Assembly (NCBI RefSeq): GCF_029266855.1
Contig: NZ_JAQSWB010000001.1
Location: 682,001 to 746,000 of the forward strand
Reading direction: 5' to 3'
Source: Fluviicola sp.
Lineage (GTDB): Bacteria; Bacteroidota; Bacteroidia; Flavobacteriales_D; Crocinitomicaceae
Length of the DNA: 64,000 bases
The notes under the pieces: generated by a model
Databases searched by the model: none
Seen by the model: the letters and a program-made list of their open reading frames with translations, nothing else
Told to the model about the DNA's origin: nothing
Translations under genes and position numbers: made by a program
Shown here: piece after piece, positions 1-64,000 of the stretch
How the letters are laid out: the number at the start of each line of letters is the position of its first letter
Numbering within the stretch: position 1 is the first letter of the stretch

Positions 1-352
1 GCGTTGTATTTGACAGGATCGTTACACTTCTTGTAACCGGTCCTTCAGAAAAAGATTCTGTTTTTACGTTTGCTTTTACAAATCCCTTTTCTCCCGGAGG
101 AATCGGGTCTTTGCTCCAATCAGCAACCGTACAGGAACAAGATCCTGAAACATCAGACAATACCAAAGGGTATTCACCTGTGTTTTCAACTACAAAGTTA
201 GCGTGAATTACTTCACCTCTTGCAATTTTTCCTGCATTAAAAACACTTGGAATTTTCATTGTAGTCTTATATCCGACAATCTCTGAAGGAGAATCTGATC
301 CGCAAGCCGTTAAAAACGACAAGGCCACCCCTAAAAAAACAATTTTTCTCAT
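1..352 (-). CDS. DUF1573 lipoprotein, 3' end cut by the window edge
   Basis: The visible 117 residues start MRKIVFLGVALSFLTACG, a lipoprotein signal with lipobox LTAC. A DUF1573 (Ig-like) domain follows, with the typical FNAGKIARGEV, FVVENTGEYPLV and SCSCTVADW stretches. The ATG at 352 lies only 4 bases after the nusB stop, so the two are co-transcribed. In Bacteroidota this gene usually sits between nusB and yajC; yajC would lie beyond base 1 (established gene order, not visible here). Its molecular role is unknown; it is probably anchored in the periplasm or outer membrane. Confidence 0.85.
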   Translation of the reverse strand, partial: MRKIVFLGVALSFLTACGSDSPSEIVGYKTTMKIPSVFNAGKIARGEVIHANFVVENTGEYPLVLSDVSGSCSCTVADWSKDPIPPGEKGFVKANVKTESFSEGPVTRSVTILSNTT

Positions 353-356
353 AACA

Positions 357-1304
357 TTAATCCATTAAACCTCTTCCGAGCTTAGCAATTTTTCCATCTT
401 TTACCAATCTATCAACGGCCTTATCCAGGATACCGTTGATAAATCCGTGACTTTTCGGAGTTGAATAGAATTTTGAGATCTCAATATACTCGTTCAAAGT
501 CACTTTTTTAGGAATACTTTTGAAAACCTGAAGTTCCGTAATTGCCATTTTTAAAAGGAGAATATCCATTTTAGCAATGCGTTCAAGTTCCCAGTTATCC
601 GTCAATTCATCAATCAGTTTTAAATTCTCCGAATCCATTGAAATGGTCTTACGAAGTAAAGTACGGATAAACTCTTGCTCGTCTTCCTTGTCTTTGTACA
701 AAGGCATAGCAACAAATTTCTCCCCTTCTTCCATCGCTTTAAGCGATTTGATCACCATCTGACAAGCCAAATCGATATCATCCAGCCAGTGAATACTTTT
801 CTCTTCAAAGAAGTGATAGATCAAAGGCGAATTTGCGATTTCTGCTTTAAACAGGTTGATCATGAAGTTTTTGTCTTCTTCAAAACCAGTCAGTTCATTA
901 CTCATATGAGCGAACCAGGTCTCCCCTTCTCTCATTTGAATATAGATCTTGCGGAACATTTCATGATGTTCGTCACCGATCCAGTTTACCGTGCGGTCTT
1001 CAGAAGCTTCACGCAGCGAATAACTGTCCTGTAAAGTTTGAATAATCACCGAATCCACAAATTTTCTGTTCGGATTCAGATCTTCTTCCGCTGGACGGAT
1101 CTTCTTTTTATTTTCTTCAATGCGATGTTCCGCAATGTCTTTCAACTCACCAAAACTCAGCAATAAATAAAGATATAGATCGTAAATCCGGTCTACAGCC
1201 TGTATTAATTCGTTTTCGGTCTTCTTGATACTATCCTCGTCGCCTTGGAAATAAGCATAAAGAGCTTGTAAAACTTTGATTCTTAAATGTCTTCTGTTCA
1301 GCAT
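357..1304 (-). CDS. nusB: Transcription antitermination factor NusB (long Bacteroidota form)
   Basis: A 315-residue protein starting MLNRRHLRIKVLQALYAYF. The C-terminal half carries the NusB fold, including DLACQMVIKSLKAM, RIAKMDILLLKMAITEL and the family-typical KVTLNEYIEISKFYSTPKSHGFINGILDKAV region split over about residues 265-297. NusB binds boxA RNA with NusE (S10) and prevents premature termination of rRNA operons. E. coli NusB is about 140 residues; the extra N-terminal ~150 residues are normal in Bacteroidota. AGGAGAG lies about 10 bases before the ATG. It is the first visible gene of a run continuing into the DUF1573 gene and follows the dehydrogenase by 21 bases, so all three may be one transcript. 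Confidence 0.93.
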   Translation of the reverse strand: MLNRRHLRIKVLQALYAYFQGDEDSIKKTENELIQAVDRIYDLYLYLLLSFGELKDIAEHRIEENKKKIRPAEEDLNPNRKFVDSVIIQTLQDSYSLREASEDRTVNWIGDEHHEMFRKIYIQMREGETWFAHMSNELTGFEEDKNFMINLFKAEIANSPLIYHFFEEKSIHWLDDIDLACQMVIKSLKAMEEGEKFVAMPLYKDKEDEQEFIRTLLRKTISMDSENLKLIDELTDNWELERIAKMDILLLKMAITELQVFKSIPKKVTLNEYIEISKFYSTPKSHGFINGILDKAVDRLVKDGKIAKLGRGLMD

Positions 1305-1325
1305 TATAAACTACTCTCCTAACTT

Positions 1326-2423
1326 TTATAGTGGTAATTTCACTTTACCGATGGACTCAATGCGCTCTTCTGCGATCTTGTTTGCAATTTGATAGGTTGG
1401 AACACCCTCTGCACTTGAACGGGAAACAATGTTCCCGATTGTTGTATAAATCTCTTCTGCTTTAGCCATTGACCATTGTGCCGGCAATCCTGCTACTTCC
1501 GAATAACAGTTGATCACACCACCTGCATTCAGTGCAAAGTCCGGAGCATAGATAATTCCTTTTTCTTTCACCAATTGACCGTGAATTTTCTCATTCGCCA
1601 ATTGATTGTTTGCTGCCCCTGCAATGATCGAACACTTTAAACGATTGATTGTATCGTCGTTTATTGTCGCCCCTAAAGCACATGGTGCATAAATATCCAT
1701 CGGTACGTCGTAGATTTCGTTCAATCCGACAACTTTTACTCCATACTGACCGGAAACTCTTTTCAATGTTTCTTCGTGAATATCCGTGATCGTTACGTCA
1801 GCACCTTCTGAAACCAAATGTTTTACCAAATATTCTCCAACGTGACCAACACCCTGAACAGCTACTTTTTTACCAGCTAGTGAATCGGAACCGAATTGCT
1901 GACTTGCACAAGCCTTCATTCCCATGTAAACTCCGTAAGCAGTTACGGGAGACGGATCACCGCTTTTCCCCGGTAAACCGACAACATGATTTGTTTCCAT
2001 AGAAACCCAAACCATATCCACCGGTGAAATACCTACATCTTCCGCAGTAATGTATTTTCCGGCAAGGGAATTTACAAACTTTCCAAAACGGCGGAATAAA
2101 GCTTCCGATTTCATTGAGCGCGAATCTCCAATGATTACTGCTTTTCCTCCACCTAAATTCAATCCTGAAATTGAATTCTTATAAGTCATACCTCTTGAAA
2201 GACGCAATACATCATTCAAAGCCTCCATTTCATTGTTGTACATCCACATTCGGGTTCCTCCCAAAGCTGGGCCCAAAACGGTGTTATGTACAGCAATAAT
2301 TGCTTTCAGACCAGTTGCAGTATCGTTACAGAATAACAATTGCTCGTGGTTATACATACTCATTTGAGAAATAACGGGGTTTTCAGCCAGATTTAAATCT
2401 TTGACTTCTTTTACTTCAAACAT
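1326..2423 (-). CDS. Glu/Leu/Phe/Val dehydrogenase (leucine dehydrogenase type)
   Basis: 365 residues with the amino-acid dehydrogenase layout. The N-terminal substrate domain has LGPALGGTRMW, YKNSISGLNLGGGKAVIIGD (catalytic Lys in GGGKAV) and TAEDVGISPVDM. A Rossmann domain begins at about residue 175 with VAVQGVGHVGEYLVKHL and the acidic TDIHEE. The C-terminal CSIIAGAANNQLA and APDFALNAGGVINCYSE are also family hallmarks. It catalyses NAD-dependent oxidative deamination of branched-chain amino acids to 2-oxo acids; the exact substrate cannot be read from sequence. It is divergent from the ABC exporter across a 94-bp region holding a -7-like box for each gene. Confidence 0.88.
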   Translation of the reverse strand: MFEVKEVKDLNLAENPVISQMSMYNHEQLLFCNDTATGLKAIIAVHNTVLGPALGGTRMWMYNNEMEALNDVLRLSRGMTYKNSISGLNLGGGKAVIIGDSRSMKSEALFRRFGKFVNSLAGKYITAEDVGISPVDMVWVSMETNHVVGLPGKSGDPSPVTAYGVYMGMKACASQQFGSDSLAGKKVAVQGVGHVGEYLVKHLVSEGADVTITDIHEETLKRVSGQYGVKVVGLNEIYDVPMDIYAPCALGATINDDTINRLKCSIIAGAANNQLANEKIHGQLVKEKGIIYAPDFALNAGGVINCYSEVAGLPAQWSMAKAEEIYTTIGNIVSRSSAEGVPTYQIANKIAEERIESIGKVKLPL

Positions 2424-2459
2424 ACGCGACTTTTAATCTTTTATTTCAATGCGAATGGC

Positions 2460-2504
2460 TAATTTTGTAATTCGAACAAAATCGCATTAGCGCTCGCAAA
2501 AATA
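2460..2504. promoter_or_regulatory. Divergent promoter region between dehydrogenase and ABC exporter
   Basis: TAATTTTG on the + strand (2460-2467) and TATTTTTG on the - strand (2497-2504) both match the Bacteroidota -7 consensus TAnnTTTG, each pointing at its own gene. No good TTTG -33 box was found for either, so this is a moderate call. Confidence 0.45.
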
Positions 2505-2517
2505 GGAAATTTATCGA

Positions 2518-4299
2518 ATGAAGTCTCTAAGCTATTTAAACAAATATTTCTTCAAATACCGCTGGCGATTACTGCTGGGCATCCTTTGTATTATTGCCGG
2601 CAATTACTTCGGCGCGCGAATTCCCGCAATTATAGGTGAATCCATGAATGTTTTAAAGGGTGATAAACCCATAAGCGCAGGGCAAACACTCTTTTGGGTA
2701 GCACTTGGCCTTGCTGGAATGGCTATTCTTTTTAACATAATTAAGGGTTTTTTCCTCTTTCTTACCCGTCAAACACTTATTGTAATGTCGCGTTACATCG
2801 AGTTCGATCTAAAGAATGAGATCTTTGAAAAATACCAGCAACTCGATTACAGCTTTTACAAAAGTCAATCAACCGGAGATTTGATGAACCGGATTTCGGA
2901 AGATGTTTCCCAGGTTCGCCAGTATTTAGGTCCGGGAATCATGTATTCTATTAACCTCATTGCACTCTTTCCTTTCAGTTTATATGAAATGCTGAAGATC
3001 AATACCGAACTGGCATTATACGCCCTTGCTCCTCTTCCCATAATGGCCTGCCTGATTTACCTGGTTTCCAACCGGATGAATAAATTGAGTAAAGAGGTAC
3101 AGCAGGAACAATCCCGTCTAAGTACTTTAGGTCAGGAAACATTCTCCGGAATCCGTGTGATTAAAGCGTATATCCAGGAAAAACATGCAAAGCAGAATTT
3201 CGAGGAAAGTTCAAAAACGTATCTCAAAAAAACAATGCGCCTGGTGCGAACAAACGCTTTGTTCATGCCCACCATTTCACTCTTGATCGGAACAAGTACT
3301 TTATTAAGTATTTATATTGGCGGACTGCTGACTTTTGATAAGTTCAGTGGAGTTACAACCGGGAATATCATTACCATCATTTTGCTGATCTACAATTTAA
3401 CCTGGCCTTTTGCTAGTATTGGTTGGGTAACCAGCATCAATCAGCGTGCGGCAGCTTCACAGGAACGCATCAACGAATTCCTGAGAACCGAACCGGCAAT
3501 TAAAAATCAATCCGAAGCACCGCTGGAAGAATTCCGTGAAATCCGGTTTAAAGACATGTCTTTCCGCTACAAACCGGAACTCCCCGATGTTTTGTCCAAC
3601 ATTAATTTCACGCTGAAACGCGGTGAAACATTAGGGATTATCGGGAAAACAGGTTCGGGAAAATCAACGCTTCTTCAGCTAATTGTTCGCCAGCTGGATC
3701 CAAGTTCGGGTGAAGTTGTTTACAATTCCCAAAAACTTTCGTCCGTCAACCTGCCAGCATACCGGAAACAGCTTTCTGTGGTTCCCCAGGATGTATTCCT
3801 GTTTTCGGATACGATCTATAATAACATTGCATTCGGTGCGCTCGACCTGGAAAGTACTACCCGCGAAGAGATTGTAAGCGCCGCGAAACACGCGCATGTA
3901 TTACACAACATAGAAGCCTTTCCGGATAAATTCGAAACATTACTGGGTGAACGCGGGGTTAATCTTTCCGGAGGACAAAAGCAGCGTGTAAGTATAGCCC
4001 GTGCCTTGATCCGCAAGCCTCACATTTTGCTTTTAGATGATTGTTTATCAGCCGTTGATACGGAAACAGAAGAAATTATCCTTGGAAACTTAAAACAGCT
4101 GAACAAGGAAAATCAAACTACCTCAGTTATTGTGAGCCACCGGATTTCCAGTTTAAGAAATGCAGATTACATTTTAGTTCTTGAAAACGGACGAATTGTT
4201 GAAGAAGGAAAACCTGCTGACTTGCTTCAAACGAACAGCCAGTACCGGGAACTTTACGATAAACAGCTTATGGAAGAGCCGGAAGTTTTTGAAGACTAA
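2518..4299 (+). CDS. ABC transporter, fused permease and ATPase (exporter type)
   Basis: 593 residues. Residues ~1-310 form an exporter membrane domain with six likely helices, including LLLGILCIIAGNYFG and ITIILLIYNLTWPFASIGW. Residues ~345-580 form the ATPase: Walker A GKTGSGKST, Q-loop VVPQDVFLF, signature LSGGQKQRVSIARAL, Walker B ILLLDDCLSAVD (the usual catalytic Glu after the Asp is replaced: DD followed by C), and H-loop VIVSHR. It is a half-transporter of the MsbA/MdlB kind and would act as a homodimer or heterodimer in the inner membrane. The substrate is unknown. The missing Walker B Glu resembles degenerate sites of asymmetric exporters, but no partner gene is adjacent. Confidence 0.9.
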   Translation: MKSLSYLNKYFFKYRWRLLLGILCIIAGNYFGARIPAIIGESMNVLKGDKPISAGQTLFWVALGLAGMAILFNIIKGFFLFLTRQTLIVMSRYIEFDLKNEIFEKYQQLDYSFYKSQSTGDLMNRISEDVSQVRQYLGPGIMYSINLIALFPFSLYEMLKINTELALYALAPLPIMACLIYLVSNRMNKLSKEVQQEQSRLSTLGQETFSGIRVIKAYIQEKHAKQNFEESSKTYLKKTMRLVRTNALFMPTISLLIGTSTLLSIYIGGLLTFDKFSGVTTGNIITIILLIYNLTWPFASIGWVTSINQRAAASQERINEFLRTEPAIKNQSEAPLEEFREIRFKDMSFRYKPELPDVLSNINFTLKRGETLGIIGKTGSGKSTLLQLIVRQLDPSSGEVVYNSQKLSSVNLPAYRKQLSVVPQDVFLFSDTIYNNIAFGALDLESTTREEIVSAAKHAHVLHNIEAFPDKFETLLGERGVNLSGGQKQRVSIARALIRKPHILLLDDCLSAVDTETEEIILGNLKQLNKENQTTSVIVSHRISSLRNADYILVLENGRIVEEGKPADLLQTNSQYRELYDKQLMEEPEVFED

Positions 4300-4307
4300 A
4301 CGTTAAA

Positions 4308-4357
4308 TGCTAATTAGCAATGACAGAATTATCAAGAAATTCACTTCTTTGATAATT
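4308..4357. terminator. Palindrome and hairpin between two convergent genes
   Basis: A perfect 12-bp palindrome TGCTAATTAGCA (4308-4319) is followed by an AT-rich stem, AATTATCAAGAA (4327-4338) pairing with TTCTTTGATAATT (4345-4357) with one bulge. It lies between convergent gene ends, so a two-way terminator is plausible. There is no clean U-tract. Confidence 0.35.
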
Positions 4358-4382
4358 ATATAATTAAAGAATTCATATACCT

Positions 4383-5093
4383 CTATTCTTTCTCCGGATG
4401 AAGCAACATATAATGTTCCAGTTTATCCTTGATAAAAGTAACTAATTCAAGATCTGTCGCTGTTTTCAGGAAGTTCTCATCCATTGACATGAAGCGGATG
4501 AAATCAATGAAATCCTCGTTGTTAAGTTTGATGATATCATAAGAAACATACAATTTCAGCAACTCCTGCACGACTTCTTCTTTTGAATCTTCGTATTGTT
4601 TCTGGGCAACAATTGCTTTCGATTGTTCTCTTTTCGAAAAACGCTGATACAATGCTGTTATCGGGCTCTGAAAAGCTTCCAGACCTGTAATGGTTCTTGT
4701 TTCTCTCAAAGCCAGGGCAGCCCGCTCTTCCTTAATTTCCTGGATTGATTTTAAAGGCTTGATGACAACTTCATCGATCTGACGTGCTTTTCTTTCCACT
4801 ACAGCATAAACATCGAAGTGACAAGAGGAATCTCCGATCACGCGAAACCCAAAGCGCTCATAGCCTTTAACCGACAAAACAATTGAATCGTTATTACTCA
4901 CATAAACCCCGAATGTTCCGTCGGGCTGACCAAAAACGCCTTTCCCGGTAGAAGTATTGACCACCATTAAATTCAAAAATGAGTGCTTATTCAAAGTATC
5001 CTCCACCTTTCCTCTCAGCCAGACTCTCGTACATGGCTGCTGGGCATAGACACTTGCTGATAAGAATAATAAGATCGGAACAATCAGTTTCAT
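4383..5093 (-). CDS. Secreted protein with carboxypeptidase-regulatory-like domain
   Basis: 236 residues with Sec signal MKLIVPILLFLSASVYAQ. Residues ~28-115 resemble a CarboxypepD_reg-like beta-sandwich (LRGKVEDTLNKHSFLNLMVV, GVFGQPDGTFGVYVSNNDSI, LSVKGYERFGF). The remainder is charged and helical, with LETRTI-like and TALYQRFSKREQSK segments, ending in a region rich in Glu/Lys/Leu. Proteins like this are common in Bacteroidota; their role is unknown and probably periplasmic. An imperfect -7 box, TATTTTAG at 5098-5105 on the minus strand, lies 4 bases before the ATG. Confidence 0.7.
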   Translation of the reverse strand: MKLIVPILLFLSASVYAQQPCTRVWLRGKVEDTLNKHSFLNLMVVNTSTGKGVFGQPDGTFGVYVSNNDSIVLSVKGYERFGFRVIGDSSCHFDVYAVVERKARQIDEVVIKPLKSIQEIKEERAALALRETRTITGLEAFQSPITALYQRFSKREQSKAIVAQKQYEDSKEEVVQELLKLYVSYDIIKLNNEDFIDFIRFMSMDENFLKTATDLELVTFIKDKLEHYMLLHPEKE

Positions 5094-5203
5094 GCGACTA
5101 AAATATCACTTTTTTCTGCGGATTCATTTCCGTTAACGATTATTTACATTATTCAGAATCTGATCATAACCTTATTTATAAACATATCTTATCCGATTTT
5201 ATA

Positions 5204-5330
5204 GCTACGATGAAGTATAGATGAAGTATAGATGAACCATGATTGAAGCATAGATATAGCATAGATATAGCGACGTTTGTATATGTTTTTAACATCCGAT
5301 AGATATATTTAACTGCTCGATCCGGAACTT
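5204..5330 (+). repeat. 11-bp-register repeat array, copy A
   Basis: Seven consecutive 11-mers run in exact register from 5204 to 5280: gctacgatgaa, gtatagatgaa twice, ccatgattgaa, gcatagatata twice, and the terminal gcgacgtttgt. The block ATATG-TTTTTAACA then follows, and ATTTAACTGCT-CG with AATTGAT (5307-5337) is shared with copy B. The terminal unit contains GACGTTTG, close to the -7 consensus TAnnTTTG, and points toward mnmA 230 bases away. Three relatives occur at 28.2, 49.1 and 50.8 kb. The rest of 5094-5508 has no gene I can support. Confidence 0.8.
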
Positions 5331-5496
5331 GAATTGATACGACTATTGCCCCCTGAGCTAACATCTGATTCTAAATTCAATACAACAAAGATCGTTAATC
5401 AAGCCCCAATACAAATGTATCACATTATAATTCACTTTTGTAACTGTTAATTTTTCGAAAGAATGCTATTTTTCAAAAGCGCTTTTCAAAAGTTCG

Positions 5497-5504
5497 TAAA
5501 TTTG
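5497..5504 (+). promoter_or_regulatory. -7 box of mnmA, 4 bases before the ATG
   Basis: TAAATTTG is a full match to TAnnTTTG and is followed by CACC and then the ATG at 5509. TTTC at 5471-5474 is a three-of-four -33 candidate with a 22-base spacer. If the start of transcription follows the usual geometry it falls at or beside the A of the ATG, giving a leaderless mRNA. Confidence 0.55.
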
Positions 5505-5508
5505 CACC

Positions 5509-6687
5509 ATGAAAAGAGTAGTTGTCGGTTTGTCAGGCGGTGTAGATTCCAGTGTAAGCGCTTATTTACTTCAACAGGAAGGATATGAAGTGATTGGACT
5601 TTTTATGCGCAACTGGCACGATGAGACCGTAACACTTTCCAATGACTGTCCTTGGATCGACGACAGCAATGACGCACTTCTAGTTGCAGAACACTTAGGA
5701 ATCCCATTCCAGGTTCTGGACTTAAGCAAAGAATACAAGGAACGCATTGTAGACTACATGTTTGCCGAATACGAAGCCGGCAGAACTCCCAATCCGGATG
5801 TACTCTGTAACCGGGAGATTAAATTTGACGTGTTCCTGAAAGCCGCAATGGAACTGGGAGCTGATTATGTTGCTACCGGACATTATTGCCGAAAAAGCAC
5901 ATCAGAAGATGGAATACACCACTTACTTGCCGGCTTAGACCCAAATAAAGACCAATCTTACTTCCTGTGCCAATTGTCGCAGGAACAACTTTCAAAAGCA
6001 CTCTTCCCTATCGGAAACCTTCAAAAATCGGAAGTAAGAGCCATTGCAAAGGAAATCGGACTGGTAACCGCAGAAAAGAAAGATTCGCAAGGCTTATGTT
6101 TTGTAGGGAAAATCTCTCTACCGGAATTTCTTCAACAAAAACTCGAAGTAAAATACGGTAAGATTATAGAAATAAATGAATTAGAATCTCAATATATTGA
6201 CTACTCCAATATCCCCGTCGACCTGAATCATGTGGTTGAACTAAGCAAAGAGTTCATCTACTCCCCAAACATGGGACAAGAAGTGGAAAAACATATTGGC
6301 GCCCATTATTATACAATCGGACAACGGAAAGGACTTCACATCGGGGGAAGACCCAACCCCTCTTTTGTGATTGGTATTGACACTCAAACAAACACGGTTT
6401 ATTCCGGCCAGAAAGACGATCATCCCGGATTAAACAAGTGGGCTTTAAAGATCGAGACAAGCGAAATGCACTGGATCAATCCGCTGTTTGAAATGAGTAT
6501 TGGAGACGTGAAAGATTTTGATATCCGGATCAGATACCGTCAACCGCTTCAAAAAGGCACACTCACACGCCTGGAAGACGGATTCTACATTCTATTCAAT
6601 AAAAAACAAAGAGGGATTGCACCAGGCCAATTTGCGGCGTTTTACCTGGAAGACGAATTGATCGGTTCAGGAATTATTTCTCATTAG
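5509..6687 (+). CDS. mnmA: tRNA-specific 2-thiouridylase MnmA
   Basis: 392 residues. The N-terminal PP-loop SGGVDSS (about residues 9-15) binds ATP. Catalytic cysteines are visible in [13 protein letters not shown] (~residue 104) and [10 protein letters not shown] (~residue 203), the pair that carries sulfur. [16 protein letters not shown] and [14 protein letters not shown] are family-typical. It puts sulfur on C2 of U34 in the wobble base of Lys, Glu and Gln tRNAs. A short insertion around residues 216-265, with [11 protein letters not shown], is longer than in E. coli. The 3' end overlaps the convergent XRE gene by 14 bases. Confidence 0.95.
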
Positions 6688-7045
6688 GAAGAAAAACATC
6701 AAAGGTGAAATCCTCATAGAAAACAAGCGTTTTAACTATTTTCTTTTCAGATTTAGAGAATGAAACCCCTTCATCTGAAACGCTTTTAACTGGAGAAGAC
6801 ACCTGTTTTTCATTCACCTCCAAATCATCCGTCTCTTTCTTTGTTTGCTTACCTGTAAACAGCCATTCAGCCGAAACACGCGGAAAAGCAAGCAGTAATT
6901 TTTCTATAAAATCGAAACCAGGCTTATTGCGCCCACTCAGCACATGACTCACATTCGATCTTTGCACACCGATCTTGTCCGCAAAGGATCCGGCATTTAA
7001 TTTGTGTGAGTCCATAATCAACCGCAAACGATCTTTTATCTCCAT
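6674..7045 (-). CDS. XRE-family helix-turn-helix regulator
   Basis: 123 residues. Residues ~1-65 form a Cro/C1-type HTH ([57 protein letters not shown]). A charged low-complexity linker follows, then a conserved-looking C-terminal tail, [18 protein letters not shown], which may be a ligand or partner motif. Chromosomal XRE proteins of this shape are common in flavobacteria and are rarely characterised. It ends inside the 3' end of mnmA (convergent overlap of 14 bases). Its -7 box lies 4 bases before the ATG, suggesting a leaderless mRNA. Confidence 0.85.
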
Positions 7046-7049
7046 AACA

Positions 7050-7057
7050 CAAATGTA
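7050..7057 (-). promoter_or_regulatory. -7 box of the XRE gene, 4 bases before the ATG
   Basis: On the minus strand this is TACATTTG followed by TGTT and the ATG at 7045. It has the same spacing as mnmA. No convincing -33 TTTG was found. Confidence 0.45.
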
Positions 7058-7117
7058 TCATTAAATAATTACATATCTGAATGATTGGGCGTTTACATTT
7101 GTAACAAGTACGGATAC

Positions 7118-7152
7118 AAAAAAAGGGATTCGCAAAGCAAATCCCTTTTTAA
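7118..7152. terminator. Strong two-way intrinsic terminator
   Basis: AAAAAGGGATT (7120-7130) and AATCCCTTTTT (7140-7150) form a perfect 11-bp stem with A/T tracts on both sides. It sits just past the stop of the 62-residue gene on the minus strand, which supports that gene being transcribed. Confidence 0.85.
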
Positions 7153-7168
7153 ACTATTTTTATTTCGA

Positions 7169-7357
7169 CTAATTCGAGCTATAACCAAAGAAAAGCATAC
7201 TGTTTTGAACATGTGGCATATTCGGTCCAAATGTAACCAAGTCCATCAATCGTGCAACTTCTACAATACTCAAGTTGCTACTCTTACCCATTGCTTTATG
7301 GCGTTCCAATTTTGTTTTCGCCAAGCTTACTGCATTATTAATCATTGTGCTTTCCAT
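7169..7357 (-). CDS. Small protein of unknown function (62 residues)
   Basis: I do not recognise this protein. It starts MESTMINNAVSLAKTKLERH, has a hydrophilic helical N-terminus and a more hydrophobic C-terminal half (VEVARLMDLVTFGPNMPHVQ, NSMLFFGYSSN), with no signal peptide and no Cys. Support for it being real comes from the strong terminator 17 bases after its stop and the long AT-rich gap upstream (7358-7552), which leaves it as a free-standing transcript. A + strand reading frame covers the same bases but lacks these signs. The MIN at residue 5 is an alternative start. Confidence 0.55.
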   Translation of the reverse strand: MESTMINNAVSLAKTKLERHKAMGKSSNLSIVEVARLMDLVTFGPNMPHVQNSMLFFGYSSN

Positions 7358-7552
7358 ATTATATAAAACTTAAATGCGATTCTGTTTTGACCCATTTACG
7401 CCACAGTTCTAATTTAGGTTACAAATCCAATCAAAAAAAATAAAAAAAACTGAAAATTGATTTAATAATGCGTTTGAACAATTCTAATTAACCCATTAAA
7501 AAACAAGTATTTATATATAAAAACAAGAAAATACATATGTGACAAAAAAAAT

Positions 7553-8329
7553 CTAATTAGATATCAATTCTTCATAAGCATCCTGGATCTCTAAAAAGCG
7601 TTGAGCATATTCTGCCCTCTCCTCTTCCTTAACATTCGGATTCAGATCCGGATGGTACTTTTTAACAAGATTCCGGTAACTTTTCTTGATCTCTCCTTCC
7701 GTTGCTTCGGATCCGAGGTCCAGGATAGCCAAAGCCATCTTTCTCCGGCTTCCTGCATTCGCAATTGTATGCAGGCGCTCATTATTTGGTGAGGAACCAA
7801 AAATGCGCTTGCGATGCTCGATCACTCTTTTCTCAATATAAAACGACTGAATTCCAATTAATTCTCCCAAACGAACCAAGGCAGTAAATTCACGGTCAAT
7901 CAGTTCATTATCCACAAAAACCAAATCGATCAGGAAATCCATTAGCTCAGCACGCTCTGCGGAACCATGCATCTTCTGCACTACCCAATTCGCAACACTT
8001 CGAACATGGATAGATGTTTCTCCGACCAACTCCAATTCATTCGCAATGATTAAGGAATCTATATTAAACTTTTTATTGATATAAACAACTATAAACGATT
8101 GTTTTTCAAATGATTTGATTGCATTTTTTCGCATCATCCATGCAGCAAGCAAAACATAAATCTGGAAAATCATCTTCTCGGTTTTCTTTCCGGAAGGAGG
8201 CTGAAAACTGCGCTTCAAAATGAGTTCAGAACTTATTTCTCGCTGCCTGGAATCCTGCACCTGTCTCCTTACCAAAACAACAGCAAGGAAAAGCACTAAA
8301 AAAGCAGAAATAATTCCAAGAACTAACAT
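7553..8329 (-). CDS. Membrane-anchored TerB-like/J-domain protein (DjlA-like), second of a pair
   Basis: 258 residues. One N-terminal transmembrane helix (LVLGIISAFLVLFLAVVLV) is followed by a TerB/DjlA-like helical middle (~residues 45-170, with IDREFTALVRLGELIGI). A C-terminal J-domain (~residues 198-258) has the invariant HPD in KKYHPDLNPNV. The J-domain would stimulate the DnaK ATPase at the membrane. The start is one base after the stop of its paralogue upstream, so they are co-translated. Order of domains matches E. coli DjlA. The client is unknown. Confidence 0.8.
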   Translation of the reverse strand: MLVLGIISAFLVLFLAVVLVRRQVQDSRQREISSELILKRSFQPPSGKKTEKMIFQIYVLLAAWMMRKNAIKSFEKQSFIVVYINKKFNIDSLIIANELELVGETSIHVRSVANWVVQKMHGSAERAELMDFLIDLVFVDNELIDREFTALVRLGELIGIQSFYIEKRVIEHRKRIFGSSPNNERLHTIANAGSRRKMALAILDLGSEATEGEIKKSYRNLVKKYHPDLNPNVKEEERAEYAQRFLEIQDAYEELISN

Positions 8330-8330
8330 A

Positions 8331-9083
8331 TCACGGATTTACAATTGATTCGTATGCTGTTTGAATTTCACGAAATTTCTCACTCATCCGATTTTGAACC
8401 TCTTGGGATTCCTTCATAAAACGGTCCGGATGCGTTAATTTGACCAATCTTCTGTAGGCATCCTTCACTTCTTCTACAGAAGCAGTTTTCTCTAAGCCTA
8501 AAACCTTATAAAAGAAATCCGTTTTGGAATAACTTGTCCTCGCTTGATCTCTTCTTTCATTTTGACGAGTTAATTTCTCCCTGTAAACCGGATCAAAATC
8601 TGTTATTTCCAAATTTAATTTGGACATCAAAATCAACAGGTGACGCTGCTCATCCAGGTTAACTCCGCCATCATAACAGGCAATACCGGCCAAAAAATTA
8701 ATCAGTTTAATTTTCCACTCCTCTGATAAATGCTCATTGGACCAGGAAGCCAATGAGTCGATCTTCACAGCATAATTCAATGAATAGGTGTAAGATTCAA
8801 TTGCATGATAGTAAACATCCCCGAAATTTTTTTCGAGATATTGATCTATGTATGAAAACTTCATGTAATGGTTATCCAAATCTCGTCGGACAATAGCCCC
8901 GGAGGCCGCAACGAATAATTCGAAAATATTTTTCTCTGTCGGCTTGAAGTTTCTCGGAATAACTCCCAGATCCCAACTTCGCCCACCTCTTTTCATAAAT
9001 CCTCTATAGATTAGGATAACAAACGTTCCGCCAAGCATTACAAAAATAATAACCCAATTCCAGAAACGCTCCTCCTCAGACAT
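8331..9083 (-). CDS. Membrane-anchored TerB-like/J-domain protein, first of a pair
   Basis: 250 residues from the ATG at 9083 (MSEEERFWNWVIIFVMLGG). An upstream in-frame ATG at 9131 would add 16 residues, but GGAGGAGG lies 4 bases before the ATG at 9083, so I chose that. One N-terminal transmembrane helix is followed by a TerB-like region (~residues 45-170, YDGGVNLDEQRHLLILMSKL) and a C-terminal J-domain with HPD in KLTHPDRFMKE. It is a diverged paralogue of the next gene in the operon; a heteromeric pair at the membrane is possible (inference). Confidence 0.8.
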   Translation of the reverse strand: MSEEERFWNWVIIFVMLGGTFVILIYRGFMKRGGRSWDLGVIPRNFKPTEKNIFELFVAASGAIVRRDLDNHYMKFSYIDQYLEKNFGDVYYHAIESYTYSLNYAVKIDSLASWSNEHLSEEWKIKLINFLAGIACYDGGVNLDEQRHLLILMSKLNLEITDFDPVYREKLTRQNERRDQARTSYSKTDFFYKVLGLEKTASVEEVKDAYRRLVKLTHPDRFMKESQEVQNRMSEKFREIQTAYESIVNP

Positions 9084-9140
9084 CGGGCCTCCTCCACGGT
9101 AACTTATTAAAAGATAATTCAGTTGCAACATGATCCGGAA

Positions 9141-9353
9141 TCATTTAGGCATTAAAGGATAGATCAGATGTTCCAGTCCATTCAGTTTGATTTCATAGAT
9201 CAACTCCAGCTGCTGGCCCAATTTACCTGCAGGAAAGCCATTTTGCTTAAACCAAACGATGTAATTCTCAGGTAAATGAATCAAATACCGGTCCTTGTAT
9301 TTACCGAAGGGCATTTTGGCTTTGGCCAGCGATACTAATTGATGCTCATCCAT
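9141..9353 (-). CDS. DUF3820 family protein
   Basis: 70 residues matching the DUF3820 pattern: a MPFGKYKDRYLIHLPENYIV core at about residues 14-33, followed by WFKQNGFPAGKLGQQLEL and a short helix. This small family is sometimes named as a putative quorum-sensing-regulated virulence factor, but no activity is established. It lies 9 bases after the histidine kinase and 57 bases before the first J-domain protein, so it is part of that operon. Confidence 0.85.
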   Translation of the reverse strand: MDEHQLVSLAKAKMPFGKYKDRYLIHLPENYIVWFKQNGFPAGKLGQQLELIYEIKLNGLEHLIYPLMPK

Positions 9354-9362
9354 TCCGTGAAT

Positions 9363-10571
9363 TTAGCTCAAATTAGCCAAATCAAAAACATATTTCGTTC
9401 CAGAAGATGTTGTTTCAAGACTGAAAACTCCCTCCAGTTGCTCCGACATAGCCTGAATAATCTCTGTACCAAATGAAGCAATAGAACCTTCAATCCAGGA
9501 ACCATTATCACTGTAAACAAGCAGAAAACGATTTGATTTGTTCTCTTCATTTTCACTCAGGCTGATCGAAATTCGCGGATGATCCTGATTTTGAAAGGCG
9601 TGCTTTAATGAATTAAGCAATAACTCGTTAATCAAAAGCGCCAGCGGAACAATACTTTTCGACTTCATATCCTCCACTTCTACATCAATGATTAGTTCCG
9701 GTCGCTTGGAGATCGAATAATTCAACAACAAACTACTCACCAATGAGTTCAGGTATTTTTCCAGGTCAAACTTGGATAAAGAACCGGATTGATACATTTT
9801 TTCATGAATAATTGCCATTGCCGTTATCCGGTCGATCGCTTCCTGGTAAGAACCGCTGTGTTCTTCATCCATATTATTGGACTGGAGACGAAGTAAACTC
9901 GTAATAATTTGCAGGTTATTTTTTACCCGGTGATGAATTTCCCTGAGCATTACTTCCATCTCCGAATTTTGTTTTGAAATAAGTTTATTCTGATTTGAAA
10001 GCTTTTGATTGACCTCAATCATTTCCGATCGGGAATAGCTCGTCGTTAGAACATAGAGATTCAGAATATATGCAATTGCAAAGCCCGCGATGGAATATTC
10101 CATGATAAAGGTCGTTACATCATTCCCGGAAAATGATTCAACCGAAACAATATTTTCTTCATGCAGGTAAATGAGGTAATAGAACAAAACTAAAAAGTGC
10201 GCGATCAGCATTGGAATCCCCCACTTTTTCCCCAGGATAAAGAAGGTGAACATGATATTTACGATCATCCATATCGGCGTGAGATAATGTGTTGCTTTCA
10301 GAAACAGAAAGGCTCCGGATACAATTCCAAAAGTGAGGATAGAGCAAATTGCACCTACAAGACGGTAATTTTTAGTGATATAGAGAACAACCAGCCCAAC
10401 AATACACATACCCACAGCAAAAAAATTGGGCGTAGCACTAAAATGCTCATTGGAAAGATTTACAAGCGTCACCAGCGACATCAACCCCATGAAAAAGTAG
10501 AGTAAATGCAGCACAAGACGGAATTTACTTTTCTCGTGAAATTCCAACCAATTAGTGTTGAGCTTGTCCAT
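9363..10571 (-). CDS. Sensor histidine kinase, HisKA_2 type
   Basis: 402 residues. The N-terminal ~170 residues hold about six transmembrane helices with no obvious periplasmic sensor domain. A coiled coil (SNQNKLISKQNSEMEVMLRE) leads to the phospho-acceptor box EIHHRVKNNLQIITSLLRLQ with the phosphorylated His. An HATPase domain follows (PLALLINELLLNSLKHAF, YSDNGSW, FGTEIIQAMSEQL). The HRVKNN box places it in the HisKA_2/HWE-like group. No response regulator lies next to it, so it is an orphan kinase. It heads the four-gene run with DUF3820 and the two J-domain proteins. Confidence 0.88.
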   Translation of the reverse strand: MDKLNTNWLEFHEKSKFRLVLHLLYFFMGLMSLVTLVNLSNEHFSATPNFFAVGMCIVGLVVLYITKNYRLVGAICSILTFGIVSGAFLFLKATHYLTPIWMIVNIMFTFFILGKKWGIPMLIAHFLVLFYYLIYLHEENIVSVESFSGNDVTTFIMEYSIAGFAIAYILNLYVLTTSYSRSEMIEVNQKLSNQNKLISKQNSEMEVMLREIHHRVKNNLQIITSLLRLQSNNMDEEHSGSYQEAIDRITAMAIIHEKMYQSGSLSKFDLEKYLNSLVSSLLLNYSISKRPELIIDVEVEDMKSKSIVPLALLINELLLNSLKHAFQNQDHPRISISLSENEENKSNRFLLVYSDNGSWIEGSIASFGTEIIQAMSEQLEGVFSLETTSSGTKYVFDLANLS

Positions 10572-10637
10572 TATTTAGATTTCAATAACAAATAAAGCAT
10601 CTTTTTTCGGAAATTCTTTGACTTCACAAGAATGTAA

Positions 10638-10665
10638 CAAAAAAATAGCGCCTTTTGAGCGCTAT
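10638..10665 (-). terminator. Intrinsic terminator of pepD
   Basis: ATAGCGC and GCGCTAT form a 7-bp GC-rich stem with a 7-base loop (10645-10665). On the minus strand it is followed by a run of seven T, directly after the pepD stop. Confidence 0.85.
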
Positions 10666-10670
10666 ATTAA

Positions 10671-12125
10671 TTATTTCAGTGGAATTTGTTTGAGAACCTC
10701 TAACAAGTAACTCCAAAACTTTTGAACAGACGAAACCTGTACACACTCATCCGGAGAATGTGCGCCGCGAATATTCGGTCCGAAAGAGATCATATCCATT
10801 CCAGGGAAGTGCTTTCCTAAGATTCCGCACTCCAAACCTGCATGACATGCTTTCACATTCGGTTCGGCATTGAACTTTTGCCGGTACAGATCCGTCATTA
10901 CTTTCAAAATTGCCGAGTTCGCATTTGGTTCCCAACCGGGATATTCACCACCCTGTACCACTTCTACTCCTGCGCTTTCAAAAGCAGCACGAATCGTATT
11001 TGCCACATCCGTTTTGGATGATTCAACCGAACTACGCTGCAGAGACTGAGTCGTAAAAAGCTCATCTCCAACTGTTACTTTAGCTAAACTTGAAGATGCC
11101 TCCACTAAACTTGCTATTGCAGGACTCATTCGGTAGACACCATTGTGAACCGCGTAAATTGAGTTTATAATTCGTTCAAAATCAGAATCATCAACTACCC
11201 TATTCAAATTATTGCTTTCAGAAACAATCCAGTTAGCATCCTTTTCGATTGTTTTAAATTCAGCTTCGATTTGGGCAATTACCTCGTCAACAGCTTCGTG
11301 GAAGCTGGTTTTTTCATCCCGGGGAATCGCTACAACAGCTGTACTTTCCCTTGGAATGGCATTCCTAAGACTTCCCCCTTCTAAACTGCATAATTTTAAA
11401 TCCACTGCAGATTTAACATGTCTGAACAAACGATTCATCCATTTATTTGCATTTCCTCTTCCCAGATGAATATCCATTCCGGAATGACCGCCAAGCAAGC
11501 CTCTCAATTTAATTTCAAAGCAAATGTAGTTGCTCGGTAGATCTTCATATTTAATGGTAGTCTTTGTATTGGTATCAATTCCACCGGCACAGCCGATTGA
11601 CAATTCATCGTCATCTTCCGTATCGAGATTCAACAGGATTGTTCCGGTAATATTTGAAGCATCAACCTGTAAAGCTCCGGTCATCCCGGTTTCTTCGTCG
11701 ATTGTAAAAAGAGCTTCAATAGCAGGATGTGCAATATCAGTCGATTTCAAAACAGCCATGATTGCTGCAACTCCAATACCGTTATCTGCTCCAAGTGTAG
11801 TTCCATTGGCTTTCACCCAATCACCATCGACCAGCATTTCAATTCCCTGTTTGTCAAAATCAAAGATCGTGTCGGAATTTTTCTGGTGAACCATATCCAA
11901 ATGCGACTGCATGACAATTGTTTGCCTGCCTTCCATTCCCGGAGTTGCGGGCTTTTTAATAATTACGTTGCCGATGTGATCCTGAATAGTCTCCAAACCT
12001 AGCGACTTTCCAAAATTCATCATGAATTCAATCACACGCTCTTCTTTTTTTGAAGGACGTGGTACTGCGTTCAAATCAGCGAAATGATTCCACAATGCTG
12101 AAGGCTCTAAATCTCTTACTTCCAT
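10671..12125 (-). CDS. pepD: Aminoacyl-histidine dipeptidase (PepD, M20 family)
   Basis: 484 residues from the ATG at 12125 (MEVRDLEPSALWNHFADL). An in-frame ATG at 12170 adds 15 residues encoded by the repeat upstream and is less likely. Metal-site motifs are clear: MQSHLDMVHQK (His and Asp), TLGADNGIGVA (Asp), FTIDEETGMTGA (catalytic Glu pair), LNLDTEDDDEL, CHAGLECGIL and the C-terminal RGAHSPDECVQ (His). It is a zinc-dependent cytosolic dipeptidase that cleaves Xaa-His and other dipeptides. Length fits the family. A strong terminator follows. Confidence 0.93.
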   Translation of the reverse strand: MEVRDLEPSALWNHFADLNAVPRPSKKEERVIEFMMNFGKSLGLETIQDHIGNVIIKKPATPGMEGRQTIVMQSHLDMVHQKNSDTIFDFDKQGIEMLVDGDWVKANGTTLGADNGIGVAAIMAVLKSTDIAHPAIEALFTIDEETGMTGALQVDASNITGTILLNLDTEDDDELSIGCAGGIDTNTKTTIKYEDLPSNYICFEIKLRGLLGGHSGMDIHLGRGNANKWMNRLFRHVKSAVDLKLCSLEGGSLRNAIPRESTAVVAIPRDEKTSFHEAVDEVIAQIEAEFKTIEKDANWIVSESNNLNRVVDDSDFERIINSIYAVHNGVYRMSPAIASLVEASSSLAKVTVGDELFTTQSLQRSSVESSKTDVANTIRAAFESAGVEVVQGGEYPGWEPNANSAILKVMTDLYRQKFNAEPNVKACHAGLECGILGKHFPGMDMISFGPNIRGAHSPDECVQVSSVQKFWSYLLEVLKQIPLK

Positions 12126-12144
12126 GTTTCTAATTATGAATGTA

Positions 12145-12485
12145 GAATGTAGAATTAAGAGAGGATGCATTTCTCTTCATTTTGCATTCTTAATTTTAAA
12201 TTTCTATTCGCTATTACGAATATTTACTATTCTATTGATGTATAGTTCTTCCACTTTCGCACGTGCCCAAGGGGTTTTGCGTAAAAAAGTAAGACTTGAT
12301 TTAATACTGGGATTACTGATAAAACAATTGATGGGAATTAATTTTCCCAGGCGCTCAAAACCAAACTCTTCAACAAGTTCCGTTACTATCTTTTCCAGTG
12401 TTATTCCGTGAAGCGGATCCATTTTTTCAAATTATGAATGAAGAATTAAGAATGTAGAGATGAACCTCCTCTTAATTCTACATTC
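12145..12485. repeat. 17-bp perfect inverted repeat flanking the VF530 gene
   Basis: GAATGTAGAATTAAGAG at 12145-12161 is repeated as its exact reverse complement at 12469-12485. The 341-bp unit contains only the 72-residue VF530 gene. Each arm is embedded in further AT-rich self-complementary sequence (12129-12200 and 12426-12490), so each arm can also fold alone. No transposase is present; a MITE-like or dispersed-hairpin origin is possible. Confidence 0.75.
12204..12422 (-). CDS. VF530 family DNA-binding protein (DUF2132)
   Basis: 72 residues, a close match to the small VF530 family along its full length: [20 protein letters not shown], then [20 protein letters not shown] and [18 protein letters not shown]. 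The Vibrio homologue has a helical fold and is annotated as DNA-binding; the cellular role is not established. It is read from its own ATG at 12422 and is flanked by an inverted repeat on both sides, between pepD and ettA. Confidence 0.88.
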
Positions 12486-12496
12486 TGAATTCGTAA

Positions 12497-14179
12497 TTAA
12501 ACCAGTTTTCTATACTTAATTCTCTTCGGTGTTGCATCACCAAGGCGTTTGCGTTTATTCTCCTCATATTCGGAATAAGAACCTTCAAACCACACCACTT
12601 GTGAATCTCCTTCGAATGCTAATATATGCGTACAAATACGATCCAGGAACCAACGGTCGTGGGAAATTACCACCGCACATCCTGCAAAGCTTTCAATTCC
12701 TTCCTCCAGGGCACGTAAGGTATTAATATCGATATCATTCGTAGGCTCATCCAGCAACAAAACATTCGCTTCGGTCATAAGTGTCATTGCGAGGTGCAAA
12801 CGATTTCGCTCACCACCCGAAAGTACTCCGACTTTTTTACTCTGATCTGAACCTGCAAAATTGAATTTGGACAAATAAGCACGTGCGTTGAATTTCTGAT
12901 TTCCGATCTCGATAAATTCATTCCCGCCACCGATCACATCAAAAACTGTTTTCTCCGGAGAAATATCTTTATGGGTCTGATCTACATAACCGATCTTCAC
13001 TGTTTCACCAATAGAAAAAGTTCCTTTATCCGGCTGCAATTCATTCATGATCATCTTGAAAATGGTTGTTTTACCGGCTCCATTCGGCCCGATAATTCCA
13101 ACAATCCCGGCAGGCGGTAGTTTGAAGTTCAGATCATCGTACAACAATTTATCTCCGAATGCCTTCATGACATGCTCTGCATCAATCACGTTATTTCCTA
13201 AGCGCGGACCATTTGGAATCGGAATTTCCAATTTCACTTCTTTGTCCTTCATTTCTTCCGACATCATTTTGTCGTAGTTCTGAATACGTGCCTTGTTTTT
13301 CGCGTGACGTCCTTTCGGGTTCATTCGCACCCATTCCAATTCACGGGCAAGCATTTTTTGACGTTTGGATTCCGTTTTCTCTTCTCCCTTCAGTCGTTCT
13401 CCTTTTTGCTCTAACCACGATGAGTAATTTCCTTTCCACGGAATTCCTTCTCCGCGATCCAGCTCAAGAATCCAACCAGCAACGTTATCCAGAAAATAAC
13501 GGTCGTGAGTTACTGCAATAACGGTTCCTTTATATTGTTGTAAATGTTGCTCTAACCAGTCAATAGATTCCGCATCCAGGTGATTGGTAGGCTCATCCAG
13601 CAATAAGATATCTGGATTTTGCAGTAATAGTCGGCACAAAGCAACGCGGCGTTTTTCACCTCCGGAAAGTGTCTCGATCAATTGATCATCCGGCGGACAA
13701 CGCAAAGCATCCATCGCACGCTCCAGCTTATTATCCAGTTCCCACGCATCAACTGCATCAATCTTATCCTGTACAACTCCCTGGCGTGCAATCAACTTGT
13801 CCATCTTATCCGGATCGTTCAGAACTTCTTCATCCATGAAAGCCGCATTGATCTCCTCGTATTCTTTCAAAATATCGACGATCTCCTGTGCTCCTTCCAT
13901 CACCACTTCCTTCACAGTCTTTTTCAAATCCAATTCCGGTTCCTGCGGAAGGTATCCAACCGTATAACCAGGTGAAAACACCACATCACCCTGGAATGAT
14001 TTATCCAGGCCTGCAATAATTTTCATTACCGTAGATTTACCGGAGCCGTTCAAACCGATAATACCGATTTTTGCACCGTAGAAAAATGAGAGATAAATGT
14101 TTTTGATGATTTGCTTTCCTTGTGGTGTCACCTTGGAAACCCCAACCATGGAAAATATGATTTTTTTATCGTCAGACAT
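12497..14179 (-). CDS. ettA: Energy-dependent translational throttle protein EttA (ABC-F)
   Basis: 560 residues with two ATPase domains and no membrane segment. Domain 1: Walker A GLNGSGKST, signature LSGGEKRRVALCRLL, Walker B ILLLDEPTNHLD. The arm and P-site tRNA interaction motif region lies between (ARELEWVRMNPKGRHAKNKA split over ~residues 280-300). Domain 2: GPNGAGKTT, LSGGERNRLHLAMTL and VLLLDEPTNDID. The opening KKIIFSMVGVSKVTPQGKQI is typical of EttA. EttA binds the ribosomal E site and gates the first peptide bond according to ATP/ADP. Length agrees with the family. Confidence 0.94.
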   Translation of the reverse strand: MSDDKKIIFSMVGVSKVTPQGKQIIKNIYLSFFYGAKIGIIGLNGSGKSTVMKIIAGLDKSFQGDVVFSPGYTVGYLPQEPELDLKKTVKEVVMEGAQEIVDILKEYEEINAAFMDEEVLNDPDKMDKLIARQGVVQDKIDAVDAWELDNKLERAMDALRCPPDDQLIETLSGGEKRRVALCRLLLQNPDILLLDEPTNHLDAESIDWLEQHLQQYKGTVIAVTHDRYFLDNVAGWILELDRGEGIPWKGNYSSWLEQKGERLKGEEKTESKRQKMLARELEWVRMNPKGRHAKNKARIQNYDKMMSEEMKDKEVKLEIPIPNGPRLGNNVIDAEHVMKAFGDKLLYDDLNFKLPPAGIVGIIGPNGAGKTTIFKMIMNELQPDKGTFSIGETVKIGYVDQTHKDISPEKTVFDVIGGGNEFIEIGNQKFNARAYLSKFNFAGSDQSKKVGVLSGGERNRLHLAMTLMTEANVLLLDEPTNDIDINTLRALEEGIESFAGCAVVISHDRWFLDRICTHILAFEGDSQVVWFEGSYSEYEENKRKRLGDATPKRIKYRKLV

Positions 14180-14197
14180 ATTGAATTTTTAGGAAAA

Positions 14198-14232
14198 CAA
14201 AGATAACATTCTGGCTCAAAAAAATGGCCAAA
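14198..14232 (-). promoter_or_regulatory. Predicted promoter of ettA
   Basis: Minus strand -7 box TATCTTTG (14198-14205) and -33 box TTTG (14229-14232) separated by 23 bases, within the range seen for Bacteroidota sigma promoters. The leader would be about 18 bases. Confidence 0.5.
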
Positions 14233-14251
14233 AATAAGTTCTTATAACGCG

Positions 14252-14281
14252 AAAAAGGAACTCAAATGTAAGTTCCTTTTC
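14252..14281 (-). terminator. Intrinsic terminator after the DUF5362-like gene
   Basis: AAAAAGGAACT and AGTTCCTTTT form a perfect 10-bp stem with an 8-base loop. The T-rich 3' arm on the minus strand follows the stop at 14303. Confidence 0.8.
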
Positions 14282-14302
14282 AAATATCACTTGATTTGCT
14301 TT

Positions 14303-14740
14303 TTAAAATACTCTTGGATTCGCAATTGACGCAAACATGAAAATCAAAATATAAACACCAATCAAAACAATCGTATATATTCCCATGAACTTAAACAAGG
14401 ATTTCAGATTTTGAATACCGTAATCAAATTCCCCCTGCTTGTTGGATCTCAGTCCTTTTTCCGTTGAGCCCGCGAATCGAATAAGATACAATCCAGGGAA
14501 GATAAAGACTATGGTAACTATCATGTAACCTAATCCCATACCTATCAGAGATGGAATACCGCTTGAAAGAGCAGCGATCAAAATGACCAGGGAAGCAATC
14601 CCCATAATCCCCGTGAAAACAAAAGCCATAACTGCTAAAAACCTTGCCCATTTTGCAGCAGTTATTAAATTTTCCTTAATCGAATTGTTGATTCTCAATT
14701 TATCCGAATCCAATTCAATGTGTTGGTCCAATGTATCCAT
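14303..14740 (-). CDS. DUF5362-like membrane protein
   Basis: 145 residues. A hydrophilic N-terminus (MDTLDQHIELDSDKLRINNS) is followed by about four transmembrane helices, including FLAVMAFVFTGIMGIASLVI, YMIVTIVFIFPGLYLIRFAG and FMGIYTIVLIGVYILIFMFA. The GSTEKGLRSN loop and the overall arrangement resemble DUF5362 proteins of Bacteroidota. Function is unknown. It is the last of several small membrane-protein genes read leftward, 21 bases after the neighbour. Confidence 0.7.
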   Translation of the reverse strand: MDTLDQHIELDSDKLRINNSIKENLITAAKWARFLAVMAFVFTGIMGIASLVILIAALSSGIPSLIGMGLGYMIVTIVFIFPGLYLIRFAGSTEKGLRSNKQGEFDYGIQNLKSLFKFMGIYTIVLIGVYILIFMFASIANPRVF

Positions 14741-14761
14741 TCTTTTAACTGTTTAATCGTT

Positions 14762-15232
14762 TTAATCTAATAAATCTGGTTTTTCTGACATTATAAATGT
14801 TGTGCCATCACCTTTTGGAAGTGAACGAAGTATATTTTTCATATTAGCCGACTGAACCCAATACATAATGAAAACAACAAGACCTCCCAAACCGACAAGA
14901 ACTTTGATTAAAGGAATTGGAAGCAATCCAGCTACATTCATAGATGGCATTAATATTCCCAATACTTTTAAATAATCACCTGATTGAGGAGAATTCCTGT
15001 CTTCAAATTCCCGTCTAAGAGTTTCACTAATCTTAGGATACAGAATAAAGCCATACACGTAATTAAACAATGGAATAAGCATCAACCAAACATTCCCGGG
15101 TGGGACCTGACGATTTTTAGGGTCACATTCCTTCAACAGATCCTGTAAATTCTTTAAGTAAAAGACAACAAGAACCACCAATCCTCCACAAAGAATAAGA
15201 ATAATTAAAAGTTCAGTCGCACCAAATCTCAT
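14762..15232 (-). CDS. Small membrane protein, tandem paralogue 2
   Basis: 156 residues with about four transmembrane helices, starting MRFGATELLIILILCGGLVV. The loop DPKNRQVPPGNVW and the segment YPKISETLRREFEDRNSPQ are shared almost word for word with the neighbouring 15253-15723 gene. So are the SGDYLKVLG-type and LRSLPKG endings. I do not know the family function; it is an inner-membrane protein by prediction. The two genes arose by tandem duplication and are 20 bases apart. Confidence 0.75.
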   Translation of the reverse strand: MRFGATELLIILILCGGLVVLVVFYLKNLQDLLKECDPKNRQVPPGNVWLMLIPLFNYVYGFILYPKISETLRREFEDRNSPQSGDYLKVLGILMPSMNVAGLLPIPLIKVLVGLGGLVVFIMYWVQSANMKNILRSLPKGDGTTFIMSEKPDLLD

Positions 15233-15252
15233 AACATTAGCTTTTTAAGTTA

Positions 15253-15723
15253 TTAATCCAACAAATCGGAATTACTTGAAATTCTAATTCCGCCAGCTAC
15301 TTTTGGAAGTGATCTCAGCATTCTTTTATACTGGGTCATTTTAACCCAAAACATAATTCCTATTACAAGAATCCCTAGTATAGCTACAAAATTTATAAAA
15401 GGGATAAACAAACCCATAAATAAAAACGGAAGGATAAATCCAAGTGACTTCCCATAATCTCCCGGCTGCGGGCTGTTACGATCTTCAAATTCACGTTTCA
15501 AACTTTCAGCGATCTTTGGATATAAACTAAACGGAAAAATAATTGGTCCATAAAAAGGGATAAACAACATCCAAACGAATCCGGGAGCAACCTGACGATT
15601 CTTAGGATCAACCTGTCTCAATAAATCCATCAGATTCTTAACGTAAAACACACTGGCTGTTATACAACCCCCAATAATTAGGAGATAAAGAAAAAACGCG
15701 GCGATTATCAGTCCTGCTGCCAT
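15253..15723 (-). CDS. Small membrane protein, tandem paralogue 1
   Basis: 156 residues, the same length as its tandem copy. Four predicted transmembrane helices; shared landmarks are FYVKNLMDLLRQVDPKNRQV, YPKIAESLKREFEDRNSPQ and the C-terminal RMLRSLPKVAGG. The conserved charged stretch between helices is probably the functional part. Nothing in the sequence shows an enzymatic site. It is followed after 20 bases by its paralogue and preceded by another membrane gene after 41 bases. Confidence 0.75.
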   Translation of the reverse strand: MAAGLIIAAFFLYLLIIGGCITASVFYVKNLMDLLRQVDPKNRQVAPGFVWMLFIPFYGPIIFPFSLYPKIAESLKREFEDRNSPQPGDYGKSLGFILPFLFMGLFIPFINFVAILGILVIGIMFWVKMTQYKRMLRSLPKVAGGIRISSNSDLLD

Positions 15724-15764
15724 AAGTAAAATAGTAATAATTATTAAGGAGGCTAAAATAGAAA

Positions 15765-16232
15765 TTAAAAATCAGTTGAAACCGGTTTCCGCGACAATTT
15801 ATTCATCTCTATGGCATACATCACAATGAAAGCTATAGAGAGGCAATTCCATAACAAGCCGAAAAACACTCCCGAACCCAGACTTTGGGTCAAACCGATG
15901 ATCATGTATATAGAATATACCAATGGCGGAACTTGCCCCAGGCAATAGATCCAGAATCCCCAGCGTTTTAACCGGAACATCAAAAATGCACCTAAAGTGC
16001 AGAGCCCCGGAAATACCAGCCAATCGAGGAAAAACCAGGCGCCGGAATAGCTATTCGTATCAGTAAAAACTTTTGTCAGATCGGAACTTAAGATCGACAT
16101 TCCGGTAAGCACAAGGGGAAAGGCACAGCCAATCCAGGTAAGAATACAAAGTACGGTTAGTAAAACAGAACGTTTGTTTTGCAGCTGTACTCCTAAACTA
16201 TCAACCGATTCTTCTGTTTGCCAGCTTTCCAT
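15765..16232 (-). CDS. Membrane protein of unknown function
   Basis: 155 residues with about four transmembrane helices (RSVLLTVLCILTWIGCAFPL, WFFLDWLVFPGLCTLGAFLM, WIYCLGQVPPLVYSIYMIIG, FGLLWNCLSIAFIVMYAIEM). AAAGGATGGAAAG around the start gives a ribosome-binding site close to the ATG. I do not recognise the family. It follows a strong terminator and so begins a separate transcript that probably runs on into the three genes to the left. Confidence 0.7.
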   Translation of the reverse strand: MESWQTEESVDSLGVQLQNKRSVLLTVLCILTWIGCAFPLVLTGMSILSSDLTKVFTDTNSYSGAWFFLDWLVFPGLCTLGAFLMFRLKRWGFWIYCLGQVPPLVYSIYMIIGLTQSLGSGVFFGLLWNCLSIAFIVMYAIEMNKLSRKPVSTDF

Positions 16233-16254
16233 CCTTTAAATACCATTTCTCTAA

Positions 16255-16289
16255 AAATAAAAAATCCCCGGTAAAAACTACCGGGGATT
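16255..16289 (-). terminator. Strong intrinsic terminator
   Basis: AATCCCCGGTA (16263-16273) and TACCGGGGATT (16279-16289) form a perfect 11-bp stem with loop AAAAC. On the minus strand it is followed by TTTTTTATTTTT. It separates the 119-residue gene from the membrane cluster downstream. Confidence 0.92.
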
Positions 16290-16311
16290 CAAACATATTG
16301 TTTAATATGAA

Positions 16312-16671
16312 TTACATATTACGCAATTCTCTTTGTAAATCGCTTACTCCTTTGTTACGAGCATCGATTGCATCATTGATGCTTACAACAGCCATTGCTG
16401 ACCAAACTGTAGCAACAAGACCAATGATCAAACCAGCGATAGCTAATCCACGCTTACCTCCAGTTTTCTTCAATTTACCCATTGCCATAGCACAAAGTAC
16501 TACTGACAAAAGACAAAGTACAAGTCCGATGTAAGACATTACTGCAGAACCCATAAGTACTGCGATTACGTTAAAAGGAACAATGATTCCAATCAATGAT
16601 AAGATAAATCCACCTACCGCGGCACCTTTTCCTTCCGGCTTCATTGTTGTTGCGTCTAAATTTTCTGACAT
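16312..16671 (-). CDS. Small membrane protein, DUF4190-like
   Basis: 119 residues from the ATG at 16671 (MSENLDATTMKPEGKGAAVG). A longer frame upstream runs through AT-rich leader and is unlikely. Three transmembrane segments: GGFILSLIGIIVPFNVIAVL, SYIGLVLCLLSVVLCAMAMG and GLAIAGLIIGLVATVWSAMA. The Gly/Ala-rich helix pairs separated by a KKTGGKRG loop recall DUF4190 proteins. The high codon regularity and strong terminator suggest good expression. Function unknown. Confidence 0.7.
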   Translation of the reverse strand: MSENLDATTMKPEGKGAAVGGFILSLIGIIVPFNVIAVLMGSAVMSYIGLVLCLLSVVLCAMAMGKLKKTGGKRGLAIAGLIIGLVATVWSAMAVVSINDAIDARNKGVSDLQRELRNM

Positions 16672-16938
16672 AATTATAAATTTTGAGTTACTCGGCGAAA
16701 ATAATATCTTTATTTGTAGATTCAGCACTATTGTTAAAAAAAGTGAATATTTTTTTGTCCTAGGTTTTAAGTTGATAATCGTCAAAATCCCCATATTTAT
16801 CAGGTTTTCAATACATAATCCAGATTAAAAGATCACTTTAATGAATGATGAATTAAAAGGTTGTTAACAATCGACTGAAGGCGAGAAGTGTTTAATTATT
16901 AATTATTTCTACTCTTTTTGTTGAAAAAAAATATTTTT

Positions 16939-17559
16939 ATGAAAAAATTAGTCTTGCTTTTTGGCGCTTTGCTTTTAATCTTCAGCTTCTCCTGTAAAAA
17001 AAAGAACTTAAAATATACTATTAAAGGTACTATTTACGACGCATCATTCAATACACCGCTTTCGGGCGCCAATGTTTCAATTTATGTTACGACAACCTCC
17101 AATTCGACTCCAGTCGAAAAAGTAACCCTAACAACCGATGCCGCGGGGAACTACTCCTACGAACTTGAAAGGGAAAAACTGCAAAGCATTACGATCTCTG
17201 TCAGCAAGCAGAACTATTTCAGTGACGGTATGACTACTACTCTTGATAATTTATCACTTGAAGATGACAACACTTTTAATTACAATATCTATGCTAAATC
17301 CTGGGCAAGGCTTCATTTTGTAAGCGATGGCACAAAAACGATCAAGTATTATAAACAAGTGGGGAAAAACGGTTGTGCAGAATGTTGTCCGACAGGCGAG
17401 ATTCAGTTGAACAATATAACGGATCACAGCGTTTATTGTATCAATAATGGGAATACACAATACCAGATCTTCTACGATGTTCAGGGAACATCAAACAATG
17501 GAACATTGAATGTAATTACGACTCCTTTTGATACGACCGATATTCTGATCAGTTACTGA
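16939..17559 (+). CDS. Lipoprotein with carboxypeptidase-regulatory-like domain
   Basis: 206 residues from the ATG at 16939. Starting at the TTG at 16918 would add 7 residues before the signal MKKLVLLFGALLLIFSFSC, so I reject that start. The lipidated Cys is followed by KKKNLKY. Residues ~28-100 look like a CarboxypepD_reg/Cna-B-like sandwich (IKGTIYDASFNTPLSGANVS, TDAAGNYSYELE). The C-terminal half has CAECCPTGEI, a four-Cys cluster that could be disulfide-bonded. Exported, outer-membrane or periplasmic. Exact role unknown. Confidence 0.75.
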   Translation: MKKLVLLFGALLLIFSFSCKKKNLKYTIKGTIYDASFNTPLSGANVSIYVTTTSNSTPVEKVTLTTDAAGNYSYELEREKLQSITISVSKQNYFSDGMTTTLDNLSLEDDNTFNYNIYAKSWARLHFVSDGTKTIKYYKQVGKNGCAECCPTGEIQLNNITDHSVYCINNGNTQYQIFYDVQGTSNNGTLNVITTPFDTTDILISY

Positions 17560-17601
17560 TTGAATTTAGTATCTGACAGGGCTCAGAGGTTTTACAAACA
17601 A

Positions 17602-17879
17602 TGTAAACGAATTAGTTAACACGTTAAAGAATCAAGACAATCTGAATGTAAACGATTTAGTTAACACGCTAAATATTGAAGATCGCTTTTAAACTCATTC
17701 AGCTGAAAACTGTAAACAAGTTAGTTAACATGTTTTATTGATGGAGACTGTTCAAACGACTTATTTGAAATGATGTTAGCAAGACAATCTGAATGTAAAC
17801 GATTTAGTTAACAAGCTAAGCATTGAAGACCGCTTTTAAACTCACTCAGCTAAAAATTGTAAACAAGTTAGTTAACATG
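17602..17879 (+). repeat. Five-copy TGTAAAC-N-GTTAACA motif array with ~100-bp duplication
   Basis: Five 22-bp motifs with near-palindromic ends (TGTAAAC ... GTTAACA) lie at 17602-17623, 17647-17668, 17711-17732, 17794-17815 and 17858-17879. The region 17633-17732 is repeated at 17780-17879 with about seven differences in 100 bases. The array fills most of the 371-bp space between convergent genes, so it is not in a promoter position. No gene or terminator hairpin explains it. Confidence 0.85.
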
Positions 17880-17930
17880 CTTATCGATTGAACAAACAAT
17901 CACACCGCATATCTAACTAATATGCAACGT

Positions 17931-19481
17931 TTATTGCTTCTCGCTCTCGCTATTAACTTCAGCCTCAGCTTCGATTTCATCAAACTTCATACGTATTTCC
18001 TGGCGCAACTGACGATTATAAGTTTCCATTAAATACTTGAAGTAATTCGGGGTACTCTTTGCAATACACTTGGTGTAAAGCTTTAAGCGATGTTCTATAT
18101 GATCCTGAAGGGCATCCACGATCTGGATCGCATCGTCCAGGTCTTTTGTTTTTCTGACAATTCCTTCACAGTGATTACTCAAGGATAAGTCAACGGCAAG
18201 TTTCCCCTTCTCTCCCTTATCAATACACTCATAGTATACATCGCGAATGCTGAACTCTTCCAGGAAATTGGTGTCCACCAATTGCTCCATGTGACGCGGA
18301 AATTCGAATTCAACTTCAAATTCCAGATCATCATCTTCACTCAAACGCGATTCAAGGAATCTGTCGGGAAATCTGAATGCATCCTGCCAGTTAATATAAT
18401 CCTGCCAAAGACCGAAACGACGAACATTGTTCCCCAGATCGATCAGCTTAAAGTTCGCTTTATTAGGCAAACGACGTGATCCGCGGCCAATCATCTGGTG
18501 ATACAAAGTCAGTGAGCGTGTTGCGCGATTCAGGATAATAGTTTCAACAGTCGGTTCATCAAAACCGGTTGTCAAAATTCCAACTGAAGTCAAAATCGCA
18601 TCTTTGGTGGTTTTAAACCAGGATAAGACATCCTTTCTGTCTTTATCCGAGAAAGTAGAATCCAAATGCCGGATTTTATAGCCTCTTTTCTTAAAGGTTT
18701 CTTCCACACGCAGTGATGTCTCAATTCCCGAGTTGAAAATCAGTGTTTTATCACCCACCGCTACTTCTTCATAGGCAAAAAGCAATTTTTCCTGCATGAA
18801 GTAGTTTCCGTAAACCGTTTCAGAAGAACTTACCGTAAAATCACCATTGGTACCGATTTTCAAACCGTGAAGGTTCACATCATAGGTAAACGTTTCTGCA
18901 TCAGACAAATAACCTCCCTGGATCAATGAAGCAATGCTCTCACCTACCAGTAATTTATTATAATGATCGTTTAAGGGTAATGCTTTATTGGAGCTAAGCG
19001 GTGTGGCCGTTACTCCTAAAATATTTGCACCGGAATAATACTGGAAGATCTTTCTGAAACTATTGTAATGCGCTTCATCGACAATTACCAGCCCTACTCC
19101 GTCAACAAAATTTTCATCTTCCTGCAAACGATTATTCAGTGTTTCAACCATCGCGATATAACACGGATGATGTTCTTCGTCGATCAGGTTCTTTACATCG
19201 CTGGAAATAACTTTATTGGAGATCCCGATTGCATTTAACTGCTTGGATGTTTGAACGGATAATTCAATTCGGTGAGTAAGGATCAATACCTTTTTTTGAT
19301 AACGTTCAATGTAACTCTTTGCTACCTCGGAAAAGATAACAGTTTTCCCACCTCCCGTAGGAAGCTGGAATAGTAGATTGTAATCGGAACCATTCTTATC
19401 CAGTTCATCTATGATTGCATTTACAGTCTTTTCCTGAAATGGATATAATTTCTTTGCTTGAAACAGCTCTTCGTCGATCAT
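17931..19481 (-). CDS. DEAD/DEAH-box (SF2) helicase, XPB/SSL2-like
   Basis: 516 residues. Helicase motifs in order: Q-like YPFQEKTVNAIID, motif I LPTGGGKTVIFSE, motif Ia LTHRIELSVQT, motif II VIVDEAHYN (DEAH), motif III GVTATPLSS, motif IV region TLIFNSGIE, motif V TTGFDEPTVETIILNRATRS and motif VI QMIGRGSRRL. The arrangement fits the single-polypeptide SF2 enzymes of the RecQ/XPB-like ResIII group. It likely works on DNA, but the substrate is unknown. There is no nuclease or methylase domain or neighbour to make it a restriction enzyme. Confidence 0.85.
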   Translation of the reverse strand: MIDEELFQAKKLYPFQEKTVNAIIDELDKNGSDYNLLFQLPTGGGKTVIFSEVAKSYIERYQKKVLILTHRIELSVQTSKQLNAIGISNKVISSDVKNLIDEEHHPCYIAMVETLNNRLQEDENFVDGVGLVIVDEAHYNSFRKIFQYYSGANILGVTATPLSSNKALPLNDHYNKLLVGESIASLIQGGYLSDAETFTYDVNLHGLKIGTNGDFTVSSSETVYGNYFMQEKLLFAYEEVAVGDKTLIFNSGIETSLRVEETFKKRGYKIRHLDSTFSDKDRKDVLSWFKTTKDAILTSVGILTTGFDEPTVETIILNRATRSLTLYHQMIGRGSRRLPNKANFKLIDLGNNVRRFGLWQDYINWQDAFRFPDRFLESRLSEDDDLEFEVEFEFPRHMEQLVDTNFLEEFSIRDVYYECIDKGEKGKLAVDLSLSNHCEGIVRKTKDLDDAIQIVDALQDHIEHRLKLYTKCIAKSTPNYFKYLMETYNRQLRQEIRMKFDEIEAEAEVNSESEKQ

Positions 19482-19500
19482 TTGTTAAAAAAAGGGGTTA

Positions 19501-19532
19501 CAAAAGTACGGTTCTTTTAAGGATTTCCCAAT
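19501..19532 (-). promoter_or_regulatory. Predicted promoter of the helicase gene
   Basis: Minus strand -7 box TACTTTTG (19501-19508) and a three-of-four -33 box ATTG (19529-19532) with a 20-base spacer. The transcript leader would be about 15 bases. Confidence 0.55.
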
Positions 19533-19714
19533 AGACATTTCAAATATTCTCATAATTTTATTTAAATGCTTCATTTATCGGGTTCTATGGTATCCCAATA
19601 AGTACTCTAACTGGTTTTTTGATCAATTATTATCTGCTACACTTCATTCGTTTATTAAGACATTTTAATAAATGAGCCAGGATACTGGCATATTAATTGA
19701 GTAAGTTTATTAAA

Positions 19715-19837
19715 ATGAACGTCATGAAACCAAAAATGTTAAAAGAAAAAAAGGGCAATTCAAAAAGTTTTGATAAAGCTTTGATCCATTTGGGAATCCA
19801 TTACCCGGTTCAGCCTGTAGTGATCAAACAAGCTTAA
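19715..19837 (+). CDS. Possible 40-residue small protein
   Basis: An open frame reads MNVMKPKMLKEKKGNSKSFD and continues KALIHLGIHYPVQPVVIKQA to a TAA. It is basic at the N-terminus with a short hydrophobic C-terminal half. The stop codon overlaps the stop of the convergent TonB-receptor gene by two bases. There is no other gene in 19482-19833. I do not recognise it, and no promoter or terminator was found, so this is a tentative call. Confidence 0.35.
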   Translation: MNVMKPKMLKEKKGNSKSFDKALIHLGIHYPVQPVVIKQA

Positions 19838-22260
19838 AAGTCAAAACCTCCGCCTCCGGTGTTTTCATTGGAGCGCTTGTCCTCTCTTAAATCAGTTTTC
19901 CCGAATCTATAGCGAATACTGACAATAATTCTTCGCGTCTCCCACTTGAACTCGGAAGATTGGAATACCGTTGGCTGATCTACTTCAAAGCTAAATCCTT
20001 GCGTATCGAAAATATCTGTCACCCTCAATCCTATTCCCCATTTACCATCCCAAAGTGATTTATCGGCAGAAAAGTCTATTGAACCTCTCGGATTCATTTT
20101 TCCCTGAGCGGTAACTGATGGAGCACTATATCTCCCGTTGATCTGGAGTGTAAGGGTTTTCTTCATCAAATCAAGAGTGGAACTGAACTTCATGCCAAAT
20201 ACGAAACCTTGTCTGTTCCAGTTGGTACTTGGGTTATCGTCTTTGAATGTAATATAATTCCCATTGAATGAAAGCATGTTTCTCCAAACAGGGAAAGGTC
20301 TTAATTGCATCACAATTTCCCCTCCGGAATTCACCGAATTATCAATATTGGCAAAAGTGGCTGCTGATGTTCCGTTTTCGTAAAAGAGCTTCACACGCTG
20401 AATTACACTACTGGTATAGCGTTGGTAAAGAGCGAAGGCCAGGGTGAATTTCTTCGAATTGTAATCCACTCCCAAATCAATAGAATGAATATATTCGGGC
20501 CTTAATGCCGGATTTCCGCTCCGCAGGTTGTATGGATCTGCGTAGGAAGTAAACGGATTCAAATTTCCTGAGTTCGGACGGTTGATTCTTCTGCTGTATC
20601 CCAAAGACAATTCAGTGCCTTTTTTTACTTCATAGCGTATCGTTGCCGAGGGAAAGAAATTAAAATACTCATTCTTGAAATTCTGGTTCTCCGAGATCAG
20701 GTTGGGATTTTGGATACTATACTCCAGGCGGATACCGGCCTGGTACTTAAACTTTTTCAATTGACCTCCGATAATCCCATAAGCGGAATAAATGCTTTCC
20801 AGGTACTTGTAATTGTAATTCGAGATCGTATCGGACACATAATTTCCGGATGCATCTTTTGCTTCGGATGACGAGCGTAAACTCATGTTCCGCTGGATCA
20901 TTTTCAAACCGCTTTCCGTTCTGATCTTGTGTTTTAGAAAACGTATAAAATCCAATGATAAGGTTGTAAAATCGTTTGCTTCCCTGCTGTAAATGTGCTG
21001 ATCCGTTGAAGGTGAACCTCCGGGAAGATAAACCGTTTGTAGATAATATCCTTCATCGGATCCTTGGGAAAGCGACTGATACGCATTTGCATCCAATGAA
21101 CCTTTATCATCTTTAAAATCCCATTTATATCCTAAAGAAAAATCAATATTCTTGCTTAATGTCGGATCTTCGGTTTTTCTGGTCCAAATGTCTGTGGTAT
21201 CTCCAAAATTGTTGTAGCGCGTATTTATCTGGGTTCCGCTCCTCTTCCTGTCTCCTGCATTTCCTGCAATACTCCAGGAAAGCGTATTCCGGTCTTTCAC
21301 ATACACATCCATCCCTACTTTGGCCGTATGGGTGACATTTAGGTCGCCCCCGTACCTCATTTGATTCAGGCTGATAGTTGTATCTCCGTTATATTGATTT
21401 AAATCGGAAAAGTTGTTCCGGTAACCGTCGCGGTAAGAGTAGGAATAATTTCCATAAAGATTGAATCGGGTATTTCTCAGGTTCAGACCTAAGGATCCGG
21501 TATACAAATTCCCTGTTCCTAAAGTAGCAGCGATATTTCCGTTAATCCCTCGCTTTATGTTTTTCTTCAGTACAATATTGATGATTCCGGAAGTTCCGTC
21601 CGGATCGTATTTTGCTGATGGATTGGTAACAATCTCAATTCGTTCGATACTGCTAGCTGGAATTCCTTCCAGGACACTTTTTCCATTTCCTCCCGACATG
21701 TTACTTGGCTTACCATCAATAAGAACTGTCACATTTCCGTCACCACGGAGAGAAATAGCACCGTCCTGGTCAATTTCAACAGATGGAACGTTATTCAATA
21801 CGTCGGTCACGCTTCCGCCGGAAGTTGCAATATCTTCTCCAACGTTGTAAACTTTCTTGTCGAGACCTAATTGCAAGGCATTCTTATCCTGTTGAATGAT
21901 TACTTCATCGAGTTGCTTCACAGAGTTTACAAGTGCAATTGTGCCTAATTTCCGGAGACTTTTATCCGGAGACAGGGAAATGTTGGGAATGGTTTTACTC
22001 TTATAATCCGGATTGGAAATAACGATGTAATACTTTCCGTATTTGATGTCCTCTATTACAAAGGCTCCATTCTCGTCTGTGTAAATTCCGCTTACAACTG
22101 AAGAATCAATTAGATTATAGATGCGGACCATTGTATACTCCAAGGGATTTTTCGAAACGGAATCGAGAACCCGGCCATCGATTGACCCCGTACCATTTAC
22201 TGCCTGGGAATAGATAAAAAAGCTGCTGAGCAAAAAGAATGTAAAAAGCGTAAAGCGCAT
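19834..22260 (-). CDS. TonB-dependent receptor-like outer-membrane protein (OMP_b-brl_3 type)
   Basis: 808 residues with signal MRFTLFTFFLLSSFFIYSQ. Residues ~24-110 are a CarboxypepD_reg-like domain (GSIDGRVLDSVSKNPLEYTM). A plug domain at ~130-235 contains SVTDVLNNVPSVEIDQDGAI and SSIERIEIVTNPSAKYDP. The beta-barrel follows to the end, where FRYRFGK is close to the C-terminus, with LSLGYSRRINRPNSGNLNPF typical of the OMP_b-brl_3 family. Such proteins insert in the outer membrane; substrate is unknown. The tail ends GGGGFDF. It appears monocistronic, with -7 box TATTTTTG at 22284-22291. Confidence 0.88.
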   Translation of the reverse strand: MRFTLFTFFLLSSFFIYSQAVNGTGSIDGRVLDSVSKNPLEYTMVRIYNLIDSSVVSGIYTDENGAFVIEDIKYGKYYIVISNPDYKSKTIPNISLSPDKSLRKLGTIALVNSVKQLDEVIIQQDKNALQLGLDKKVYNVGEDIATSGGSVTDVLNNVPSVEIDQDGAISLRGDGNVTVLIDGKPSNMSGGNGKSVLEGIPASSIERIEIVTNPSAKYDPDGTSGIINIVLKKNIKRGINGNIAATLGTGNLYTGSLGLNLRNTRFNLYGNYSYSYRDGYRNNFSDLNQYNGDTTISLNQMRYGGDLNVTHTAKVGMDVYVKDRNTLSWSIAGNAGDRKRSGTQINTRYNNFGDTTDIWTRKTEDPTLSKNIDFSLGYKWDFKDDKGSLDANAYQSLSQGSDEGYYLQTVYLPGGSPSTDQHIYSREANDFTTLSLDFIRFLKHKIRTESGLKMIQRNMSLRSSSEAKDASGNYVSDTISNYNYKYLESIYSAYGIIGGQLKKFKYQAGIRLEYSIQNPNLISENQNFKNEYFNFFPSATIRYEVKKGTELSLGYSRRINRPNSGNLNPFTSYADPYNLRSGNPALRPEYIHSIDLGVDYNSKKFTLAFALYQRYTSSVIQRVKLFYENGTSAATFANIDNSVNSGGEIVMQLRPFPVWRNMLSFNGNYITFKDDNPSTNWNRQGFVFGMKFSSTLDLMKKTLTLQINGRYSAPSVTAQGKMNPRGSIDFSADKSLWDGKWGIGLRVTDIFDTQGFSFEVDQPTVFQSSEFKWETRRIIVSIRYRFGKTDLREDKRSNENTGGGGFDF

Positions 22261-22410
22261 AAAAATGGGTACAAATAAGATAGCAAAAATACGGGAATTA
22301 GCTCAATACGCGAGGAACATTCACCCAAAAGATGACTTTCCTGCATAAGAAGCCGGTTACATGATTCGGGGAATTAAAAAAGCTGTTAGAATTTCAAATT
22401 CGTAATTCGT

Positions 22411-22437
22411 ATCCCGATAGCTATCAGGACGTAATTC
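22411..22437 (-). repeat. Dispersed hairpin repeat, copy 1
   Basis: Read on the minus strand, GAATTACGTCC-TGATAGCTATCGGGAT matches 48981-49007 on the plus strand at 25 of 27 bases. The centre GATAGCTATC is a perfect palindrome. Confidence 0.7.
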
Positions 22438-22446
22438 GTAATTAAT

Positions 22447-22890
22447 TTATCCGCGCAGTTTATCCAGCAGGTTACTCAAGACTTCTGCCTCTTCTTCTGT
22501 CAGATTTCCAGTAAAATCAAGCTGAGACTGGTCATCATCATCGATCTGCTTCAGGATTTCCAATCCCGCTTCCGTGATCGAAACATAAACAACCCGGCGA
22601 TCGGCTTCGCAGCGAACACGCTCCATCAATCCCTTATCGATTAATTTATCCATTAAGCGTGTAGTATTCGGAGATTTCTCTACCATTCTGTCTTTCACTG
22701 AATTAACACTGATCGCATCCTTGGCTCCGCGAAGAATCCTCAAAATATTGAATTGTGGCATCGACAAATCATATTTCGCCATGTAAGAATTCTGAATATT
22801 TCCCAGGTAATTTGAGGTGTAGCGAAGATTTACCACAGCTTTATGTTTAGAATTTTTGAATTTCGATTGGATTACTTGTCCTATTTCCAT
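22447..22890 (-). CDS. MarR-family transcriptional regulator
   Basis: 147 residues with a winged helix: MPQFNILRILRGAKDAISVN, SVKDRMVEKSPNTTRLMDKL (recognition helix) and the wing VRCEADRRVVYVSITEAGLE. The last ~25 residues (LTEEEAEVLSNLLDKLRG) make the dimer helix. MarR dimers bind palindromes and are released by small ligands or oxidation; there is no Cys in the DNA-binding part here. The promoter directly upstream has a TACCGTGGTA palindrome between -33 and -7, so autoregulation is likely (inference). Confidence 0.9.
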   Translation of the reverse strand: MEIGQVIQSKFKNSKHKAVVNLRYTSNYLGNIQNSYMAKYDLSMPQFNILRILRGAKDAISVNSVKDRMVEKSPNTTRLMDKLIDKGLMERVRCEADRRVVYVSITEAGLEILKQIDDDDQSQLDFTGNLTEEEAEVLSNLLDKLRG

Positions 22891-22894
22891 GCTA

Positions 22895-22925
22895 CAAAAT
22901 TAATTACCGTGGTATTATTTACAAA
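22895..22925 (-). promoter_or_regulatory. Promoter and candidate operator of the MarR gene
   Basis: On the minus strand, TTTG (22922-22925), a 19-base spacer and TAATTTTG (22895-22902), which is a full match to the Bacteroidota consensus. Only TAGC separates the -7 box from the ATG. The imperfect palindrome TACCGTGGTA (22905-22914) lies in the spacer, a natural place for MarR self-repression. Confidence 0.7.
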
Positions 22926-22957
22926 ATTTATCTCGTTAAATTTTCTTATTATTTGAA

Positions 22958-25435
22958 TTAATGGTAAAACCAATAAAACTGATCCTTGGTTAAATTTCCT
23001 TCAAATGTAAATTCTATGCGGTGTTTACCGGGAAGCAGGTGAATAAAGTTTTGGTCTGTCTTTATTTTTCCTTCTTTGGCGGTAAACCAAAAGTCCCGCA
23101 ATATAATTTCATTTTCGATAACTACACTTCCTTTTCCTGTTTTCAGATCTAATAATTCGATCGTTACAAGCGGTTCCGCACCCGCAATGGGCCTTCCAGG
23201 GAAGGATTCGTGCATAAAAATCCGTTCACACATTTTTCCGGTTTCGTCTTTCCACTTGAACTGAACTGCGAACTCTTTCCCTTTATATTGCTTCAACTCT
23301 TGGGGAAATAATTCTACCGCATGCGGATATGCAATTGCTTGATGACATTTGAAGGTCTCCAGGTGTTTTCCCTGAAAATCATACAGATTTGCTTCTATTT
23401 CACATAAAAATCCGGAAGGAATATCTGAAATAAGTACATATTTTTCTTTTCCGAGTGTATCGATCCGTGCAGCAATTGTTACGTCTTTAAAATCGTTTTT
23501 CACTTCGTACTGCAAAGCTTTCCACCTCCCGTAATAATCGATACTGCTCCAGGTCGGGGCCGGCCAGCAATCGTTAAATTGCCAGTACAATGTTCCTGCG
23601 CACCGGGGATAGGTCGTTCTGTGAGCTACAACAGCAATTCCTACTGCTTTCGCCTGAGTAAGTTGGGAGAAGTAAACAAAACGCTGAAAATCTGCGGTCT
23701 TTCCGTAAAGCAAATCCGAATGCTTTGCGATCATGGTATTCCCGACATAACTTTTTTGGCGTTGTTTCATTACCTGGCTATCTAACTTCCAGTCAGTCAG
23801 AACACTGAACATCGACAATGTTGCCAATTCGGGAAAAGACTGAAACCCGTATTCGGCATTGAATCGCCCCGATTTCCTGCCGAAATCTTCGATTGGATCC
23901 GTTCCGTGCCAGACTCCCCAATAATGCTGGGTTCCTGAATTGTAGAATTCATCATTTCCCCAATTACTAAGAGGCGAAGTGTGCTCATAAGGTAAATTTG
24001 TATAAGTTTTAAGCGTTTGAGGGATTAATTCCCGGAAGAGTTTTTGATAATAGGAACTGATCAATAATTCGTCTTTCCGCGATAAATTATAAGTTGTCTG
24101 GAATCCCCAGTTCTTCCATGCCACATCAACTTCATTATTACCATTGAATAAGGTCAGTGAAGCATGAGATGCCAGTCTCGGGATTTGCTGCTGAAGCTCT
24201 GTTTTTACATTTGTCAAAAACTCATCGGTTCCCGGATACATGGCACAGGCAAACATAAAATCCTGCCAGACCATTAATCCGCCTTCGTCACAGGCTTCCA
24301 AAAAAGATTCTCTCGGGTAAAAACCTCCACCCCAAATGCGTACCATATTGAAATTACAATCCAGCATGGTTTGAACAGCTTCTTTCAGCTTATCATCTGT
24401 AATACGGGATGGGAAAATGTCATCGGGAATGTAATCTGCTCCTTTACAAAAAACCGGTCGCTTGTTTACTTTGATTTGGAAGGAAGTCCCCCATTGATCC
24501 TTTTCCTGGAGCAATTCTACTTTTTTCACTCCGAAACGCACCTTTTTTTCCAAAATGACATCACCTTTTTCATTTTGCAAAATCCAGTGATCTTCATATA
24601 AATAGGCCTCTCCCTGTCCTCTTGGCCACCATAATTTCGGATTTGAAATGATTTCGATGCGTTTTAACTGTTTATTCTCGCACGTTACTTTTTGTTCACC
24701 GAATAATTGACTTTTCCAAATAAAGGACTCCGAACTCTCTTTTGCTAAAACAAGTGTAAATTCGGAAGTAGCCTGTTCATCGCTTACTTCAAGTGTATTG
24801 GAATAGTTGGCAAGCACCTTGTTTACCGAATAAACTTCGACTTTTACCGGCTCCCAGAAACCCATCGTGAGCATTCTCAAAGACCAGTCCCAACCGAACT
24901 GGTACTGTGGTTTCCGGCAATGAGGTGCCACTTTGACCTTCCCTACATCATTGGGAGCAGGCAGTGTAACTCCCACTTTCCCTATGCGGGATTTCTGGTA
25001 CATTATCGGCGGTGTGAAAACTACCTTTATTTTATTCTTACCGGGAACTACTTTGTCCTGTACATCAAAACGATAGTGGACAAAGGAGTTGTTTGTTTCT
25101 GCCACCAGCTTCCCATTCAAAAAAATGGAGGCATAAGTATCAATGCTTGGAAAATCCAGTTCCACAAATTGTTTGAGATCTGCTTCGGTAAGAAGAAATT
25201 CGGACTCAAGGGTCCATTGATGATTTTCAATCCAGGCAAATTTATCCTCATTGATTCCTACAAATGGATCGGGGAGAACTTTTGCTTCCATCAGGGCTTC
25301 CTGCACAGATCCTTTTTCACCGAACGGAAACCAATGCTTCGATACCGGATGCTGTACTTTCCAGGATAAATTCATCTGCGCCACTGCGTGACTTGCAAAA
25401 AAGATCAGGCCAATAATCAAACCGGTTTTTACCAT
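22958..25435 (-). CDS. Beta-mannosidase, GH2 family, exported
   Basis: 825 residues with Sec signal MVKTGLIIGLIFFASHAVAQ. GH2 layout: sugar-binding domain (~20-200, HCRKPQYQFGWDWSLRM), Ig-like domain, then the TIM barrel with FNMVRIWGGGFYPRESFLEA and VWQDFMFACAMYP. The acid/base Glu is in NGNNEVDVAW and the nucleophile Glu in RFNAEYGFQSFPE. C-terminal Ig domains follow. It removes beta-1,4-mannose from the non-reducing end, as in the N-glycan core Man-GlcNAc. The start overlaps the glycosylasparaginase stop by 7 bases. Confidence 0.93.
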   Translation of the reverse strand: MVKTGLIIGLIFFASHAVAQMNLSWKVQHPVSKHWFPFGEKGSVQEALMEAKVLPDPFVGINEDKFAWIENHQWTLESEFLLTEADLKQFVELDFPSIDTYASIFLNGKLVAETNNSFVHYRFDVQDKVVPGKNKIKVVFTPPIMYQKSRIGKVGVTLPAPNDVGKVKVAPHCRKPQYQFGWDWSLRMLTMGFWEPVKVEVYSVNKVLANYSNTLEVSDEQATSEFTLVLAKESSESFIWKSQLFGEQKVTCENKQLKRIEIISNPKLWWPRGQGEAYLYEDHWILQNEKGDVILEKKVRFGVKKVELLQEKDQWGTSFQIKVNKRPVFCKGADYIPDDIFPSRITDDKLKEAVQTMLDCNFNMVRIWGGGFYPRESFLEACDEGGLMVWQDFMFACAMYPGTDEFLTNVKTELQQQIPRLASHASLTLFNGNNEVDVAWKNWGFQTTYNLSRKDELLISSYYQKLFRELIPQTLKTYTNLPYEHTSPLSNWGNDEFYNSGTQHYWGVWHGTDPIEDFGRKSGRFNAEYGFQSFPELATLSMFSVLTDWKLDSQVMKQRQKSYVGNTMIAKHSDLLYGKTADFQRFVYFSQLTQAKAVGIAVVAHRTTYPRCAGTLYWQFNDCWPAPTWSSIDYYGRWKALQYEVKNDFKDVTIAARIDTLGKEKYVLISDIPSGFLCEIEANLYDFQGKHLETFKCHQAIAYPHAVELFPQELKQYKGKEFAVQFKWKDETGKMCERIFMHESFPGRPIAGAEPLVTIELLDLKTGKGSVVIENEIILRDFWFTAKEGKIKTDQNFIHLLPGKHRIEFTFEGNLTKDQFYWFYH

Positions 25436-26424
25436 TTTCGATCGAAAGGAGTATCAATTAATTCATCCTTGTCTTGTGTTTTCAATGCATAGTTAAATCC
25501 GTTGAAAACAGAATAACCGCCAACTTCTCCACGGGTATTAATCGCTATAAAAGCGCATTGTAACCCACTCATATCCTTATGTTTACGAATCAATCGTTCA
25601 ACAGTTTCTTTACATGCTTGTTCCGGTGTTTTTCCCTGTCGCATTAACTCAACAACAGTATGAGATCCGGCTATTTTAATGATCGACTCTCCCAAACCGG
25701 TTGCAACTGCTCCGCCTACTTCCTGGTCAACAAATAAACCTGCACCGATGATAGGAGAATCCCCCAAACGGCCAGGTAATTTATATGCCCATCCGGACGT
25801 TGTACAGGCACCACTGATCCTGCCGGCCTCATCAATTGCCAGGAGACCGATCGTATCGTGATTCTCATGATTGATCGCAGGTTTCTTGGCAATCGCCGCC
25901 TGCTCCTTTTTCCATTTCTCCCATTCCTTTTTCACTTCGGGAAGCGGAGTTTTTATTGTTTCAAAACCGTGCTGAAGTGCGTATTTTTTAGCACCTGCAC
26001 CAACCAGCATAACATGCGGTGTATGTTGCATAATATGCTTTGCAACGGAAATAGGATGCGCAATCCCTTCAAGGTAACCAACAGAACCACAATTCGATTC
26101 CCAATCCATAATACATGCATCTAAAGTCACATGCCCCTCACGATCCGGCATTCCGCCGATCCCGACGCTTCTGTTCTTTATATCACTCTCGGTTTGTCTG
26201 GCTCCTTCTTCTACTGCCTCCAGAGAAGTACCTCCCGACTCAAGCCGCTTCCAACCCGCACGATTAGCTTCCTGTCCATGGCTCCAGGTCGAAATTATTT
26301 TTGCCCCGCCCTTGTATTCGGAAGAAAATGAATTCTCTGTTAGATTTTCACCTGCAAAACCCGGTTTCACAATAGATGCGGCTAATCCGACAGCACCTAA
26401 CTTTACAAAAGACCTGCGTTCCAT
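25429..26424 (-). CDS. N4-(beta-N-acetylglucosaminyl)-L-asparaginase (glycosylasparaginase)
   Basis: 331 residues from the ATG at 26424; the upstream ATG at 26457 lies inside mltG and is less likely. The twin-arginine start MERRSFVKLGAVGLAASIV suggests Tat export. It is an Ntn-hydrolase precursor that cuts itself before the Thr of NHENHDTIGLLAID (about residue 190). The new N-terminal Thr attacks the GlcNAc-Asn bond; GRISGACTTSGWAYKLPGR and GDSPIIGAGLFVD complete the site. The Flavobacterium (Elizabethkingia) enzyme is the well-studied model of the family. The gene is co-translated with beta-mannosidase. Confidence 0.94.
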   Translation of the reverse strand: MERRSFVKLGAVGLAASIVKPGFAGENLTENSFSSEYKGGAKIISTWSHGQEANRAGWKRLESGGTSLEAVEEGARQTESDIKNRSVGIGGMPDREGHVTLDACIMDWESNCGSVGYLEGIAHPISVAKHIMQHTPHVMLVGAGAKKYALQHGFETIKTPLPEVKKEWEKWKKEQAAIAKKPAINHENHDTIGLLAIDEAGRISGACTTSGWAYKLPGRLGDSPIIGAGLFVDQEVGGAVATGLGESIIKIAGSHTVVELMRQGKTPEQACKETVERLIRKHKDMSGLQCAFIAINTRGEVGGYSVFNGFNYALKTQDKDELIDTPFDRKW

Positions 26425-26426
26425 AA

Positions 26427-27488
26427 TTATTGATTGGCAATTTCTGCACCTAACCAATTCTGAAACTCTGCAGCATATTTTGCATGATCGGCGTAGTCCT
26501 TCGCAAAATTATGCAGTCCATCGTAGTTTGGCTGGGCACACATGTATAAATAATCGTTGTTATCCGGGTTCAAAACTGCTTCAACCACACCTGTCGGCGG
26601 CATTGAAATTGGTCCCGGAGGTAATCCGTTATGCAAATAAGTATTGTAGGGACAATCTTTATTCCGATGCTCATACGTCAAGCGCTGCACTCCCTCCAAT
26701 TGGTCTCCCCAGCAAAACTTAAACGTGGGGTCCGACTGTAACTTCATCCCGGTATTCAGTCGATTCAGATATAGGCGTGCAATGATCGGCCATTCGGAAG
26801 CATTGGTGGATTGTTCTCCGTAAACGATTGAAGCCAGGGTAACAGCTTGGGAAGGAGAACTCAACCCCACTTCCTTCAATTGAGCCATTCGCGCCGGAGT
26901 CCAAAAGTTTTTAAATTCTTTTGCCATCCGATCAAGAAATGCTTCTTTACCCGTATCATAGTACATCCTATAAGAATTTGGCATAAACAAAGCCGGAATC
27001 TGCTCAATTGTAAATCCGTATTTATTCAATGTTTCCGGGGCGGTAATGTAATCTTCGAGTTCAGTACTGTCAACAGCGATACATTTGGATACTTTAACGG
27101 CCAAATCGTGGATCGTTTTACAATTATTGAAGGTCACCACCACTTCCACTTCAAAGTTTCCGCTTTGCAATGAGTTCAATAAAGTTCGGTAAGATGTATT
27201 TGCCGGAAAAGCATACAATCCGGGTTCAATCTTCTCAACTGTAACCTCTTTATACTTTGCCATGGAAAGAAATGCGTCCACATCCTTAATAACTCCTGCC
27301 TTTTCCAGCTCGGCAGCAATTTCGTCCAGAGATTGCCGGTTATCGATGATTACACGTGCTTCCTTATTATTTGAAGTTTTCTTCAAATAGATCATTAGCG
27401 GCGTCCAGCCAAAAACCAGTGCGACACCGATTAACATTACAGCCACTGCTGCTACAACTAATTTTTTGTTTCTTTTCTTTCCAGACAT
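26427..27488 (-). CDS. mltG: Endolytic transglycosylase MltG (YceG family)
   Basis: 353 residues: one N-terminal transmembrane helix (LVVAAVAVMLIGVALVFGW), a LysM-like part (IIDNRQSLDEIAAELEKAGV), and the YceG catalytic domain ending GLPPGPISMPPTGVVEAVLN. The conserved active-site stretch is normally ASIVEKET; here it reads ASIVYGEQ, so the first Glu is Tyr and only the later Glu is kept, followed by LYLNRLNTGMKLQSDPTF. MltG cuts nascent glycan strands at the inner membrane. The start overlaps the GNAT gene stop by 31 bases. Confidence 0.9.
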   Translation of the reverse strand: MSGKKRNKKLVVAAVAVMLIGVALVFGWTPLMIYLKKTSNNKEARVIIDNRQSLDEIAAELEKAGVIKDVDAFLSMAKYKEVTVEKIEPGLYAFPANTSYRTLLNSLQSGNFEVEVVVTFNNCKTIHDLAVKVSKCIAVDSTELEDYITAPETLNKYGFTIEQIPALFMPNSYRMYYDTGKEAFLDRMAKEFKNFWTPARMAQLKEVGLSSPSQAVTLASIVYGEQSTNASEWPIIARLYLNRLNTGMKLQSDPTFKFCWGDQLEGVQRLTYEHRNKDCPYNTYLHNGLPPGPISMPPTGVVEAVLNPDNNDYLYMCAQPNYDGLHNFAKDYADHAKYAAEFQNWLGAEIANQ

Positions 27489-27997
27489 TTTTGATATAAA
27501 ATTTCATCCAACCAAACACCTTTTTCAAGGTACCATTCTTTTCTTATTCCTACCCTCACAAATCCGGCCTTTTCAAATAAACCGACACTTGCCAGATTAT
27601 CACTATGAATGGAACAGTGAAGATTATGTAAAGCCAATATTTGAGAGGCATATTTTTCCAAGAGCGTTAACGCTTCAAAAGCAAAACCGTGATTCTTATT
27701 GTCTTCGTCGGCAATTAAAATCCCAACCGCCGCACGAAGATGCTTAAAATCCACCTGGTACAGGTCAATTGCTCCGATTGCTTCACCGCTTCCCACCATG
27801 CAGATCATCATTCTCAACTGACCATGTGTGCGGATATGCTGCGCCTGATCAATGTATTCAAGAATGGAAGAAAATGAAAACGGCACTTCAGTACCTGTAA
27901 TCTTCCAGTGTTTCGGATTATTTTCCCAAAGCATCAGCTTGGTAGCATCCTCCTTTTCAACAGCACGCAGGAAAACGGATTTACCGGTTAAACTCAT
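27458..27997 (-). CDS. GNAT-family N-acetyltransferase (RimJ/RimL-like)
   Basis: 179 residues covering a full Acetyltransf_3 domain: SVFLRAVEKEDATKLMLWEN at the start, GEAIGAIDLYQVDFKHLRAA, the acetyl-CoA loop NKNHGFAFEALTLLEKYA, and the C-terminal NLASVGLFEKAGFVRVGIRK. It would transfer acetyl from acetyl-CoA to an amine; the substrate is unknown. The 31-base overlap with mltG puts it first in the operon that continues through glycosylasparaginase and beta-mannosidase. A -7 box TACATTTG at 28031-28038 (minus) is its likely promoter. Confidence 0.85.
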   Translation of the reverse strand: MSLTGKSVFLRAVEKEDATKLMLWENNPKHWKITGTEVPFSFSSILEYIDQAQHIRTHGQLRMMICMVGSGEAIGAIDLYQVDFKHLRAAVGILIADEDNKNHGFAFEALTLLEKYASQILALHNLHCSIHSDNLASVGLFEKAGFVRVGIRKEWYLEKGVWLDEILYQKCLERKETKN

Positions 27998-28167
27998 GAC
28001 TTGCTCATTTTAATGGCCTTTTAAAGCGATCAAATGTAAATTAAAAACTGCTTAATTGAATTGCAGCGAAATGAATTCTTTCAACAAGTTACTAAGAGTA
28101 ATTACGAGCACAGGGTACTGGGAGGCGACTCAAAAATTAAATCAGGCAATAACAAAGCTGGAAACAA

Positions 28168-28275
28168 GTATAGTTAAAGCATATATCTAGCATAGTTAAA
28201 GCATAGATGAAGCATAGATATAGTTACGTTTGTATAGTTATTTAACAATAAGGATGTACATTTAACTGCTTCGCA
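28168..28275 (+). repeat. 11-bp-register repeat array, copy B
   Basis: Five 11-mers (gtatagttaaa, gcatatatcta, gcatagttaaa, gcatagatgaa, gcatagatata) and the terminal unit gttacgtttgt (28223-28233) run without a break. ATAGTTATTTAACA and then ACATTTAACTGCT follow. TACGTTTG is a full match to the -7 consensus. The orientation points into the 3' end of the gene at 28281-28775, so any transcript would be antisense to it. Confidence 0.8.
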
Positions 28276-28280
28276 ATTGA

Positions 28281-28775
28281 TCAAGCTTCCCCATTCAAAG
28301 ACCTGATCCGTCCCAAAATATCTTCCATCGAATAAGCTGCTATCCCCCGGTATCCTTCCGGTAAATTCAAACCGCTTACACTGAGCATCAATCCTTCTGA
28401 TTCCAGGTAAATCAACAGATCTGCCAGTTGATTTATCCAACCGGCCAATTGCATAACCTCACTGATGGGTTTCAGACAGGTGAGTTCTCCGTTTGCCCGG
28501 TCATACTTTGAAAATACAGTTTCCGGTTCCAAACAAATCATTGTTTGTGGGATCTCCACCAAAACAAGTGGAATTGCGGCTCTTTTTGCTTTCCTCAGCA
28601 TAGAAGCACTTAACAAGTGTTCTGATTTACGGTATGTAAGACTGTAATAGTCTTTGCCTGATGAAATTCCGATATGCGGAGGAATCTTATCTGCATTCCA
28701 GATCCAGATAAACGTTTTTTGAAGCACTTGTTCCGGAAGTTCCCGGCTGATTGATTGAAAGTCAAATTTGGACAT
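28281..28775 (-). CDS. Conserved-looking protein of unknown function
   Basis: 164 residues, soluble by prediction, without signal peptide. It starts MSKFDFQSISRELPEQVLQK and contains TFIWIWNADKIPPHIGISSG and LRKAKRAAIPLVLVEIPQTM. A Leu-rich helix (MQLAGWINQLADLLIYLESE) and a final acidic helix follow. I do not recognise it. Its start overlaps the dapF stop by 14 bases, so it is translationally coupled to dapF. The stop lies right beside repeat array B. Confidence 0.65.
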   Translation of the reverse strand: MSKFDFQSISRELPEQVLQKTFIWIWNADKIPPHIGISSGKDYYSLTYRKSEHLLSASMLRKAKRAAIPLVLVEIPQTMICLEPETVFSKYDRANGELTCLKPISEVMQLAGWINQLADLLIYLESEGLMLSVSGLNLPEGYRGIAAYSMEDILGRIRSLNGEA

Positions 28776-29547
28776 CCACTCTCCCTTTAAATACAGCTAC
28801 TGCAGGGCCAATCAGCCAAATATCCGTGAATCGCGAATTTTCTCTTTTAAACTTTACCGAAAGATTACCGCCCTGAGATTTTACCTGGTATTCAACCTGA
28901 CCTTCTACCCGATTTTTCTCTCCCAAAGCCAGGGCTGCAGCGGTAACACCGGTCCCGCAACTCAGCGTTTCATCTTCTACACCACGTTCGTAAGTTTTGA
29001 TCTCAAACGAATGATCATCAAGTTGGTGAATGGCATTGACGTTGATACCTTCTTCTTTGTACCGCTCCGAATAACGAATCTGCTTGCCATAAGCCACAAT
29101 ATCGAAATCAGCCACGTTTTCCGTGAAATGAATAAAATGAGGAGAACCTGTATTCAACACAAATTCCTGCTGAGAACTATCGATTTCCGCTACATCATTC
29201 ATTTTTAAAAATACCAAGCCCTCTTTTTTCTCTGCCGTATGAGCTCCGTCAATTGCCATAAACGAAACAGAATCTGCTGTAATACCCAATTCATGAGCAA
29301 AAGCAACCGAACAACGGGCGCCATTCCCGCAAAAGCTTTTGGATCCGTCCGAATTGTAATAATCCACTTCAAAGTCGTAAGACGGAAGTGAATTGATTTT
29401 TATCAGACCATCCGCACCGATCCCGAACCTGCGATCACACAACTGCCGAATGGTAGAAACCGACAGATTATCCCATTCACCCGAACGATTATCAATCAGT
29501 ATAAAATCATTCCCCGTTCCCTGATATTTTACAAAATGTAAATCCAT
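28762..29547 (-). CDS. dapF: Diaminopimelate epimerase
   Basis: 261 residues. The two catalytic cysteines are in SFCGNGARCS (~residue 72) and TLSCGTGVTAAALA (~residue 196), and the opening KYQGTGNDFILIDNR is diagnostic. It interconverts LL- and meso-diaminopimelate for lysine and peptidoglycan. Length fits the family. A -7 box TACTTTTG (29605-29612, minus) lies about 57 bases upstream. Confidence 0.95.
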   Translation of the reverse strand: MDLHFVKYQGTGNDFILIDNRSGEWDNLSVSTIRQLCDRRFGIGADGLIKINSLPSYDFEVDYYNSDGSKSFCGNGARCSVAFAHELGITADSVSFMAIDGAHTAEKKEGLVFLKMNDVAEIDSSQQEFVLNTGSPHFIHFTENVADFDIVAYGKQIRYSERYKEEGINVNAIHQLDDHSFEIKTYERGVEDETLSCGTGVTAAALALGEKNRVEGQVEYQVKSQGGNLSVKFKRENSRFTDIWLIGPAVAVFKGRVDVQI

Positions 29548-29674
29548 ATATCCTTTGCTATGATTGAGTTACAAGCAAAAAAGGCTTAACAATCTTTAAC
29601 AGCACAAAAGTAACAATCATCACCTGAATACTGTTATAATTGCGTAGAAATTTAGCATAAACTAATTTAATATC

Positions 29675-31141
29675 ATGAACAACTCATTGAAATACCTAGG
29701 ACTAGGAATTGCAGGCGGGATGATTCCATTTGCCTTCGGTTTCTTTTTATCTAACAACTATGATACTCCTCTTTCTGAACAGGTAATTGATGGTAATCGT
29801 TTGGCAAAGACTGTATCTTACAATGGAATGCCCGTTGAAGGCGCTTCGTTTGTTGAAGCATCTGAAAACACGATTAACTCGGTGGTCCATGTTACGACTA
29901 AAGTAGTTCGGACTCAGGTTCAGCGGGATCCTTTCTATGAATTCTTTTACGGACCGGGAACTGGCGGGCGCGAATTCAAACAATACGGAAGTGGTTCCGG
30001 ATCCGGAGTGATCGTTTCCAGTGAAGGATATATCGTAACCAATAATCATGTGATCCAGGACGCTTCGGAAATTGAAGTGATTTTGAACGATAACTCAAAA
30101 TATACTGCAACAGTGATCGGAACGGATCCGTCAACAGATATTGCCGTATTGAAAATAGATGCTCCCGGATTAAGACCGATCAGCATTGGAAACAGTGACG
30201 ATCTTCGTGTCGGGGAATGGGTACTGGCAGTTGGTAATCCATTCAATCTGACTTCAACTGTTACTGCCGGAATCGTCAGTGCAAAAGCAAGAAACATCAA
30301 CTTACTTTCCGACAGAACAAGCAACACAAACGTCCCTATTGAATCCTTCATTCAAACAGATGCAGCAGTAAACCCCGGGAACTCCGGTGGTGCTTTGGTT
30401 AACACAAAAGGCGAATTAATCGGGATCAACACTGCAATAGCTTCTCAAACTGGTTCTTATTCCGGTTATAGCTTTGCCGTACCGGTGAATTTGGTTAACA
30501 AAGTGATGCGTGACATTATCGACTTCGGAATTGTCCAAAGAGCTTATTTGGGTGTTCAGATCGCAGACATCAATCAGGAAATCAAAGTGAAGAACAGTTT
30601 GCCTTCCACAAGAGGAGTATTTATTTCTGCAGTTACTGAAGATGGTGGAGCTGATAAAGCTGGTGTGAAGAAAAACTGGGTAATCCTGAAAGTCGGATCC
30701 AGAGAGGTGAATTCGGTTGCTTCCTTGCAGGAAGAGATCGGTAAACGCAGACCTGGCGACAAAGTGAACCTTACGTTGCGCACAGAAGACGGAACTGAAG
30801 TGATCAAAGAAATCCTTTTGAGATCTGTTGATGGCGAAACCGCTTTGAAATCAAAGGAAGAAATGAGCAAGACAACAGCACTTGGAGCAACCTTTACTGA
30901 GTTAACTGCCAAAGAGAAAAAGGAATTGAATTTAAGCTACGGGGTAAAAGTCAAAGCCCTGGAGCCCGGGAAACTGAAATCAAGCGGACTTACCGAAGGA
31001 GATATCATCACAAAAATCAACCAGACTCAGATTGAATCGGTTGAACAGCTTACCCGGGTGCTTAACAGTACCAAAGGAGGAATACTCCTCGAAATTGTCT
31101 CAGAGAGCGGCAAAAAAGAATATGTTGGCTTCGGTTTATAG
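29675..31141 (+). CDS. Do/HtrA-family serine protease
   Basis: 488 residues. An N-terminal hydrophobic signal (YLGLGIAGGMIPFAFGFFLS) leads to a trypsin-like domain with triad His in VTNNHVIQD, Asp in GTDPSTDIAVLKID and Ser in DAAVNPGNSGGALVN. Two PDZ domains follow, starting near YLGVQIADINQEI and FTELTAKEKKELNLS. It would degrade or refold damaged envelope proteins in the periplasm. In E. coli, degP is under envelope-stress control; here no such site was seen. It stands alone, divergent from dapF. Confidence 0.93.
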   Translation: MNNSLKYLGLGIAGGMIPFAFGFFLSNNYDTPLSEQVIDGNRLAKTVSYNGMPVEGASFVEASENTINSVVHVTTKVVRTQVQRDPFYEFFYGPGTGGREFKQYGSGSGSGVIVSSEGYIVTNNHVIQDASEIEVILNDNSKYTATVIGTDPSTDIAVLKIDAPGLRPISIGNSDDLRVGEWVLAVGNPFNLTSTVTAGIVSAKARNINLLSDRTSNTNVPIESFIQTDAAVNPGNSGGALVNTKGELIGINTAIASQTGSYSGYSFAVPVNLVNKVMRDIIDFGIVQRAYLGVQIADINQEIKVKNSLPSTRGVFISAVTEDGGADKAGVKKNWVILKVGSREVNSVASLQEEIGKRRPGDKVNLTLRTEDGTEVIKEILLRSVDGETALKSKEEMSKTTALGATFTELTAKEKKELNLSYGVKVKALEPGKLKSSGLTEGDIITKINQTQIESVEQLTRVLNSTKGGILLEIVSESGKKEYVGFGL

Positions 31142-31319
31142 CTGAAAACAATCCAAAGTGTTCAAAAAGGTTCAAAATGAAATCCCTTTTAACTTTTTTA
31201 ACTCTTTGAATCAATTGAACTTCCGAAAGGAAAGTCAATGAATTCGGGATGGTTTAAATGAAAAATGTTAAGGCATGGTTTTTGAGAGGTGAGAATCTCC
31301 CAAAAATCTGCCTTTTTTA

Positions 31320-31352
31320 TTTGGAAATCACTCCCATTTCGTCGTAACTTTG
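31320..31352 (+). promoter_or_regulatory. Textbook Bacteroidota promoter of rpoD
   Basis: TTTG (31320-31323), a 21-base spacer and TAACTTTG (31345-31352) match both boxes of the Bacteroidota primary sigma consensus. Transcription would start near 31357, giving a leader of about 40 bases. ACGGAG lies about 10 bases before the ATG. Confidence 0.8.
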
Positions 31353-31396
31353 CACCCAGATTTTCATTAATCTATTAAAACAACGGAGTTCATTAC

Positions 31397-32263
31397 ATGA
31401 GACAACTTAAGATTACAAAATCGATTACCAATCGCGAGAGCCAGTCATTAGACAAGTATCTTCAAGACATTGGTAAAGAAGAGCTAATCACCGCCGAAGA
31501 AGAAGTAGAATTGGCGCGTAAAATCAAACAAGGCGATCAAAGAGCATTAGAGAAATTAACTCGTGCAAATTTACGTTTCGTCGTGTCTGTAGCAAAACAG
31601 TATCAAAATCAAGGATTAACATTACCCGATCTTATTAACGAAGGGAATTTAGGTTTGATCAAGGCTGCACAGAAATTTGATGAGACGCGTGGATTTAAAT
31701 TCATCTCCTATGCCGTATGGTGGATTCGTCAATCAATCTTACAGGCTTTAGCTGAACAAGCACGTATTGTACGTTTACCATTAAACCAGGTTGGTTCTTT
31801 AAATAAAATCAATAAGGCATTTTCAAGACTGGAACAAGAATTCGAAAGACCTCCTTCAGCAGAAGAATTAGCAGAGGCTTTGGAAGTTCCGGAAGATAAA
31901 ATTAAAGAAAGCTTAAATGTTTCCGGTCGTCACGTATCTATGGATGCTCCTCTTTCTTCTTCTGAAGACGGTGGTACATTGATGGATGTTATGGCAAACT
32001 TGGATTCACCAAAAGCAGACCACGCATTGATGGCGGAATCTCTTCAAAGAGAGATCGAGCGTTCATTGAGCACTTTAACAGATAAAGAACGTGAGATCAT
32101 TCGTCTATTCTTCGGAATCGGAATGAATCACGGTTTAACCCTGGAAGAGATCGGTGCCAAATTTAACCTGACACGTGAACGTGTTCGACAAATTAAGGAG
32201 AAGGCAATACGACGCCTTCGACACACTTCTCGAAATAAGTTATTGAAAGCATATTTAGGATAA
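31397..32263 (+). CDS. rpoD: RNA polymerase primary sigma factor (RpoD/SigA)
   Basis: 288 residues, the short primary sigma form of Bacteroidota lacking region 1.1. Region 1.2 holds [20 protein letters not shown]. Region 2 has [20 protein letters not shown] and [20 protein letters not shown]. Region 3 has [20 protein letters not shown]. Region 4.2 has [20 protein letters not shown] ending RRLRHTSR. It directs RNA polymerase to the TTTG/TAnnTTTG promoters found across this window. An intrinsic terminator follows directly. Confidence 0.96.
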
Positions 32264-32264
32264 G

Positions 32265-32300
32265 AAAAAAGGCTGTCTGCTAACGCGGGCGGCCTTTTTT
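32265..32300 (+). terminator. Intrinsic terminator of rpoD
   Basis: AAAAAAGGC... pairs with ...GGCCTTTTTT across a TAAC loop (32265-32280 with 32285-32300, some G-T pairs), ending in a T-run just after the rpoD stop. Confidence 0.85.
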
Positions 32301-32340
32301 GCTTTATACACATGCTAAATCATTGAAAATTAAACAAGAA

Positions 32341-32386
32341 GTCAGCCACGGCTGATCGATAAATGATCCACGGCAGTGGATTGAAC
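32341..32386. repeat. Twin small hairpins upstream of gapdh
   Basis: CAGCCACGGCTG and TCCACGGCAGTGGA each fold alone and are about 14 bases apart, both containing CCACGGC. They lie in the 149-bp gap between rpoD and gapdh. They resemble short dispersed hairpin repeats rather than a terminator, since no T-run follows. Confidence 0.5.
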
Positions 32387-32412
32387 ATAAATTAAATAAA
32401 TATACACTTTAG

Positions 32413-33861
32413 ATGGAAGCTGCATTGGGCTATGAAAAAGAGTTAAACATGCACGTTCAAAAAGAACGCGCTGCTGTAAAATTGTCAAGTCACGTAGGTG
32501 AATTGCTTTACGACAAGGGAGTCGAATTGGTTTTGTTCCGTAATCACCTTACAGACATTACTATTTCAGAGATTCTAAACTTGCACGAGTATGCAAAGAA
32601 TGTAGTAAAAAAACCTATTGACATTGAAACAACAGCTGCTTTGGCGGAAGAATTGTTGAAAATGGATTTGGCTCCTGCCAAAATTGACATCGGTAAATTA
32701 TCCAGTGAGTGGATTGCTGAAGGAAGTGCATTCGATACCAAAGCATCTTTCCTTTCTGCTAAATTGGGTAAATTCTCAAGTGCTTCCGGATCCGTTGAGC
32801 CAAGAGACGTAGTCTTATATGGTTTTGGACGTATCGGACGTTTAGCTGCCCGCGAGTTGATCAAACAGGCAGGTAAAGGTCAGCAATTGCGCTTGCGTGC
32901 TATCGTAACACGTGGTGCCAGCGATAAAGATATCGTTAAACGTGCTGCATTATTGCGTTCTGATTCTGTTCACGGTGCTTTCAGAGGAAGTGTGGTAGAA
33001 GATTTGGAAAACAAAACCTTGATCATCAACGGACAAATCGTTCATATGATCGACGCTTCAAATCCTGAAGATGTTGATTATACGAAATATGGAATTGACA
33101 ACGCATTGGTTATCGATAATACCGGTGTTTACACAAACCGGGAGGCTTTATCCAAACATTTGGCAGCAAAAGGTGTTTCTAAAGTTCTTTTAACTGCTCC
33201 GGGGAAAGAAATTCCAAACGTAGTTTACGGTATTAACCAGGGAACATTGGATGTGGAGAGTGAAACGATTTATTCTGCTGCTTCTTGTACAACTAATGCA
33301 ATCTCCCCTATTTTGAAGGTGGTAAATGACGCTTTCGGAATTGTTAAAGGCCATATCGAAACGGTTCACGCATATACCAATGACCAAAACTTGTTGGATA
33401 ACATGCATAAATCTTCCCGTAGAGGACGTTCTGCTGCTATCAATATGGTAATCACATCAACAGGAGCCGGAGCTGCCGTAACGAAAGTTATCCCGGATCT
33501 GAAGGATAAATTAACTGCGAATGCGGTGCGTGTACCTACTCCAAACGGTTCATTGGCAATTCTTTCTTTGGAATTGAAAAAAGGAACAACAATCGAAGAT
33601 GTGAACAATGTGGTAAGAACTGCTTCTTTGGAAGGAGATCTTGTAAACCAGATCTTTTACTCTTACGATCCTGAATTGGTGTCAAGTGATATTATCGGAA
33701 ATACATGCTGTTCAGTTTATGACTCGCATGCAACGATCGTGTCTTTGGACGGTAAGAACGTAGTTCTATATACCTGGTATGATAACGAGTTCGGATATAC
33801 AAAACAGGTAATTCGCCTGGCGAAACACATTACAAAGGTTCAGCGTTTGATTTATTATTAG
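32413..33861 (+). CDS. Glyceraldehyde-3-phosphate dehydrogenase, N-terminally extended
   Basis: 482 residues. Residues ~1-130 are an extra helical domain seen in Bacteroidota homologues. The NAD domain starts at VVLYGFGRIGRLAARELIKQ. The catalytic Cys lies in SAASCTTNAISPILK, with VHAYTNDQNLLD and TGAGAAVTKVIPDLK after it, and YDNEFGYTKQV near the end. It oxidises G3P in glycolysis or runs in reverse in gluconeogenesis. Standard enzymes are about 335 residues. It has a strong terminator. Confidence 0.94.
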   Translation: MEAALGYEKELNMHVQKERAAVKLSSHVGELLYDKGVELVLFRNHLTDITISEILNLHEYAKNVVKKPIDIETTAALAEELLKMDLAPAKIDIGKLSSEWIAEGSAFDTKASFLSAKLGKFSSASGSVEPRDVVLYGFGRIGRLAARELIKQAGKGQQLRLRAIVTRGASDKDIVKRAALLRSDSVHGAFRGSVVEDLENKTLIINGQIVHMIDASNPEDVDYTKYGIDNALVIDNTGVYTNREALSKHLAAKGVSKVLLTAPGKEIPNVVYGINQGTLDVESETIYSAASCTTNAISPILKVVNDAFGIVKGHIETVHAYTNDQNLLDNMHKSSRRGRSAAINMVITSTGAGAAVTKVIPDLKDKLTANAVRVPTPNGSLAILSLELKKGTTIEDVNNVVRTASLEGDLVNQIFYSYDPELVSSDIIGNTCCSVYDSHATIVSLDGKNVVLYTWYDNEFGYTKQVIRLAKHITKVQRLIYY

Positions 33862-33870
33862 TCGTTAACC

Positions 33871-33914
33871 AAAAATAATGTAGGGACGTGATTCATTACG
33901 TCCCTACTATTTTT
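33871..33914. terminator. Two-way terminator between gapdh and the lipoprotein gene
   Basis: GTAGGGACGT (33880-33889) and ACGTCCCTAC (33898-33907) form a perfect 10-bp stem, with AAAAATA on the left and TATTTTT on the right. It lies between convergent stops. The hairpin also resembles a repeat I recall being common in flavobacterial genomes. Confidence 0.85.
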
Positions 33915-33919
33915 AACGA

Positions 33920-34477
33920 TCACTGGATCTCCGTATGGAAATCCAATTCAATATCCGTTTCTCCTACATCACATTGCCCCGTTTTAATTCCCGGCTGATG
34001 TCTCAATCGAATAGTGGCAGTTCCCGTAGAAGCAGCTCCAAGAACCCATTGACTTGTAATTCCAATAGGTAAATTGTTTGCATCCAGATCAGTGCGTGTA
34101 ATAACTGCATTCAAGCCATTGGTCAAATCAAAACAAAATAAGTGATCCACCCCTTCTTCCTCTACCTCCACGGTAATATCTTCAGCCGGAATTAAACTTT
34201 CATTTAATAAGGTAATCGATGCATTGTAAGTTGCATTTGCAACCAGGCGAATGGTATCAAACGCCGTAGGATTATTTCCTCCCGGACCATCTATGTCTAC
34301 AAATTGTGCCTCCACATTAGGCAGAACCCCATTTGCATCGGTAAAAACAATTTTAAAAGTTGTAATCAGCTCTTCCTCATTCGGATTCGTCGGATTTGTT
34401 ACTTCCTTTTTCTTTTCTTTTTTACAAGCTGTCAGTGCAATACACACTACGCTTAAAATCATCACTAACTTTTTCAT
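33920..34477 (-). CDS. Lipoprotein of a TonB-receptor-partner family
   Basis: 185 residues with lipoprotein signal MKKLVMILSVVCIALTACKK. A beta-rich body follows: FKIVFTDANGVLPNVEAQFV, FDTIRLVANATYNASITLLN, EDITVEVEEEGVDHLFCFDL and TATIRLRHQP. This pattern recurs in flavobacterial lipoproteins encoded next to TonB receptors (recalled, not searched). It follows the receptor by 24 bases. A surface or periplasmic binding role with the receptor is an inference. Confidence 0.75.
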   Translation of the reverse strand: MKKLVMILSVVCIALTACKKEKKKEVTNPTNPNEEELITTFKIVFTDANGVLPNVEAQFVDIDGPGGNNPTAFDTIRLVANATYNASITLLNESLIPAEDITVEVEEEGVDHLFCFDLTNGLNAVITRTDLDANNLPIGITSQWVLGAASTGTATIRLRHQPGIKTGQCDVGETDIELDFHTEIQ

Positions 34478-34501
34478 TTTTTTTAAGTTTAGATCCTGAC
34501 A

Positions 34502-36826
34502 TTATAGTCTGGACTGTTTTTTAATAATTGAAAATGGAACCAACACTTTAATTGTCCAGTTCCTTCCTGATTCATCAGTAAAATACCTGAATCGGTTCAT
34601 GTAATCCCGGTAACTTAAATTTGTGAGATTGGAGCATGCAAGAACTACCTGCAAATTTTCTCCGCTGTTCATTTTTTTAATAATTCCGGCTTGTGCACTC
34701 AGCAAGTCATATCCTTTCGGAGGACTTGCATAATCTGAATTATCCACATACCTCTTTTGTTTAAATACGTCCATTAATTCAACTTCCACGAAACAATTCA
34801 GTTTATTGCCGGTTCCCAATGTTGAAAAGCGCAAACGCTGGGTAATTCGGTTGGATGGCATTCCGTATAAAAACTGATTGTTTCTTAAATCTGTTCCCAA
34901 TAACAAGTTTCCCTGAAACTGGTACGAAACATGTTTTCCAATCGGAACCTCTATACTTCCATTCAAACCGTATATCTGCGTATTAGACTGTACATAGCGA
35001 AAGACCGGAAATGCACCGATGATTGTCAGCATGGGAGGAAGTGAAGGCTGCAGGTTGATGTAACCATCGAAATAATTGTAAAAAACGGAGACATCCACTT
35101 TTGCAATATGCGACTTGTACTGAACACCCAGCTGCGAGTTGTAAACGATCTCTTTCTTTAGCTGTGCATCACCGATTTCGATTGAGGCTGCTCCATGATG
35201 CAATCCATTGCTGTACAATTCATTAATGGAAGGAGGTCTCCAGGCTGTCCCCAGGTTCATTCGCACAATCCAATGATGCCCCAAAAGTCTCGAAATACCG
35301 GCTGAAGCACTGGGATTTTGAAACTGCTTTACCGGCTTTGTCAATACATCTTCCTCATAAATAAATACCTGTAATTTGGAATAATCATAACGCAGCCCGA
35401 AGTCAAACAGCCACTTTTCATTCTCGTAAACTCCTAAATAATAAGCTCCTGCCTGTAGTTTTTTAAAGTTTGGAATGAAGAACCTTCCTGAATACGCATT
35501 GCTTTGCTCCAAACCAGAAACACCGAATACACTTTTGAATCGGTCGGAATGTTTGATTTGGGTTTTTATGTCCAGCGAGTTGGTCCAAAGGTTTAATTCA
35601 AAGGCAGGTAAATTCAGAGCTGCTATACTGTCATTGTATGCTTTGTGTAAATCGTATTCCTGTCTCAGGTTAAACTGATACCCGTAAACGAGACTTGTAC
35701 TGATCTTTTTATTCCAGTTGTAAACCAGGTGAACTTTACTCAGATCATGCTGAACCAATTGCTTCGGATTTTCCAAGTTGTAAGTAAAAGATCCCGTATC
35801 CTTTGGTGTTGAAGATGTAAATGCCACATTCAAATCAGATAAATTACCAATGTGCGAACCTGTGAATATTCCCAGGTTGGTAGAATACTTCGTATAGAAC
35901 AAATCTATTTCAAGTTTCTCCCCCTTATAACCAAGAGCAGCACTGTAACTGTATTCATTGGAAGCCGTATTCCTGATCCAATAGTTCGGAGCTTTTTGTG
36001 TTCCGTTGATCCTTCCTGTTCCGTGAACCCGGTATGCCCACTTCCCTGATTTCATAAATGATCCTGCAATCAAGCCTGAGACTCCGCCACCGCGTCCATT
36101 ACTGTTTCCATTCAGCTTGACCCAACCGGCAGTATTTTTATGATAGCGAAGTTCGTCAGGAGAAACTAAGATCACTCCACCAATTGCGTCTGTTCCGTAC
36201 TGCAAACCGGATGCTCCCTGGATAACTGTTAAATTCCCCGCTAAATTCGGATCGATCTCCGGCGCGTGTTCACTACCCCATTGTTGTCCCTCCTGGCGGA
36301 TGCCATTATTTACGATTACCAGCCGGTTACTGTGCATTCCGTTTATTACCGGCTTCACAATGGATGATCCTGTACTTAAACTACTCACACCCGGAAAACG
36401 AATCAGCTGTTCCCCCAGGGTATTTCCCTTTATCTTACTGATGTCATTTGTCTTCAGGGTCATTGATTCCTGGGATTCTCTCGGAAAATGATAAGCCTCT
36501 ATCAACAATTCATCCAGTTCAACCTGGTGTGTTTCTACTTTAAAGACAATTAATCCTGCATTTGGCACTGTGATCTCCAAATCCATTGGTTCACAACCAA
36601 AATGAGGAACACAGCGCAATGTAAAACGCCCGGCGCACAACCCGGAAAACAGGAAAACTCCGTTTGAATCCGTTTGGATGGTATTTGTTTGAATCGAAAC
36701 CCGTGCAAAAGGAATCAATTCATTTGTATGAATATCTCTTACTTCACCACGAACTGAATAATCACAATTTTGTGAATATGACAGTACGGAGCAGCAAATG
36801 AATACTCCTAGTAAATAAACTTTCAT
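34502..36826 (-). CDS. TonB-dependent outer-membrane receptor, probable metal uptake
   Basis: 774 residues with signal MKVYLLGVFICCSVLSYS. A CarboxypepD_reg-like domain at ~22-105 (EVRDIHTNELIPFARVSIQT) precedes the plug (~120-225, NGIRQEGQQWGSEHAPEIDP, IQGASGLQYGTDAIGGVILV). The 22-strand barrel ends NWTIKVLVPFSI near the C-terminus. It lies between a His-rich Cys protein and a lipoprotein under one promoter with a Fur-like palindrome. Zinc or copper uptake is my inference; the HAPEID loop sits where ZnuD-like receptors have metal-linked residues. Confidence 0.88.
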   Translation of the reverse strand: MKVYLLGVFICCSVLSYSQNCDYSVRGEVRDIHTNELIPFARVSIQTNTIQTDSNGVFLFSGLCAGRFTLRCVPHFGCEPMDLEITVPNAGLIVFKVETHQVELDELLIEAYHFPRESQESMTLKTNDISKIKGNTLGEQLIRFPGVSSLSTGSSIVKPVINGMHSNRLVIVNNGIRQEGQQWGSEHAPEIDPNLAGNLTVIQGASGLQYGTDAIGGVILVSPDELRYHKNTAGWVKLNGNSNGRGGGVSGLIAGSFMKSGKWAYRVHGTGRINGTQKAPNYWIRNTASNEYSYSAALGYKGEKLEIDLFYTKYSTNLGIFTGSHIGNLSDLNVAFTSSTPKDTGSFTYNLENPKQLVQHDLSKVHLVYNWNKKISTSLVYGYQFNLRQEYDLHKAYNDSIAALNLPAFELNLWTNSLDIKTQIKHSDRFKSVFGVSGLEQSNAYSGRFFIPNFKKLQAGAYYLGVYENEKWLFDFGLRYDYSKLQVFIYEEDVLTKPVKQFQNPSASAGISRLLGHHWIVRMNLGTAWRPPSINELYSNGLHHGAASIEIGDAQLKKEIVYNSQLGVQYKSHIAKVDVSVFYNYFDGYINLQPSLPPMLTIIGAFPVFRYVQSNTQIYGLNGSIEVPIGKHVSYQFQGNLLLGTDLRNNQFLYGMPSNRITQRLRFSTLGTGNKLNCFVEVELMDVFKQKRYVDNSDYASPPKGYDLLSAQAGIIKKMNSGENLQVVLACSNLTNLSYRDYMNRFRYFTDESGRNWTIKVLVPFSIIKKQSRL

Positions 36827-36867
36827 GAAATGTGAATGATGTTAACTAAACTCGAAAGTCATCAGCA

Positions 36868-37212
36868 TCAGATACTGATTTTAGATCCAAACATCAAGGG
36901 TGGTCCGCGAAGCGATAAAGGAGTGTCTTTTACCGGTAACTCAGAACAACTATAATCTGTAAAAAGAAAATCAAATGAAACTTCCCAACTCGTTATTGCA
37001 CTTGGTGCATGATTAAAAAGCAGTGGAATCTGAAGATCGCAAAGCGCACATTTTTCGAATCCCTGCTTAAAGGTTAATCCATCTGAAGGGTCGCTTGTAT
37101 GTTTTGCCGTATGGTTATGAGCAAGCGCATGCCAGTTGTTTATCGGAACCAGGAAGCCCAGAAAACCAACCAGTAAGAGGGAAGAAAGAATCCGCACCAA
37201 TGATTTACTCAT
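36868..37212 (-). CDS. His-rich, CxxC-containing membrane or secreted protein
   Basis: 114 residues from the ATG at 37212 (MSKSLVRILSSLLLVGFLGF); the ORF-extending upstream start at 37236 overlaps the promoter. A hydrophobic N-terminus is followed by HALAHNHTAKHTSD (four His) and KCALCDLQIPLL (CxxC), both fitting metal contact, and a C-terminal LSLRGPPLMFG. Similar short proteins (DUF2946-like in shape) often precede metal-related TonB receptors. It is first in the operon with the receptor 42 bases on. Confidence 0.7.
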   Translation of the reverse strand: MSKSLVRILSSLLLVGFLGFLVPINNWHALAHNHTAKHTSDPSDGLTFKQGFEKCALCDLQIPLLFNHAPSAITSWEVSFDFLFTDYSCSELPVKDTPLSLRGPPLMFGSKISI

Positions 37213-37216
37213 GGAA

Positions 37217-37248
37217 CAAAAGTAAACTAAATGCAATCAAATTGCAAT
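37217..37248 (-). promoter_or_regulatory. Promoter with Fur/Zur-like palindrome of the metal operon
   Basis: On the minus strand, -7 box TACTTTTG (37217-37224) sits 4 bases before the ATG, and ATTG (37245-37248) is a three-of-four -33 box with a 20-base spacer. The perfect inverted repeat TGCAAT-CAA-ATTGCA (37232-37246) overlaps the spacer and -33. A repressor bound here would block RNA polymerase. The form resembles Fur-family operators. Confidence 0.6.
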
Positions 37249-37280
37249 AAGGATTTGAAAAATATTTTTGAAGATATGGC

Positions 37281-37727
37281 TTACTTTCTCAATCCGTTCT
37301 GTTTCAAACACTTCATAACCTTCTTATCGTGTTTGGCCCGTTCTTCCGGAGTGGTATTGGGAGTGGTAAGCAATTCTTTACATTTATTATCTACATGTTC
37401 CCAGCGAGCCATCAATTTTTCCTCCTGCTTGGCGGTCATTCCCCCTTTTTCGAAAGCATCGTTGATTGAATCATGCGCGATCACACAAGTACAAAAATCC
37501 CATTGCTCTCCGTACTTCTTTACAATCTTTTCATGATTCTCCTTCATTTCAACTGAAACAGATTTTTTCTCAGTCGCTGTATCTTTAAGAACAGTCGTTA
37601 AATCGTCTTTTTTTGTAATGGTATCTGCAATGGTTTCTACCTGACAATCTTTGCATTCTTCATTGGAACCACAGGAAACGACAAATAAACCAAGGAACAA
37701 GAATTGAAAATATATTCGTTTTTTCAT
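37281..37727 (-). CDS. Lipoprotein of unknown function
   Basis: 148 residues with lipobox VVSC at the end of MKKRIYFQFLFLGLFVVSC. A short Cys pair EECKDCQ follows, then a Lys/Glu/Thr linker, then a helical part with WDFCTCVIAHDSINDAFEKG and a final Lys-rich helix. The four Cys after the lipidated one could bind metal or form disulfides. It lies upstream of the metal operon in the same direction but has its own promoter. Unrecognised family. Confidence 0.65.
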   Translation of the reverse strand: MKKRIYFQFLFLGLFVVSCGSNEECKDCQVETIADTITKKDDLTTVLKDTATEKKSVSVEMKENHEKIVKKYGEQWDFCTCVIAHDSINDAFEKGGMTAKQEEKLMARWEHVDNKCKELLTTPNTTPEERAKHDKKVMKCLKQNGLRK

Positions 37728-37743
37728 AAGGTTGAGTTACAGG

Positions 37744-37774
37744 CAAATATAAAAATAATGTCCTGAAGGGCAAG
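37744..37774 (-). promoter_or_regulatory. Predicted promoter of the 148-residue lipoprotein gene
   Basis: Minus strand -7 box TATATTTG (37744-37751), a 19-base spacer and CTTG (37771-37774, three of four). The leader TGTAACTCAA resembles the dapF leader. Confidence 0.5.
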
Positions 37775-37815
37775 ATTTAATTATTAACTCAAATTGACAT
37801 ATCAAGAGTCCAGAT

Positions 37816-38235
37816 CTAATATTCAGGAAAAGGAATCAAAACAATGGTATACTTGTAGGAATTATTTTTTGGTTTGAGTACAATCCTTTTGCGGGATATG
37901 CTGACGATTTCAAAAACCAAATCTTTCTTGTTTCCTGAAAACCCGAATTCATTTTTAGCTTCATCCAACCAAAAAGACTTTTTAACTCCTGGTTTTGTCC
38001 CCAAGGTTTTTAAAGTATGGAAGTATGCATTCCGGGATTCGTGAAAAACGATTATTTCTTTGTATTCGATCTGAAGGGGTGTATAATCTTTATCTCCGTC
38101 CAATTGTTTGTCGACAAGCCAGACTTTTGAAGAATTGTCATGAATTAAAATGTAACGGTCAATCGGTTCAATACTTGTATCACCACAAGAACTCAGTATT
38201 AAAAGCAGAAATAAAAATAAACGGGTAAATTTCAT
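37816..38235 (-). CDS. Lipoprotein of unknown function
   Basis: 139 residues with signal MKFTRLFLFLLLILSSCG (lipobox LSSC). The mature part is beta-rich, with RYILIHDNSSKVWLVDKQLD, TPLQIEYKEIIVFHESRNAY and a C-terminal YKYTIVLIPFPEY. No known motif. Its shape suggests a small lipocalin-like or beta-sandwich protein anchored in the membrane (inference). It follows another lipoprotein gene after 24 bases. Confidence 0.6.
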   Translation of the reverse strand: MKFTRLFLFLLLILSSCGDTSIEPIDRYILIHDNSSKVWLVDKQLDGDKDYTPLQIEYKEIIVFHESRNAYFHTLKTLGTKPGVKKSFWLDEAKNEFGFSGNKKDLVFEIVSISRKRIVLKPKNNSYKYTIVLIPFPEY

Positions 38236-38259
38236 CTTACTTTTTAATATGCGTTTCTA

Positions 38260-38913
38260 TTAAAAGATCATATCATTCTTATCCAATATTTTCTTAATCT
38301 CAACTCCCATCGAATCAATGAATTCAGCTCTTACTCTTCTCGGAACATCTTCATCAATCACTTCGCAGTTTACGTAATTGTACTTCCCTTCTTTCCACTT
38401 AAACAAGCAATTATAATACGTGATATTTCCATTGACATTATCAGGAAAACGGATTACCAGATCATTATAACCGGAAGCAGATTTACGCTCTTCGATCAAA
38501 TTTCCGTTGAAACCGTTCAATTTGACAAGCACATCGTTCTCCCTCTCAAAAATCAATAACCTTCTTAACGGAAACCCGTTCACGCCCGCTTTTATTAGCA
38601 ATTTGAAACCATCCTTTAAAGGAGTCTGGTCATTCAATTTAAAGAATCGAAAGAAATTTGGACTACAGGATGGGTGTTCGGGATCATCGTCAGAAACAGC
38701 CTTCGGGTCGCAAATATGCAGTTCTTTTAATAATTCAGTCTCAACCTTTGACTTAAAGGAGTTTTCATTAAAGTTTGTACTGATTGTCTGATCAACTACT
38801 TTCTCCTTTCCGGCGGAATGTCTTGGTTCAATTGAAATCTCGTCATCTGCCTCATCATCACAAGACATAAATAAAAAGAAAACAGGAAGGATGTATAAGA
38901 ATCTTAGTTTCAT
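38260..38913 (-). CDS. Lipoprotein of unknown function
   Basis: 217 residues from the ATG at 38913, where MKLRFLYILPVFFLFMSC gives a lipoprotein signal; the upstream start at 38928 would add five non-signal residues. An acidic stretch after the Cys (DDEADDEIS) leads to LKELHICDPKAVSDDDPEHP, a Cys-containing loop with CSPNFF, and a beta-rich part. CEVIDEDVPRRVRAEFI ends it. I do not recognise the family. It heads a small run with the next lipoprotein. Confidence 0.65.
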   Translation of the reverse strand: MKLRFLYILPVFFLFMSCDDEADDEISIEPRHSAGKEKVVDQTISTNFNENSFKSKVETELLKELHICDPKAVSDDDPEHPSCSPNFFRFFKLNDQTPLKDGFKLLIKAGVNGFPLRRLLIFERENDVLVKLNGFNGNLIEERKSASGYNDLVIRFPDNVNGNITYYNCLFKWKEGKYNYVNCEVIDEDVPRRVRAEFIDSMGVEIKKILDKNDMIF

Positions 38914-38928
38914 GTGAATGTTTACCAA

Positions 38929-39783
38929 TTAATGAAAGATTTTGGCTGATGTTACAAATGCTTCTGAGAATCGGGTATTATCCACTCCGGTTTCAATTCC
39001 CTTTTCTTTAAACCAGTCGAGCATTCGTTCTGTAGGCATATTTCCAGTTAATTCATCCGCAGCCATCGGGCAACCTCCATAACCTTTAATTGCACCTTCA
39101 AAATAACGGCACCCGCCTTCGTAAGCTGCCTGGGTCAGTTTACTTGCATTTTGCGGCACAGTATGTAAATGGGCACTGATTTGAATATCCGTAAATTCAG
39201 CTGAAGTAGTTGAAAATACCTGTTTAACCAATTCCGGTGATGCTATCCCGATCGTATCAGACAAGGAAAGCCTGGAAACTTCAAACAGCTGTGTCAATCG
39301 TTCAGACCAGGTAGCAATCAGATCAGGAGACCAGGCATCCCCATAAGGATTCCCAAAACCCATTGACAAATAAAGCGCCAGCTCTTTATCTTCCTTATGG
39401 CAAATATTTGCGATGGCCTCTACCCTTTTTAAGGATTCTTCAATTGTTGCATTTGTATTTCTCAATTGGAATGTTTCGGAAATACTGAACGGATAGGCTA
39501 AATAATGAATCCGTTCGAATCTGGAAGCCTCTTCCGCTCCTCTTTCATTCACAATAATGGCCGATAATTTTGTTTCGCTCTCGTCTAATCCTTCCAGTAC
39601 GGTTGCCGTATCCTGCATTTGAGGAATTGCTTTGTGTGAAACGAAACTTCCAAAATCCAAGGTATCAAAACCGCATTTCAATAAGTGGTTCAAATAATTG
39701 ATCTTATCGGAAGTTTCAATCCAATCTTTGATTCCCTGCATAGCGTCTCTGGGACATTCTGTAATAAAAACGCGATTATCCAT
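38929..39783 (-). CDS. Hydroxymethylglutaryl-CoA lyase-like enzyme
   Basis: 284 residues from the ATG at 39783 ([18 protein letters not shown]); an ATG two codons upstream is also open. The HMGL-like TIM barrel shows [10 protein letters not shown] (metal-binding Asp and catalytic Arg), [40 protein letters not shown] (metal His pair) and [17 protein letters not shown]. It would split HMG-CoA to acetyl-CoA and acetoacetate in leucine breakdown. Its start overlaps the pyrD stop by a few bases. Some homologues act on other acids. Confidence 0.88.
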
Positions 39784-40825
39784 GTGCAATTTTCTTTCGT
39801 TCTTTTAACACCGCTTTATTGATTCGCTTCACCAAAGCCGGGCCTTCATAAATAAACCCGGAATAAATCTGAACCAGGCTTGCACCTGCCCGTAATTTTT
39901 CAAGCGCATCTTCAGCTGAATAGATTCCTCCTACTCCGATAATTGGAAATCCACCATTCGATTTTTGGAACAAATAGCTGATAACCTCTGTAGCTCTGGC
40001 TGTTAAAGGCTTACCAGAAACTCCCCCCGCACCTATCGCCTCAACTTCGGCACTTGAAGTTACTAAATTCCCTCGTTCAATAGTCGTGTTTGTAGCAATT
40101 ACTCCGGCAATTTTGGTTTCATTAACGATGTCAACAATATCATCTAACTGAGAATCAGTTAAATCGGGTGCAATCTTCAGGAAAATTGGTTTTGAAGAAC
40201 TTACTTTTGTTCGTTCATCCATAAGTGTCTGAAGCAGTTTGGTAAGCGGCTCCTTATCCTGGAGCTCTCTCAAATTGGGTGTATTCGGAGAAGAAACATT
40301 GACTACAAAATAATCAACATGTGGTTCCAGTGCGTGATAACATGCGAGATAATCCGAAATTGCATCTTCATTCGGTGTCACTTTATTTTTCCCGATATTC
40401 CCTCCGATAATACAGGCCGGATTCAATTTCTTCAAGCGCTCTACGATCACCTCTGCTCCGTCATTATTGAATCCCATGCGGTTAATAATGGCTTTATCTT
40501 CCAATAAGCGAAACAAACGGGGCTTTGGATTTCCGTCCTGACCTACAGGAGTTACCGTTCCGATTTCAACAAACCCAAAGCCACAAGCGGCAAGTTCATT
40601 GATCCTTAACGCGTTCTTATCGAACCCGGCTGCCAATCCGACAGGATTCGGGAACTTAATCCCGGCAACGTTCGTTTCCAGTAAGGGGTTCTTAATACAG
40701 TAAATGGATTTCCAAATGGGCTTTACCAAAGGCACTTTCAGCCAAAAGCCAAGTAGTCTGAAGGTAAAATAGTGAACTTTTTCGGGGTCAAACTTAAAGA
40801 GAAACCATCTCAACAAAGGGTACAT
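39776..40825 (-). CDS. pyrD: Dihydroorotate dehydrogenase (quinone), class 2
   Basis: 349 residues from the ATG at 40825 ([20 protein letters not shown]), preferred over the ATG at 40855, which lies inside the terminator of the neighbour. The N-terminal helices attach to the membrane and quinone. FMN and substrate motifs are [34 protein letters not shown], the catalytic Ser in [21 protein letters not shown], and [13 protein letters not shown]. It makes orotate in pyrimidine synthesis. Confidence 0.95.
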
Positions 40826-40853
40826 TCTATCAATTTGTACCAAAGGTAAAAAC

Positions 40854-40889
40854 ACAAAACGAGCTTATCAATAGACAAACTCGTTTTGT
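40854..40889 (-). terminator. Intrinsic terminator of the outer-membrane gene
   Basis: ACAAAACGAG (40854-40863) and CTCGTTTTGT (40880-40889) form a perfect 10-bp stem whose loop can partly pair too. On the minus strand it ends TTTTGTGTTTTT, after the stop at 40912. Confidence 0.75.
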
Positions 40890-40911
40890 TAAAAGAATTT
40901 TAAAACTTAGC

Positions 40912-41856
40912 TTAGAACTTCGCTCTGTAACGGCGTTTTCCGAACTTCATCGGTCCACCTCCCGAAGCAGATCTGTATGTAATATTTCTTGTTACCATGA
41001 TGTTCACATATAGGAAAGCATCTTTTTGCTTATCACCTCTCTGGCTACCCGGCTCAAATGCCGAAGGATTATTTGAAGGATTAGATAAATATGCCGCCTG
41101 AGGTCCGTAACTTGCCCCGATAATAGCCGGATCGTAGTATTCGCCGTGCACATCATCGATATAATCCGAGAATGTTTTCACATAAGTTGCTTCCAATCCT
41201 ACTCTCCACATGCGATTGATCCCCATTCTGAATCCGACTCCCAAAGGAACAGTCGCAGTAATGCGTTTGTATTCAGCCGGACCACCGGGAAGTCCCTGTC
41301 CTTCAGTATGCATGCCTTGTAAGGCTACCCAACCGCCTTGATACAAAGCTTTCGGGTTATAATACATTACACCGATACCTGCTATCAAATACAATTGTTC
41401 GTTGTGATCGGAAAAACCTCTTAATCCGGGAATATTGTATCTGCGACCAATTTTCTCATTCGCCAATACGATAATCTCAAATCGCTGACTCAACATCACG
41501 AAAAACGAACGGAAATTCAGGTTTCTCATGTTCCGGATCGGTTCAGCCGTCAAAGCATCATTCCCGCGCAGCATTCCCAAATTAACCATGGTAGAAGTTG
41601 CGTAATAAGGATGAAAACGGTATCTGTAAGATAATGAGCCTCCGAAATGAGTTGAATTAAAATCGATATCTTTCAAACTATAATCGGTACCGATTTGATT
41701 AGCACCTCCCAAGTCTCCTAAAAAACTAGTTGCGCCAAGACCGATTGAAATTTCTTTCTTATTCATAGCCCAATTTCGCTGTGTATTGAAATTTGAACTT
41801 TGCGCAAAAGAAATTGTCGAAACTATAGATAAAATAGTTAGAGTTGTATACTTCAT
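40912..41856 (-). CDS. Outer-membrane beta-barrel protein (DUF6089-like), intact copy
   Basis: 314 residues with signal MKYTTLTILSIVSTISFAQ. The mature protein has RNWAMNKKEISIGLGATSFL, GDLGGANQIG, YRYRFHPYYATSTMVNLGML, FRSFFVMLSQRFEIIVLANE, YLIAGIGVMYYNPKAL, RITATVPLGVGFRMGIN and YVKTFSDYIDDVHGEYYDP, an alternating pattern of a small barrel. It ends with a basic tail (KFGKRRYRAKF) that its tandem copy lacks. Function is unknown. Upstream non-coding sequence is homologous to that of the copy. Confidence 0.8.
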   Translation of the reverse strand: MKYTTLTILSIVSTISFAQSSNFNTQRNWAMNKKEISIGLGATSFLGDLGGANQIGTDYSLKDIDFNSTHFGGSLSYRYRFHPYYATSTMVNLGMLRGNDALTAEPIRNMRNLNFRSFFVMLSQRFEIIVLANEKIGRRYNIPGLRGFSDHNEQLYLIAGIGVMYYNPKALYQGGWVALQGMHTEGQGLPGGPAEYKRITATVPLGVGFRMGINRMWRVGLEATYVKTFSDYIDDVHGEYYDPAIIGASYGPQAAYLSNPSNNPSAFEPGSQRGDKQKDAFLYVNIMVTRNITYRSASGGGPMKFGKRRYRAKF

Positions 41857-42047
41857 TCTAAAAATTTATGTTGTAGTAGAATTCCACGGCGCTAAATTAA
41901 GATTTTTAAATAACAGCGACCTAAAAATTTTGTTGCTTTTTTTTAAATAGGCACTGTTAATGAATAAGTAAGCTGTTTTATTGAATGATTTTTAACAAAA
42001 AGAAACCAATTCATGAAAAAAGGGGACCTCGATCCGCTCGAATTCAA

Positions 42048-42140
42048 GCAGTAATATCTTCTTAAGAAATATTCTTTTAAAATTTCCAATGCTTCTTTTT
42101 ATTTCATCTGAAATTGATTCATTCAGTGGTCTTTTCAACT
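42048..42140 (-). pseudogene. Remnant of the ECF sigma gene 3' end at a duplication junction
   Basis: On the minus strand, 42048-42092 encodes ALEILKEYFLRRYYC, clearly related to ALEKLREYFLVRYAA at the end of the sigma factor at 43244. Homology continues to the right as GAATCAATT (shared exactly) but with deletions and a stop, so it is dead. It begins right after the stop of the truncated outer-membrane copy. It marks the junction of a tandem duplication. Confidence 0.75.
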
Positions 42141-42147
42141 CTACTAC

Positions 42148-43050
42148 TTACCTTCCGGAAGAAGATTTGTAGGTAATATTTCTGGTGATCATTATGTTCA
42201 GATAAAGGAAAGCATCGTTTTGTTTTCCGCCTCTCCTGCTCCCCGGATTAAAGGCTTCAGGAGTAGTTGAAGGATTTGACAAATATGCAGCTTGCGGTCC
42301 GTAATTTGCCTCAATAACAGCCGGATCGTAGTATTCGCCGTGAACATCATCGATGTAATCAGAGAATGTTTTTACGTAAGTTGCTTCCAAACCAAATCTC
42401 CACAGACGATTGATCCCCATTCGGAATCCTATTCCCAGAGGCACTGTTGCAGTAATGCGCTTGTATTCAGCCGGACCACCTGGAAGCCCCTGCCCTTCCG
42501 TATGCATGTCCCGCAATGTAACCCATTCCCCATCATACAAAGCTTTCGGGTTGTAATACATCGCACCGATACCCGCAATCAAATACAATTGTTCGTTGTG
42601 ATCCGTAAATCTTCTTAATCCTGGAATATTGTAGCTGCCGCCAATTCTCTCATTGGCCAATACAATAATCTCAAATCGCTGACTCACCATCCCGAAAAAC
42701 GAACGAAAGCTTAGGTTCCGCATATTCCTGACACGTTCAGCCGTCAATGCATCACTTCCGCTTAACATTCCTGCATTGACCATGGTCGAAGTTGCGAAAA
42801 AGGGATGGAAGCGATACCTGTAAGAAAAAGAACCACCCGTTAATGTTGAATTAAAATCAATATCTCTCAAGCTATAATCGGAACCTATCCTGTCGGAACC
42901 TCCCAAGTCTCCTAAAAAACTGGTTACACCAAGCCCGATTGAAATTTCGTGCTTATTCATGGCCCAGTTTCGCTGTGAATTGAAATTTAAACTTTGCGTA
43001 AAAGAAATCGCAGGAATCAGGGATGCAAGTATTAGAGCCGTATAATTCAT
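42148..43050 (-). CDS. Outer-membrane beta-barrel protein, tandem copy lacking its C-terminal tail
   Basis: 300 residues with signal MNYTALILASLIPAISFTQ. It matches its neighbour over nearly all of its length (RNWAMNKHEISIGLGVTSFL, GGSFSYRYRFHPFFATSTMV, RNMRNLSFRSFFGMVSQRFE, YVKTFSDYIDDVHGEYYDP), roughly four of five residues by eye. The end is ITYKSSSGR and stop, whereas the other copy runs on for 14 more residues. The truncation coincides with the sigma remnant, so the duplication cut off the tail. Both copies keep open frames and signals, so both may work. Confidence 0.8.
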   Translation of the reverse strand: MNYTALILASLIPAISFTQSLNFNSQRNWAMNKHEISIGLGVTSFLGDLGGSDRIGSDYSLRDIDFNSTLTGGSFSYRYRFHPFFATSTMVNAGMLSGSDALTAERVRNMRNLSFRSFFGMVSQRFEIIVLANERIGGSYNIPGLRRFTDHNEQLYLIAGIGAMYYNPKALYDGEWVTLRDMHTEGQGLPGGPAEYKRITATVPLGIGFRMGINRLWRFGLEATYVKTFSDYIDDVHGEYYDPAVIEANYGPQAAYLSNPSTTPEAFNPGSRRGGKQNDAFLYLNIMITRNITYKSSSGR

Positions 43051-43205
43051 AGTAAAAAATTAACATTGTAAAGTGCTTCCTAACAATAATTTAAGATTTT
43101 AAATGACAGCTTCCTAAAAAATTAGTTGTTTTTATTCAAACAGAGACTGTGGACGAGCAAGTGACTTGTTTTAGCGAATGGAATTTTAACAAAAAATCAA
43201 TTCAA

Positions 43206-43235
43206 TAAAAAAGGTCTTTCAAATTGAAAGACCTT
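43206..43235 (-). terminator. Intrinsic terminator of the ECF sigma gene
   Basis: AAGGTCTTTC (43211-43220) and GAAAGACCTT (43226-43235) form a perfect 10-bp stem with a 5-base loop; on the minus strand the stem is followed by a T-run. A decayed version lies beside the sigma remnant near 42020. Confidence 0.9.
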
Positions 43236-43243
43236 CTCTTTTT

Positions 43244-43825
43244 TTAAGCTGCGTATCTGACTAAGAAGTATTCTCTTAGTTTTTCCAATGCACGGAACGT
43301 TTTCACTTTTGCATTGTTTTCTGTAATACCAATTGATTCACCGATTTCTTTAAAGCTTAGCTGTTCAAAAAATCGCATCTCAATCAATTTTAACTGTTCT
43401 TCTTTTAACTTCTGCATTGCTGCCAAAAGTAAAGACTGGTTGTGCTCAAATTCCTGATTATCAAAAAACAAGGTGTCGAAAGTTGGAATCTGAACATGTT
43501 CCATTGAAACAGTTCTGTTCGACTGCATTTCCCGATAACTCTGGTACAATTCGCTCTTAGCTATTCGATAAAGCCAGGAACCGAAAGGTACTCCCCGGTC
43601 TTCATACTTCGCTAAATTCTTAATCGCCTTGATAAAAACCTGGGAAGCCACATCGTGTGCCTGCTCGGGGTCTTCCATGCGTTGTTTCAGATAGCGAAGT
43701 ATTGCATCATAATACTTGCGGTACAAAGGTTCGAATCTTGCCGGATCCTCCTTTGCCTGCATCACCCATACTTGCTCCTCCTGGAGCAGTTCCGGTGACT
43801 GGTGGAAATAGACATTAATTGCCAT
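43244..43825 (-). CDS. ECF-type RNA polymerase sigma factor
   Basis: 193 residues. Region 2 is RFEPLYRKYYDAILRYLKQR and AHDVASQVFIKAIKNLAKYE with FGSWLYRIAKSELY. Region 4 is KLKEEQLKLIEMRFFEQLSF followed by KEIGESIGITENNAKVKTFR. There is no region 3 and no adjacent anti-sigma (FecR-type) gene. Upstream of the ATG, TTTGCAT is repeated (43845-43863). The partner regulator is unknown. Its 3' end was copied along with the outer-membrane gene next door. Confidence 0.88.
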   Translation of the reverse strand: MAINVYFHQSPELLQEEQVWVMQAKEDPARFEPLYRKYYDAILRYLKQRMEDPEQAHDVASQVFIKAIKNLAKYEDRGVPFGSWLYRIAKSELYQSYREMQSNRTVSMEHVQIPTFDTLFFDNQEFEHNQSLLLAAMQKLKEEQLKLIEMRFFEQLSFKEIGESIGITENNAKVKTFRALEKLREYFLVRYAA

Positions 43826-43985
43826 GGTATATTTGGATTTTGGGTTTGCATAATTTGCATTTGGGTATAACTAATATAACGGGATATTTTTCAATATATT
43901 ATCAAATATTGAATTATCGAGCTTTTTTTTAACAGTTTTTCGACGAATAAGCCAATTAGTCCTATCAATTAAGTAGAACTATAAG

Positions 43986-44957
43986 TTAATACGCTTGAGA
44001 AGTGTCGGTCAGTGTTTTCAAAAACAATTCCAATTGTCTGATTTCCAATTTATTTAATCGGAAGGGTTTGATGATCGGTGATTTATTTGGGAAAGCCTTT
44101 CCGCCTTTGGAATAGTGAAGAATTACTTCTCTTAGGGTGCGCATGCTTCCATCGTGCATGTATGGAGCGGTAAGTGATACATTCCGCAAGCTTGGAACCT
44201 TAAAAGTACCTCTCTCCTTTTCCAATCCGCGAATACGGAATCTTCCCTGGTCTGTTCCATAATCAGAATAAAGTCCGTTGCTAACAACCCGGTAGTCGGT
44301 GAAGTTAGACCCGGTGTGACATTTCGTACAATAGAGTTTTTCCGAAAATAAAACCCATCCGGCAATTTCATCGGGGCTGAGAACTCCCTTCACTCCTGCC
44401 CTGTACCAGTCGAATTTACTGTTTTGACTAATTAAGGACCGTTCATAAGTACTGATTGCCCGCGTGATTACATAAGCATCCAGTTCGCGATTAAAAACGG
44501 ATCTTGCCAAACGCCGGTATTCAGAATCTTTTGAAAGCTTTTGGAGAACTTCCTTCATTGAACTTCCCATCTCCAGGTGATCCTGAATAGGAACAAGAAC
44601 TTGCTCTTCAAGAGTTTTCACTTCCCCGTCGTACATGTAGCTTGTGAAGTAAGAACTGTTTAGCAGACTGGGAGCATTTCGCAGGGCAGTTACTCCGTTT
44701 ACTCCTTTGCTCTTCGGCAAACCATCTGTGAAGGCTTTATTCGGTTGATGGCAGCTTGCACAGGAGATTTGATCGTTTTTCGATAAGCGTTTATCAAAAA
44801 ACAGCTTTCTGCCAAACTCAATTTTCTCTGCTGTAATCGGATTGTCTTCAGGAAAAGGAATTTTTCCAAGCACATAATTTTCCTCCGGATCAGAACATCG
44901 CAAGCCGATTGCCAAAACCGGAAGAAGCACTATAAACAAATACCGATTGAATTTCAT
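43986..44957 (-). CDS. Di-heme cytochrome c peroxidase (MauG family) lipoprotein
   Basis: 323 residues with a lipoprotein-like signal ending LAIGLRC. Two heme sites are visible, CASCH in KNDQISCASCHQPNKAF and CTKCH in KLYCTKCHTGSNF. GRKLFFDKRLS, ALRNAPSLLNSSYF and FKVPSLRNVSLTAPYMHDGS are typical of bacterial cytochrome c peroxidase. It reduces H2O2 with electrons from small cytochromes in the periplasm; some relatives do other oxidations. No MauG partner gene is near. Confidence 0.9.
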   Translation of the reverse strand: MKFNRYLFIVLLPVLAIGLRCSDPEENYVLGKIPFPEDNPITAEKIEFGRKLFFDKRLSKNDQISCASCHQPNKAFTDGLPKSKGVNGVTALRNAPSLLNSSYFTSYMYDGEVKTLEEQVLVPIQDHLEMGSSMKEVLQKLSKDSEYRRLARSVFNRELDAYVITRAISTYERSLISQNSKFDWYRAGVKGVLSPDEIAGWVLFSEKLYCTKCHTGSNFTDYRVVSNGLYSDYGTDQGRFRIRGLEKERGTFKVPSLRNVSLTAPYMHDGSMRTLREVILHYSKGGKAFPNKSPIIKPFRLNKLEIRQLELFLKTLTDTSQAY

Positions 44958-45001
44958 AACACTTAATTTCTAAGATACTATGAAACAGGGAAACAGGAAA
45001 C

Positions 45002-45775
45002 TCATTTTTTTCTTACTATATAAAGCGTTTCATTTTTAGCGATTCTGTAACGCTCAATTTCTTCATTCGGAATCGGATTATCTGCAAAAGCAATTTCCAC
45101 TTCAAAGCCTGCTTTTTCAAGCCATTGAGGATAATCTCTTCCAAACAGCCGGACATGGTCCTTCTGCCAAAAGTGCTTTTCACGATCTTCCGGAGATGTG
45201 ATACTCCAGTCCTCGTAAGTTTCTTCCCTGTTCATATCCTGAGGCACCTGCATAATTCCCCAGGCTCCGGGAGCCATCACACGGTACAATTCTTTCATGC
45301 ACTTTAATGCGTCATCTACATGTTCCATTACGTGATTGCAGAACACCACATCAAAACGGTTATCTTCCAGGGGAATCTGGTGCAGATCAAAATGAAGATC
45401 AGCTATCGGGGAAACTAAATCTCCCGTTAAATACTCCAGGTTTTTTTGATTCTTAAACTTTTTATGAAAACACTGCTCTGGCGCAATGTGAAGAACCTTT
45501 AATTTATCAGCAGTAAAGAAATTGCTTTCTCTTTTTAGATAGAGCCACATCAACCGGTGTCTTTCCAAAGTCAGATCATATGGACAAAGTACATTTTCAC
45601 GATGCGAGACATTAGAACCGTAGGATAAAAACTTTCTGAATTTTCGTTCACATACCGGACATTCGACCTTATCTCCCTTGTAAATCAACGGCGCAAAAAG
45701 CTTAAATACGTAGCTTAAACGGATTAAAAGCGGCCTTGGCAATTTGTTCAGAAGAAACTTATAAGCTTTTTTCAT
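45002..45775 (-). CDS. SAM-dependent methyltransferase (class I) with zinc-finger-like start
   Basis: 257 residues. A CPVCERKFRKFLSYG and ENVLCPYD region near the N-terminus looks like a four-Cys zinc finger, as in several flavobacterial methyltransferases. The Methyltransf_11 core contains VLHIAPEQCF, YLTGDLVSPIADLHFDL and the motif VVFCNHVMEHVDDALKCMKE. GAWGIMQVPQD follows. The substrate is unknown. The start is divergent from the peptidase gene 68 bases away, and its -7 box sits 5 bases before the ATG. Confidence 0.85.
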   Translation of the reverse strand: MKKAYKFLLNKLPRPLLIRLSYVFKLFAPLIYKGDKVECPVCERKFRKFLSYGSNVSHRENVLCPYDLTLERHRLMWLYLKRESNFFTADKLKVLHIAPEQCFHKKFKNQKNLEYLTGDLVSPIADLHFDLHQIPLEDNRFDVVFCNHVMEHVDDALKCMKELYRVMAPGAWGIMQVPQDMNREETYEDWSITSPEDREKHFWQKDHVRLFGRDYPQWLEKAGFEVEIAFADNPIPNEEIERYRIAKNETLYIVRKK

Positions 45776-45780
45776 GAAAA

Positions 45781-45839
45781 CAAAGTTAATAAACTAGCGC
45801 ATCCGACCTGCAATTCTTAAAAGACTTCTTTTAAATTTG
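45781..45839. promoter_or_regulatory. Divergent pair of -7 boxes of methyltransferase and peptidase genes
   Basis: Minus strand TAACTTTG (45781-45788) lies 5 bases before the methyltransferase ATG at 45775. Plus strand TAAATTTG (45832-45839) lies 4 bases before the peptidase ATG at 45844. Both are full matches to TAnnTTTG. -33 boxes are weak, for example ATTG (45811-45814, minus). Confidence 0.55.
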
Positions 45840-45843
45840 TAAT

Positions 45844-47949
45844 ATGAAGAATTTTCTCCGATTACTTTCATTGTTCTCATTTACTCCATTTATCGTGAAT
45901 TCACAAAGCCAGTCAGTTACTCCAATTGCCAAGGAAATTCCAAAAGAATTGATCAAACACAATCATGTCAGAATTGATCCGTATTTCTGGATGAACGAGC
46001 GCGATTCAAAACCTGTATTGGATTATATCGCTGAAGAAAATAATTATTCAAAAGCATTCTTTGATCGAAAACAGGACCTGGTAAACACTTTTTTGAAGGA
46101 ATTCGATGAGCGCATCAATCCTGAAGAAACAAGTGCACCGTTTGAGATCCAGGGGAAAACCTACCAATGGAGACAAATAAAGGATAAAGATTATAAGCAA
46201 CTGATTCTTATTGAAGGAAAGAAGGAAACAATCTTTATTGATGAAAACGAATTGGCGAAAGGTCACGAATATTACTCGCTCGGAGATTTTTCTATTTCAC
46301 CGGATAATCAACTGCTTGCTTTTTCGCAGGATAAAATCGGGCGACGTAATTATATTATATCGTTTAGGGAAAATAATTCGGGAAAAATACTGAAAGAACA
46401 GATTCCCAATACAGACGGAAGCATTCTTTGGGCAAATGACAACAAAACGGTTTTTTACGTAAAGAAAGATCCTACTACTCTCCGTGAATTCCAGGTTTAC
46501 AAACATGTTCTCGGAACCTCTCATTCAAAAGACGAATTGCTTTTCGAAGAAAAAGATGAACGTTTTGCGGTTTATATCACTAAGACATTAGACAAAAAAC
46601 TCATCCTGATCCATACCGTGAGCAGCACCAGTTCCGAAACATGGATGATCGAAGCCGACAGACCTTCTGAAAAAGCAGTGTGCTTTCTGAAAAGAGAAAA
46701 GGATCATTTGTATGAAATTCACCACCACGAAACCGGTTTTTATGTTCTTACAAATAAGAACAGCCCGAACAGAAAATTGGTATTCTCCAAATCCGTTCCC
46801 AATTCCATAGAAGATTGCAACATCCTGATTGCGCACGACAAAGATGTTTATCTTGAAGAAGCTGAAGTTTTTCAAAGCTTTCTGGCCGTCCAATCGCGGA
46901 AAATGGGAAGAACTGAAATCTCAGTCGGCAGTTTGGATGCAAGCAATTTCTCCAAAATATCCATGCCGGAAGAAGTATATGAACTGAATTTCAGCTTCAA
47001 TGAAAATTATGCATCGAAAGTGGTGAATTATCATTACACTTCCTTCACTAACCCGAGTTCGATTTACAAATACAATGTAGAAAACAAATCAACTCAGTTA
47101 TTCTTCCAGAAAACACTGATCGATAAGAACTTCCGCTCTTCCAATTATGTTTCCGCACGAATCTGGGCCACTGCAAACGACGGTCAAAAGATTCCCATCT
47201 CAATCGTTTATAAAAAAGGGATTGATTTGAAGAAAGCACCTCTTTTGCTTTACGGCTACGGAAGTTACGGTGTTACCATCCCGGCTGCATTTTCTGCCAC
47301 ACGTTTAAGCTTGCTTGACAGAGGATTTGTTTATGCGGTAGCTCATATCCGGGGTGGAAAGTTTCTCGGTGAAAACTGGTACCAGGACGGGAAATTGAAT
47401 CACAAGAAAAATACATTCACCGATTTTATCAATGCTGCCGAATGGCTGGCAATGAAAGGATATTGCGATCCGAACTCCATGTATGCCCAGGGCGGAAGTG
47501 CCGGAGGTTTATTAATGGGGGCAGTAAGTAATATGGCGCCTTACCTGTTTAAAGGAATGATTGCCCAGGTAGCGTTCGTAGATGTTGTAACGACTATGCT
47601 GGATGAAAGTATTCCGTTAACTGTCGGGGAATACGAAGAATGGGGAAACCCAAATGAAGAAGAATCTTATTGGTATATGCTGAGTTATTCTCCTTACGAT
47701 CACGTAAAGAAAATGGATTACCCGGCAATGCTTATTACGACCGGATATCATGATTCCCAGGTTCAGTACTGGGAGCCTTTGAAATGGGTTGCCAAACTTA
47801 GAAAACACAACACCGGCTCAGCTCCTATCCTCTTTGACTGCACCATGAGTGCGGGTCATGGCGGTGGTTCCGGAAGATCGACAGAGCGATTAGAAGTTGC
47901 AAAAGAATTTGCATTTTTGTGTGAGATACAAGGTATAATTAATGAGTAG
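45844..47949 (+). CDS. Secreted prolyl oligopeptidase-family peptidase (S9A, oligopeptidase B-like)
   Basis: 701 residues with signal MKNFLRLLSLFSFTPFIVNS. The N-terminal beta-propeller (~40-420) starts HNHVRIDPYFWMNERDS. The hydrolase domain has LLLYGYGSYGVTIPAAFSAT, the catalytic Ser in AQGGSAGGLLMGAV, the Asp in TTGYHDSQVQYWEPLKWVAK and the His in MSAGHGGGSGRST. The family cuts after basic or proline residues in peptides up to about 30 residues. The signal makes it extracytoplasmic, unlike E. coli protease II. The stop overlaps the next start by 8 bases. Confidence 0.92.
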   Translation: MKNFLRLLSLFSFTPFIVNSQSQSVTPIAKEIPKELIKHNHVRIDPYFWMNERDSKPVLDYIAEENNYSKAFFDRKQDLVNTFLKEFDERINPEETSAPFEIQGKTYQWRQIKDKDYKQLILIEGKKETIFIDENELAKGHEYYSLGDFSISPDNQLLAFSQDKIGRRNYIISFRENNSGKILKEQIPNTDGSILWANDNKTVFYVKKDPTTLREFQVYKHVLGTSHSKDELLFEEKDERFAVYITKTLDKKLILIHTVSSTSSETWMIEADRPSEKAVCFLKREKDHLYEIHHHETGFYVLTNKNSPNRKLVFSKSVPNSIEDCNILIAHDKDVYLEEAEVFQSFLAVQSRKMGRTEISVGSLDASNFSKISMPEEVYELNFSFNENYASKVVNYHYTSFTNPSSIYKYNVENKSTQLFFQKTLIDKNFRSSNYVSARIWATANDGQKIPISIVYKKGIDLKKAPLLLYGYGSYGVTIPAAFSATRLSLLDRGFVYAVAHIRGGKFLGENWYQDGKLNHKKNTFTDFINAAEWLAMKGYCDPNSMYAQGGSAGGLLMGAVSNMAPYLFKGMIAQVAFVDVVTTMLDESIPLTVGEYEEWGNPNEEESYWYMLSYSPYDHVKKMDYPAMLITTGYHDSQVQYWEPLKWVAKLRKHNTGSAPILFDCTMSAGHGGGSGRSTERLEVAKEFAFLCEIQGIINE

Positions 47950-48976
47950 GATTTATATTCTCATATTATTTTTAAGTGTTTTTACATCTGCGGTTTACAG
48001 TCAGGATGCAGATTCGCTTCCTTATCAAAGGTACCGGACAAGATTGGTCTTGTATTCTGATTTCGGATGGAGCACTGCACCGATGTCTATTGCCTATCCC
48101 TTCAGCCAGGGAATGAAAAGCGTGAAATACCGGAATAATTTCAATCCTGTATTGGGCTTCGGATTTTCCTACAAGTGGATGTCACTGCGATTTGGTGTAA
48201 CCCTTCCTAATTCGGTCCGATCAAAGAAGAAATTCGGGAAAACGCAATACTACGATCTTGGTTTTGACTTTAGTTTCAAGAACATGTATTTCGATGTGAA
48301 TGCCCATATTTACCAAGGGTATGCTATGAAACGCGCTTACAGGTGGAATGATACAATTACTCCCGACAATCCCAATCTGATCCGGGAAGATATCAGTGCA
48401 GCCAGTTTTTCCATTAATTCCTGGCAATTCTTCCGAAATGAATTCAAAATGTCTGCTTTCAAAGGAAAAACCGCTTCTTATCACAGGGATGTAAGGACGT
48501 TTTACTTAAAATACACCATGAATTATCACGGTGTTTCCTCCAATCAATCATTACTTCCGATAGAACTTCAAGACACAAGCGAAAGCAAAACCTCTTCCAA
48601 TCTCATCGCTGCTTTTGATGTGGGAGTTGTGCCCGGTTATGCCTATGTCCGCAGATGGCGGATGTTCCAACTTGGAATTATGGGTGGTTTAGGACTGGTA
48701 CTTCAATCGAAGATCTACACCTTTGAGGGTACAACAAGAAGTTTCCTGGGACTCGCACCCCGCATAGATATCAAACTGGTCGGCGGAATCAATAAGCCCA
48801 GGTACTTCATTATGTTTGTCACGGATTTTGATAATAAGTCCATTGCCTTTAACGATTTCACCTATAAACAAACCTTTTACAATCTGAAGCTGGTTGGAGG
48901 GTTGCGTTTAAATGTGACTAAGAAAAAAGAACAGCGCGAAGCGGAGGAGAAAAAAGCGAAGGAAGGATTAAAATAA
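47942..48976 (+). CDS. DUF4421-like outer-membrane protein
   Basis: 344 residues with signal MSRIYILILFLSVFTSAVYS. The mature part has beta-barrel strands such as RYRTRLVLYSDFGWSTAPMS, VLGFGFSYKWMSLRFGVTLP, KTQYYDLGFDFSFKNMYFDV and FKMSAFKGKTASYHRDVRTF, resembling the DUF4421 family. A Lys/Glu-rich tail (KKEQREAEEKKAKEG) ends it, unusual for a barrel, which normally ends with an aromatic residue. It overlaps the peptidase gene by 8 bases, so the two are co-translated. Function unknown. Confidence 0.7.
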   Translation: MSRIYILILFLSVFTSAVYSQDADSLPYQRYRTRLVLYSDFGWSTAPMSIAYPFSQGMKSVKYRNNFNPVLGFGFSYKWMSLRFGVTLPNSVRSKKKFGKTQYYDLGFDFSFKNMYFDVNAHIYQGYAMKRAYRWNDTITPDNPNLIREDISAASFSINSWQFFRNEFKMSAFKGKTASYHRDVRTFYLKYTMNYHGVSSNQSLLPIELQDTSESKTSSNLIAAFDVGVVPGYAYVRRWRMFQLGIMGGLGLVLQSKIYTFEGTTRSFLGLAPRIDIKLVGGINKPRYFIMFVTDFDNKSIAFNDFTYKQTFYNLKLVGGLRLNVTKKKEQREAEEKKAKEGLK

Positions 48977-48980
48977 TTCC

Positions 48981-49007
48981 GAATTACGTCCCAATAGCTA
49001 TCGGGAT
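48981..49007 (+). repeat. Dispersed hairpin repeat, copy 2
   Basis: GAATTACGTCC-CAATAGCTATCGGGAT agrees with 22411-22437 (opposite strand) in 25 of 27 bases. Central ATAGCTAT is palindromic. Confidence 0.7.
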
Positions 49008-49032
49008 TATTTTTCCAAAAAAGCCCGTAAAA

Positions 49033-49106
49033 TCGTTTGTTAAATTTCATTACAAAAGTCGCTCTATCTACGCTCTATAGTCGCTCTATCCACACGCTAT
49101 CTATTC
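49033..49106 (-). repeat. 11-bp-register repeat array, copy C
   Basis: On the minus strand, 11-mers gtgtggataga, gcgactataga, gcgtagataga and the terminal gcgacttttgt (49052-49062) run in register. AATGAAATTTAACAAACGA then follows, the same block as in copies A and B. It lies in the 372-bp gap between two genes and points away from the PLP decarboxylase, toward the DUF4421-like gene end. The remaining gap sequence holds hairpins but no gene. Confidence 0.75.
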
Positions 49107-49314
49107 TTTACCTAGTTTAAGCAGGATTATATAATTATTCCAAAGTTATTCATTTTACATTTCTGAGAAGTTTTCAGATACCAAGGCCTCTGATGTATCG
49201 GGAGAGGTTTCAAGATTAAATTTTCTTCAAATAGATGGAGGACTAATGTGGAAATGAAGTAAAATCGCCACTAAATCCTTCACACTCGCATACTATATAT
49301 TTCCTTTGGCTTTT

Positions 49315-49359
49315 CCGTCTTGTGAGACGGAGCCTCAGTCTTCGTCAGCTATCGCTGAC
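49315..49359. terminator. Two small hairpins at the end of the PLP decarboxylase gene
   Basis: CCGTCT-TGTG-AGACGG just past the stop and GTCAGC-TATC-GCTGAC across the stop codon are both perfect 6-bp stems. No T-run follows on the minus strand, so termination is possible but unproven. Confidence 0.4.
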
Positions 49360-50578
49360 TCTTATCCAGCTCCGTTAGGAAAACCTCTAATTTTTCAACC
49401 GTAACGTGCTGCATCACTACAATTTTGAACCAGGAAGGTTTAGTGTGATCATCCGGGACCAAACCAAATTGACTCGCTAAGGCGGGTGAAATCTGGTATG
49501 CATTTATTGTAATGATATTCGATAAGGGTGCACGGAAATACTGAATTCCGCGTTTATTGAGTTGTTTAGCCAGCCAGGACGTTCGCTGCTCCAAAATCGA
49601 GCACTTCTCAAACCATTCATGTCTGCCATAAGCTGCGAAAATTAACCAAACCGCTATGGCGTTGGCGCCCGATCGGCTTCCTGATATCGTACAATCCGCA
49701 CCTACAACATACGAAGCTGCATCTGTTTGTGCGTACTTCATCCAATCCTTCCGAATGAGGAAAATTCCTGTTCCGTAGGGTGCCTGAAGCATTTTATGTG
49801 CATCCATTGTAAAGGAATTCACTTCCGGATGCAGGAAATTAATCCGGTTGTTATCATCAACGATCGGAGCATAAAAACCACCGTAAGCCGCATCAATGTG
49901 TATTTTAAACTGAAATCCGTGGTTCTTCATTAACCCGGCATAAACATCCACATCATCGATCGAACCAAACATGGTTGTCATCATATTACTCACAACAACA
50001 CTATATTTTACCCCACCCTCTTTCAGAGCAAGCAGTTTTTCATTTGCCTTCTGCAGATCAATTTTGCGGGTTTCTTGATCTACCGGCAGCAAGACACAAT
50101 GCACATTGAACATATCTCCGGCTTTTTGCATACTATAGTGACTGTCTTCGCTGCATACCACTGCAATTTCGGATAGATCCGCCTGGTGCATCTGCATAAA
50201 ATAGTTCCGATAGATCCATACGGCCTGTAAATTTGCTTCTGTTCCCCCGGTGGCCATATATCCATCAATACTGTTCGGTTCTGCGCATAAAATATTTTCG
50301 GCACAAATACGTATTACTTCGCGTTCCAAGACATGTGTTCCTTCAAAGTAAGATTCGGAATTACCCAGGGTATGGCAACCGATATGATTCGGATTTTGAA
50401 CCAAGGTAGAAAGATAGGGTGCTTCACGAACAAAACTGATCTCTGCCGAAAAGACTTTCGGATCCAGGTAAGTTCCAGGAATTCCCAGCACAGACCCACT
50501 CCTGTAATCCACATTGTTCTTTAAGGCATCAAAAACACGTTGCCTGGCTTCACTTTCCGATTTTCGTTTCCACTCCAT
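49349..50578 (-). CDS. PLP-dependent amino-acid decarboxylase (group II)
   Basis: 409 residues from the ATG at 50578 (MEWKRKSESEARQRVFDALK); the in-frame TTG at 50596 would overlap the -7-like AAACTTTG and is rejected. PLP motifs: GNSESYFEGTHVLEREVI, ATGGTEANLQAVWIYRNYF, FKIHIDAAYGGFYAPIV (Asp contacting the pyridine N) and SFTMDAHKMLQAPYGTG (Schiff-base Lys). It resembles glutamate/tyrosine/aromatic decarboxylases; the substrate cannot be fixed. The gene is flanked by two copies of the 11-bp repeat array. Confidence 0.87.
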   Translation of the reverse strand: MEWKRKSESEARQRVFDALKNNVDYRSGSVLGIPGTYLDPKVFSAEISFVREAPYLSTLVQNPNHIGCHTLGNSESYFEGTHVLEREVIRICAENILCAEPNSIDGYMATGGTEANLQAVWIYRNYFMQMHQADLSEIAVVCSEDSHYSMQKAGDMFNVHCVLLPVDQETRKIDLQKANEKLLALKEGGVKYSVVVSNMMTTMFGSIDDVDVYAGLMKNHGFQFKIHIDAAYGGFYAPIVDDNNRINFLHPEVNSFTMDAHKMLQAPYGTGIFLIRKDWMKYAQTDAASYVVGADCTISGSRSGANAIAVWLIFAAYGRHEWFEKCSILEQRTSWLAKQLNKRGIQYFRAPLSNIITINAYQISPALASQFGLVPDDHTKPSWFKIVVMQHVTVEKLEVFLTELDKSQR

Positions 50579-50726
50579 AGCATTCTTTTGCCACAAAGTT
50601 TGGATTAAAAAAAGTACCGGACACTGATTAGGATCAGCATATTTGATTTTTCACTTTTTTGATTGAGAATGAAATTTTTCGCACTGGTTACCAGATATGC
50701 TTTTGGCTTTCGGAGAGTATCCTAAA

Positions 50727-50800
50727 CGGAAATGTTCGAGTGTTAAAAATTAGTACAAATATCGAGATAAGTACTGGATAGATACGAAATAAATACGGAG
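50727..50800 (-). repeat. 11-bp-register repeat array, copy D
   Basis: On the minus strand, 11-mers ccgtatttatt, tcgtatctatc, cagtacttatc and the terminal tcgatatttgt run in register, then ACTAATTTTTAACACTCGA, which keeps the TTAACA block. It is the most diverged copy. It lies about 150-220 bases before the PLP decarboxylase start and points to it. GATATTTG is near the -7 consensus, so this could be its promoter. The rest of 50597-50828 shows no gene. Confidence 0.65.
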
Positions 50801-50828
50801 TAAAATGGTTTGGAATTATTCCGAAGGA

Positions 50829-51281
50829 TTAATTATTTACCAGGTCCGAAACAGGAACCTTCCAGGAATGCTTCCACTCACCTACAGTCATCACCATGTT
50901 ATTGTAGACCATGGCATCCCGATCCAGCTTATCTAATTCAGCATAAGAGGTAAAGAATTCCTGCTCGCCGTTATCAACCAGCATTTTCAAGCGATTAAAA
51001 AACGAAAGCCCTAATTCTTTCTCGAGGTGTTTTATGAAACGCACCGAACTATCAATCGAGCAGCCTGAAGCATTTGCCTGATCCTCGTTCACAACCAGAA
51101 TCAAATGATAATCACCCAAAACCGCACCATATGCATTCAGCTTGGCACCATGTGCGGCCCACTCAGTAAGAAACGGGGGAAGAACTTCTTCAATCCACGC
51201 TTTTTCGGTGGCAGTCAGTTTACGGTCAGCCTGATAGCTCCATAAACGTGCATTATCCGGAAGTTGATCAAAAGGGATCAT
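50829..51281 (-). CDS. Protein of unknown function next to Fe-S proteins
   Basis: 150 residues, soluble. MIPFDQLPDNARLWSYQADR at the start, then ATEKAWIEEVLPPFLTEWAA, a HGAKLNAYGAVLGDYHLILV strand pair, and ASGCSIDSSVRFIKHLEKEL with one Cys. The family is widespread in Bacteroidota and is sometimes labelled ABC transporter ATPase, which the sequence does not support (no Walker motifs). Its ATG overlaps the Fe-S protein stop by 4 bases, so it belongs with that operon. Confidence 0.75.
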   Translation of the reverse strand: MIPFDQLPDNARLWSYQADRKLTATEKAWIEEVLPPFLTEWAAHGAKLNAYGAVLGDYHLILVVNEDQANASGCSIDSSVRFIKHLEKELGLSFFNRLKMLVDNGEQEFFTSYAELDKLDRDAMVYNNMVMTVGEWKHSWKVPVSDLVNN

Positions 51282-52069
51282 AATTCAGCTGCGTTTGCAA
51301 TTAATTCAGCGACGTCGAGTACCTGGATCTCATGTTCTTTGTTGAAGTTTTTTACTCCATCCGTCATCATGGTATTGCAGAAAGGACAACCCGTTGCGAT
51401 GATCGAAGCCTGAGTTTCCAAGGCGTCCTCCGTACGTTCTACGTTGACTTCCTTATTTCCTTTTTCAGCTTCTTTGAACATTTGAGCACCACCGGCACCA
51501 CAGCATAAGCCATTGGTTTTGCAGCGTTTCATCTCCACCAACTCGGCATCCAGTTTTTCGATCAGTTCCCTCGGAGCTTCGTAAATATCATTTCCTCTTC
51601 CCAGGTAACACGGATCGTGAAAAGTAATTTTCTTACCCTTGAACATACCTCCGCCTTTCAGGGATAGTTTCCCGGTGTTGATCAATTCCTGGATCAGCTG
51701 TGTATGGTGAATTACTTCATATTTCCCTCCTAATTCGGGATATTCATTTTTCAAGGTATTGAAACAATGCGGGCATGCAGTAACAATTTTCTTTACTTCA
51801 TAACCATCCAATACCTGGATGTTCATCATTGCCTGCATCTGGAATGTGAATTCATTTCCTGCACGCTTTGCCGGATCTCCGGTACATGATTCTTCCGCAC
51901 CTAAAACTGCAAAATTCACTTTGCACTCATTCAAAATGCGAACCAGGGCCTTCGTGATCTTTTTTGCCCTGTCATCAAAACTACCTGAACAACCAACCCA
52001 AAACAGGATATCCGGGGTTTGTCCCTGCGCCATCATTTCGGCCATTGTTGGTACATGTAACGTGCTCAT
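51278..52069 (-). CDS. (Fe-S)-binding CCG-domain protein, HdrB/GlpC-like
   Basis: 263 residues with two CCG-type repeats: first region VGCSGSFDDRAKKITKALVR with SCTGDPAKRAGNEF and CPHCFNTLKNEYPEL; second HDPCYLGRGNDIYEAPRELI, RCKTNGLCCGAGGAQMFKEA and GCPFCNTMMTD. Such domains bind an unusual 4Fe-4S cluster in heterodisulfide reductase and related oxidoreductases. Its partner is the membrane Fe-S protein at 52180-53508, 110 bases upstream in the same direction. Electron donor and acceptor are unknown. Confidence 0.88.
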   Translation of the reverse strand: MSTLHVPTMAEMMAQGQTPDILFWVGCSGSFDDRAKKITKALVRILNECKVNFAVLGAEESCTGDPAKRAGNEFTFQMQAMMNIQVLDGYEVKKIVTACPHCFNTLKNEYPELGGKYEVIHHTQLIQELINTGKLSLKGGGMFKGKKITFHDPCYLGRGNDIYEAPRELIEKLDAELVEMKRCKTNGLCCGAGGAQMFKEAEKGNKEVNVERTEDALETQASIIATGCPFCNTMMTDGVKNFNKEHEIQVLDVAELIANAAEL

Positions 52070-52090
52070 AATCTTATTCTGTTATTGTGC

Positions 52091-52135
52091 CTTCGACTCC
52101 CATTGACGCTTCGGTCAAGGTTTTCAACGCTAAGT
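52091..52135 (+). repeat. Dispersed 45-bp repeat, copy 1
   Basis: CTTCGACTCCCATTGACGCT plus 25 more bases to 52135 is repeated at 59421-59465 with two differences. It lies between the Fe-S protein genes, upstream of the CCG-domain gene. Confidence 0.8.
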
Positions 52136-52179
52136 CAGAGGTTCAAAGGTTCAAAAAGTTCAAATTTATTTCTACAACA

Positions 52180-53508
52180 TTAATCCTCGTGAATCCAATT
52201 TCCTCTGTCTGCAGGAGAAAACTGCCATGGAGCTCCATTGTTTTCAATATTTGTAAGCATTCCGGTCAATTCTGTCGGCATCTTGGATTCTTCCATTACC
52301 AGGTATCTTCTCAAATCGACAATAATAGCAAGCGGATCAATATTTACCGGGCATGCCTGAACACAAGCATTACATGATGTGCACGCCCAAACTTCTTCTT
52401 CTGTAATGTAATCGAACATCAATGATTTTCCGTCCTCGTATTCTTTCCCGTTTTTACGCTTTCCATCGGCAAGTTCAACCATTCTGTCACGCGTATCCAT
52501 CATGATCTTGCGCGGAGAAAGTTTCTTCCCTGTAATATTAGCGGGGCATTCTGAAGTACAGCGTCCACATTCCGTACACGTGTATGCATCCATCAGGTTT
52601 TTCCAGGTCAGATCTGTTACATCCTTAGCACCGAAGCGTTGCGGAGCTCCTTCCGGAGCCGGAGCAGCAAAAGGATCAGCCGTCGGATCAAGCATGAGCT
52701 TCACCTCATTGGTAACGGCCTCCATATTGGTAAACTTTCCTTTTTTCTCCAGGTTGGAATACCAGGTATTCGGGAACGCCAGTAAAATGTGGAAATGTTT
52801 TGAATACGGCAGGTAATTCAGGAAAGAAAGCACCATGATCCAGTGTCCCCACCATCCTACTCTTTCCAAAACATGTAATGTTTCAACACTGAATCCGCCA
52901 AAAATATGCGGACCAACCCATGAGGAAATTGCAAAACCAAAAGAGCCTGCTTCGTGAGATGCGTGTGAAGCTCCTTGCAAGTACAAGGCTTCATCAGCTC
53001 CGTTCATTGTGAAAATGCAGAAAACCAAAATGAGTTCCATACATAGGATCAGGTTCGCATCAAATGTCGGGAAACCTTTCATTTCAGGTTTATGAAAACG
53101 TCTGAGTCTGAGTATATTTCTTCTTACAAGGAAAGCAATCGTTGCAATCAGTGCGGCAACAGAAAGTATTTCAATTATTGAAATAACCAGGGTGTAAAAT
53201 CCTCCCAAGGATTCCATAAACGCCCGGTGTGATCCAGTGATCCCGTCTACCACGATCTCAATTAATTCGACCTGTGTGATAACAAAAGCAACATAGATTC
53301 CCAAATGGAGCAGTGCAGGGATCGGCCTGGCAAACATTTTCTTTTGACCAAGTGCAACCAGGGTCATCACTCTCCAGCGTTCCGCAGGTCTGTCTTTGCG
53401 GTTTACATCTCTCCCAAGTAAAATATTTGAACGGATTTTCAGGATGTTCACTCCGAACCATCCGAATCCGGCAACCAGCATTATACTAAAAATAATTGCA
53501 GCAATCAT
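52180..53508 (-). CDS. Membrane-bound 4Fe-4S dicluster oxidoreductase subunit (HdrC/NarI-like)
   Basis: 442 residues. The N-terminal ~270 residues have about five transmembrane helices (AAIIFSIMLVAGFGWFGVNI, ALLHLGIYVAFVITQVELIE, LILCMELILVFCIFTMNGAD) with several His that could carry heme b. Two 4Fe-4S sites follow, CTECGRCTSECPANITGKK and CTSCNACVQACPVNIDPLA. With the CCG-domain protein it would form a quinone-linked electron-transfer complex. MlaD precedes it by 12 bases. Confidence 0.88.
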   Translation of the reverse strand: MIAAIIFSIMLVAGFGWFGVNILKIRSNILLGRDVNRKDRPAERWRVMTLVALGQKKMFARPIPALLHLGIYVAFVITQVELIEIVVDGITGSHRAFMESLGGFYTLVISIIEILSVAALIATIAFLVRRNILRLRRFHKPEMKGFPTFDANLILCMELILVFCIFTMNGADEALYLQGASHASHEAGSFGFAISSWVGPHIFGGFSVETLHVLERVGWWGHWIMVLSFLNYLPYSKHFHILLAFPNTWYSNLEKKGKFTNMEAVTNEVKLMLDPTADPFAAPAPEGAPQRFGAKDVTDLTWKNLMDAYTCTECGRCTSECPANITGKKLSPRKIMMDTRDRMVELADGKRKNGKEYEDGKSLMFDYITEEEVWACTSCNACVQACPVNIDPLAIIVDLRRYLVMEESKMPTELTGMLTNIENNGAPWQFSPADRGNWIHED

Positions 53509-53520
53509 AAACTGTTTTTA

Positions 53521-54558
53521 TTAATCCGGGATAGAATCTAACAAGTTACGTAATTTTTTCTCGTCACCCGTAGTAATTGGAACTCCTTTCGTTTTTGCGC
53601 CAAATACCGAGAAGTGAATATACCTTTCCGGATGTTTTTCCAGGTCCTGAACCAGGTTCTGAAGACTCTTATTGGTTTGAACCAGTTCGTTGTATAATTT
53701 CTCGTCTTTCAAGAGTTTCCCAAGTGTTCCGTTACCGGATTCTATCTGGGTAAAGGTTGCATTCAATTTTTCAATGGTCGAATTTGCATTGGTGATAACC
53801 TTCTTGAAATCGGCAGTTACCAGGTCGTCCGAAACCTTCTCGAAATTCCCCAAGATCTTAGACACCTTATCATTCGATGCTTTCAAATTCCCGGTAATTG
53901 ATTCTACGTTACTCATGATCCGGCTTAACTTCACTTTTTCAGTAGCAACCAAACCTTCAACGTCGTTTGCAATATTTCCGAACTTTTTAAATGTCAGTTT
54001 CAATGACTCCAGTGATTCCCTGATTTCAGAAGTAGCCGTTGTATCCCAAAATCCTTTTAAAGAAGTAATGGTCTTATCCACGTTTACAACCAATGCGGAA
54101 ACTTTTTGCAATACCGGATTTGCATAAGATTTTAATTGTCCGAACATATCCAGCTGCACACGCCCCTGGATAGCGTCTTTTTCAGTGTAATATCCTTTGG
54201 AAAGATCATCCCCCATAAACAACAACAATCCTTTGTTCAACAAGTCTACAGAGCCCGTTTCCAAAACAGAGCTTTTGGGAATTCTCAGATTATCATCCTG
54301 GATAGTAAACACCATCTTTACTTTTGAAGTAGAATCTCCACCAGGGTTATAGTCTACAGAAATAACTTTTCCGACAACCACCCCATTTACATAAACGGAA
54401 GTAGACGCACTAACTCCACCGGCATTCGGGAAATAAGCAGTATACTGCGAGTCTCCTCCAAAAAATGAGAAGCCTTTCAAAAAATTAATACCCGTCACAA
54501 GTAAACCTATCGCTACGATAGCAATTATCCCCGCTTTAATCTCTTTTTTGATCTTCAA
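53521..54558 (-). CDS. MlaD/MCE-family lipid-transport protein
   Basis: 345 residues: one N-terminal transmembrane helix (AGIIAIVAIGLLVTGINFLK), then an MCE domain (~residues 37-115, YTAYFPNAGGVSASTSVYVN, GVVVGKVISVDY, SSVLETGSVDLLNKGLLLFM), then a long coiled-coil-like helical region to the end (VEGLVATEKVKLSRIMSNVE). MCE proteins form rings that move phospholipids between inner and outer membranes. The usual MlaE/MlaF partners are not in this window. It follows the amidase by 5 bases. Confidence 0.9.
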   Translation of the reverse strand: MKIKKEIKAGIIAIVAIGLLVTGINFLKGFSFFGGDSQYTAYFPNAGGVSASTSVYVNGVVVGKVISVDYNPGGDSTSKVKMVFTIQDDNLRIPKSSVLETGSVDLLNKGLLLFMGDDLSKGYYTEKDAIQGRVQLDMFGQLKSYANPVLQKVSALVVNVDKTITSLKGFWDTTATSEIRESLESLKLTFKKFGNIANDVEGLVATEKVKLSRIMSNVESITGNLKASNDKVSKILGNFEKVSDDLVTADFKKVITNANSTIEKLNATFTQIESGNGTLGKLLKDEKLYNELVQTNKSLQNLVQDLEKHPERYIHFSVFGAKTKGVPITTGDEKKLRNLLDSIPD

Positions 54559-54563
54559 AACTT

Positions 54564-55700
54564 TTATTTTTCTGCTAATTTAATAGCTTTTTCCAAACTA
54601 ATACGCTCTCCATTTTGAAAAGCAACAACAAAAGCATTCGGAAATTCTTTTTGCCTTAGTTCGTTCTTATAAGTATTCGCTGCATTGAAATCGCCAACAA
54701 ATTCTCCAACAGTATATTTATATAATCTATCCTGTTGATATTCAAATACTTCATGTTTTTTGAAGCGACTTGAATTTGCAGCGATCTTTGTTTCGGACGT
54801 TTCGATTTGAATTCTGAAAACCACTTTATCTTTCAGCTCCTTTTTTTCCGTTTCCGAATTATCTGCTACTTCCTGCTTCGCTCTTGTTTTGTAATCAACG
54901 CCTTCCAATTCCGCTTTGTATTTCTCAAACGCAATAAACATCGCACCGGCCATTTTTTTCTGTCCGGCCGAATCTGCCAAAAATTTCTCTTCATCCCTAT
55001 TCGTCAGGAACCCGGTTTCGATCAGGACACTCGGCATCGTAGTTTTATAGAGAACCAGGAAACCTGCTTGTTTTACGCCCCGGTCAAAGCGGCCAATCGA
55101 CTTGAATTCGTTCTGTAACTTGTCTGCAAAAAGGATGGATTGATCTAAAAACACCGAGAGCTGCAATTGCCGGGCAATGATCGCATCAGGCGACATATCG
55201 AAATCCTTGTATTTCTCACCTTTATCCGCTTCCAGATAAATCGTACTGTTCTCCCGGTCCGCAATCTTTGCCTGTGCATCTGTTTTATGGAGTCCCAGAA
55301 CGTAGGTTTCAGTTCCGTAGGCTGTCGGGGAAGCAGAATTTGCATGAATGCATATAAATAAGTCGGCATTTGCCTTGTTTGCAATCTTGGCGCGGTCATC
55401 CAATTCTACAAACACATCTTTATCGCGTGTAAAAACCACTTTGATTTCAGGATATCCTTCTTTGATTTTTCTTCCGAGCTCCAGTGCCATTGCAAGGCAA
55501 ACGTTTTTTTCATGAGCAGACGATCCGTGACAGCCGGGATCCTTCCCGCCATGTCCTGCATCAATCACAATGGTTCTTATTGTGCCGGGCTGCTTACTTT
55601 GAGCCGGTTGTTTCTGGATCTGAAAGCCAAAAAGCATAACAAAGGGGACTGCAACTGCAACCCATCTCAACCAAAGCAAACTATTTTCTAATCGGTTCAT
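54564..55700 (-). CDS. N-acetylmuramoyl-L-alanine amidase (Amidase_3)
   Basis: 378 residues from the ATG at 55700 (MNRLENSLLWLRWVAVAVPF), which begins a signal-like helix; the longer frame from 55829 is less likely. Zinc and catalytic motifs are VIDAGHGGKDPGCHGSS (His), EKNVCLAMALELGRKIKE (Glu), FICIHANSASPT (His) and SVLIETGFLTNRDE (Glu). The C-terminal ~100 residues look like a SPOR-type domain (FRIQIETSETKIAANSSRFK, YKYTVGEFVGDFNAANTYKN). It trims peptide stems from peptidoglycan at division. It is divergent from lptD. Confidence 0.9.
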   Translation of the reverse strand: MNRLENSLLWLRWVAVAVPFVMLFGFQIQKQPAQSKQPGTIRTIVIDAGHGGKDPGCHGSSAHEKNVCLAMALELGRKIKEGYPEIKVVFTRDKDVFVELDDRAKIANKANADLFICIHANSASPTAYGTETYVLGLHKTDAQAKIADRENSTIYLEADKGEKYKDFDMSPDAIIARQLQLSVFLDQSILFADKLQNEFKSIGRFDRGVKQAGFLVLYKTTMPSVLIETGFLTNRDEEKFLADSAGQKKMAGAMFIAFEKYKAELEGVDYKTRAKQEVADNSETEKKELKDKVVFRIQIETSETKIAANSSRFKKHEVFEYQQDRLYKYTVGEFVGDFNAANTYKNELRQKEFPNAFVVAFQNGERISLEKAIKLAEK

Positions 55701-55876
55701 ATCGGAGTATATCGATTCCTGAATAAAAGTACTATTCTTTACCAAGCAATCTTCAGACCATTTTAGAAACTTATCTATAAGAGAATGTTGAAAAAGCGGG
55801 AAAAATCGATTAAACGGTATTTCTAGCACGACTTTTGTATAAATGCATTTTCTTGATGAAAATTCAAGTATCTCCC

Positions 55877-55960
55877 GCAGATAATGCAGATTTCAGTAAT
55901 TGGAAATTTAAGTTAGATTCTAATGAAACCTGAAAAATCGGCGCAATCTGCGTGATTCGC
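55877..55960. repeat. Dispersed inverted repeat with GCAGATTT arms
   Basis: GCAGATAATGCAGATTT (55877-55893) and AATCTGCGTGATTCGC (55945-55960) are imperfect inverted copies around a 51-base spacer. Such arms resemble repeats I recall in flavobacterial intergenic DNA. It lies in the amidase/lptD gap. Confidence 0.5.
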
Positions 55961-56010
55961 CAAGGCTGAATCTAAGGTGTAAGCCTTCAGCGGAGAAAAA
56001 AATAACTGTT

Positions 56011-56048
56011 TTCACGCATGTGACTATTTGTATTTTCATGCATGAGAC
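56011..56048. promoter_or_regulatory. Twin 14-bp sites upstream of lptD, possible operator
   Basis: TTCACGCATGTGAC (56011-56024) and TTCATGCATGAGAC (56035-56048) are the same in 12 of 14 bases and start exactly 24 bp apart. The second contains palindromic CATGCATG. They lie about 70-100 bases before the lptD -7 box, on the upstream side, as an activator site would. Confidence 0.4.
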
Positions 56049-56112
56049 TTTAAACTAATAACAAGTTACGTATTATCATGTTTTAAGATTCATCAAAACC
56101 ATCGTAATTTCG

Positions 56113-56141
56113 TAGCTTTGTGCCTTCGCTGAAGCTTCAGC
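56113..56141 (+). promoter_or_regulatory. -7 box and leader palindrome of lptD
   Basis: TAGCTTTG (56113-56120) matches TAnnTTTG. It is followed by the perfect 14-bp palindrome GCTGAAGCTTCAGC (56128-56141), which would fold at the 5' end of the mRNA. The TTG start is at 56170. Confidence 0.5.
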
Positions 56142-56169
56142 CCAAGCGTTGTAACCGTTAATACAAGTA

Positions 56170-58734
56170 TTGAAAACAAAAAAAGGCTCTTTCCTTATTT
56201 TTTATGCTGCAATTAGAATTGTATTCTATTTGCTGATTTGTATTTCCACCACATTTGCATTCGGTCAGGGCGGTACAAAAGACAGTACCAATTCCGATAG
56301 TTACCGGAACCGCAAGATCTACATCAACGACAGCGATTTCAAATCCATTATCACCTATTCGGCACGGGATTCCATTTATTCGGATCTTAGAAAGAAGCAG
56401 GTCCATCTGTACGGTGAAGCCAAGTTGAATTACGAAGGTGTCGACATGTCTGCAGAATACCTGCTCATCGACCTGAATAAAAATGAAGTCCTGGCGACTT
56501 TTGCCGTTGATTCACTCGGAAGAAAAATTGGAAAACCCGTATTCATCGATGGCGGAGATACTCTGAGAGCGGCATCCATTCGCTACAACTTTGAGACGAA
56601 GAAAGGATACATCCAGGAAGCTGCCATCAAGCAGGATGAATATTACCTGAGCATGGAAAAAGCTAAACGGCAGCCAAACGAGGATGTACATTTTATCCAT
56701 GGAAAATTTACGACCTGTAATTTAGAAGAACCCCATTACCATTTTGCACTTTCCAAAGCTGTTATGGTACCCGATAAGCGAATCGTTTCCGGTCCTATTA
56801 ACTTGTGGGTTATGGGAGTTCCGACACCTCTCGGACTTCCGTTTGCGATGATCCCATTGAAAAAGAAGAAAGAAAGGCAAAGCGGATTCATTATGCCTCA
56901 ATTCTCCCTGATGTCTCCATATGGAATGGGATTCCTGGACTTAGGATATTACATTCCCATATCAGAACGCTTCCAAACCATCGCATACGCTACAGGTTAT
57001 ACACGCGGAAGTTTCGGATTCAGAAACTACTCCGAATACGCAACAAAATACAAGCACAACGGAAATTTCGACCTGGGTTATACACGTTTCAGATACGGTT
57101 ACCCCGATTCTACTGTTTTCAGTACGACGACGATCCGCTGGAATCACAACCAGGATCCAAAACTGAATCCAAACTGGTCTTTTACGGCTAATGTCAATTA
57201 CAACTCTAATTCAACGAACAAACAGACTTTAAACCAGCAAAATAATCCACAGTATTTTAACAACACCCTCAACTCGGATATTCGCCTGGGAAAACGCTTT
57301 GGTGCCTTGCCTATTTCTGCAGACCTGAAACTGAGCCTGAGACAAAACTCCACTACCCGGATCATCGATTTAACCTCTCCTATCTTCAACTTTCAGACAA
57401 CCAACCGGATATTCCCTTTCAAGAAAGTAAACAAGGTTGTTGGTTTCAGCTATGCAAACGAAATTCAGAATCGCTCTTCGTTTAAAGACCGCTATTTGAA
57501 AAACGGTGATTTTGATAGTATCGGACGGAATTTCAGGAATGGATTCACACAAAATTTTAACGTTCAGGCCACCTTCAGCATACTCAAAAACACTGTCCGG
57601 ATTACTCCTTCCGCTACATACAAGCAGATCTATAACTTTCAGACAATCGAAAAAACAGTTGTGGACACAAGTAATGTTGTGTTGATTGATACGATCGGAA
57701 GAGGCGGATTCAGTCATTCATTCAGTTCCAGTCTTTCACTGACAAGCAACCTGTACTCCTATTACCGGTTCGTAGGCAAACGGAAAACCTTACTACGTCA
57801 CGTCATGACACCAACGGTTTCATTCAATTATGCACCGGCCATTCAGCAGGGAATAACCAGTTACACGGATACTGCCGGCAATGAAATCAGGTATAGCAGA
57901 TTTGAACGCAGTTTGTATTCCGAATACCTTACCAAATCTTCGGGGAGAATCGTTCTCGGGTTGAATAACACCTTTGAGATCAAGCAAAAAAGCGAAAAAG
58001 ACACCATTACCGGGTTTAAAAAGACCCGATTGATCGACAACTTCTTTTTGAGTACAGATTACGACATTTTCAAAGACACCATGAACTGGGGAGATCTGAA
58101 TATGCGCATGGTCATCAATCCAAATGAATTCATCAATTTGACAATTACTGCAGATCACAGCTGGTATGGTTGGGATACAAACAGCGGATTAATCAAAGAA
58201 GATTACGCTCTTAAAACCAAACAGGGAATCGGACGGATAAAATCCGCTTCATTTGCCACAACGTTGATCTTAACCACCAAAAAGAGTCGTGACCGTCTGC
58301 AAAACATTTCCAATCAAATGTCGAATGTATGGAACCCGGAATATCAGCAATGGATCGTGAACCCGAATCACCTGGTTTATTTTGAGATTCCATGGAAATT
58401 AACGATCGACCACATTTTTGCCATTAATTTAAACGCGGACACTTCCACTTACAGGGACAAACATTATTTACCTACAAATACCGCAACAATTGGCGGAGAT
58501 GTGAATTTAACCCCGAACTGGAAAGTCGGTGCGCGGGTGATGTACGACATTGAACGAAGAGCAATCAGTAACTTCAATATCAACCTGTACCGGAATATCC
58601 ATTGCTGGAATGTAGTCTTCAACTGGACACCTATCGGAACAAACAAAAGCTTTACTGTCGGAATCAGAGGAAATGCGTCTATGTTGCAAAATGCAAACAT
58701 CAATATCCGTAAACCACCTATTGTTCTCAACTAA
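56170..58734 (+). CDS. LPS-assembly outer-membrane protein LptD
   Basis: 854 residues, starting with TTG at 56170 (MKTKKGSFLIFYAAIRIVFY), the only start that keeps the signal ending TTFAFGQG. The N-terminal OstA-like jelly roll covers ~residues 55-210 (YSARDSIYSDLRKKQVHLYG, AKLNYEGVDMSAEYLLIDLN, HGKFTTCNLEEPHYHF). A large barrel follows to the end, with FIMPQFSLMSPYGMGFLDLG and many alternating strands. It forms the outer-membrane pore that places LPS on the cell surface with LptE. Divergent from the amidase gene. Confidence 0.88.
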   Translation: MKTKKGSFLIFYAAIRIVFYLLICISTTFAFGQGGTKDSTNSDSYRNRKIYINDSDFKSIITYSARDSIYSDLRKKQVHLYGEAKLNYEGVDMSAEYLLIDLNKNEVLATFAVDSLGRKIGKPVFIDGGDTLRAASIRYNFETKKGYIQEAAIKQDEYYLSMEKAKRQPNEDVHFIHGKFTTCNLEEPHYHFALSKAVMVPDKRIVSGPINLWVMGVPTPLGLPFAMIPLKKKKERQSGFIMPQFSLMSPYGMGFLDLGYYIPISERFQTIAYATGYTRGSFGFRNYSEYATKYKHNGNFDLGYTRFRYGYPDSTVFSTTTIRWNHNQDPKLNPNWSFTANVNYNSNSTNKQTLNQQNNPQYFNNTLNSDIRLGKRFGALPISADLKLSLRQNSTTRIIDLTSPIFNFQTTNRIFPFKKVNKVVGFSYANEIQNRSSFKDRYLKNGDFDSIGRNFRNGFTQNFNVQATFSILKNTVRITPSATYKQIYNFQTIEKTVVDTSNVVLIDTIGRGGFSHSFSSSLSLTSNLYSYYRFVGKRKTLLRHVMTPTVSFNYAPAIQQGITSYTDTAGNEIRYSRFERSLYSEYLTKSSGRIVLGLNNTFEIKQKSEKDTITGFKKTRLIDNFFLSTDYDIFKDTMNWGDLNMRMVINPNEFINLTITADHSWYGWDTNSGLIKEDYALKTKQGIGRIKSASFATTLILTTKKSRDRLQNISNQMSNVWNPEYQQWIVNPNHLVYFEIPWKLTIDHIFAINLNADTSTYRDKHYLPTNTATIGGDVNLTPNWKVGARVMYDIERRAISNFNINLYRNIHCWNVVFNWTPIGTNKSFTVGIRGNASMLQNANINIRKPPIVLN

Positions 58735-58775
58735 TTATTCAAAATTGCGCCTGGTTTCGTTTTTGAACTAAAAAA

Positions 58776-58805
58776 TTGTTTGTATTTTACATAAAAAACA
58801 AACAA
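58776..58805. promoter_or_regulatory. Inverted repeat touching the YqgE start codon
   Basis: TTGTTTGT (58776-58783) and ACAAACAA (58798-58805) are perfect arms around a 14-base spacer, ending 2 bases before the TTG start at 58808. It could be a weak lptD terminator, an operator, or an mRNA hairpin over the ribosome-binding site. Confidence 0.4.
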
Positions 58806-58807
58806 CG

Positions 58808-59383
58808 TTGATTCCCTTACAAATAAATAAGCAACCAAGTCCATCCAAAGGTAATCTGCTTCTTTCAGAACCTTTTCTGATGGACAGTAATTTTTCCCGC
58901 GTAGTTATTCTTCTTTGTGAACACAACGAAGACGGGAGTTTTGGTTTGATTTTGAATAATACACTGGAAATCGAGATCAATTCGGTAGTAAATGATTTCC
59001 CGGAAGCAAAGATCCCGGTTGGTTTTGGCGGGCCTGTTGAGCGCAACCAGTTGTTTTACATACATCAAAACAAAGAAATAGAAGGTTCTGCGGAAATCGG
59101 CAACAACCTTTATCTGGGCGGAGATTATCCCGAGATCAAGAAACGGATCTCGAGCGATGAAATGACACCTTCGAATCTCCGGTTTTTCATCGGATATACC
59201 GGCTGGGGCAAAGGACAGCTGCAAAACGAAATCGATGACCTGAGCTGGATCGTCATGAAGGCACCCGAAGACCTGAACGTTTTCAATGCATTTGACGATG
59301 ACCTGTGGCGCGAATTACTTTCCCGCCTGGGAGGGAAATACAAATTAATGGCCGATTATCCTGTAAATCCGGCAGACAACTAA
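58808..59383 (+). CDS. YqgE/AlgH (DUF179) family protein
   Basis: 191 residues, starting with TTG at 58808 (MIPLQINKQPSPSKGNLLLS). DUF179 landmarks: GNLLLSEPFLMDSNFSRVVI, GSFGLILNNTLEIEINSVV, GGPVERNQLFYIH, LYLGGDYPEI and FFIGYTGWGKGQLQNEIDDL. The role of the family is not settled; it is named after a regulator in Pseudomonas. It starts 73 bases after lptD and may be co-transcribed with it. Confidence 0.9.
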   Translation: MIPLQINKQPSPSKGNLLLSEPFLMDSNFSRVVILLCEHNEDGSFGLILNNTLEIEINSVVNDFPEAKIPVGFGGPVERNQLFYIHQNKEIEGSAEIGNNLYLGGDYPEIKKRISSDEMTPSNLRFFIGYTGWGKGQLQNEIDDLSWIVMKAPEDLNVFNAFDDDLWRELLSRLGGKYKLMADYPVNPADN

Positions 59384-59420
59384 GGAAGAATTATCTTATT
59401 TTTGAGATGTGAAAAGGTCA

Positions 59421-59465
59421 CTTCGACTCCCATTGACGCTTAGGTCAAGGTTTTCAACGCTCAGT
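59421..59465 (+). repeat. Dispersed 45-bp repeat, copy 2
   Basis: 43 of 45 bases agree with 52091-52135, in the same orientation. It lies between YqgE and rarA. The rest of that 154-base gap shows no gene. Confidence 0.8.
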
Positions 59466-59537
59466 GTCCTTTAGATAATTCAAACATAAACTGAGTGCAG
59501 TTGAAGTCTGAATCATTAAATAAAAATCAAAAACAAG

Positions 59538-60812
59538 ATGAGTGCTCCACTGGCAGAACGTATGCGCCCCAATGAATTGTCCGAATACATCGGACAGAGG
59601 CACTTGCTGGAAGAAAACGGAGCTTTGAGGAAAGCCATACAATCCAAAATCCTTCCTTCCATTATCTTTTGGGGACCTCCGGGTGTTGGAAAAACAACCC
59701 TGGCAAACTTACTTGCAAAGCAATTAAACCGGCCATTTTATACACTTTCAGCTATTTCTTCCGGTGTTAAAGACGTGAGAGAGATTATCCAAAAAGCTGA
59801 AAGCCAGGGAATGTTCCAGTCAAACGGAGCTGTCCTGTTCATTGATGAGATTCACCGGTTCTCGAAATCACAGCAAGACTCTTTGCTTGGCGCAGTAGAA
59901 AAGGGCACCATTACCCTGATTGGCGCCACTACTGAAAATCCTTCATTCGAGGTTATTTCAGCATTACTTTCACGTTGCCAGGTTTACACCTTAGAGAGTC
60001 ACACAGTGGAAGATCTGCTAGAGCTGATCAACCGGGCCATCACACAAGACATCATCCTTTCCAAGCGGAAAATAGAATTACGCGAATACAAATCCCTGAT
60101 TGCCGTTGCAGGAGGAGATGCACGAAAAATGCTGAACCTGCTGGAAATGGTTGTCAATACTTTCTCTCCGAATGAAACCGCCGTTATTACGGACGAATTA
60201 GTCAACCAGCTAGCACAACAGCGTGTACGCTACGACAAAGACGGAGAGCAGCATTACGACATTATTTCCGCCTTTATAAAATCCATTCGTGGAAGTGACC
60301 CCGATGCTGCAGTTTACTGGCTGGCACGAATGATCGAAGGTGGCGAAGATCCGAAATTCATTGCCCGCAGATTACTTATTTCAGCTGCAGAGGATATCGG
60401 TTTGGCCAATCCCACAGCATTGATCATGGCAAACAACACCTTCCAGGCCATCCAGGTGATCGGCTGGCCCGAAGCACGAATCATCCTTTCGCAATGCGCC
60501 ATTTACCTGGCTACTTCGCCTAAAGGAAATGCGGCTTACCTTGCAATAGATGAAGCAATCGCTACGGTAAAACAAGACCCGAATGCCCCGGTTCCGCTTC
60601 ACCTGAGAAATGCACCAACCAAACTGATGAAAGACCTGGGATACGGCGCCCAATATCAATACGCACACGATTTTCCCGGGAATTTTGTTTCCCAGCAATA
60701 CTTACCTGATTCTTTGAAAGACCGTACCTTTTTTCATGCAGGAAGCAGTGCGCGCGAGCAGGAAATAAAGAAACAGTTGCTAACACTTTGGCCAAATAAA
60801 TTCAAAAAATGA
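59538..60812 (+). CDS. rarA: Replication-associated recombination protein A (RarA/MgsA)
   Basis: 424 residues. The AAA+ part has RMRPNELSEYIGQRHLL, Walker A WGPPGVGKTTLANLLAK, Walker B AVLFIDEIHRFSKSQQD, sensor 1 LIGATTENPSFEV and the arginine finger near LLSRCQVYTL. The C-terminal clamp-loader-like and tetramer domains contain ISAFIKSIRGSDPDAAVYWL and YLATSPKGNAAYLAIDEAIA. It acts at stalled replication forks. The stop overlaps the next start by 4 bases. Confidence 0.95.
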   Translation: MSAPLAERMRPNELSEYIGQRHLLEENGALRKAIQSKILPSIIFWGPPGVGKTTLANLLAKQLNRPFYTLSAISSGVKDVREIIQKAESQGMFQSNGAVLFIDEIHRFSKSQQDSLLGAVEKGTITLIGATTENPSFEVISALLSRCQVYTLESHTVEDLLELINRAITQDIILSKRKIELREYKSLIAVAGGDARKMLNLLEMVVNTFSPNETAVITDELVNQLAQQRVRYDKDGEQHYDIISAFIKSIRGSDPDAAVYWLARMIEGGEDPKFIARRLLISAAEDIGLANPTALIMANNTFQAIQVIGWPEARIILSQCAIYLATSPKGNAAYLAIDEAIATVKQDPNAPVPLHLRNAPTKLMKDLGYGAQYQYAHDFPGNFVSQQYLPDSLKDRTFFHAGSSAREQEIKKQLLTLWPNKFKK

Positions 60813-61747
60813 GTAAAGTAGCTTACTATTTGTTCGTGCTTCCGCTTTCCAGGCTTCCGCTTTGGATCACTTACCGTTTTTCAGATCTGTTTTTCCTGTT
60901 ACTGATCACCGTTTTTCCTTACCGGAAGAAAGTGATCGAAGGAAATATTGCCCGATCTTTTCCGCATTTAACAAAGAAAGAACAGCAAAAGATCAAACGT
61001 TCCTTTTACCGTCATTTCGCTGATATGATGCTGGAAGGAGTCAAAAACCTGGGCATTTCGGAAAAGGAATTGCGAAAACGCTTTGTAATTAAGAATCCTG
61101 AACTGATGGAGGAACTTTACGAACGAAACAAAAGCGTTTTACTGGTTTCTGCTCATTACATGAACTGGGAATGGATGATCACCGGTCAGGACCTGTTCTT
61201 CCCGCACCAGGCAATCGGAATCGGGATGCCTCTGACAAGCGGATATTGGGATAAAAAAATAAACACTCTTCGCTCCCGTTTCGGAATGAAGGTAATCCAC
61301 GCAAAAACGGTAAAGGAAACATTCAATTCGGCTATTGAAAAGGGAATTCCAACAGCAACGCTCGTACTAAGCGATCAAAGCCCGGCGGATTCCAATAAAT
61401 GTTACTGGATGACTTTTTTAAACCAGACTACGGGAATTATTTTTGGAGCAGAACAATTGGCAAACAGCTACGATCAGGCGGTTGTTTTCTATCTTCCCAA
61501 AAAGATCAAACGCGGTTATTACGAGGTAGAATTGCAGCTTCTGACAGATGAACCACGAACTTTACCGTGGGGAGAAATTACAGAAACACATGCCCGTTTG
61601 CTTGAAAAGCGTATTATTGCTGAACCGGGTCCCTGGTTATGGTCACACAAACGCTGGAAAAGGACAGTTCCGGATAATATTCCGAAATTAAAAGAAGAAC
61701 AACGTGAGAAATTTAATTTGCTTTTTAGGACTCATATTCCTAAGTAA
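60809..61747 (+). CDS. Lauroyl/myristoyl acyltransferase-like (LpxL/HtrB family)
   Basis: 312 residues. A signal-anchor-like start (LFVLPLSRLPLWITYRFSDL) and a second hydrophobic stretch are followed by the acyltransferase motif HYMNWEW (His-X4-Glu). LQLLTDEPRTLPWGEITETH and PGPWLWSHKRWKR are typical of late lipid A acyltransferases. It adds a secondary acyl chain to lipid A on the inner membrane side. It overlaps rarA by 4 bases and the following gene by 44 bases. Confidence 0.88.
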   Translation: MSKVAYYLFVLPLSRLPLWITYRFSDLFFLLLITVFPYRKKVIEGNIARSFPHLTKKEQQKIKRSFYRHFADMMLEGVKNLGISEKELRKRFVIKNPELMEELYERNKSVLLVSAHYMNWEWMITGQDLFFPHQAIGIGMPLTSGYWDKKINTLRSRFGMKVIHAKTVKETFNSAIEKGIPTATLVLSDQSPADSNKCYWMTFLNQTTGIIFGAEQLANSYDQAVVFYLPKKIKRGYYEVELQLLTDEPRTLPWGEITETHARLLEKRIIAEPGPWLWSHKRWKRTVPDNIPKLKEEQREKFNLLFRTHIPK

Positions 61748-62699
61748 TCCGGGGTTTGCACAGAAAGTGATCTCGATTGACACCATGCGTTTTTCAGCAG
61801 ACACTTCCTACTCGCGCATTGTTGTGCGTTATGACAAGAAAACACTATTATTCGGCACCTCAAAAACAGGAGTTATTTCCGTTGATGAGCAAGATCATAG
61901 CAGGAAAGTAATTATTCCACCCGTAAGCAGCGGAGAATTCCGGGACATTGCAGTCAGTGCAGATACACTATTCGCGATCGTTTCAGGAGATGTCGGGATT
62001 GTTTACAAAGGACATCCGGGAGCTGCTATTCCTGTTTTCAGTGAAAATGGAATTTTCCTGGATGACATTTCTTTATTGAATGACGAGCTGATCATTTTGG
62101 GTGATCCCGTTGACGGAAAATTCTTTTTAAGAAAAAGAAATGCTGAAACAGGCACTTTCAATGAACTCGACCAACAAGTTAATAATAAGCCTAATGAAGG
62201 TTGTTATGCAGCTAGCGGAACCTGCGCTCAGTTTCTCAATCCACAGACCTACCTTTTTGTTTCCGGCGGTGACAGTTCTGCCCGGTTTCATTCAATGGAT
62301 CTTTGGTCGAAAACCACTTTAAGTGTAAAGCTCCCCTTAAAGACCGGCGAAGGCTGTGGTCCTTTTTCTCTTTTCTTTTGGGATCCGATGAACGGGGTTA
62401 TCGTTGGCGGTGATTACCGGAAAAGCAGTGAAGCATCTCAAAACGCGTGTTTTACAATTGACGGCGGAAAAACCTGGACAGCTTCTGAAGTTTATCCTAA
62501 TGGCTATCGTTCCTGCGTTACAGGAAACAAGAAGATACTTTTCTCTTGCGGAACAACGGGAATAGACTATTCCAAAGATGGTGGGAAAAGCTGGCACTTT
62601 TTGATGAAAGGGAATTTTTGTGCTTTGCTTCTGGAAAAGAAGACCTTATATGCTACAAGCAACAAGGGTTACTGTTTGAAATTGAAAATAAAAAAGTAG
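61704..62699 (+). CDS. Secreted BNR/YCF48-like beta-propeller protein
   Basis: 331 residues from the GTG at 61704, fixed by the signal MRNLICFLGLIFLSNPGFAQ; it overlaps the acyltransferase gene by 44 bases. Repeats of the sialidase/YCF48 kind are visible: FTIDGGKTWTASEVYPNG and GIDYSKDGGKSWHFLMKG, with others such as GFGVI-type blades. It resembles oxidoreductase-labelled proteins whose activity has not been shown. Exported; function unknown. Confidence 0.78.
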   Translation: MRNLICFLGLIFLSNPGFAQKVISIDTMRFSADTSYSRIVVRYDKKTLLFGTSKTGVISVDEQDHSRKVIIPPVSSGEFRDIAVSADTLFAIVSGDVGIVYKGHPGAAIPVFSENGIFLDDISLLNDELIILGDPVDGKFFLRKRNAETGTFNELDQQVNNKPNEGCYAASGTCAQFLNPQTYLFVSGGDSSARFHSMDLWSKTTLSVKLPLKTGEGCGPFSLFFWDPMNGVIVGGDYRKSSEASQNACFTIDGGKTWTASEVYPNGYRSCVTGNKKILFSCGTTGIDYSKDGGKSWHFLMKGNFCALLLEKKTLYATSNKGYCLKLKIKK

Positions 62700-62859
62700 G
62701 TACCTGATGTGCAAGAACAAGTTACACAGATAATTAGAGGTGTTTAGGAATTATTATTCAAAAACTAACAACGGCAAAATAGTCTGTTTAAACTATTAAC
62801 TTGTTAGGGAAATTAAGACGATTTTATCCTCTAAACCACAGTCAGTTAAAGGGCTGTTT

Positions 62860-62875
62860 GTCCGCCGCGGCGGAC
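62860..62875. repeat. GC-rich perfect palindrome
   Basis: GTCCGCCGCGGCGGAC is a 16-bp perfect palindrome (10 of its 16 bases are in a CCGCCGCGGCGG core), standing out in AT-rich intergenic DNA (62700-63018). No gene was found in that 319-bp gap; a terminator-like hairpin lies at 62955-62980. Confidence 0.7.
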
Positions 62876-62954
62876 GAACATGCAACTATTAGAAACTTTT
62901 AAAAAAAAATCGAATATTCCGTAATCTGATATAAGAACCTGACTTAAGTACCTA

Positions 62955-62980
62955 GTTACCATTACAGGTAACCTCTTTTT
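62955..62980 (+). terminator. Candidate intrinsic terminator
   Basis: GTTACC-ATTACA-GGTAAC is followed by CTCTTTTT on the plus strand. It is about 255 bases after the BNR-protein stop, so it may end a long 3' tail or be chance. Confidence 0.4.
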
Positions 62981-63018
62981 GGCCTCTACTATATATCCCG
63001 TCGCGTCACTTATAGATT

Positions 63019-63471
63019 TTATTTCATTGAAGAAACTGCAGCCAATAACTTCTCTTTGCTTTGTTTTCCCACTAATTTCCGAACCAATTTTCCTTCACCA
63101 TTGATAAAGAGTAAGGTAGGATAAGCAGAAACCGTATATGCTTTGGAGATCATAGGTCCATCAGCATCTTGTTCCGCATCGATCTTCAAATTAATGAATT
63201 TTTGGTTGAAGACCTTCCCTACTTCCTGATCCGTAAAAGTTGTTTTCGCCATTTCCTTACAAGGTCCGCACCAGCTTGTGTGAACATCAATAAAAATGAG
63301 TTTCCCCGAAGATTTAGCCTGTTTGATCGCCTTCTCAAAAGACATTTTAGAAAACTTAATCCCGGACAAACTGCTTGTTGTCAATTCTTTAGATTCCGGA
63401 TAATTATTTACTGAACGGAAAGAAAAAGCGAAGAACGAAAGTCCTGTCAGAAGCAATACTATAAATTTCAT
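63019..63471 (-). CDS. Secreted thioredoxin-family protein
   Basis: 150 residues from the ATG at 63471 (MKFIVLLLTGLSFFAFSF, signal-like); the upstream ATG at 63492 adds seven polar residues. Redox motif WCGPCKEM in VHTSWCGPCKEMAKTTFTD and cis-Pro in SAYPTLLFI are both present. It would reduce disulfides or carry electrons in the periplasm (cytochrome maturation or protein repair). No partner gene is adjacent. Confidence 0.88.
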   Translation of the reverse strand: MKFIVLLLTGLSFFAFSFRSVNNYPESKELTTSSLSGIKFSKMSFEKAIKQAKSSGKLIFIDVHTSWCGPCKEMAKTTFTDQEVGKVFNQKFINLKIDAEQDADGPMISKAYTVSAYPTLLFINGEGKLVRKLVGKQSKEKLLAAVSSMK

Positions 63472-63591
63472 ATGTTGGTTTTTACGAGTCATAATCTTTG
63501 TCTAAATTAGCGATTATAATTCCTAATTGCGAATGCCCAATTACTAATTAGCGTTAATCTCTCAATTTTTGTTCCAAATCAATGTTTGAAG

Positions 63592-64000
63592 TAAATTACA
63601 CCAGTTGTTCTGCAGAAACACAAAAGGAAATCCGGGCACTTATTGAATTATGGAACGAACAGTCTGCACATTACACAACAAAGACAAGCGGTTCAACCGG
63701 AACACCCAAATCCATTACGCTCACCAGGGCACAACTGGAAGCTTCAGCCAGACGCACCAATTCATTTTTTGGCCTGGATGTAAACTCGAAGGTTTTAATG
63801 TCCTTATCCCCCAATACAATCGGAGGAAAAATGATGCTGATCCGTGCACTTACAGGTGATTACTCCATTGAAGTTACAGAACCGGGAGCCAATCCCATAA
63901 GCGATTTAAGCAACAAATCCCATTATTCCTTCATTTCCCTTGTTCCTTACCAGGTAAAGCGCATTCTGGAAGAAACACCTGAGAAACTGGATCTTTTTGA
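63592..64000 (+). CDS. Acyl-CoA synthetase, MenE-like (o-succinylbenzoate-CoA ligase), cut by the window edge
   Basis: The first 136 residues are visible, starting MFEVNYTSCSAETQKEIRAL. The AMP-binding P-loop is YTTKTSGSTGTPKSITLTR (~residues 32-50), and SLSPNTIGGKMMLIRAL follows. The short N-terminus before the P-loop fits the compact MenE of Bacteroidota, which adds CoA to o-succinylbenzoate in menaquinone synthesis. Only the front half is seen, so the assignment is probable rather than certain. Confidence 0.7.

Follow-up and report, generated by a model that had tools for sequence, protein, structure and literature searches.

Mobile elements that encode a small HTH protein, with tandem repeats one turn of the DNA apart as its binding sites, are of a known kind. 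RDF proteins assemble head to tail on direct repeats approximately one DNA turn apart, single sites being bound weakly and neighbouring sites cooperatively; the proteins bend DNA and control promoters besides acting in excision, and their operators are also found between phage promoters (PMC7498355). A second paper describes head-to-tail filaments for both RdfS and BldC, together with repression by RdfS of its own promoter (PMC11963761). The arrays described here resemble the operators of lambda Xis, P2 Cox, 186 Apl and RdfS in comprising several tandem direct repeats 10 to 11 bp apart (PMC7498355; PMC11963761). In relatives, such arrays also appear to lie in the control region upstream of a small HTH-like gene, one that the window copies do not have in their vicinity, and some of these loci include a tyrosine-integrase-like gene. 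Furthermore, opposed promoters flank 186 Apl and P2-type sites, much as arrays in relatives lie between two divergent genes that we term H and A. The arrays differ from the excisionase/RDF operators in that dozens of gene-less copies occur in a single genome, with a fixed tail block and with units homogenised array by array; H, unlike the excisionase/RDF proteins, has no recognised family.

BldC of Streptomyces, a MerR-like filament protein, offers a further likeness in its variable-length stretch, its several targets and its one protomer per turn, an occupancy that our arrays would share; a consensus is described as not strictly needed by BldC (PMC11963761), whereas an 11-bp consensus is plain in the arrays here and their source is putatively mobile. 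The TAACTGA repeats of Beggiatoaceae, Cyanobacteria and some Bacteroidetes likewise form many short intergenic direct-repeat sets whose binder is not known; they are built on a fixed heptamer, lie in the main genome mostly before start codons and are thought to act post-transcriptionally, whereas the present arrays have an 11-bp, variable unit and mixed orientation (PMC4679880). The genome paper of Fluviicola taffensis reports one CRISPR entry (PMC3236050). A preliminary description of the DNA studied here had recognised no named element of this form; repeats in helical register do have precedents among the operators of excisionase-like winged-helix proteins, and no published description of the dispersed orphan arrays, the tail, H or A was found in the literature searched.

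The parC site of plasmid R1 consists of 11-bp direct repeats bound by the small oligomeric protein ParR; the repeats form two groups of five on either side of a single promoter, and the plasmid carries ParM. Readings of our repeats as LytTR, PhoB-type or parC sites were considered and dropped, as was a likeness of the tail to the consensus of integron attC or Xer dif.

Four 11-bp arrays in the window

The window is a 64-kb stretch of a Fluviicola genome, analysed over its whole length. In a period scan covering all lags between 6 and 24, with 55 comparisons per place and the six best places taken per lag, the four highest-scoring places at lag 11 were copies A, B, C and D, with 41, 36, 34 and 30 matches respectively, in accordance with the preliminary description, which had placed four 11-bp arrays at these positions. 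The only other score of at least 33 among the six best places per lag was 38 at lag 22, within copy B. Because the maximum in 100 order-3 Markov simulations was 33 (mean 28.4), period on its own sets copies A, B and C above chance but not copy D; the expected 11-bp autocorrelation is thus borne out for the first three against simulated sequence, while D, at 30, falls within the simulated range. Copy D is assigned through its sequence, not its period. Model R1 gave 58.4, 41.9, 47.1 and 33.2 bits for A to D (E 2.9e-17 to 2.1e-9), having been built from 41 sequences that include all four window copies, D among them. Beyond A to D, the sole R1 match in the window under E 0.1 was a second one in array B.

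The window arrays contain three or more tandem units one DNA turn apart, in D only in degenerate form, and TTTGTA-N7-TTAACA was found in all four, as the previously proposed common TTTGTA/TTAACA end block had implied. An RNA element was rejected: no Rfam family matched the window at gathering scores and the predicted fold of array A was nothing unusual (z 0.79). ARAGORN found no tRNA in the window.

Table 1. Array copies and an adjacent hairpin module in the window (position 1 is the first base of the window).
Feature	Positions	Strand	Type or sequence	Basis or context
Copy A repeats	5209..5275	+	11-bp direct repeats, GATGAAGTATA / GATATAGCATA type, F1	lag-11 score; R1 58.4 bits
Copy A tail	5276..5316	+	TTTGTATATGTTTTTAACA (5276-5294), 8-nt stretch, ATATATTTAACTGC (5303-5316)	
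Copy B repeats	28165..28228	+	11-bp direct repeats, F1	lag-11 score; orthologous gap of 5 relatives without array
Copy B tail	28229..28269	+	TTTGTATAGTTATTTAACA, 10-nt stretch, ACATTTAACTGC	faces 3' end of ORF 28281-28775(-)
Copy C tail	49038..49056	-	TTTGTAATGAAATTTAACA	sits between 3' ends of two convergent ORFs
Copy C repeats	49057..49103	-	11-bp direct repeats, GATAGAGCGAC type, F2	lag-11 score and R1
REP-like hairpin module, upstream of copy C	49308..49343	-		exact match, 0 expected in shuffles
Copy D tail	50741..50759	-	TTTGTACTAATTTTTAACA	
Copy D repeats	50760..50803	-	degenerate 11-bp, TTATTTCGTAT / CTATCCAGTAC / TTATCTCGATA	R1; orthologous gap of 4 relatives without array

A dispersed array family

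A blastn search with copy A against its own genome (G000; 4.3 Mb, 14 contigs) returned 42 places at E ≤ 10 and 32 at E ≤ 1e-3, counts that include copy A itself and in which at least two arrays are counted twice. The block TTTGTA-N7-TTAACA occurs 25 times in this genome, compared with four for the reversed control. Pooled over 13 other genomes of the genus, the figures were 35 and 30, with an excess in G129 (8:1) and G080 (6:2); therefore, outside G000 the block by itself tells little in the genus.

Forty-one copies were trimmed to 71 bases and aligned. These had been picked by a regular expression demanding TGTA and AACA with a spacing tolerance of one base either way, and by at least 14 of 33 lag-11 matches; because of this selection pattern and the equal-length cut, it is largely by construction that the alignment has no gaps and that TGTA and AACA do not vary. 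At E ≤ 0.1, the sequence-only model of the 41 copies matched 72 places in G000, 47 in G080 and 29 in nine other genomes of the genus (1 to 5 each), and nothing in three of the 14 genus genomes; some arrays match twice, and the 41 training sequences match by construction. A profile search of the genome and its relatives thus reveals abundant further copies, and what had been described as a family of four numbers dozens.

Among 200 genomes of the family, eight score E ≤ 1e-4 with the array model, within two of 24 genera. When 399 genomes of the order were scanned with a pattern of two tandem units, 15 matched, every one of them from the window's family, with 0 everywhere for the reversed control. 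Scanning 84,980 species for the block, a set that may omit the window's own records, gave 21 loci, nine with upstream 11-mers by eye and twelve without; the nine belong to three records, an uncultured Fluviicola and the Flavobacteriales MAGs UBA5869 and UBA7666. The block scan of viral contigs produced two matches, neither with an array.

The units fall into the types F1 (ATANAGCATAG), F2 (ATTACCCGACT / ATAGAGCGACT) and F3 (ATATCCCATAG). Across 21 arrays of the own genome with a recognised tail, adjacent units in one array were more alike than units of different arrays (identity 0.79 vs 0.73; reached in 0 of 2000 permutations). Against a consensus built from units -2 to -4, unit -2 has an identity of 0.94, which declines with distance to 0.30-0.37 for units -10 to -12. 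Together with the wholesale replacement of units at sites common to G080 (see below), the within-array identity upholds the earlier proposal that the arrays evolve in concert. The F1 tail carries two TTAAC motifs, in direct orientation, flanking a variable stretch. The operator of the B12 light sensor CarH/CarA, an 11-bp repeat of the form nnnnTnnACAn (PMC9304148), was rejected by motif, TnnACA being present in 0 of 41 repeat parts on the array strand and two of 41 on the other.

Presence and absence at orthologous sites

Comparison of the flanks of 42 loci in the own genome with those of 33 loci in G080 gave 11 pairs with common neighbours. Ten G000/G080 pairs were read: in eight, gap and orientation of the array agree, in one the orientation is reversed and in one the array occupies a different gap. 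At some of the eight sites the units differ wholesale, and at the copy A site GATGAAGTATA-type units in the own genome stand against units of ATAGATATCCC in G080, where the orthologous gap also holds an array. By eye, the copy A array is present in G080 and missing in ten other relatives with a visible gap (a comparison that leaves out L078, whose stretch did not cover the gap), and G059 and G129 each have one array site in common with G000.

Seven further sites of the own genome, B and D included, were compared with up to five relatives. All 29 usable orthologous regions were without an array (30 were read, one being masked), and the best lag-11 score in the relatives was 19 of 33, compared with 21-33 in the own copies; at one of these sites, L004, the upstream gene differs in G080. 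Since the relatives examined have no array at these seven sites and the eight G080 pairs are occupied, most tested copies are likely lineage gains and some are older; the sequences compared make gain, not loss, the likely direction at the seven sites. The empty regions at the seven sites, and those of ten relatives at copy A, favour the mobile, non-coding element suggested for G000 in the preliminary description. Target duplication, a sharp left end and terminal inverted repeats or palindromes were not seen by eye at the array sites.

Other sequences were observed in the gaps of relatives. The copy A gap of G129 and G059 (L072, L076) contains a tandem 9-mer, TTCAATAGT, in many copies in G059, with TTTGAAC-type sequence farther on. 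At L325, L312, L317 and L219, relatives have short GC-rich palindromes (e.g. GTAGGGGCGGAAAATTTTCCGCCCCTAC) where G000 has an array.

Arrays at the divergent genes H and A

In the contexts of the two-unit pattern matches, the last unit of the array often provides the ATG of a small ORF, H, encoding an unannotated HTH-like protein of 62-66 aa (consensus KRxVIYPKDIMxITGKSERYxRxL...HQxITIxEFxxYxGLD). H directly follows the array, and an unannotated protein of ~249 aa, A, is encoded divergently. The array lies between divergent H and A in other genera, in G059 of the Fluviicola group and, outside the order, on a plasmid of Marivirga. Sixteen longer stretches were analysed, four from G059 chosen for H and twelve chosen for the array; H and A occur together in 13 of the 16, and in nine of the twelve. 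As module partners, S (67-89 aa) is present in eleven cases, T (58-67 aa) in six and U in five. At L276-L287, L291 and L340, S is hydrophobic and T membrane-like, and a fourth small protein with RPRFKAGAELS is encoded.

As judged by clustering, a tyrosine-integrase-like gene (419-439 aa) lies within about 1 kb of H at four of the 13 loci; three of the four proteins were checked by Pfam and contain Phage_integrase, Arm-DNA-bind_5 and SAM_5. Downstream at L279, a locus of G059, there are genes for an integrase-like protein and a type I methylase. On tblastn against 72,556 plasmids, A and H each matched one record, in both cases plasmid p1 of Marivirga sp. BKB1-2 (NZ_CP129969.1, Cytophagales), with identities of 41% and 52% respectively. 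The genes are divergent there in the order A(-)/array/H(+), with ATGGATAAAGT-ATAGATAAAGT-ATG ahead of H; stops break up the A region, and the plasmid has an annotated integrase of 169 aa.

For A, S, T and U, each represented by one or two members, searches of Pfam, PHROG and NCBIfam gave nothing significant, and A had no convincing match in the PDB. H gave nothing above curated cut-offs: its weak excisionase matches (PHROG 575, E 6.8e-4, two of 13 members; HTH_17, E 0.065; TIGR01764, E 0.049) are equalled by unrelated families (RsfS, E 0.0045; UvrD, 0.009), and its best PDB matches were a designed repeat (E 0.0013) and histone H3. One of the 14 genus genomes has a close match to H (G059, four copies), G070, G010 and G080 have divergent relatives with no array visible upstream, and the remaining ten, G000 included, gave no match at E ≤ 0.01. 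G051 has H at L285 as well as arrays at L289 and L290 whose analysed stretches contain neither H nor A. Neither A nor H was found in viral contigs (peptide-pattern scans) or phage records.

At least two units in 11-bp register lie within 150 bp upstream of 11 of 14 H genes (0 in 2000 shuffles), a proportion that overstates the linkage because nine of the 14 loci came through the array pattern and five by protein search; the 14 are also non-independent, with four from G059 and near-identical pairs. TAnnTTTG occurs within the same 150 bp at ten of the 14 (shuffled mean 1.1, maximum 6), always upstream of the units and never inside them. By the strict two-unit test, L279 and Marivirga pass among the five protein-found loci and L276, L277 and L278 have one unit each; by lag-11 score, three of the four H loci of G059 are significant.

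Protein search for A gave 18 genes in six of the 14 genus genomes. The 11-bp periodicity upstream is significant at 11 of these and not at seven (500 shuffles each), and lag 11 tops six other lags tried at ten of the 18. These protein-sought genes and the Marivirga layout are the least biased evidence for the link between array and module, which is found in two orders. Two of the three A genes of G000 have significant arrays, of types F2 (C11) and F1 (C6), without H. As both arrays end in a TTTGT..TTAACA-type tail like the window copies, the latter are tied to the control region of the module.

Discussion

We consider it reasonably probable that the arrays are operators of a small mobile A/S/T/U-H module and that the window copies are orphans without H. 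Judged from sequence, the window arrays look like stray switch copies of an undescribed mobile gene cluster, with H as the candidate switch protein. The home site would be a divergent control region with A, S, T and U on one side and H on the other, and with a tyrosine integrase near in some loci. H would be an excisionase/BldC-like HTH protein that assembles head to tail on the 11-bp direct repeats, with one protomer per helical turn along a single face of the DNA in a putative filament mode; a filled array would then keep H silent and might do so for the A operon on the opposite side as well. Autorepression of H fits, because the array sits between the TAnnTTTG promoter element and the H start codon. 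The array is most likely an operator to which an oligomer of H would bind, and the position of the relatives' arrays, where a small HTH-like gene begins, lends indirect support to the protein-binding part of the preliminary description.

In the window's lineage, copies of the control region would have lost H, and mostly A too, would carry the 19-nt block TTTGTA-N7-TTAACA where H would start, and would have spread as orphan arrays through intergenic DNA by some route of copying. Homogenisation of the units within an array probably reflects tandem duplication. The orphans of G000 could be unbound leftovers, targets of a different protein or sequences mobilised in trans. There is a modest chance that they constitute an operator-only mobile element, whose 11-bp arrays and tail are copied in trans by the owner module or a relative, and which serve as decoys or solo attachment sites and outlive the regulator.

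The preliminary description had offered a mobile promoter as one of two readings and had the terminal unit fit the -7 consensus TAnnTTTG. Only nine of 41 terminal units do so, and the neighbours of 42 copies (54 loci minus 11 without a recognised tail and L099 without an array) are mixed: 19 divergent, 11 along transcription, six against it and six convergent. A strict promoter is not supported by these two results; the tails of 12 of the 42 copies, B and C among them, face the 3' end of a gene. A mobile promoter, with the array as an activator platform and the tail as a core promoter, would suit the nine fitting units and the gene start ahead of 30 of the 42 tails, but is quite improbable given the 32 units that do not fit, the 12 tails directed at 3' ends, a co-directional split of just 11 to 6 and the position of TAnnTTTG upstream of the units at the ten of 14 H loci having one. 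It is also rather doubtful that the orphan arrays make up a working regulon of conserved sites at which H or a substitute regulates neighbours or folds the nucleoid. Retention of the array in the same gap and orientation by eight of ten G000/G080 pairs speaks for such a regulon, as does the presence in G051 of both H and arrays without H or A; against this, H was not found in G000 at E ≤ 0.01, the neighbours are mixed as above, units have been replaced wholesale at some sites common to G080, and seven of seven probed sites are arrayless in the relatives examined.

The repeats of 186 Apl, spaced by 10-11 bp, are in use at att and at promoters (PMC7498355), which would agree with an attachment site in which excisionase-type repeats adjoin an integrase core, TTTGTA-N7-TTAACA-N8-10-TATTTAAC, and orphans are solo sites. 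The tyrosine-integrase-like gene near H at four of 13 loci, its domains confirmed for three, and the two TTAAC motifs about the variable stretch of the F1 tail point the same way. We nevertheless regard an attachment site as unlikely: recombinase half-sites are usually inverted, whereas the two TTAAC motifs are direct, and a search of the 13 H loci and of the Marivirga plasmid revealed no TTTGTA-N7-TTAACA. Plain minisatellites, growing by slippage with no binding protein, would account for homogenised units, varying copy number, polar decay and the failure to find H in G000; they are very improbable, as like 11-bp units precede H in two orders and no other period is prominent in the window.

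Under the preferred reading, that of operators of a mobile module, H and A represent two unannotated protein families with a proposed operator that is directly footprintable. If H binds the array, the Bacteroidota gain an excisionase-like regulator family, here in two orders, and the orphans would document how an operator spreads in nature once separated from its gene; comparison of sister species could then trace the turnover of units, the growth of arrays beside the tail and the changes at common sites.

Other intergenic repeats

Several repeat families seem to be interspersed, mosaic-like, in the intergenic DNA of G000. The region of the REP-like module in the window (49290-49395) has a fold z of -3.9, and the module comprises two strong hairpins, GTCAGC..GCTGAC and GGCTCCGTCT..AGACGGAAAAGCC. 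It recurs intergenically, often past GATA (L236, L006, L014), and at L236 a similar module lies within an 11-bp array. Past the tails at L006, L007, L011, L014 and L024 there is a recurrent block, GGCGCGAGGCTCTGGCTCGTGCC, with variants, and there are runs such as TTCGTAATTCGGCATTCG. On contig C1 of G000, TTTGTAAACCTTTTAGTTAACA occurs five times in 4 kb (982446-986096; L041-L045), apparently unrelated to the arrays.
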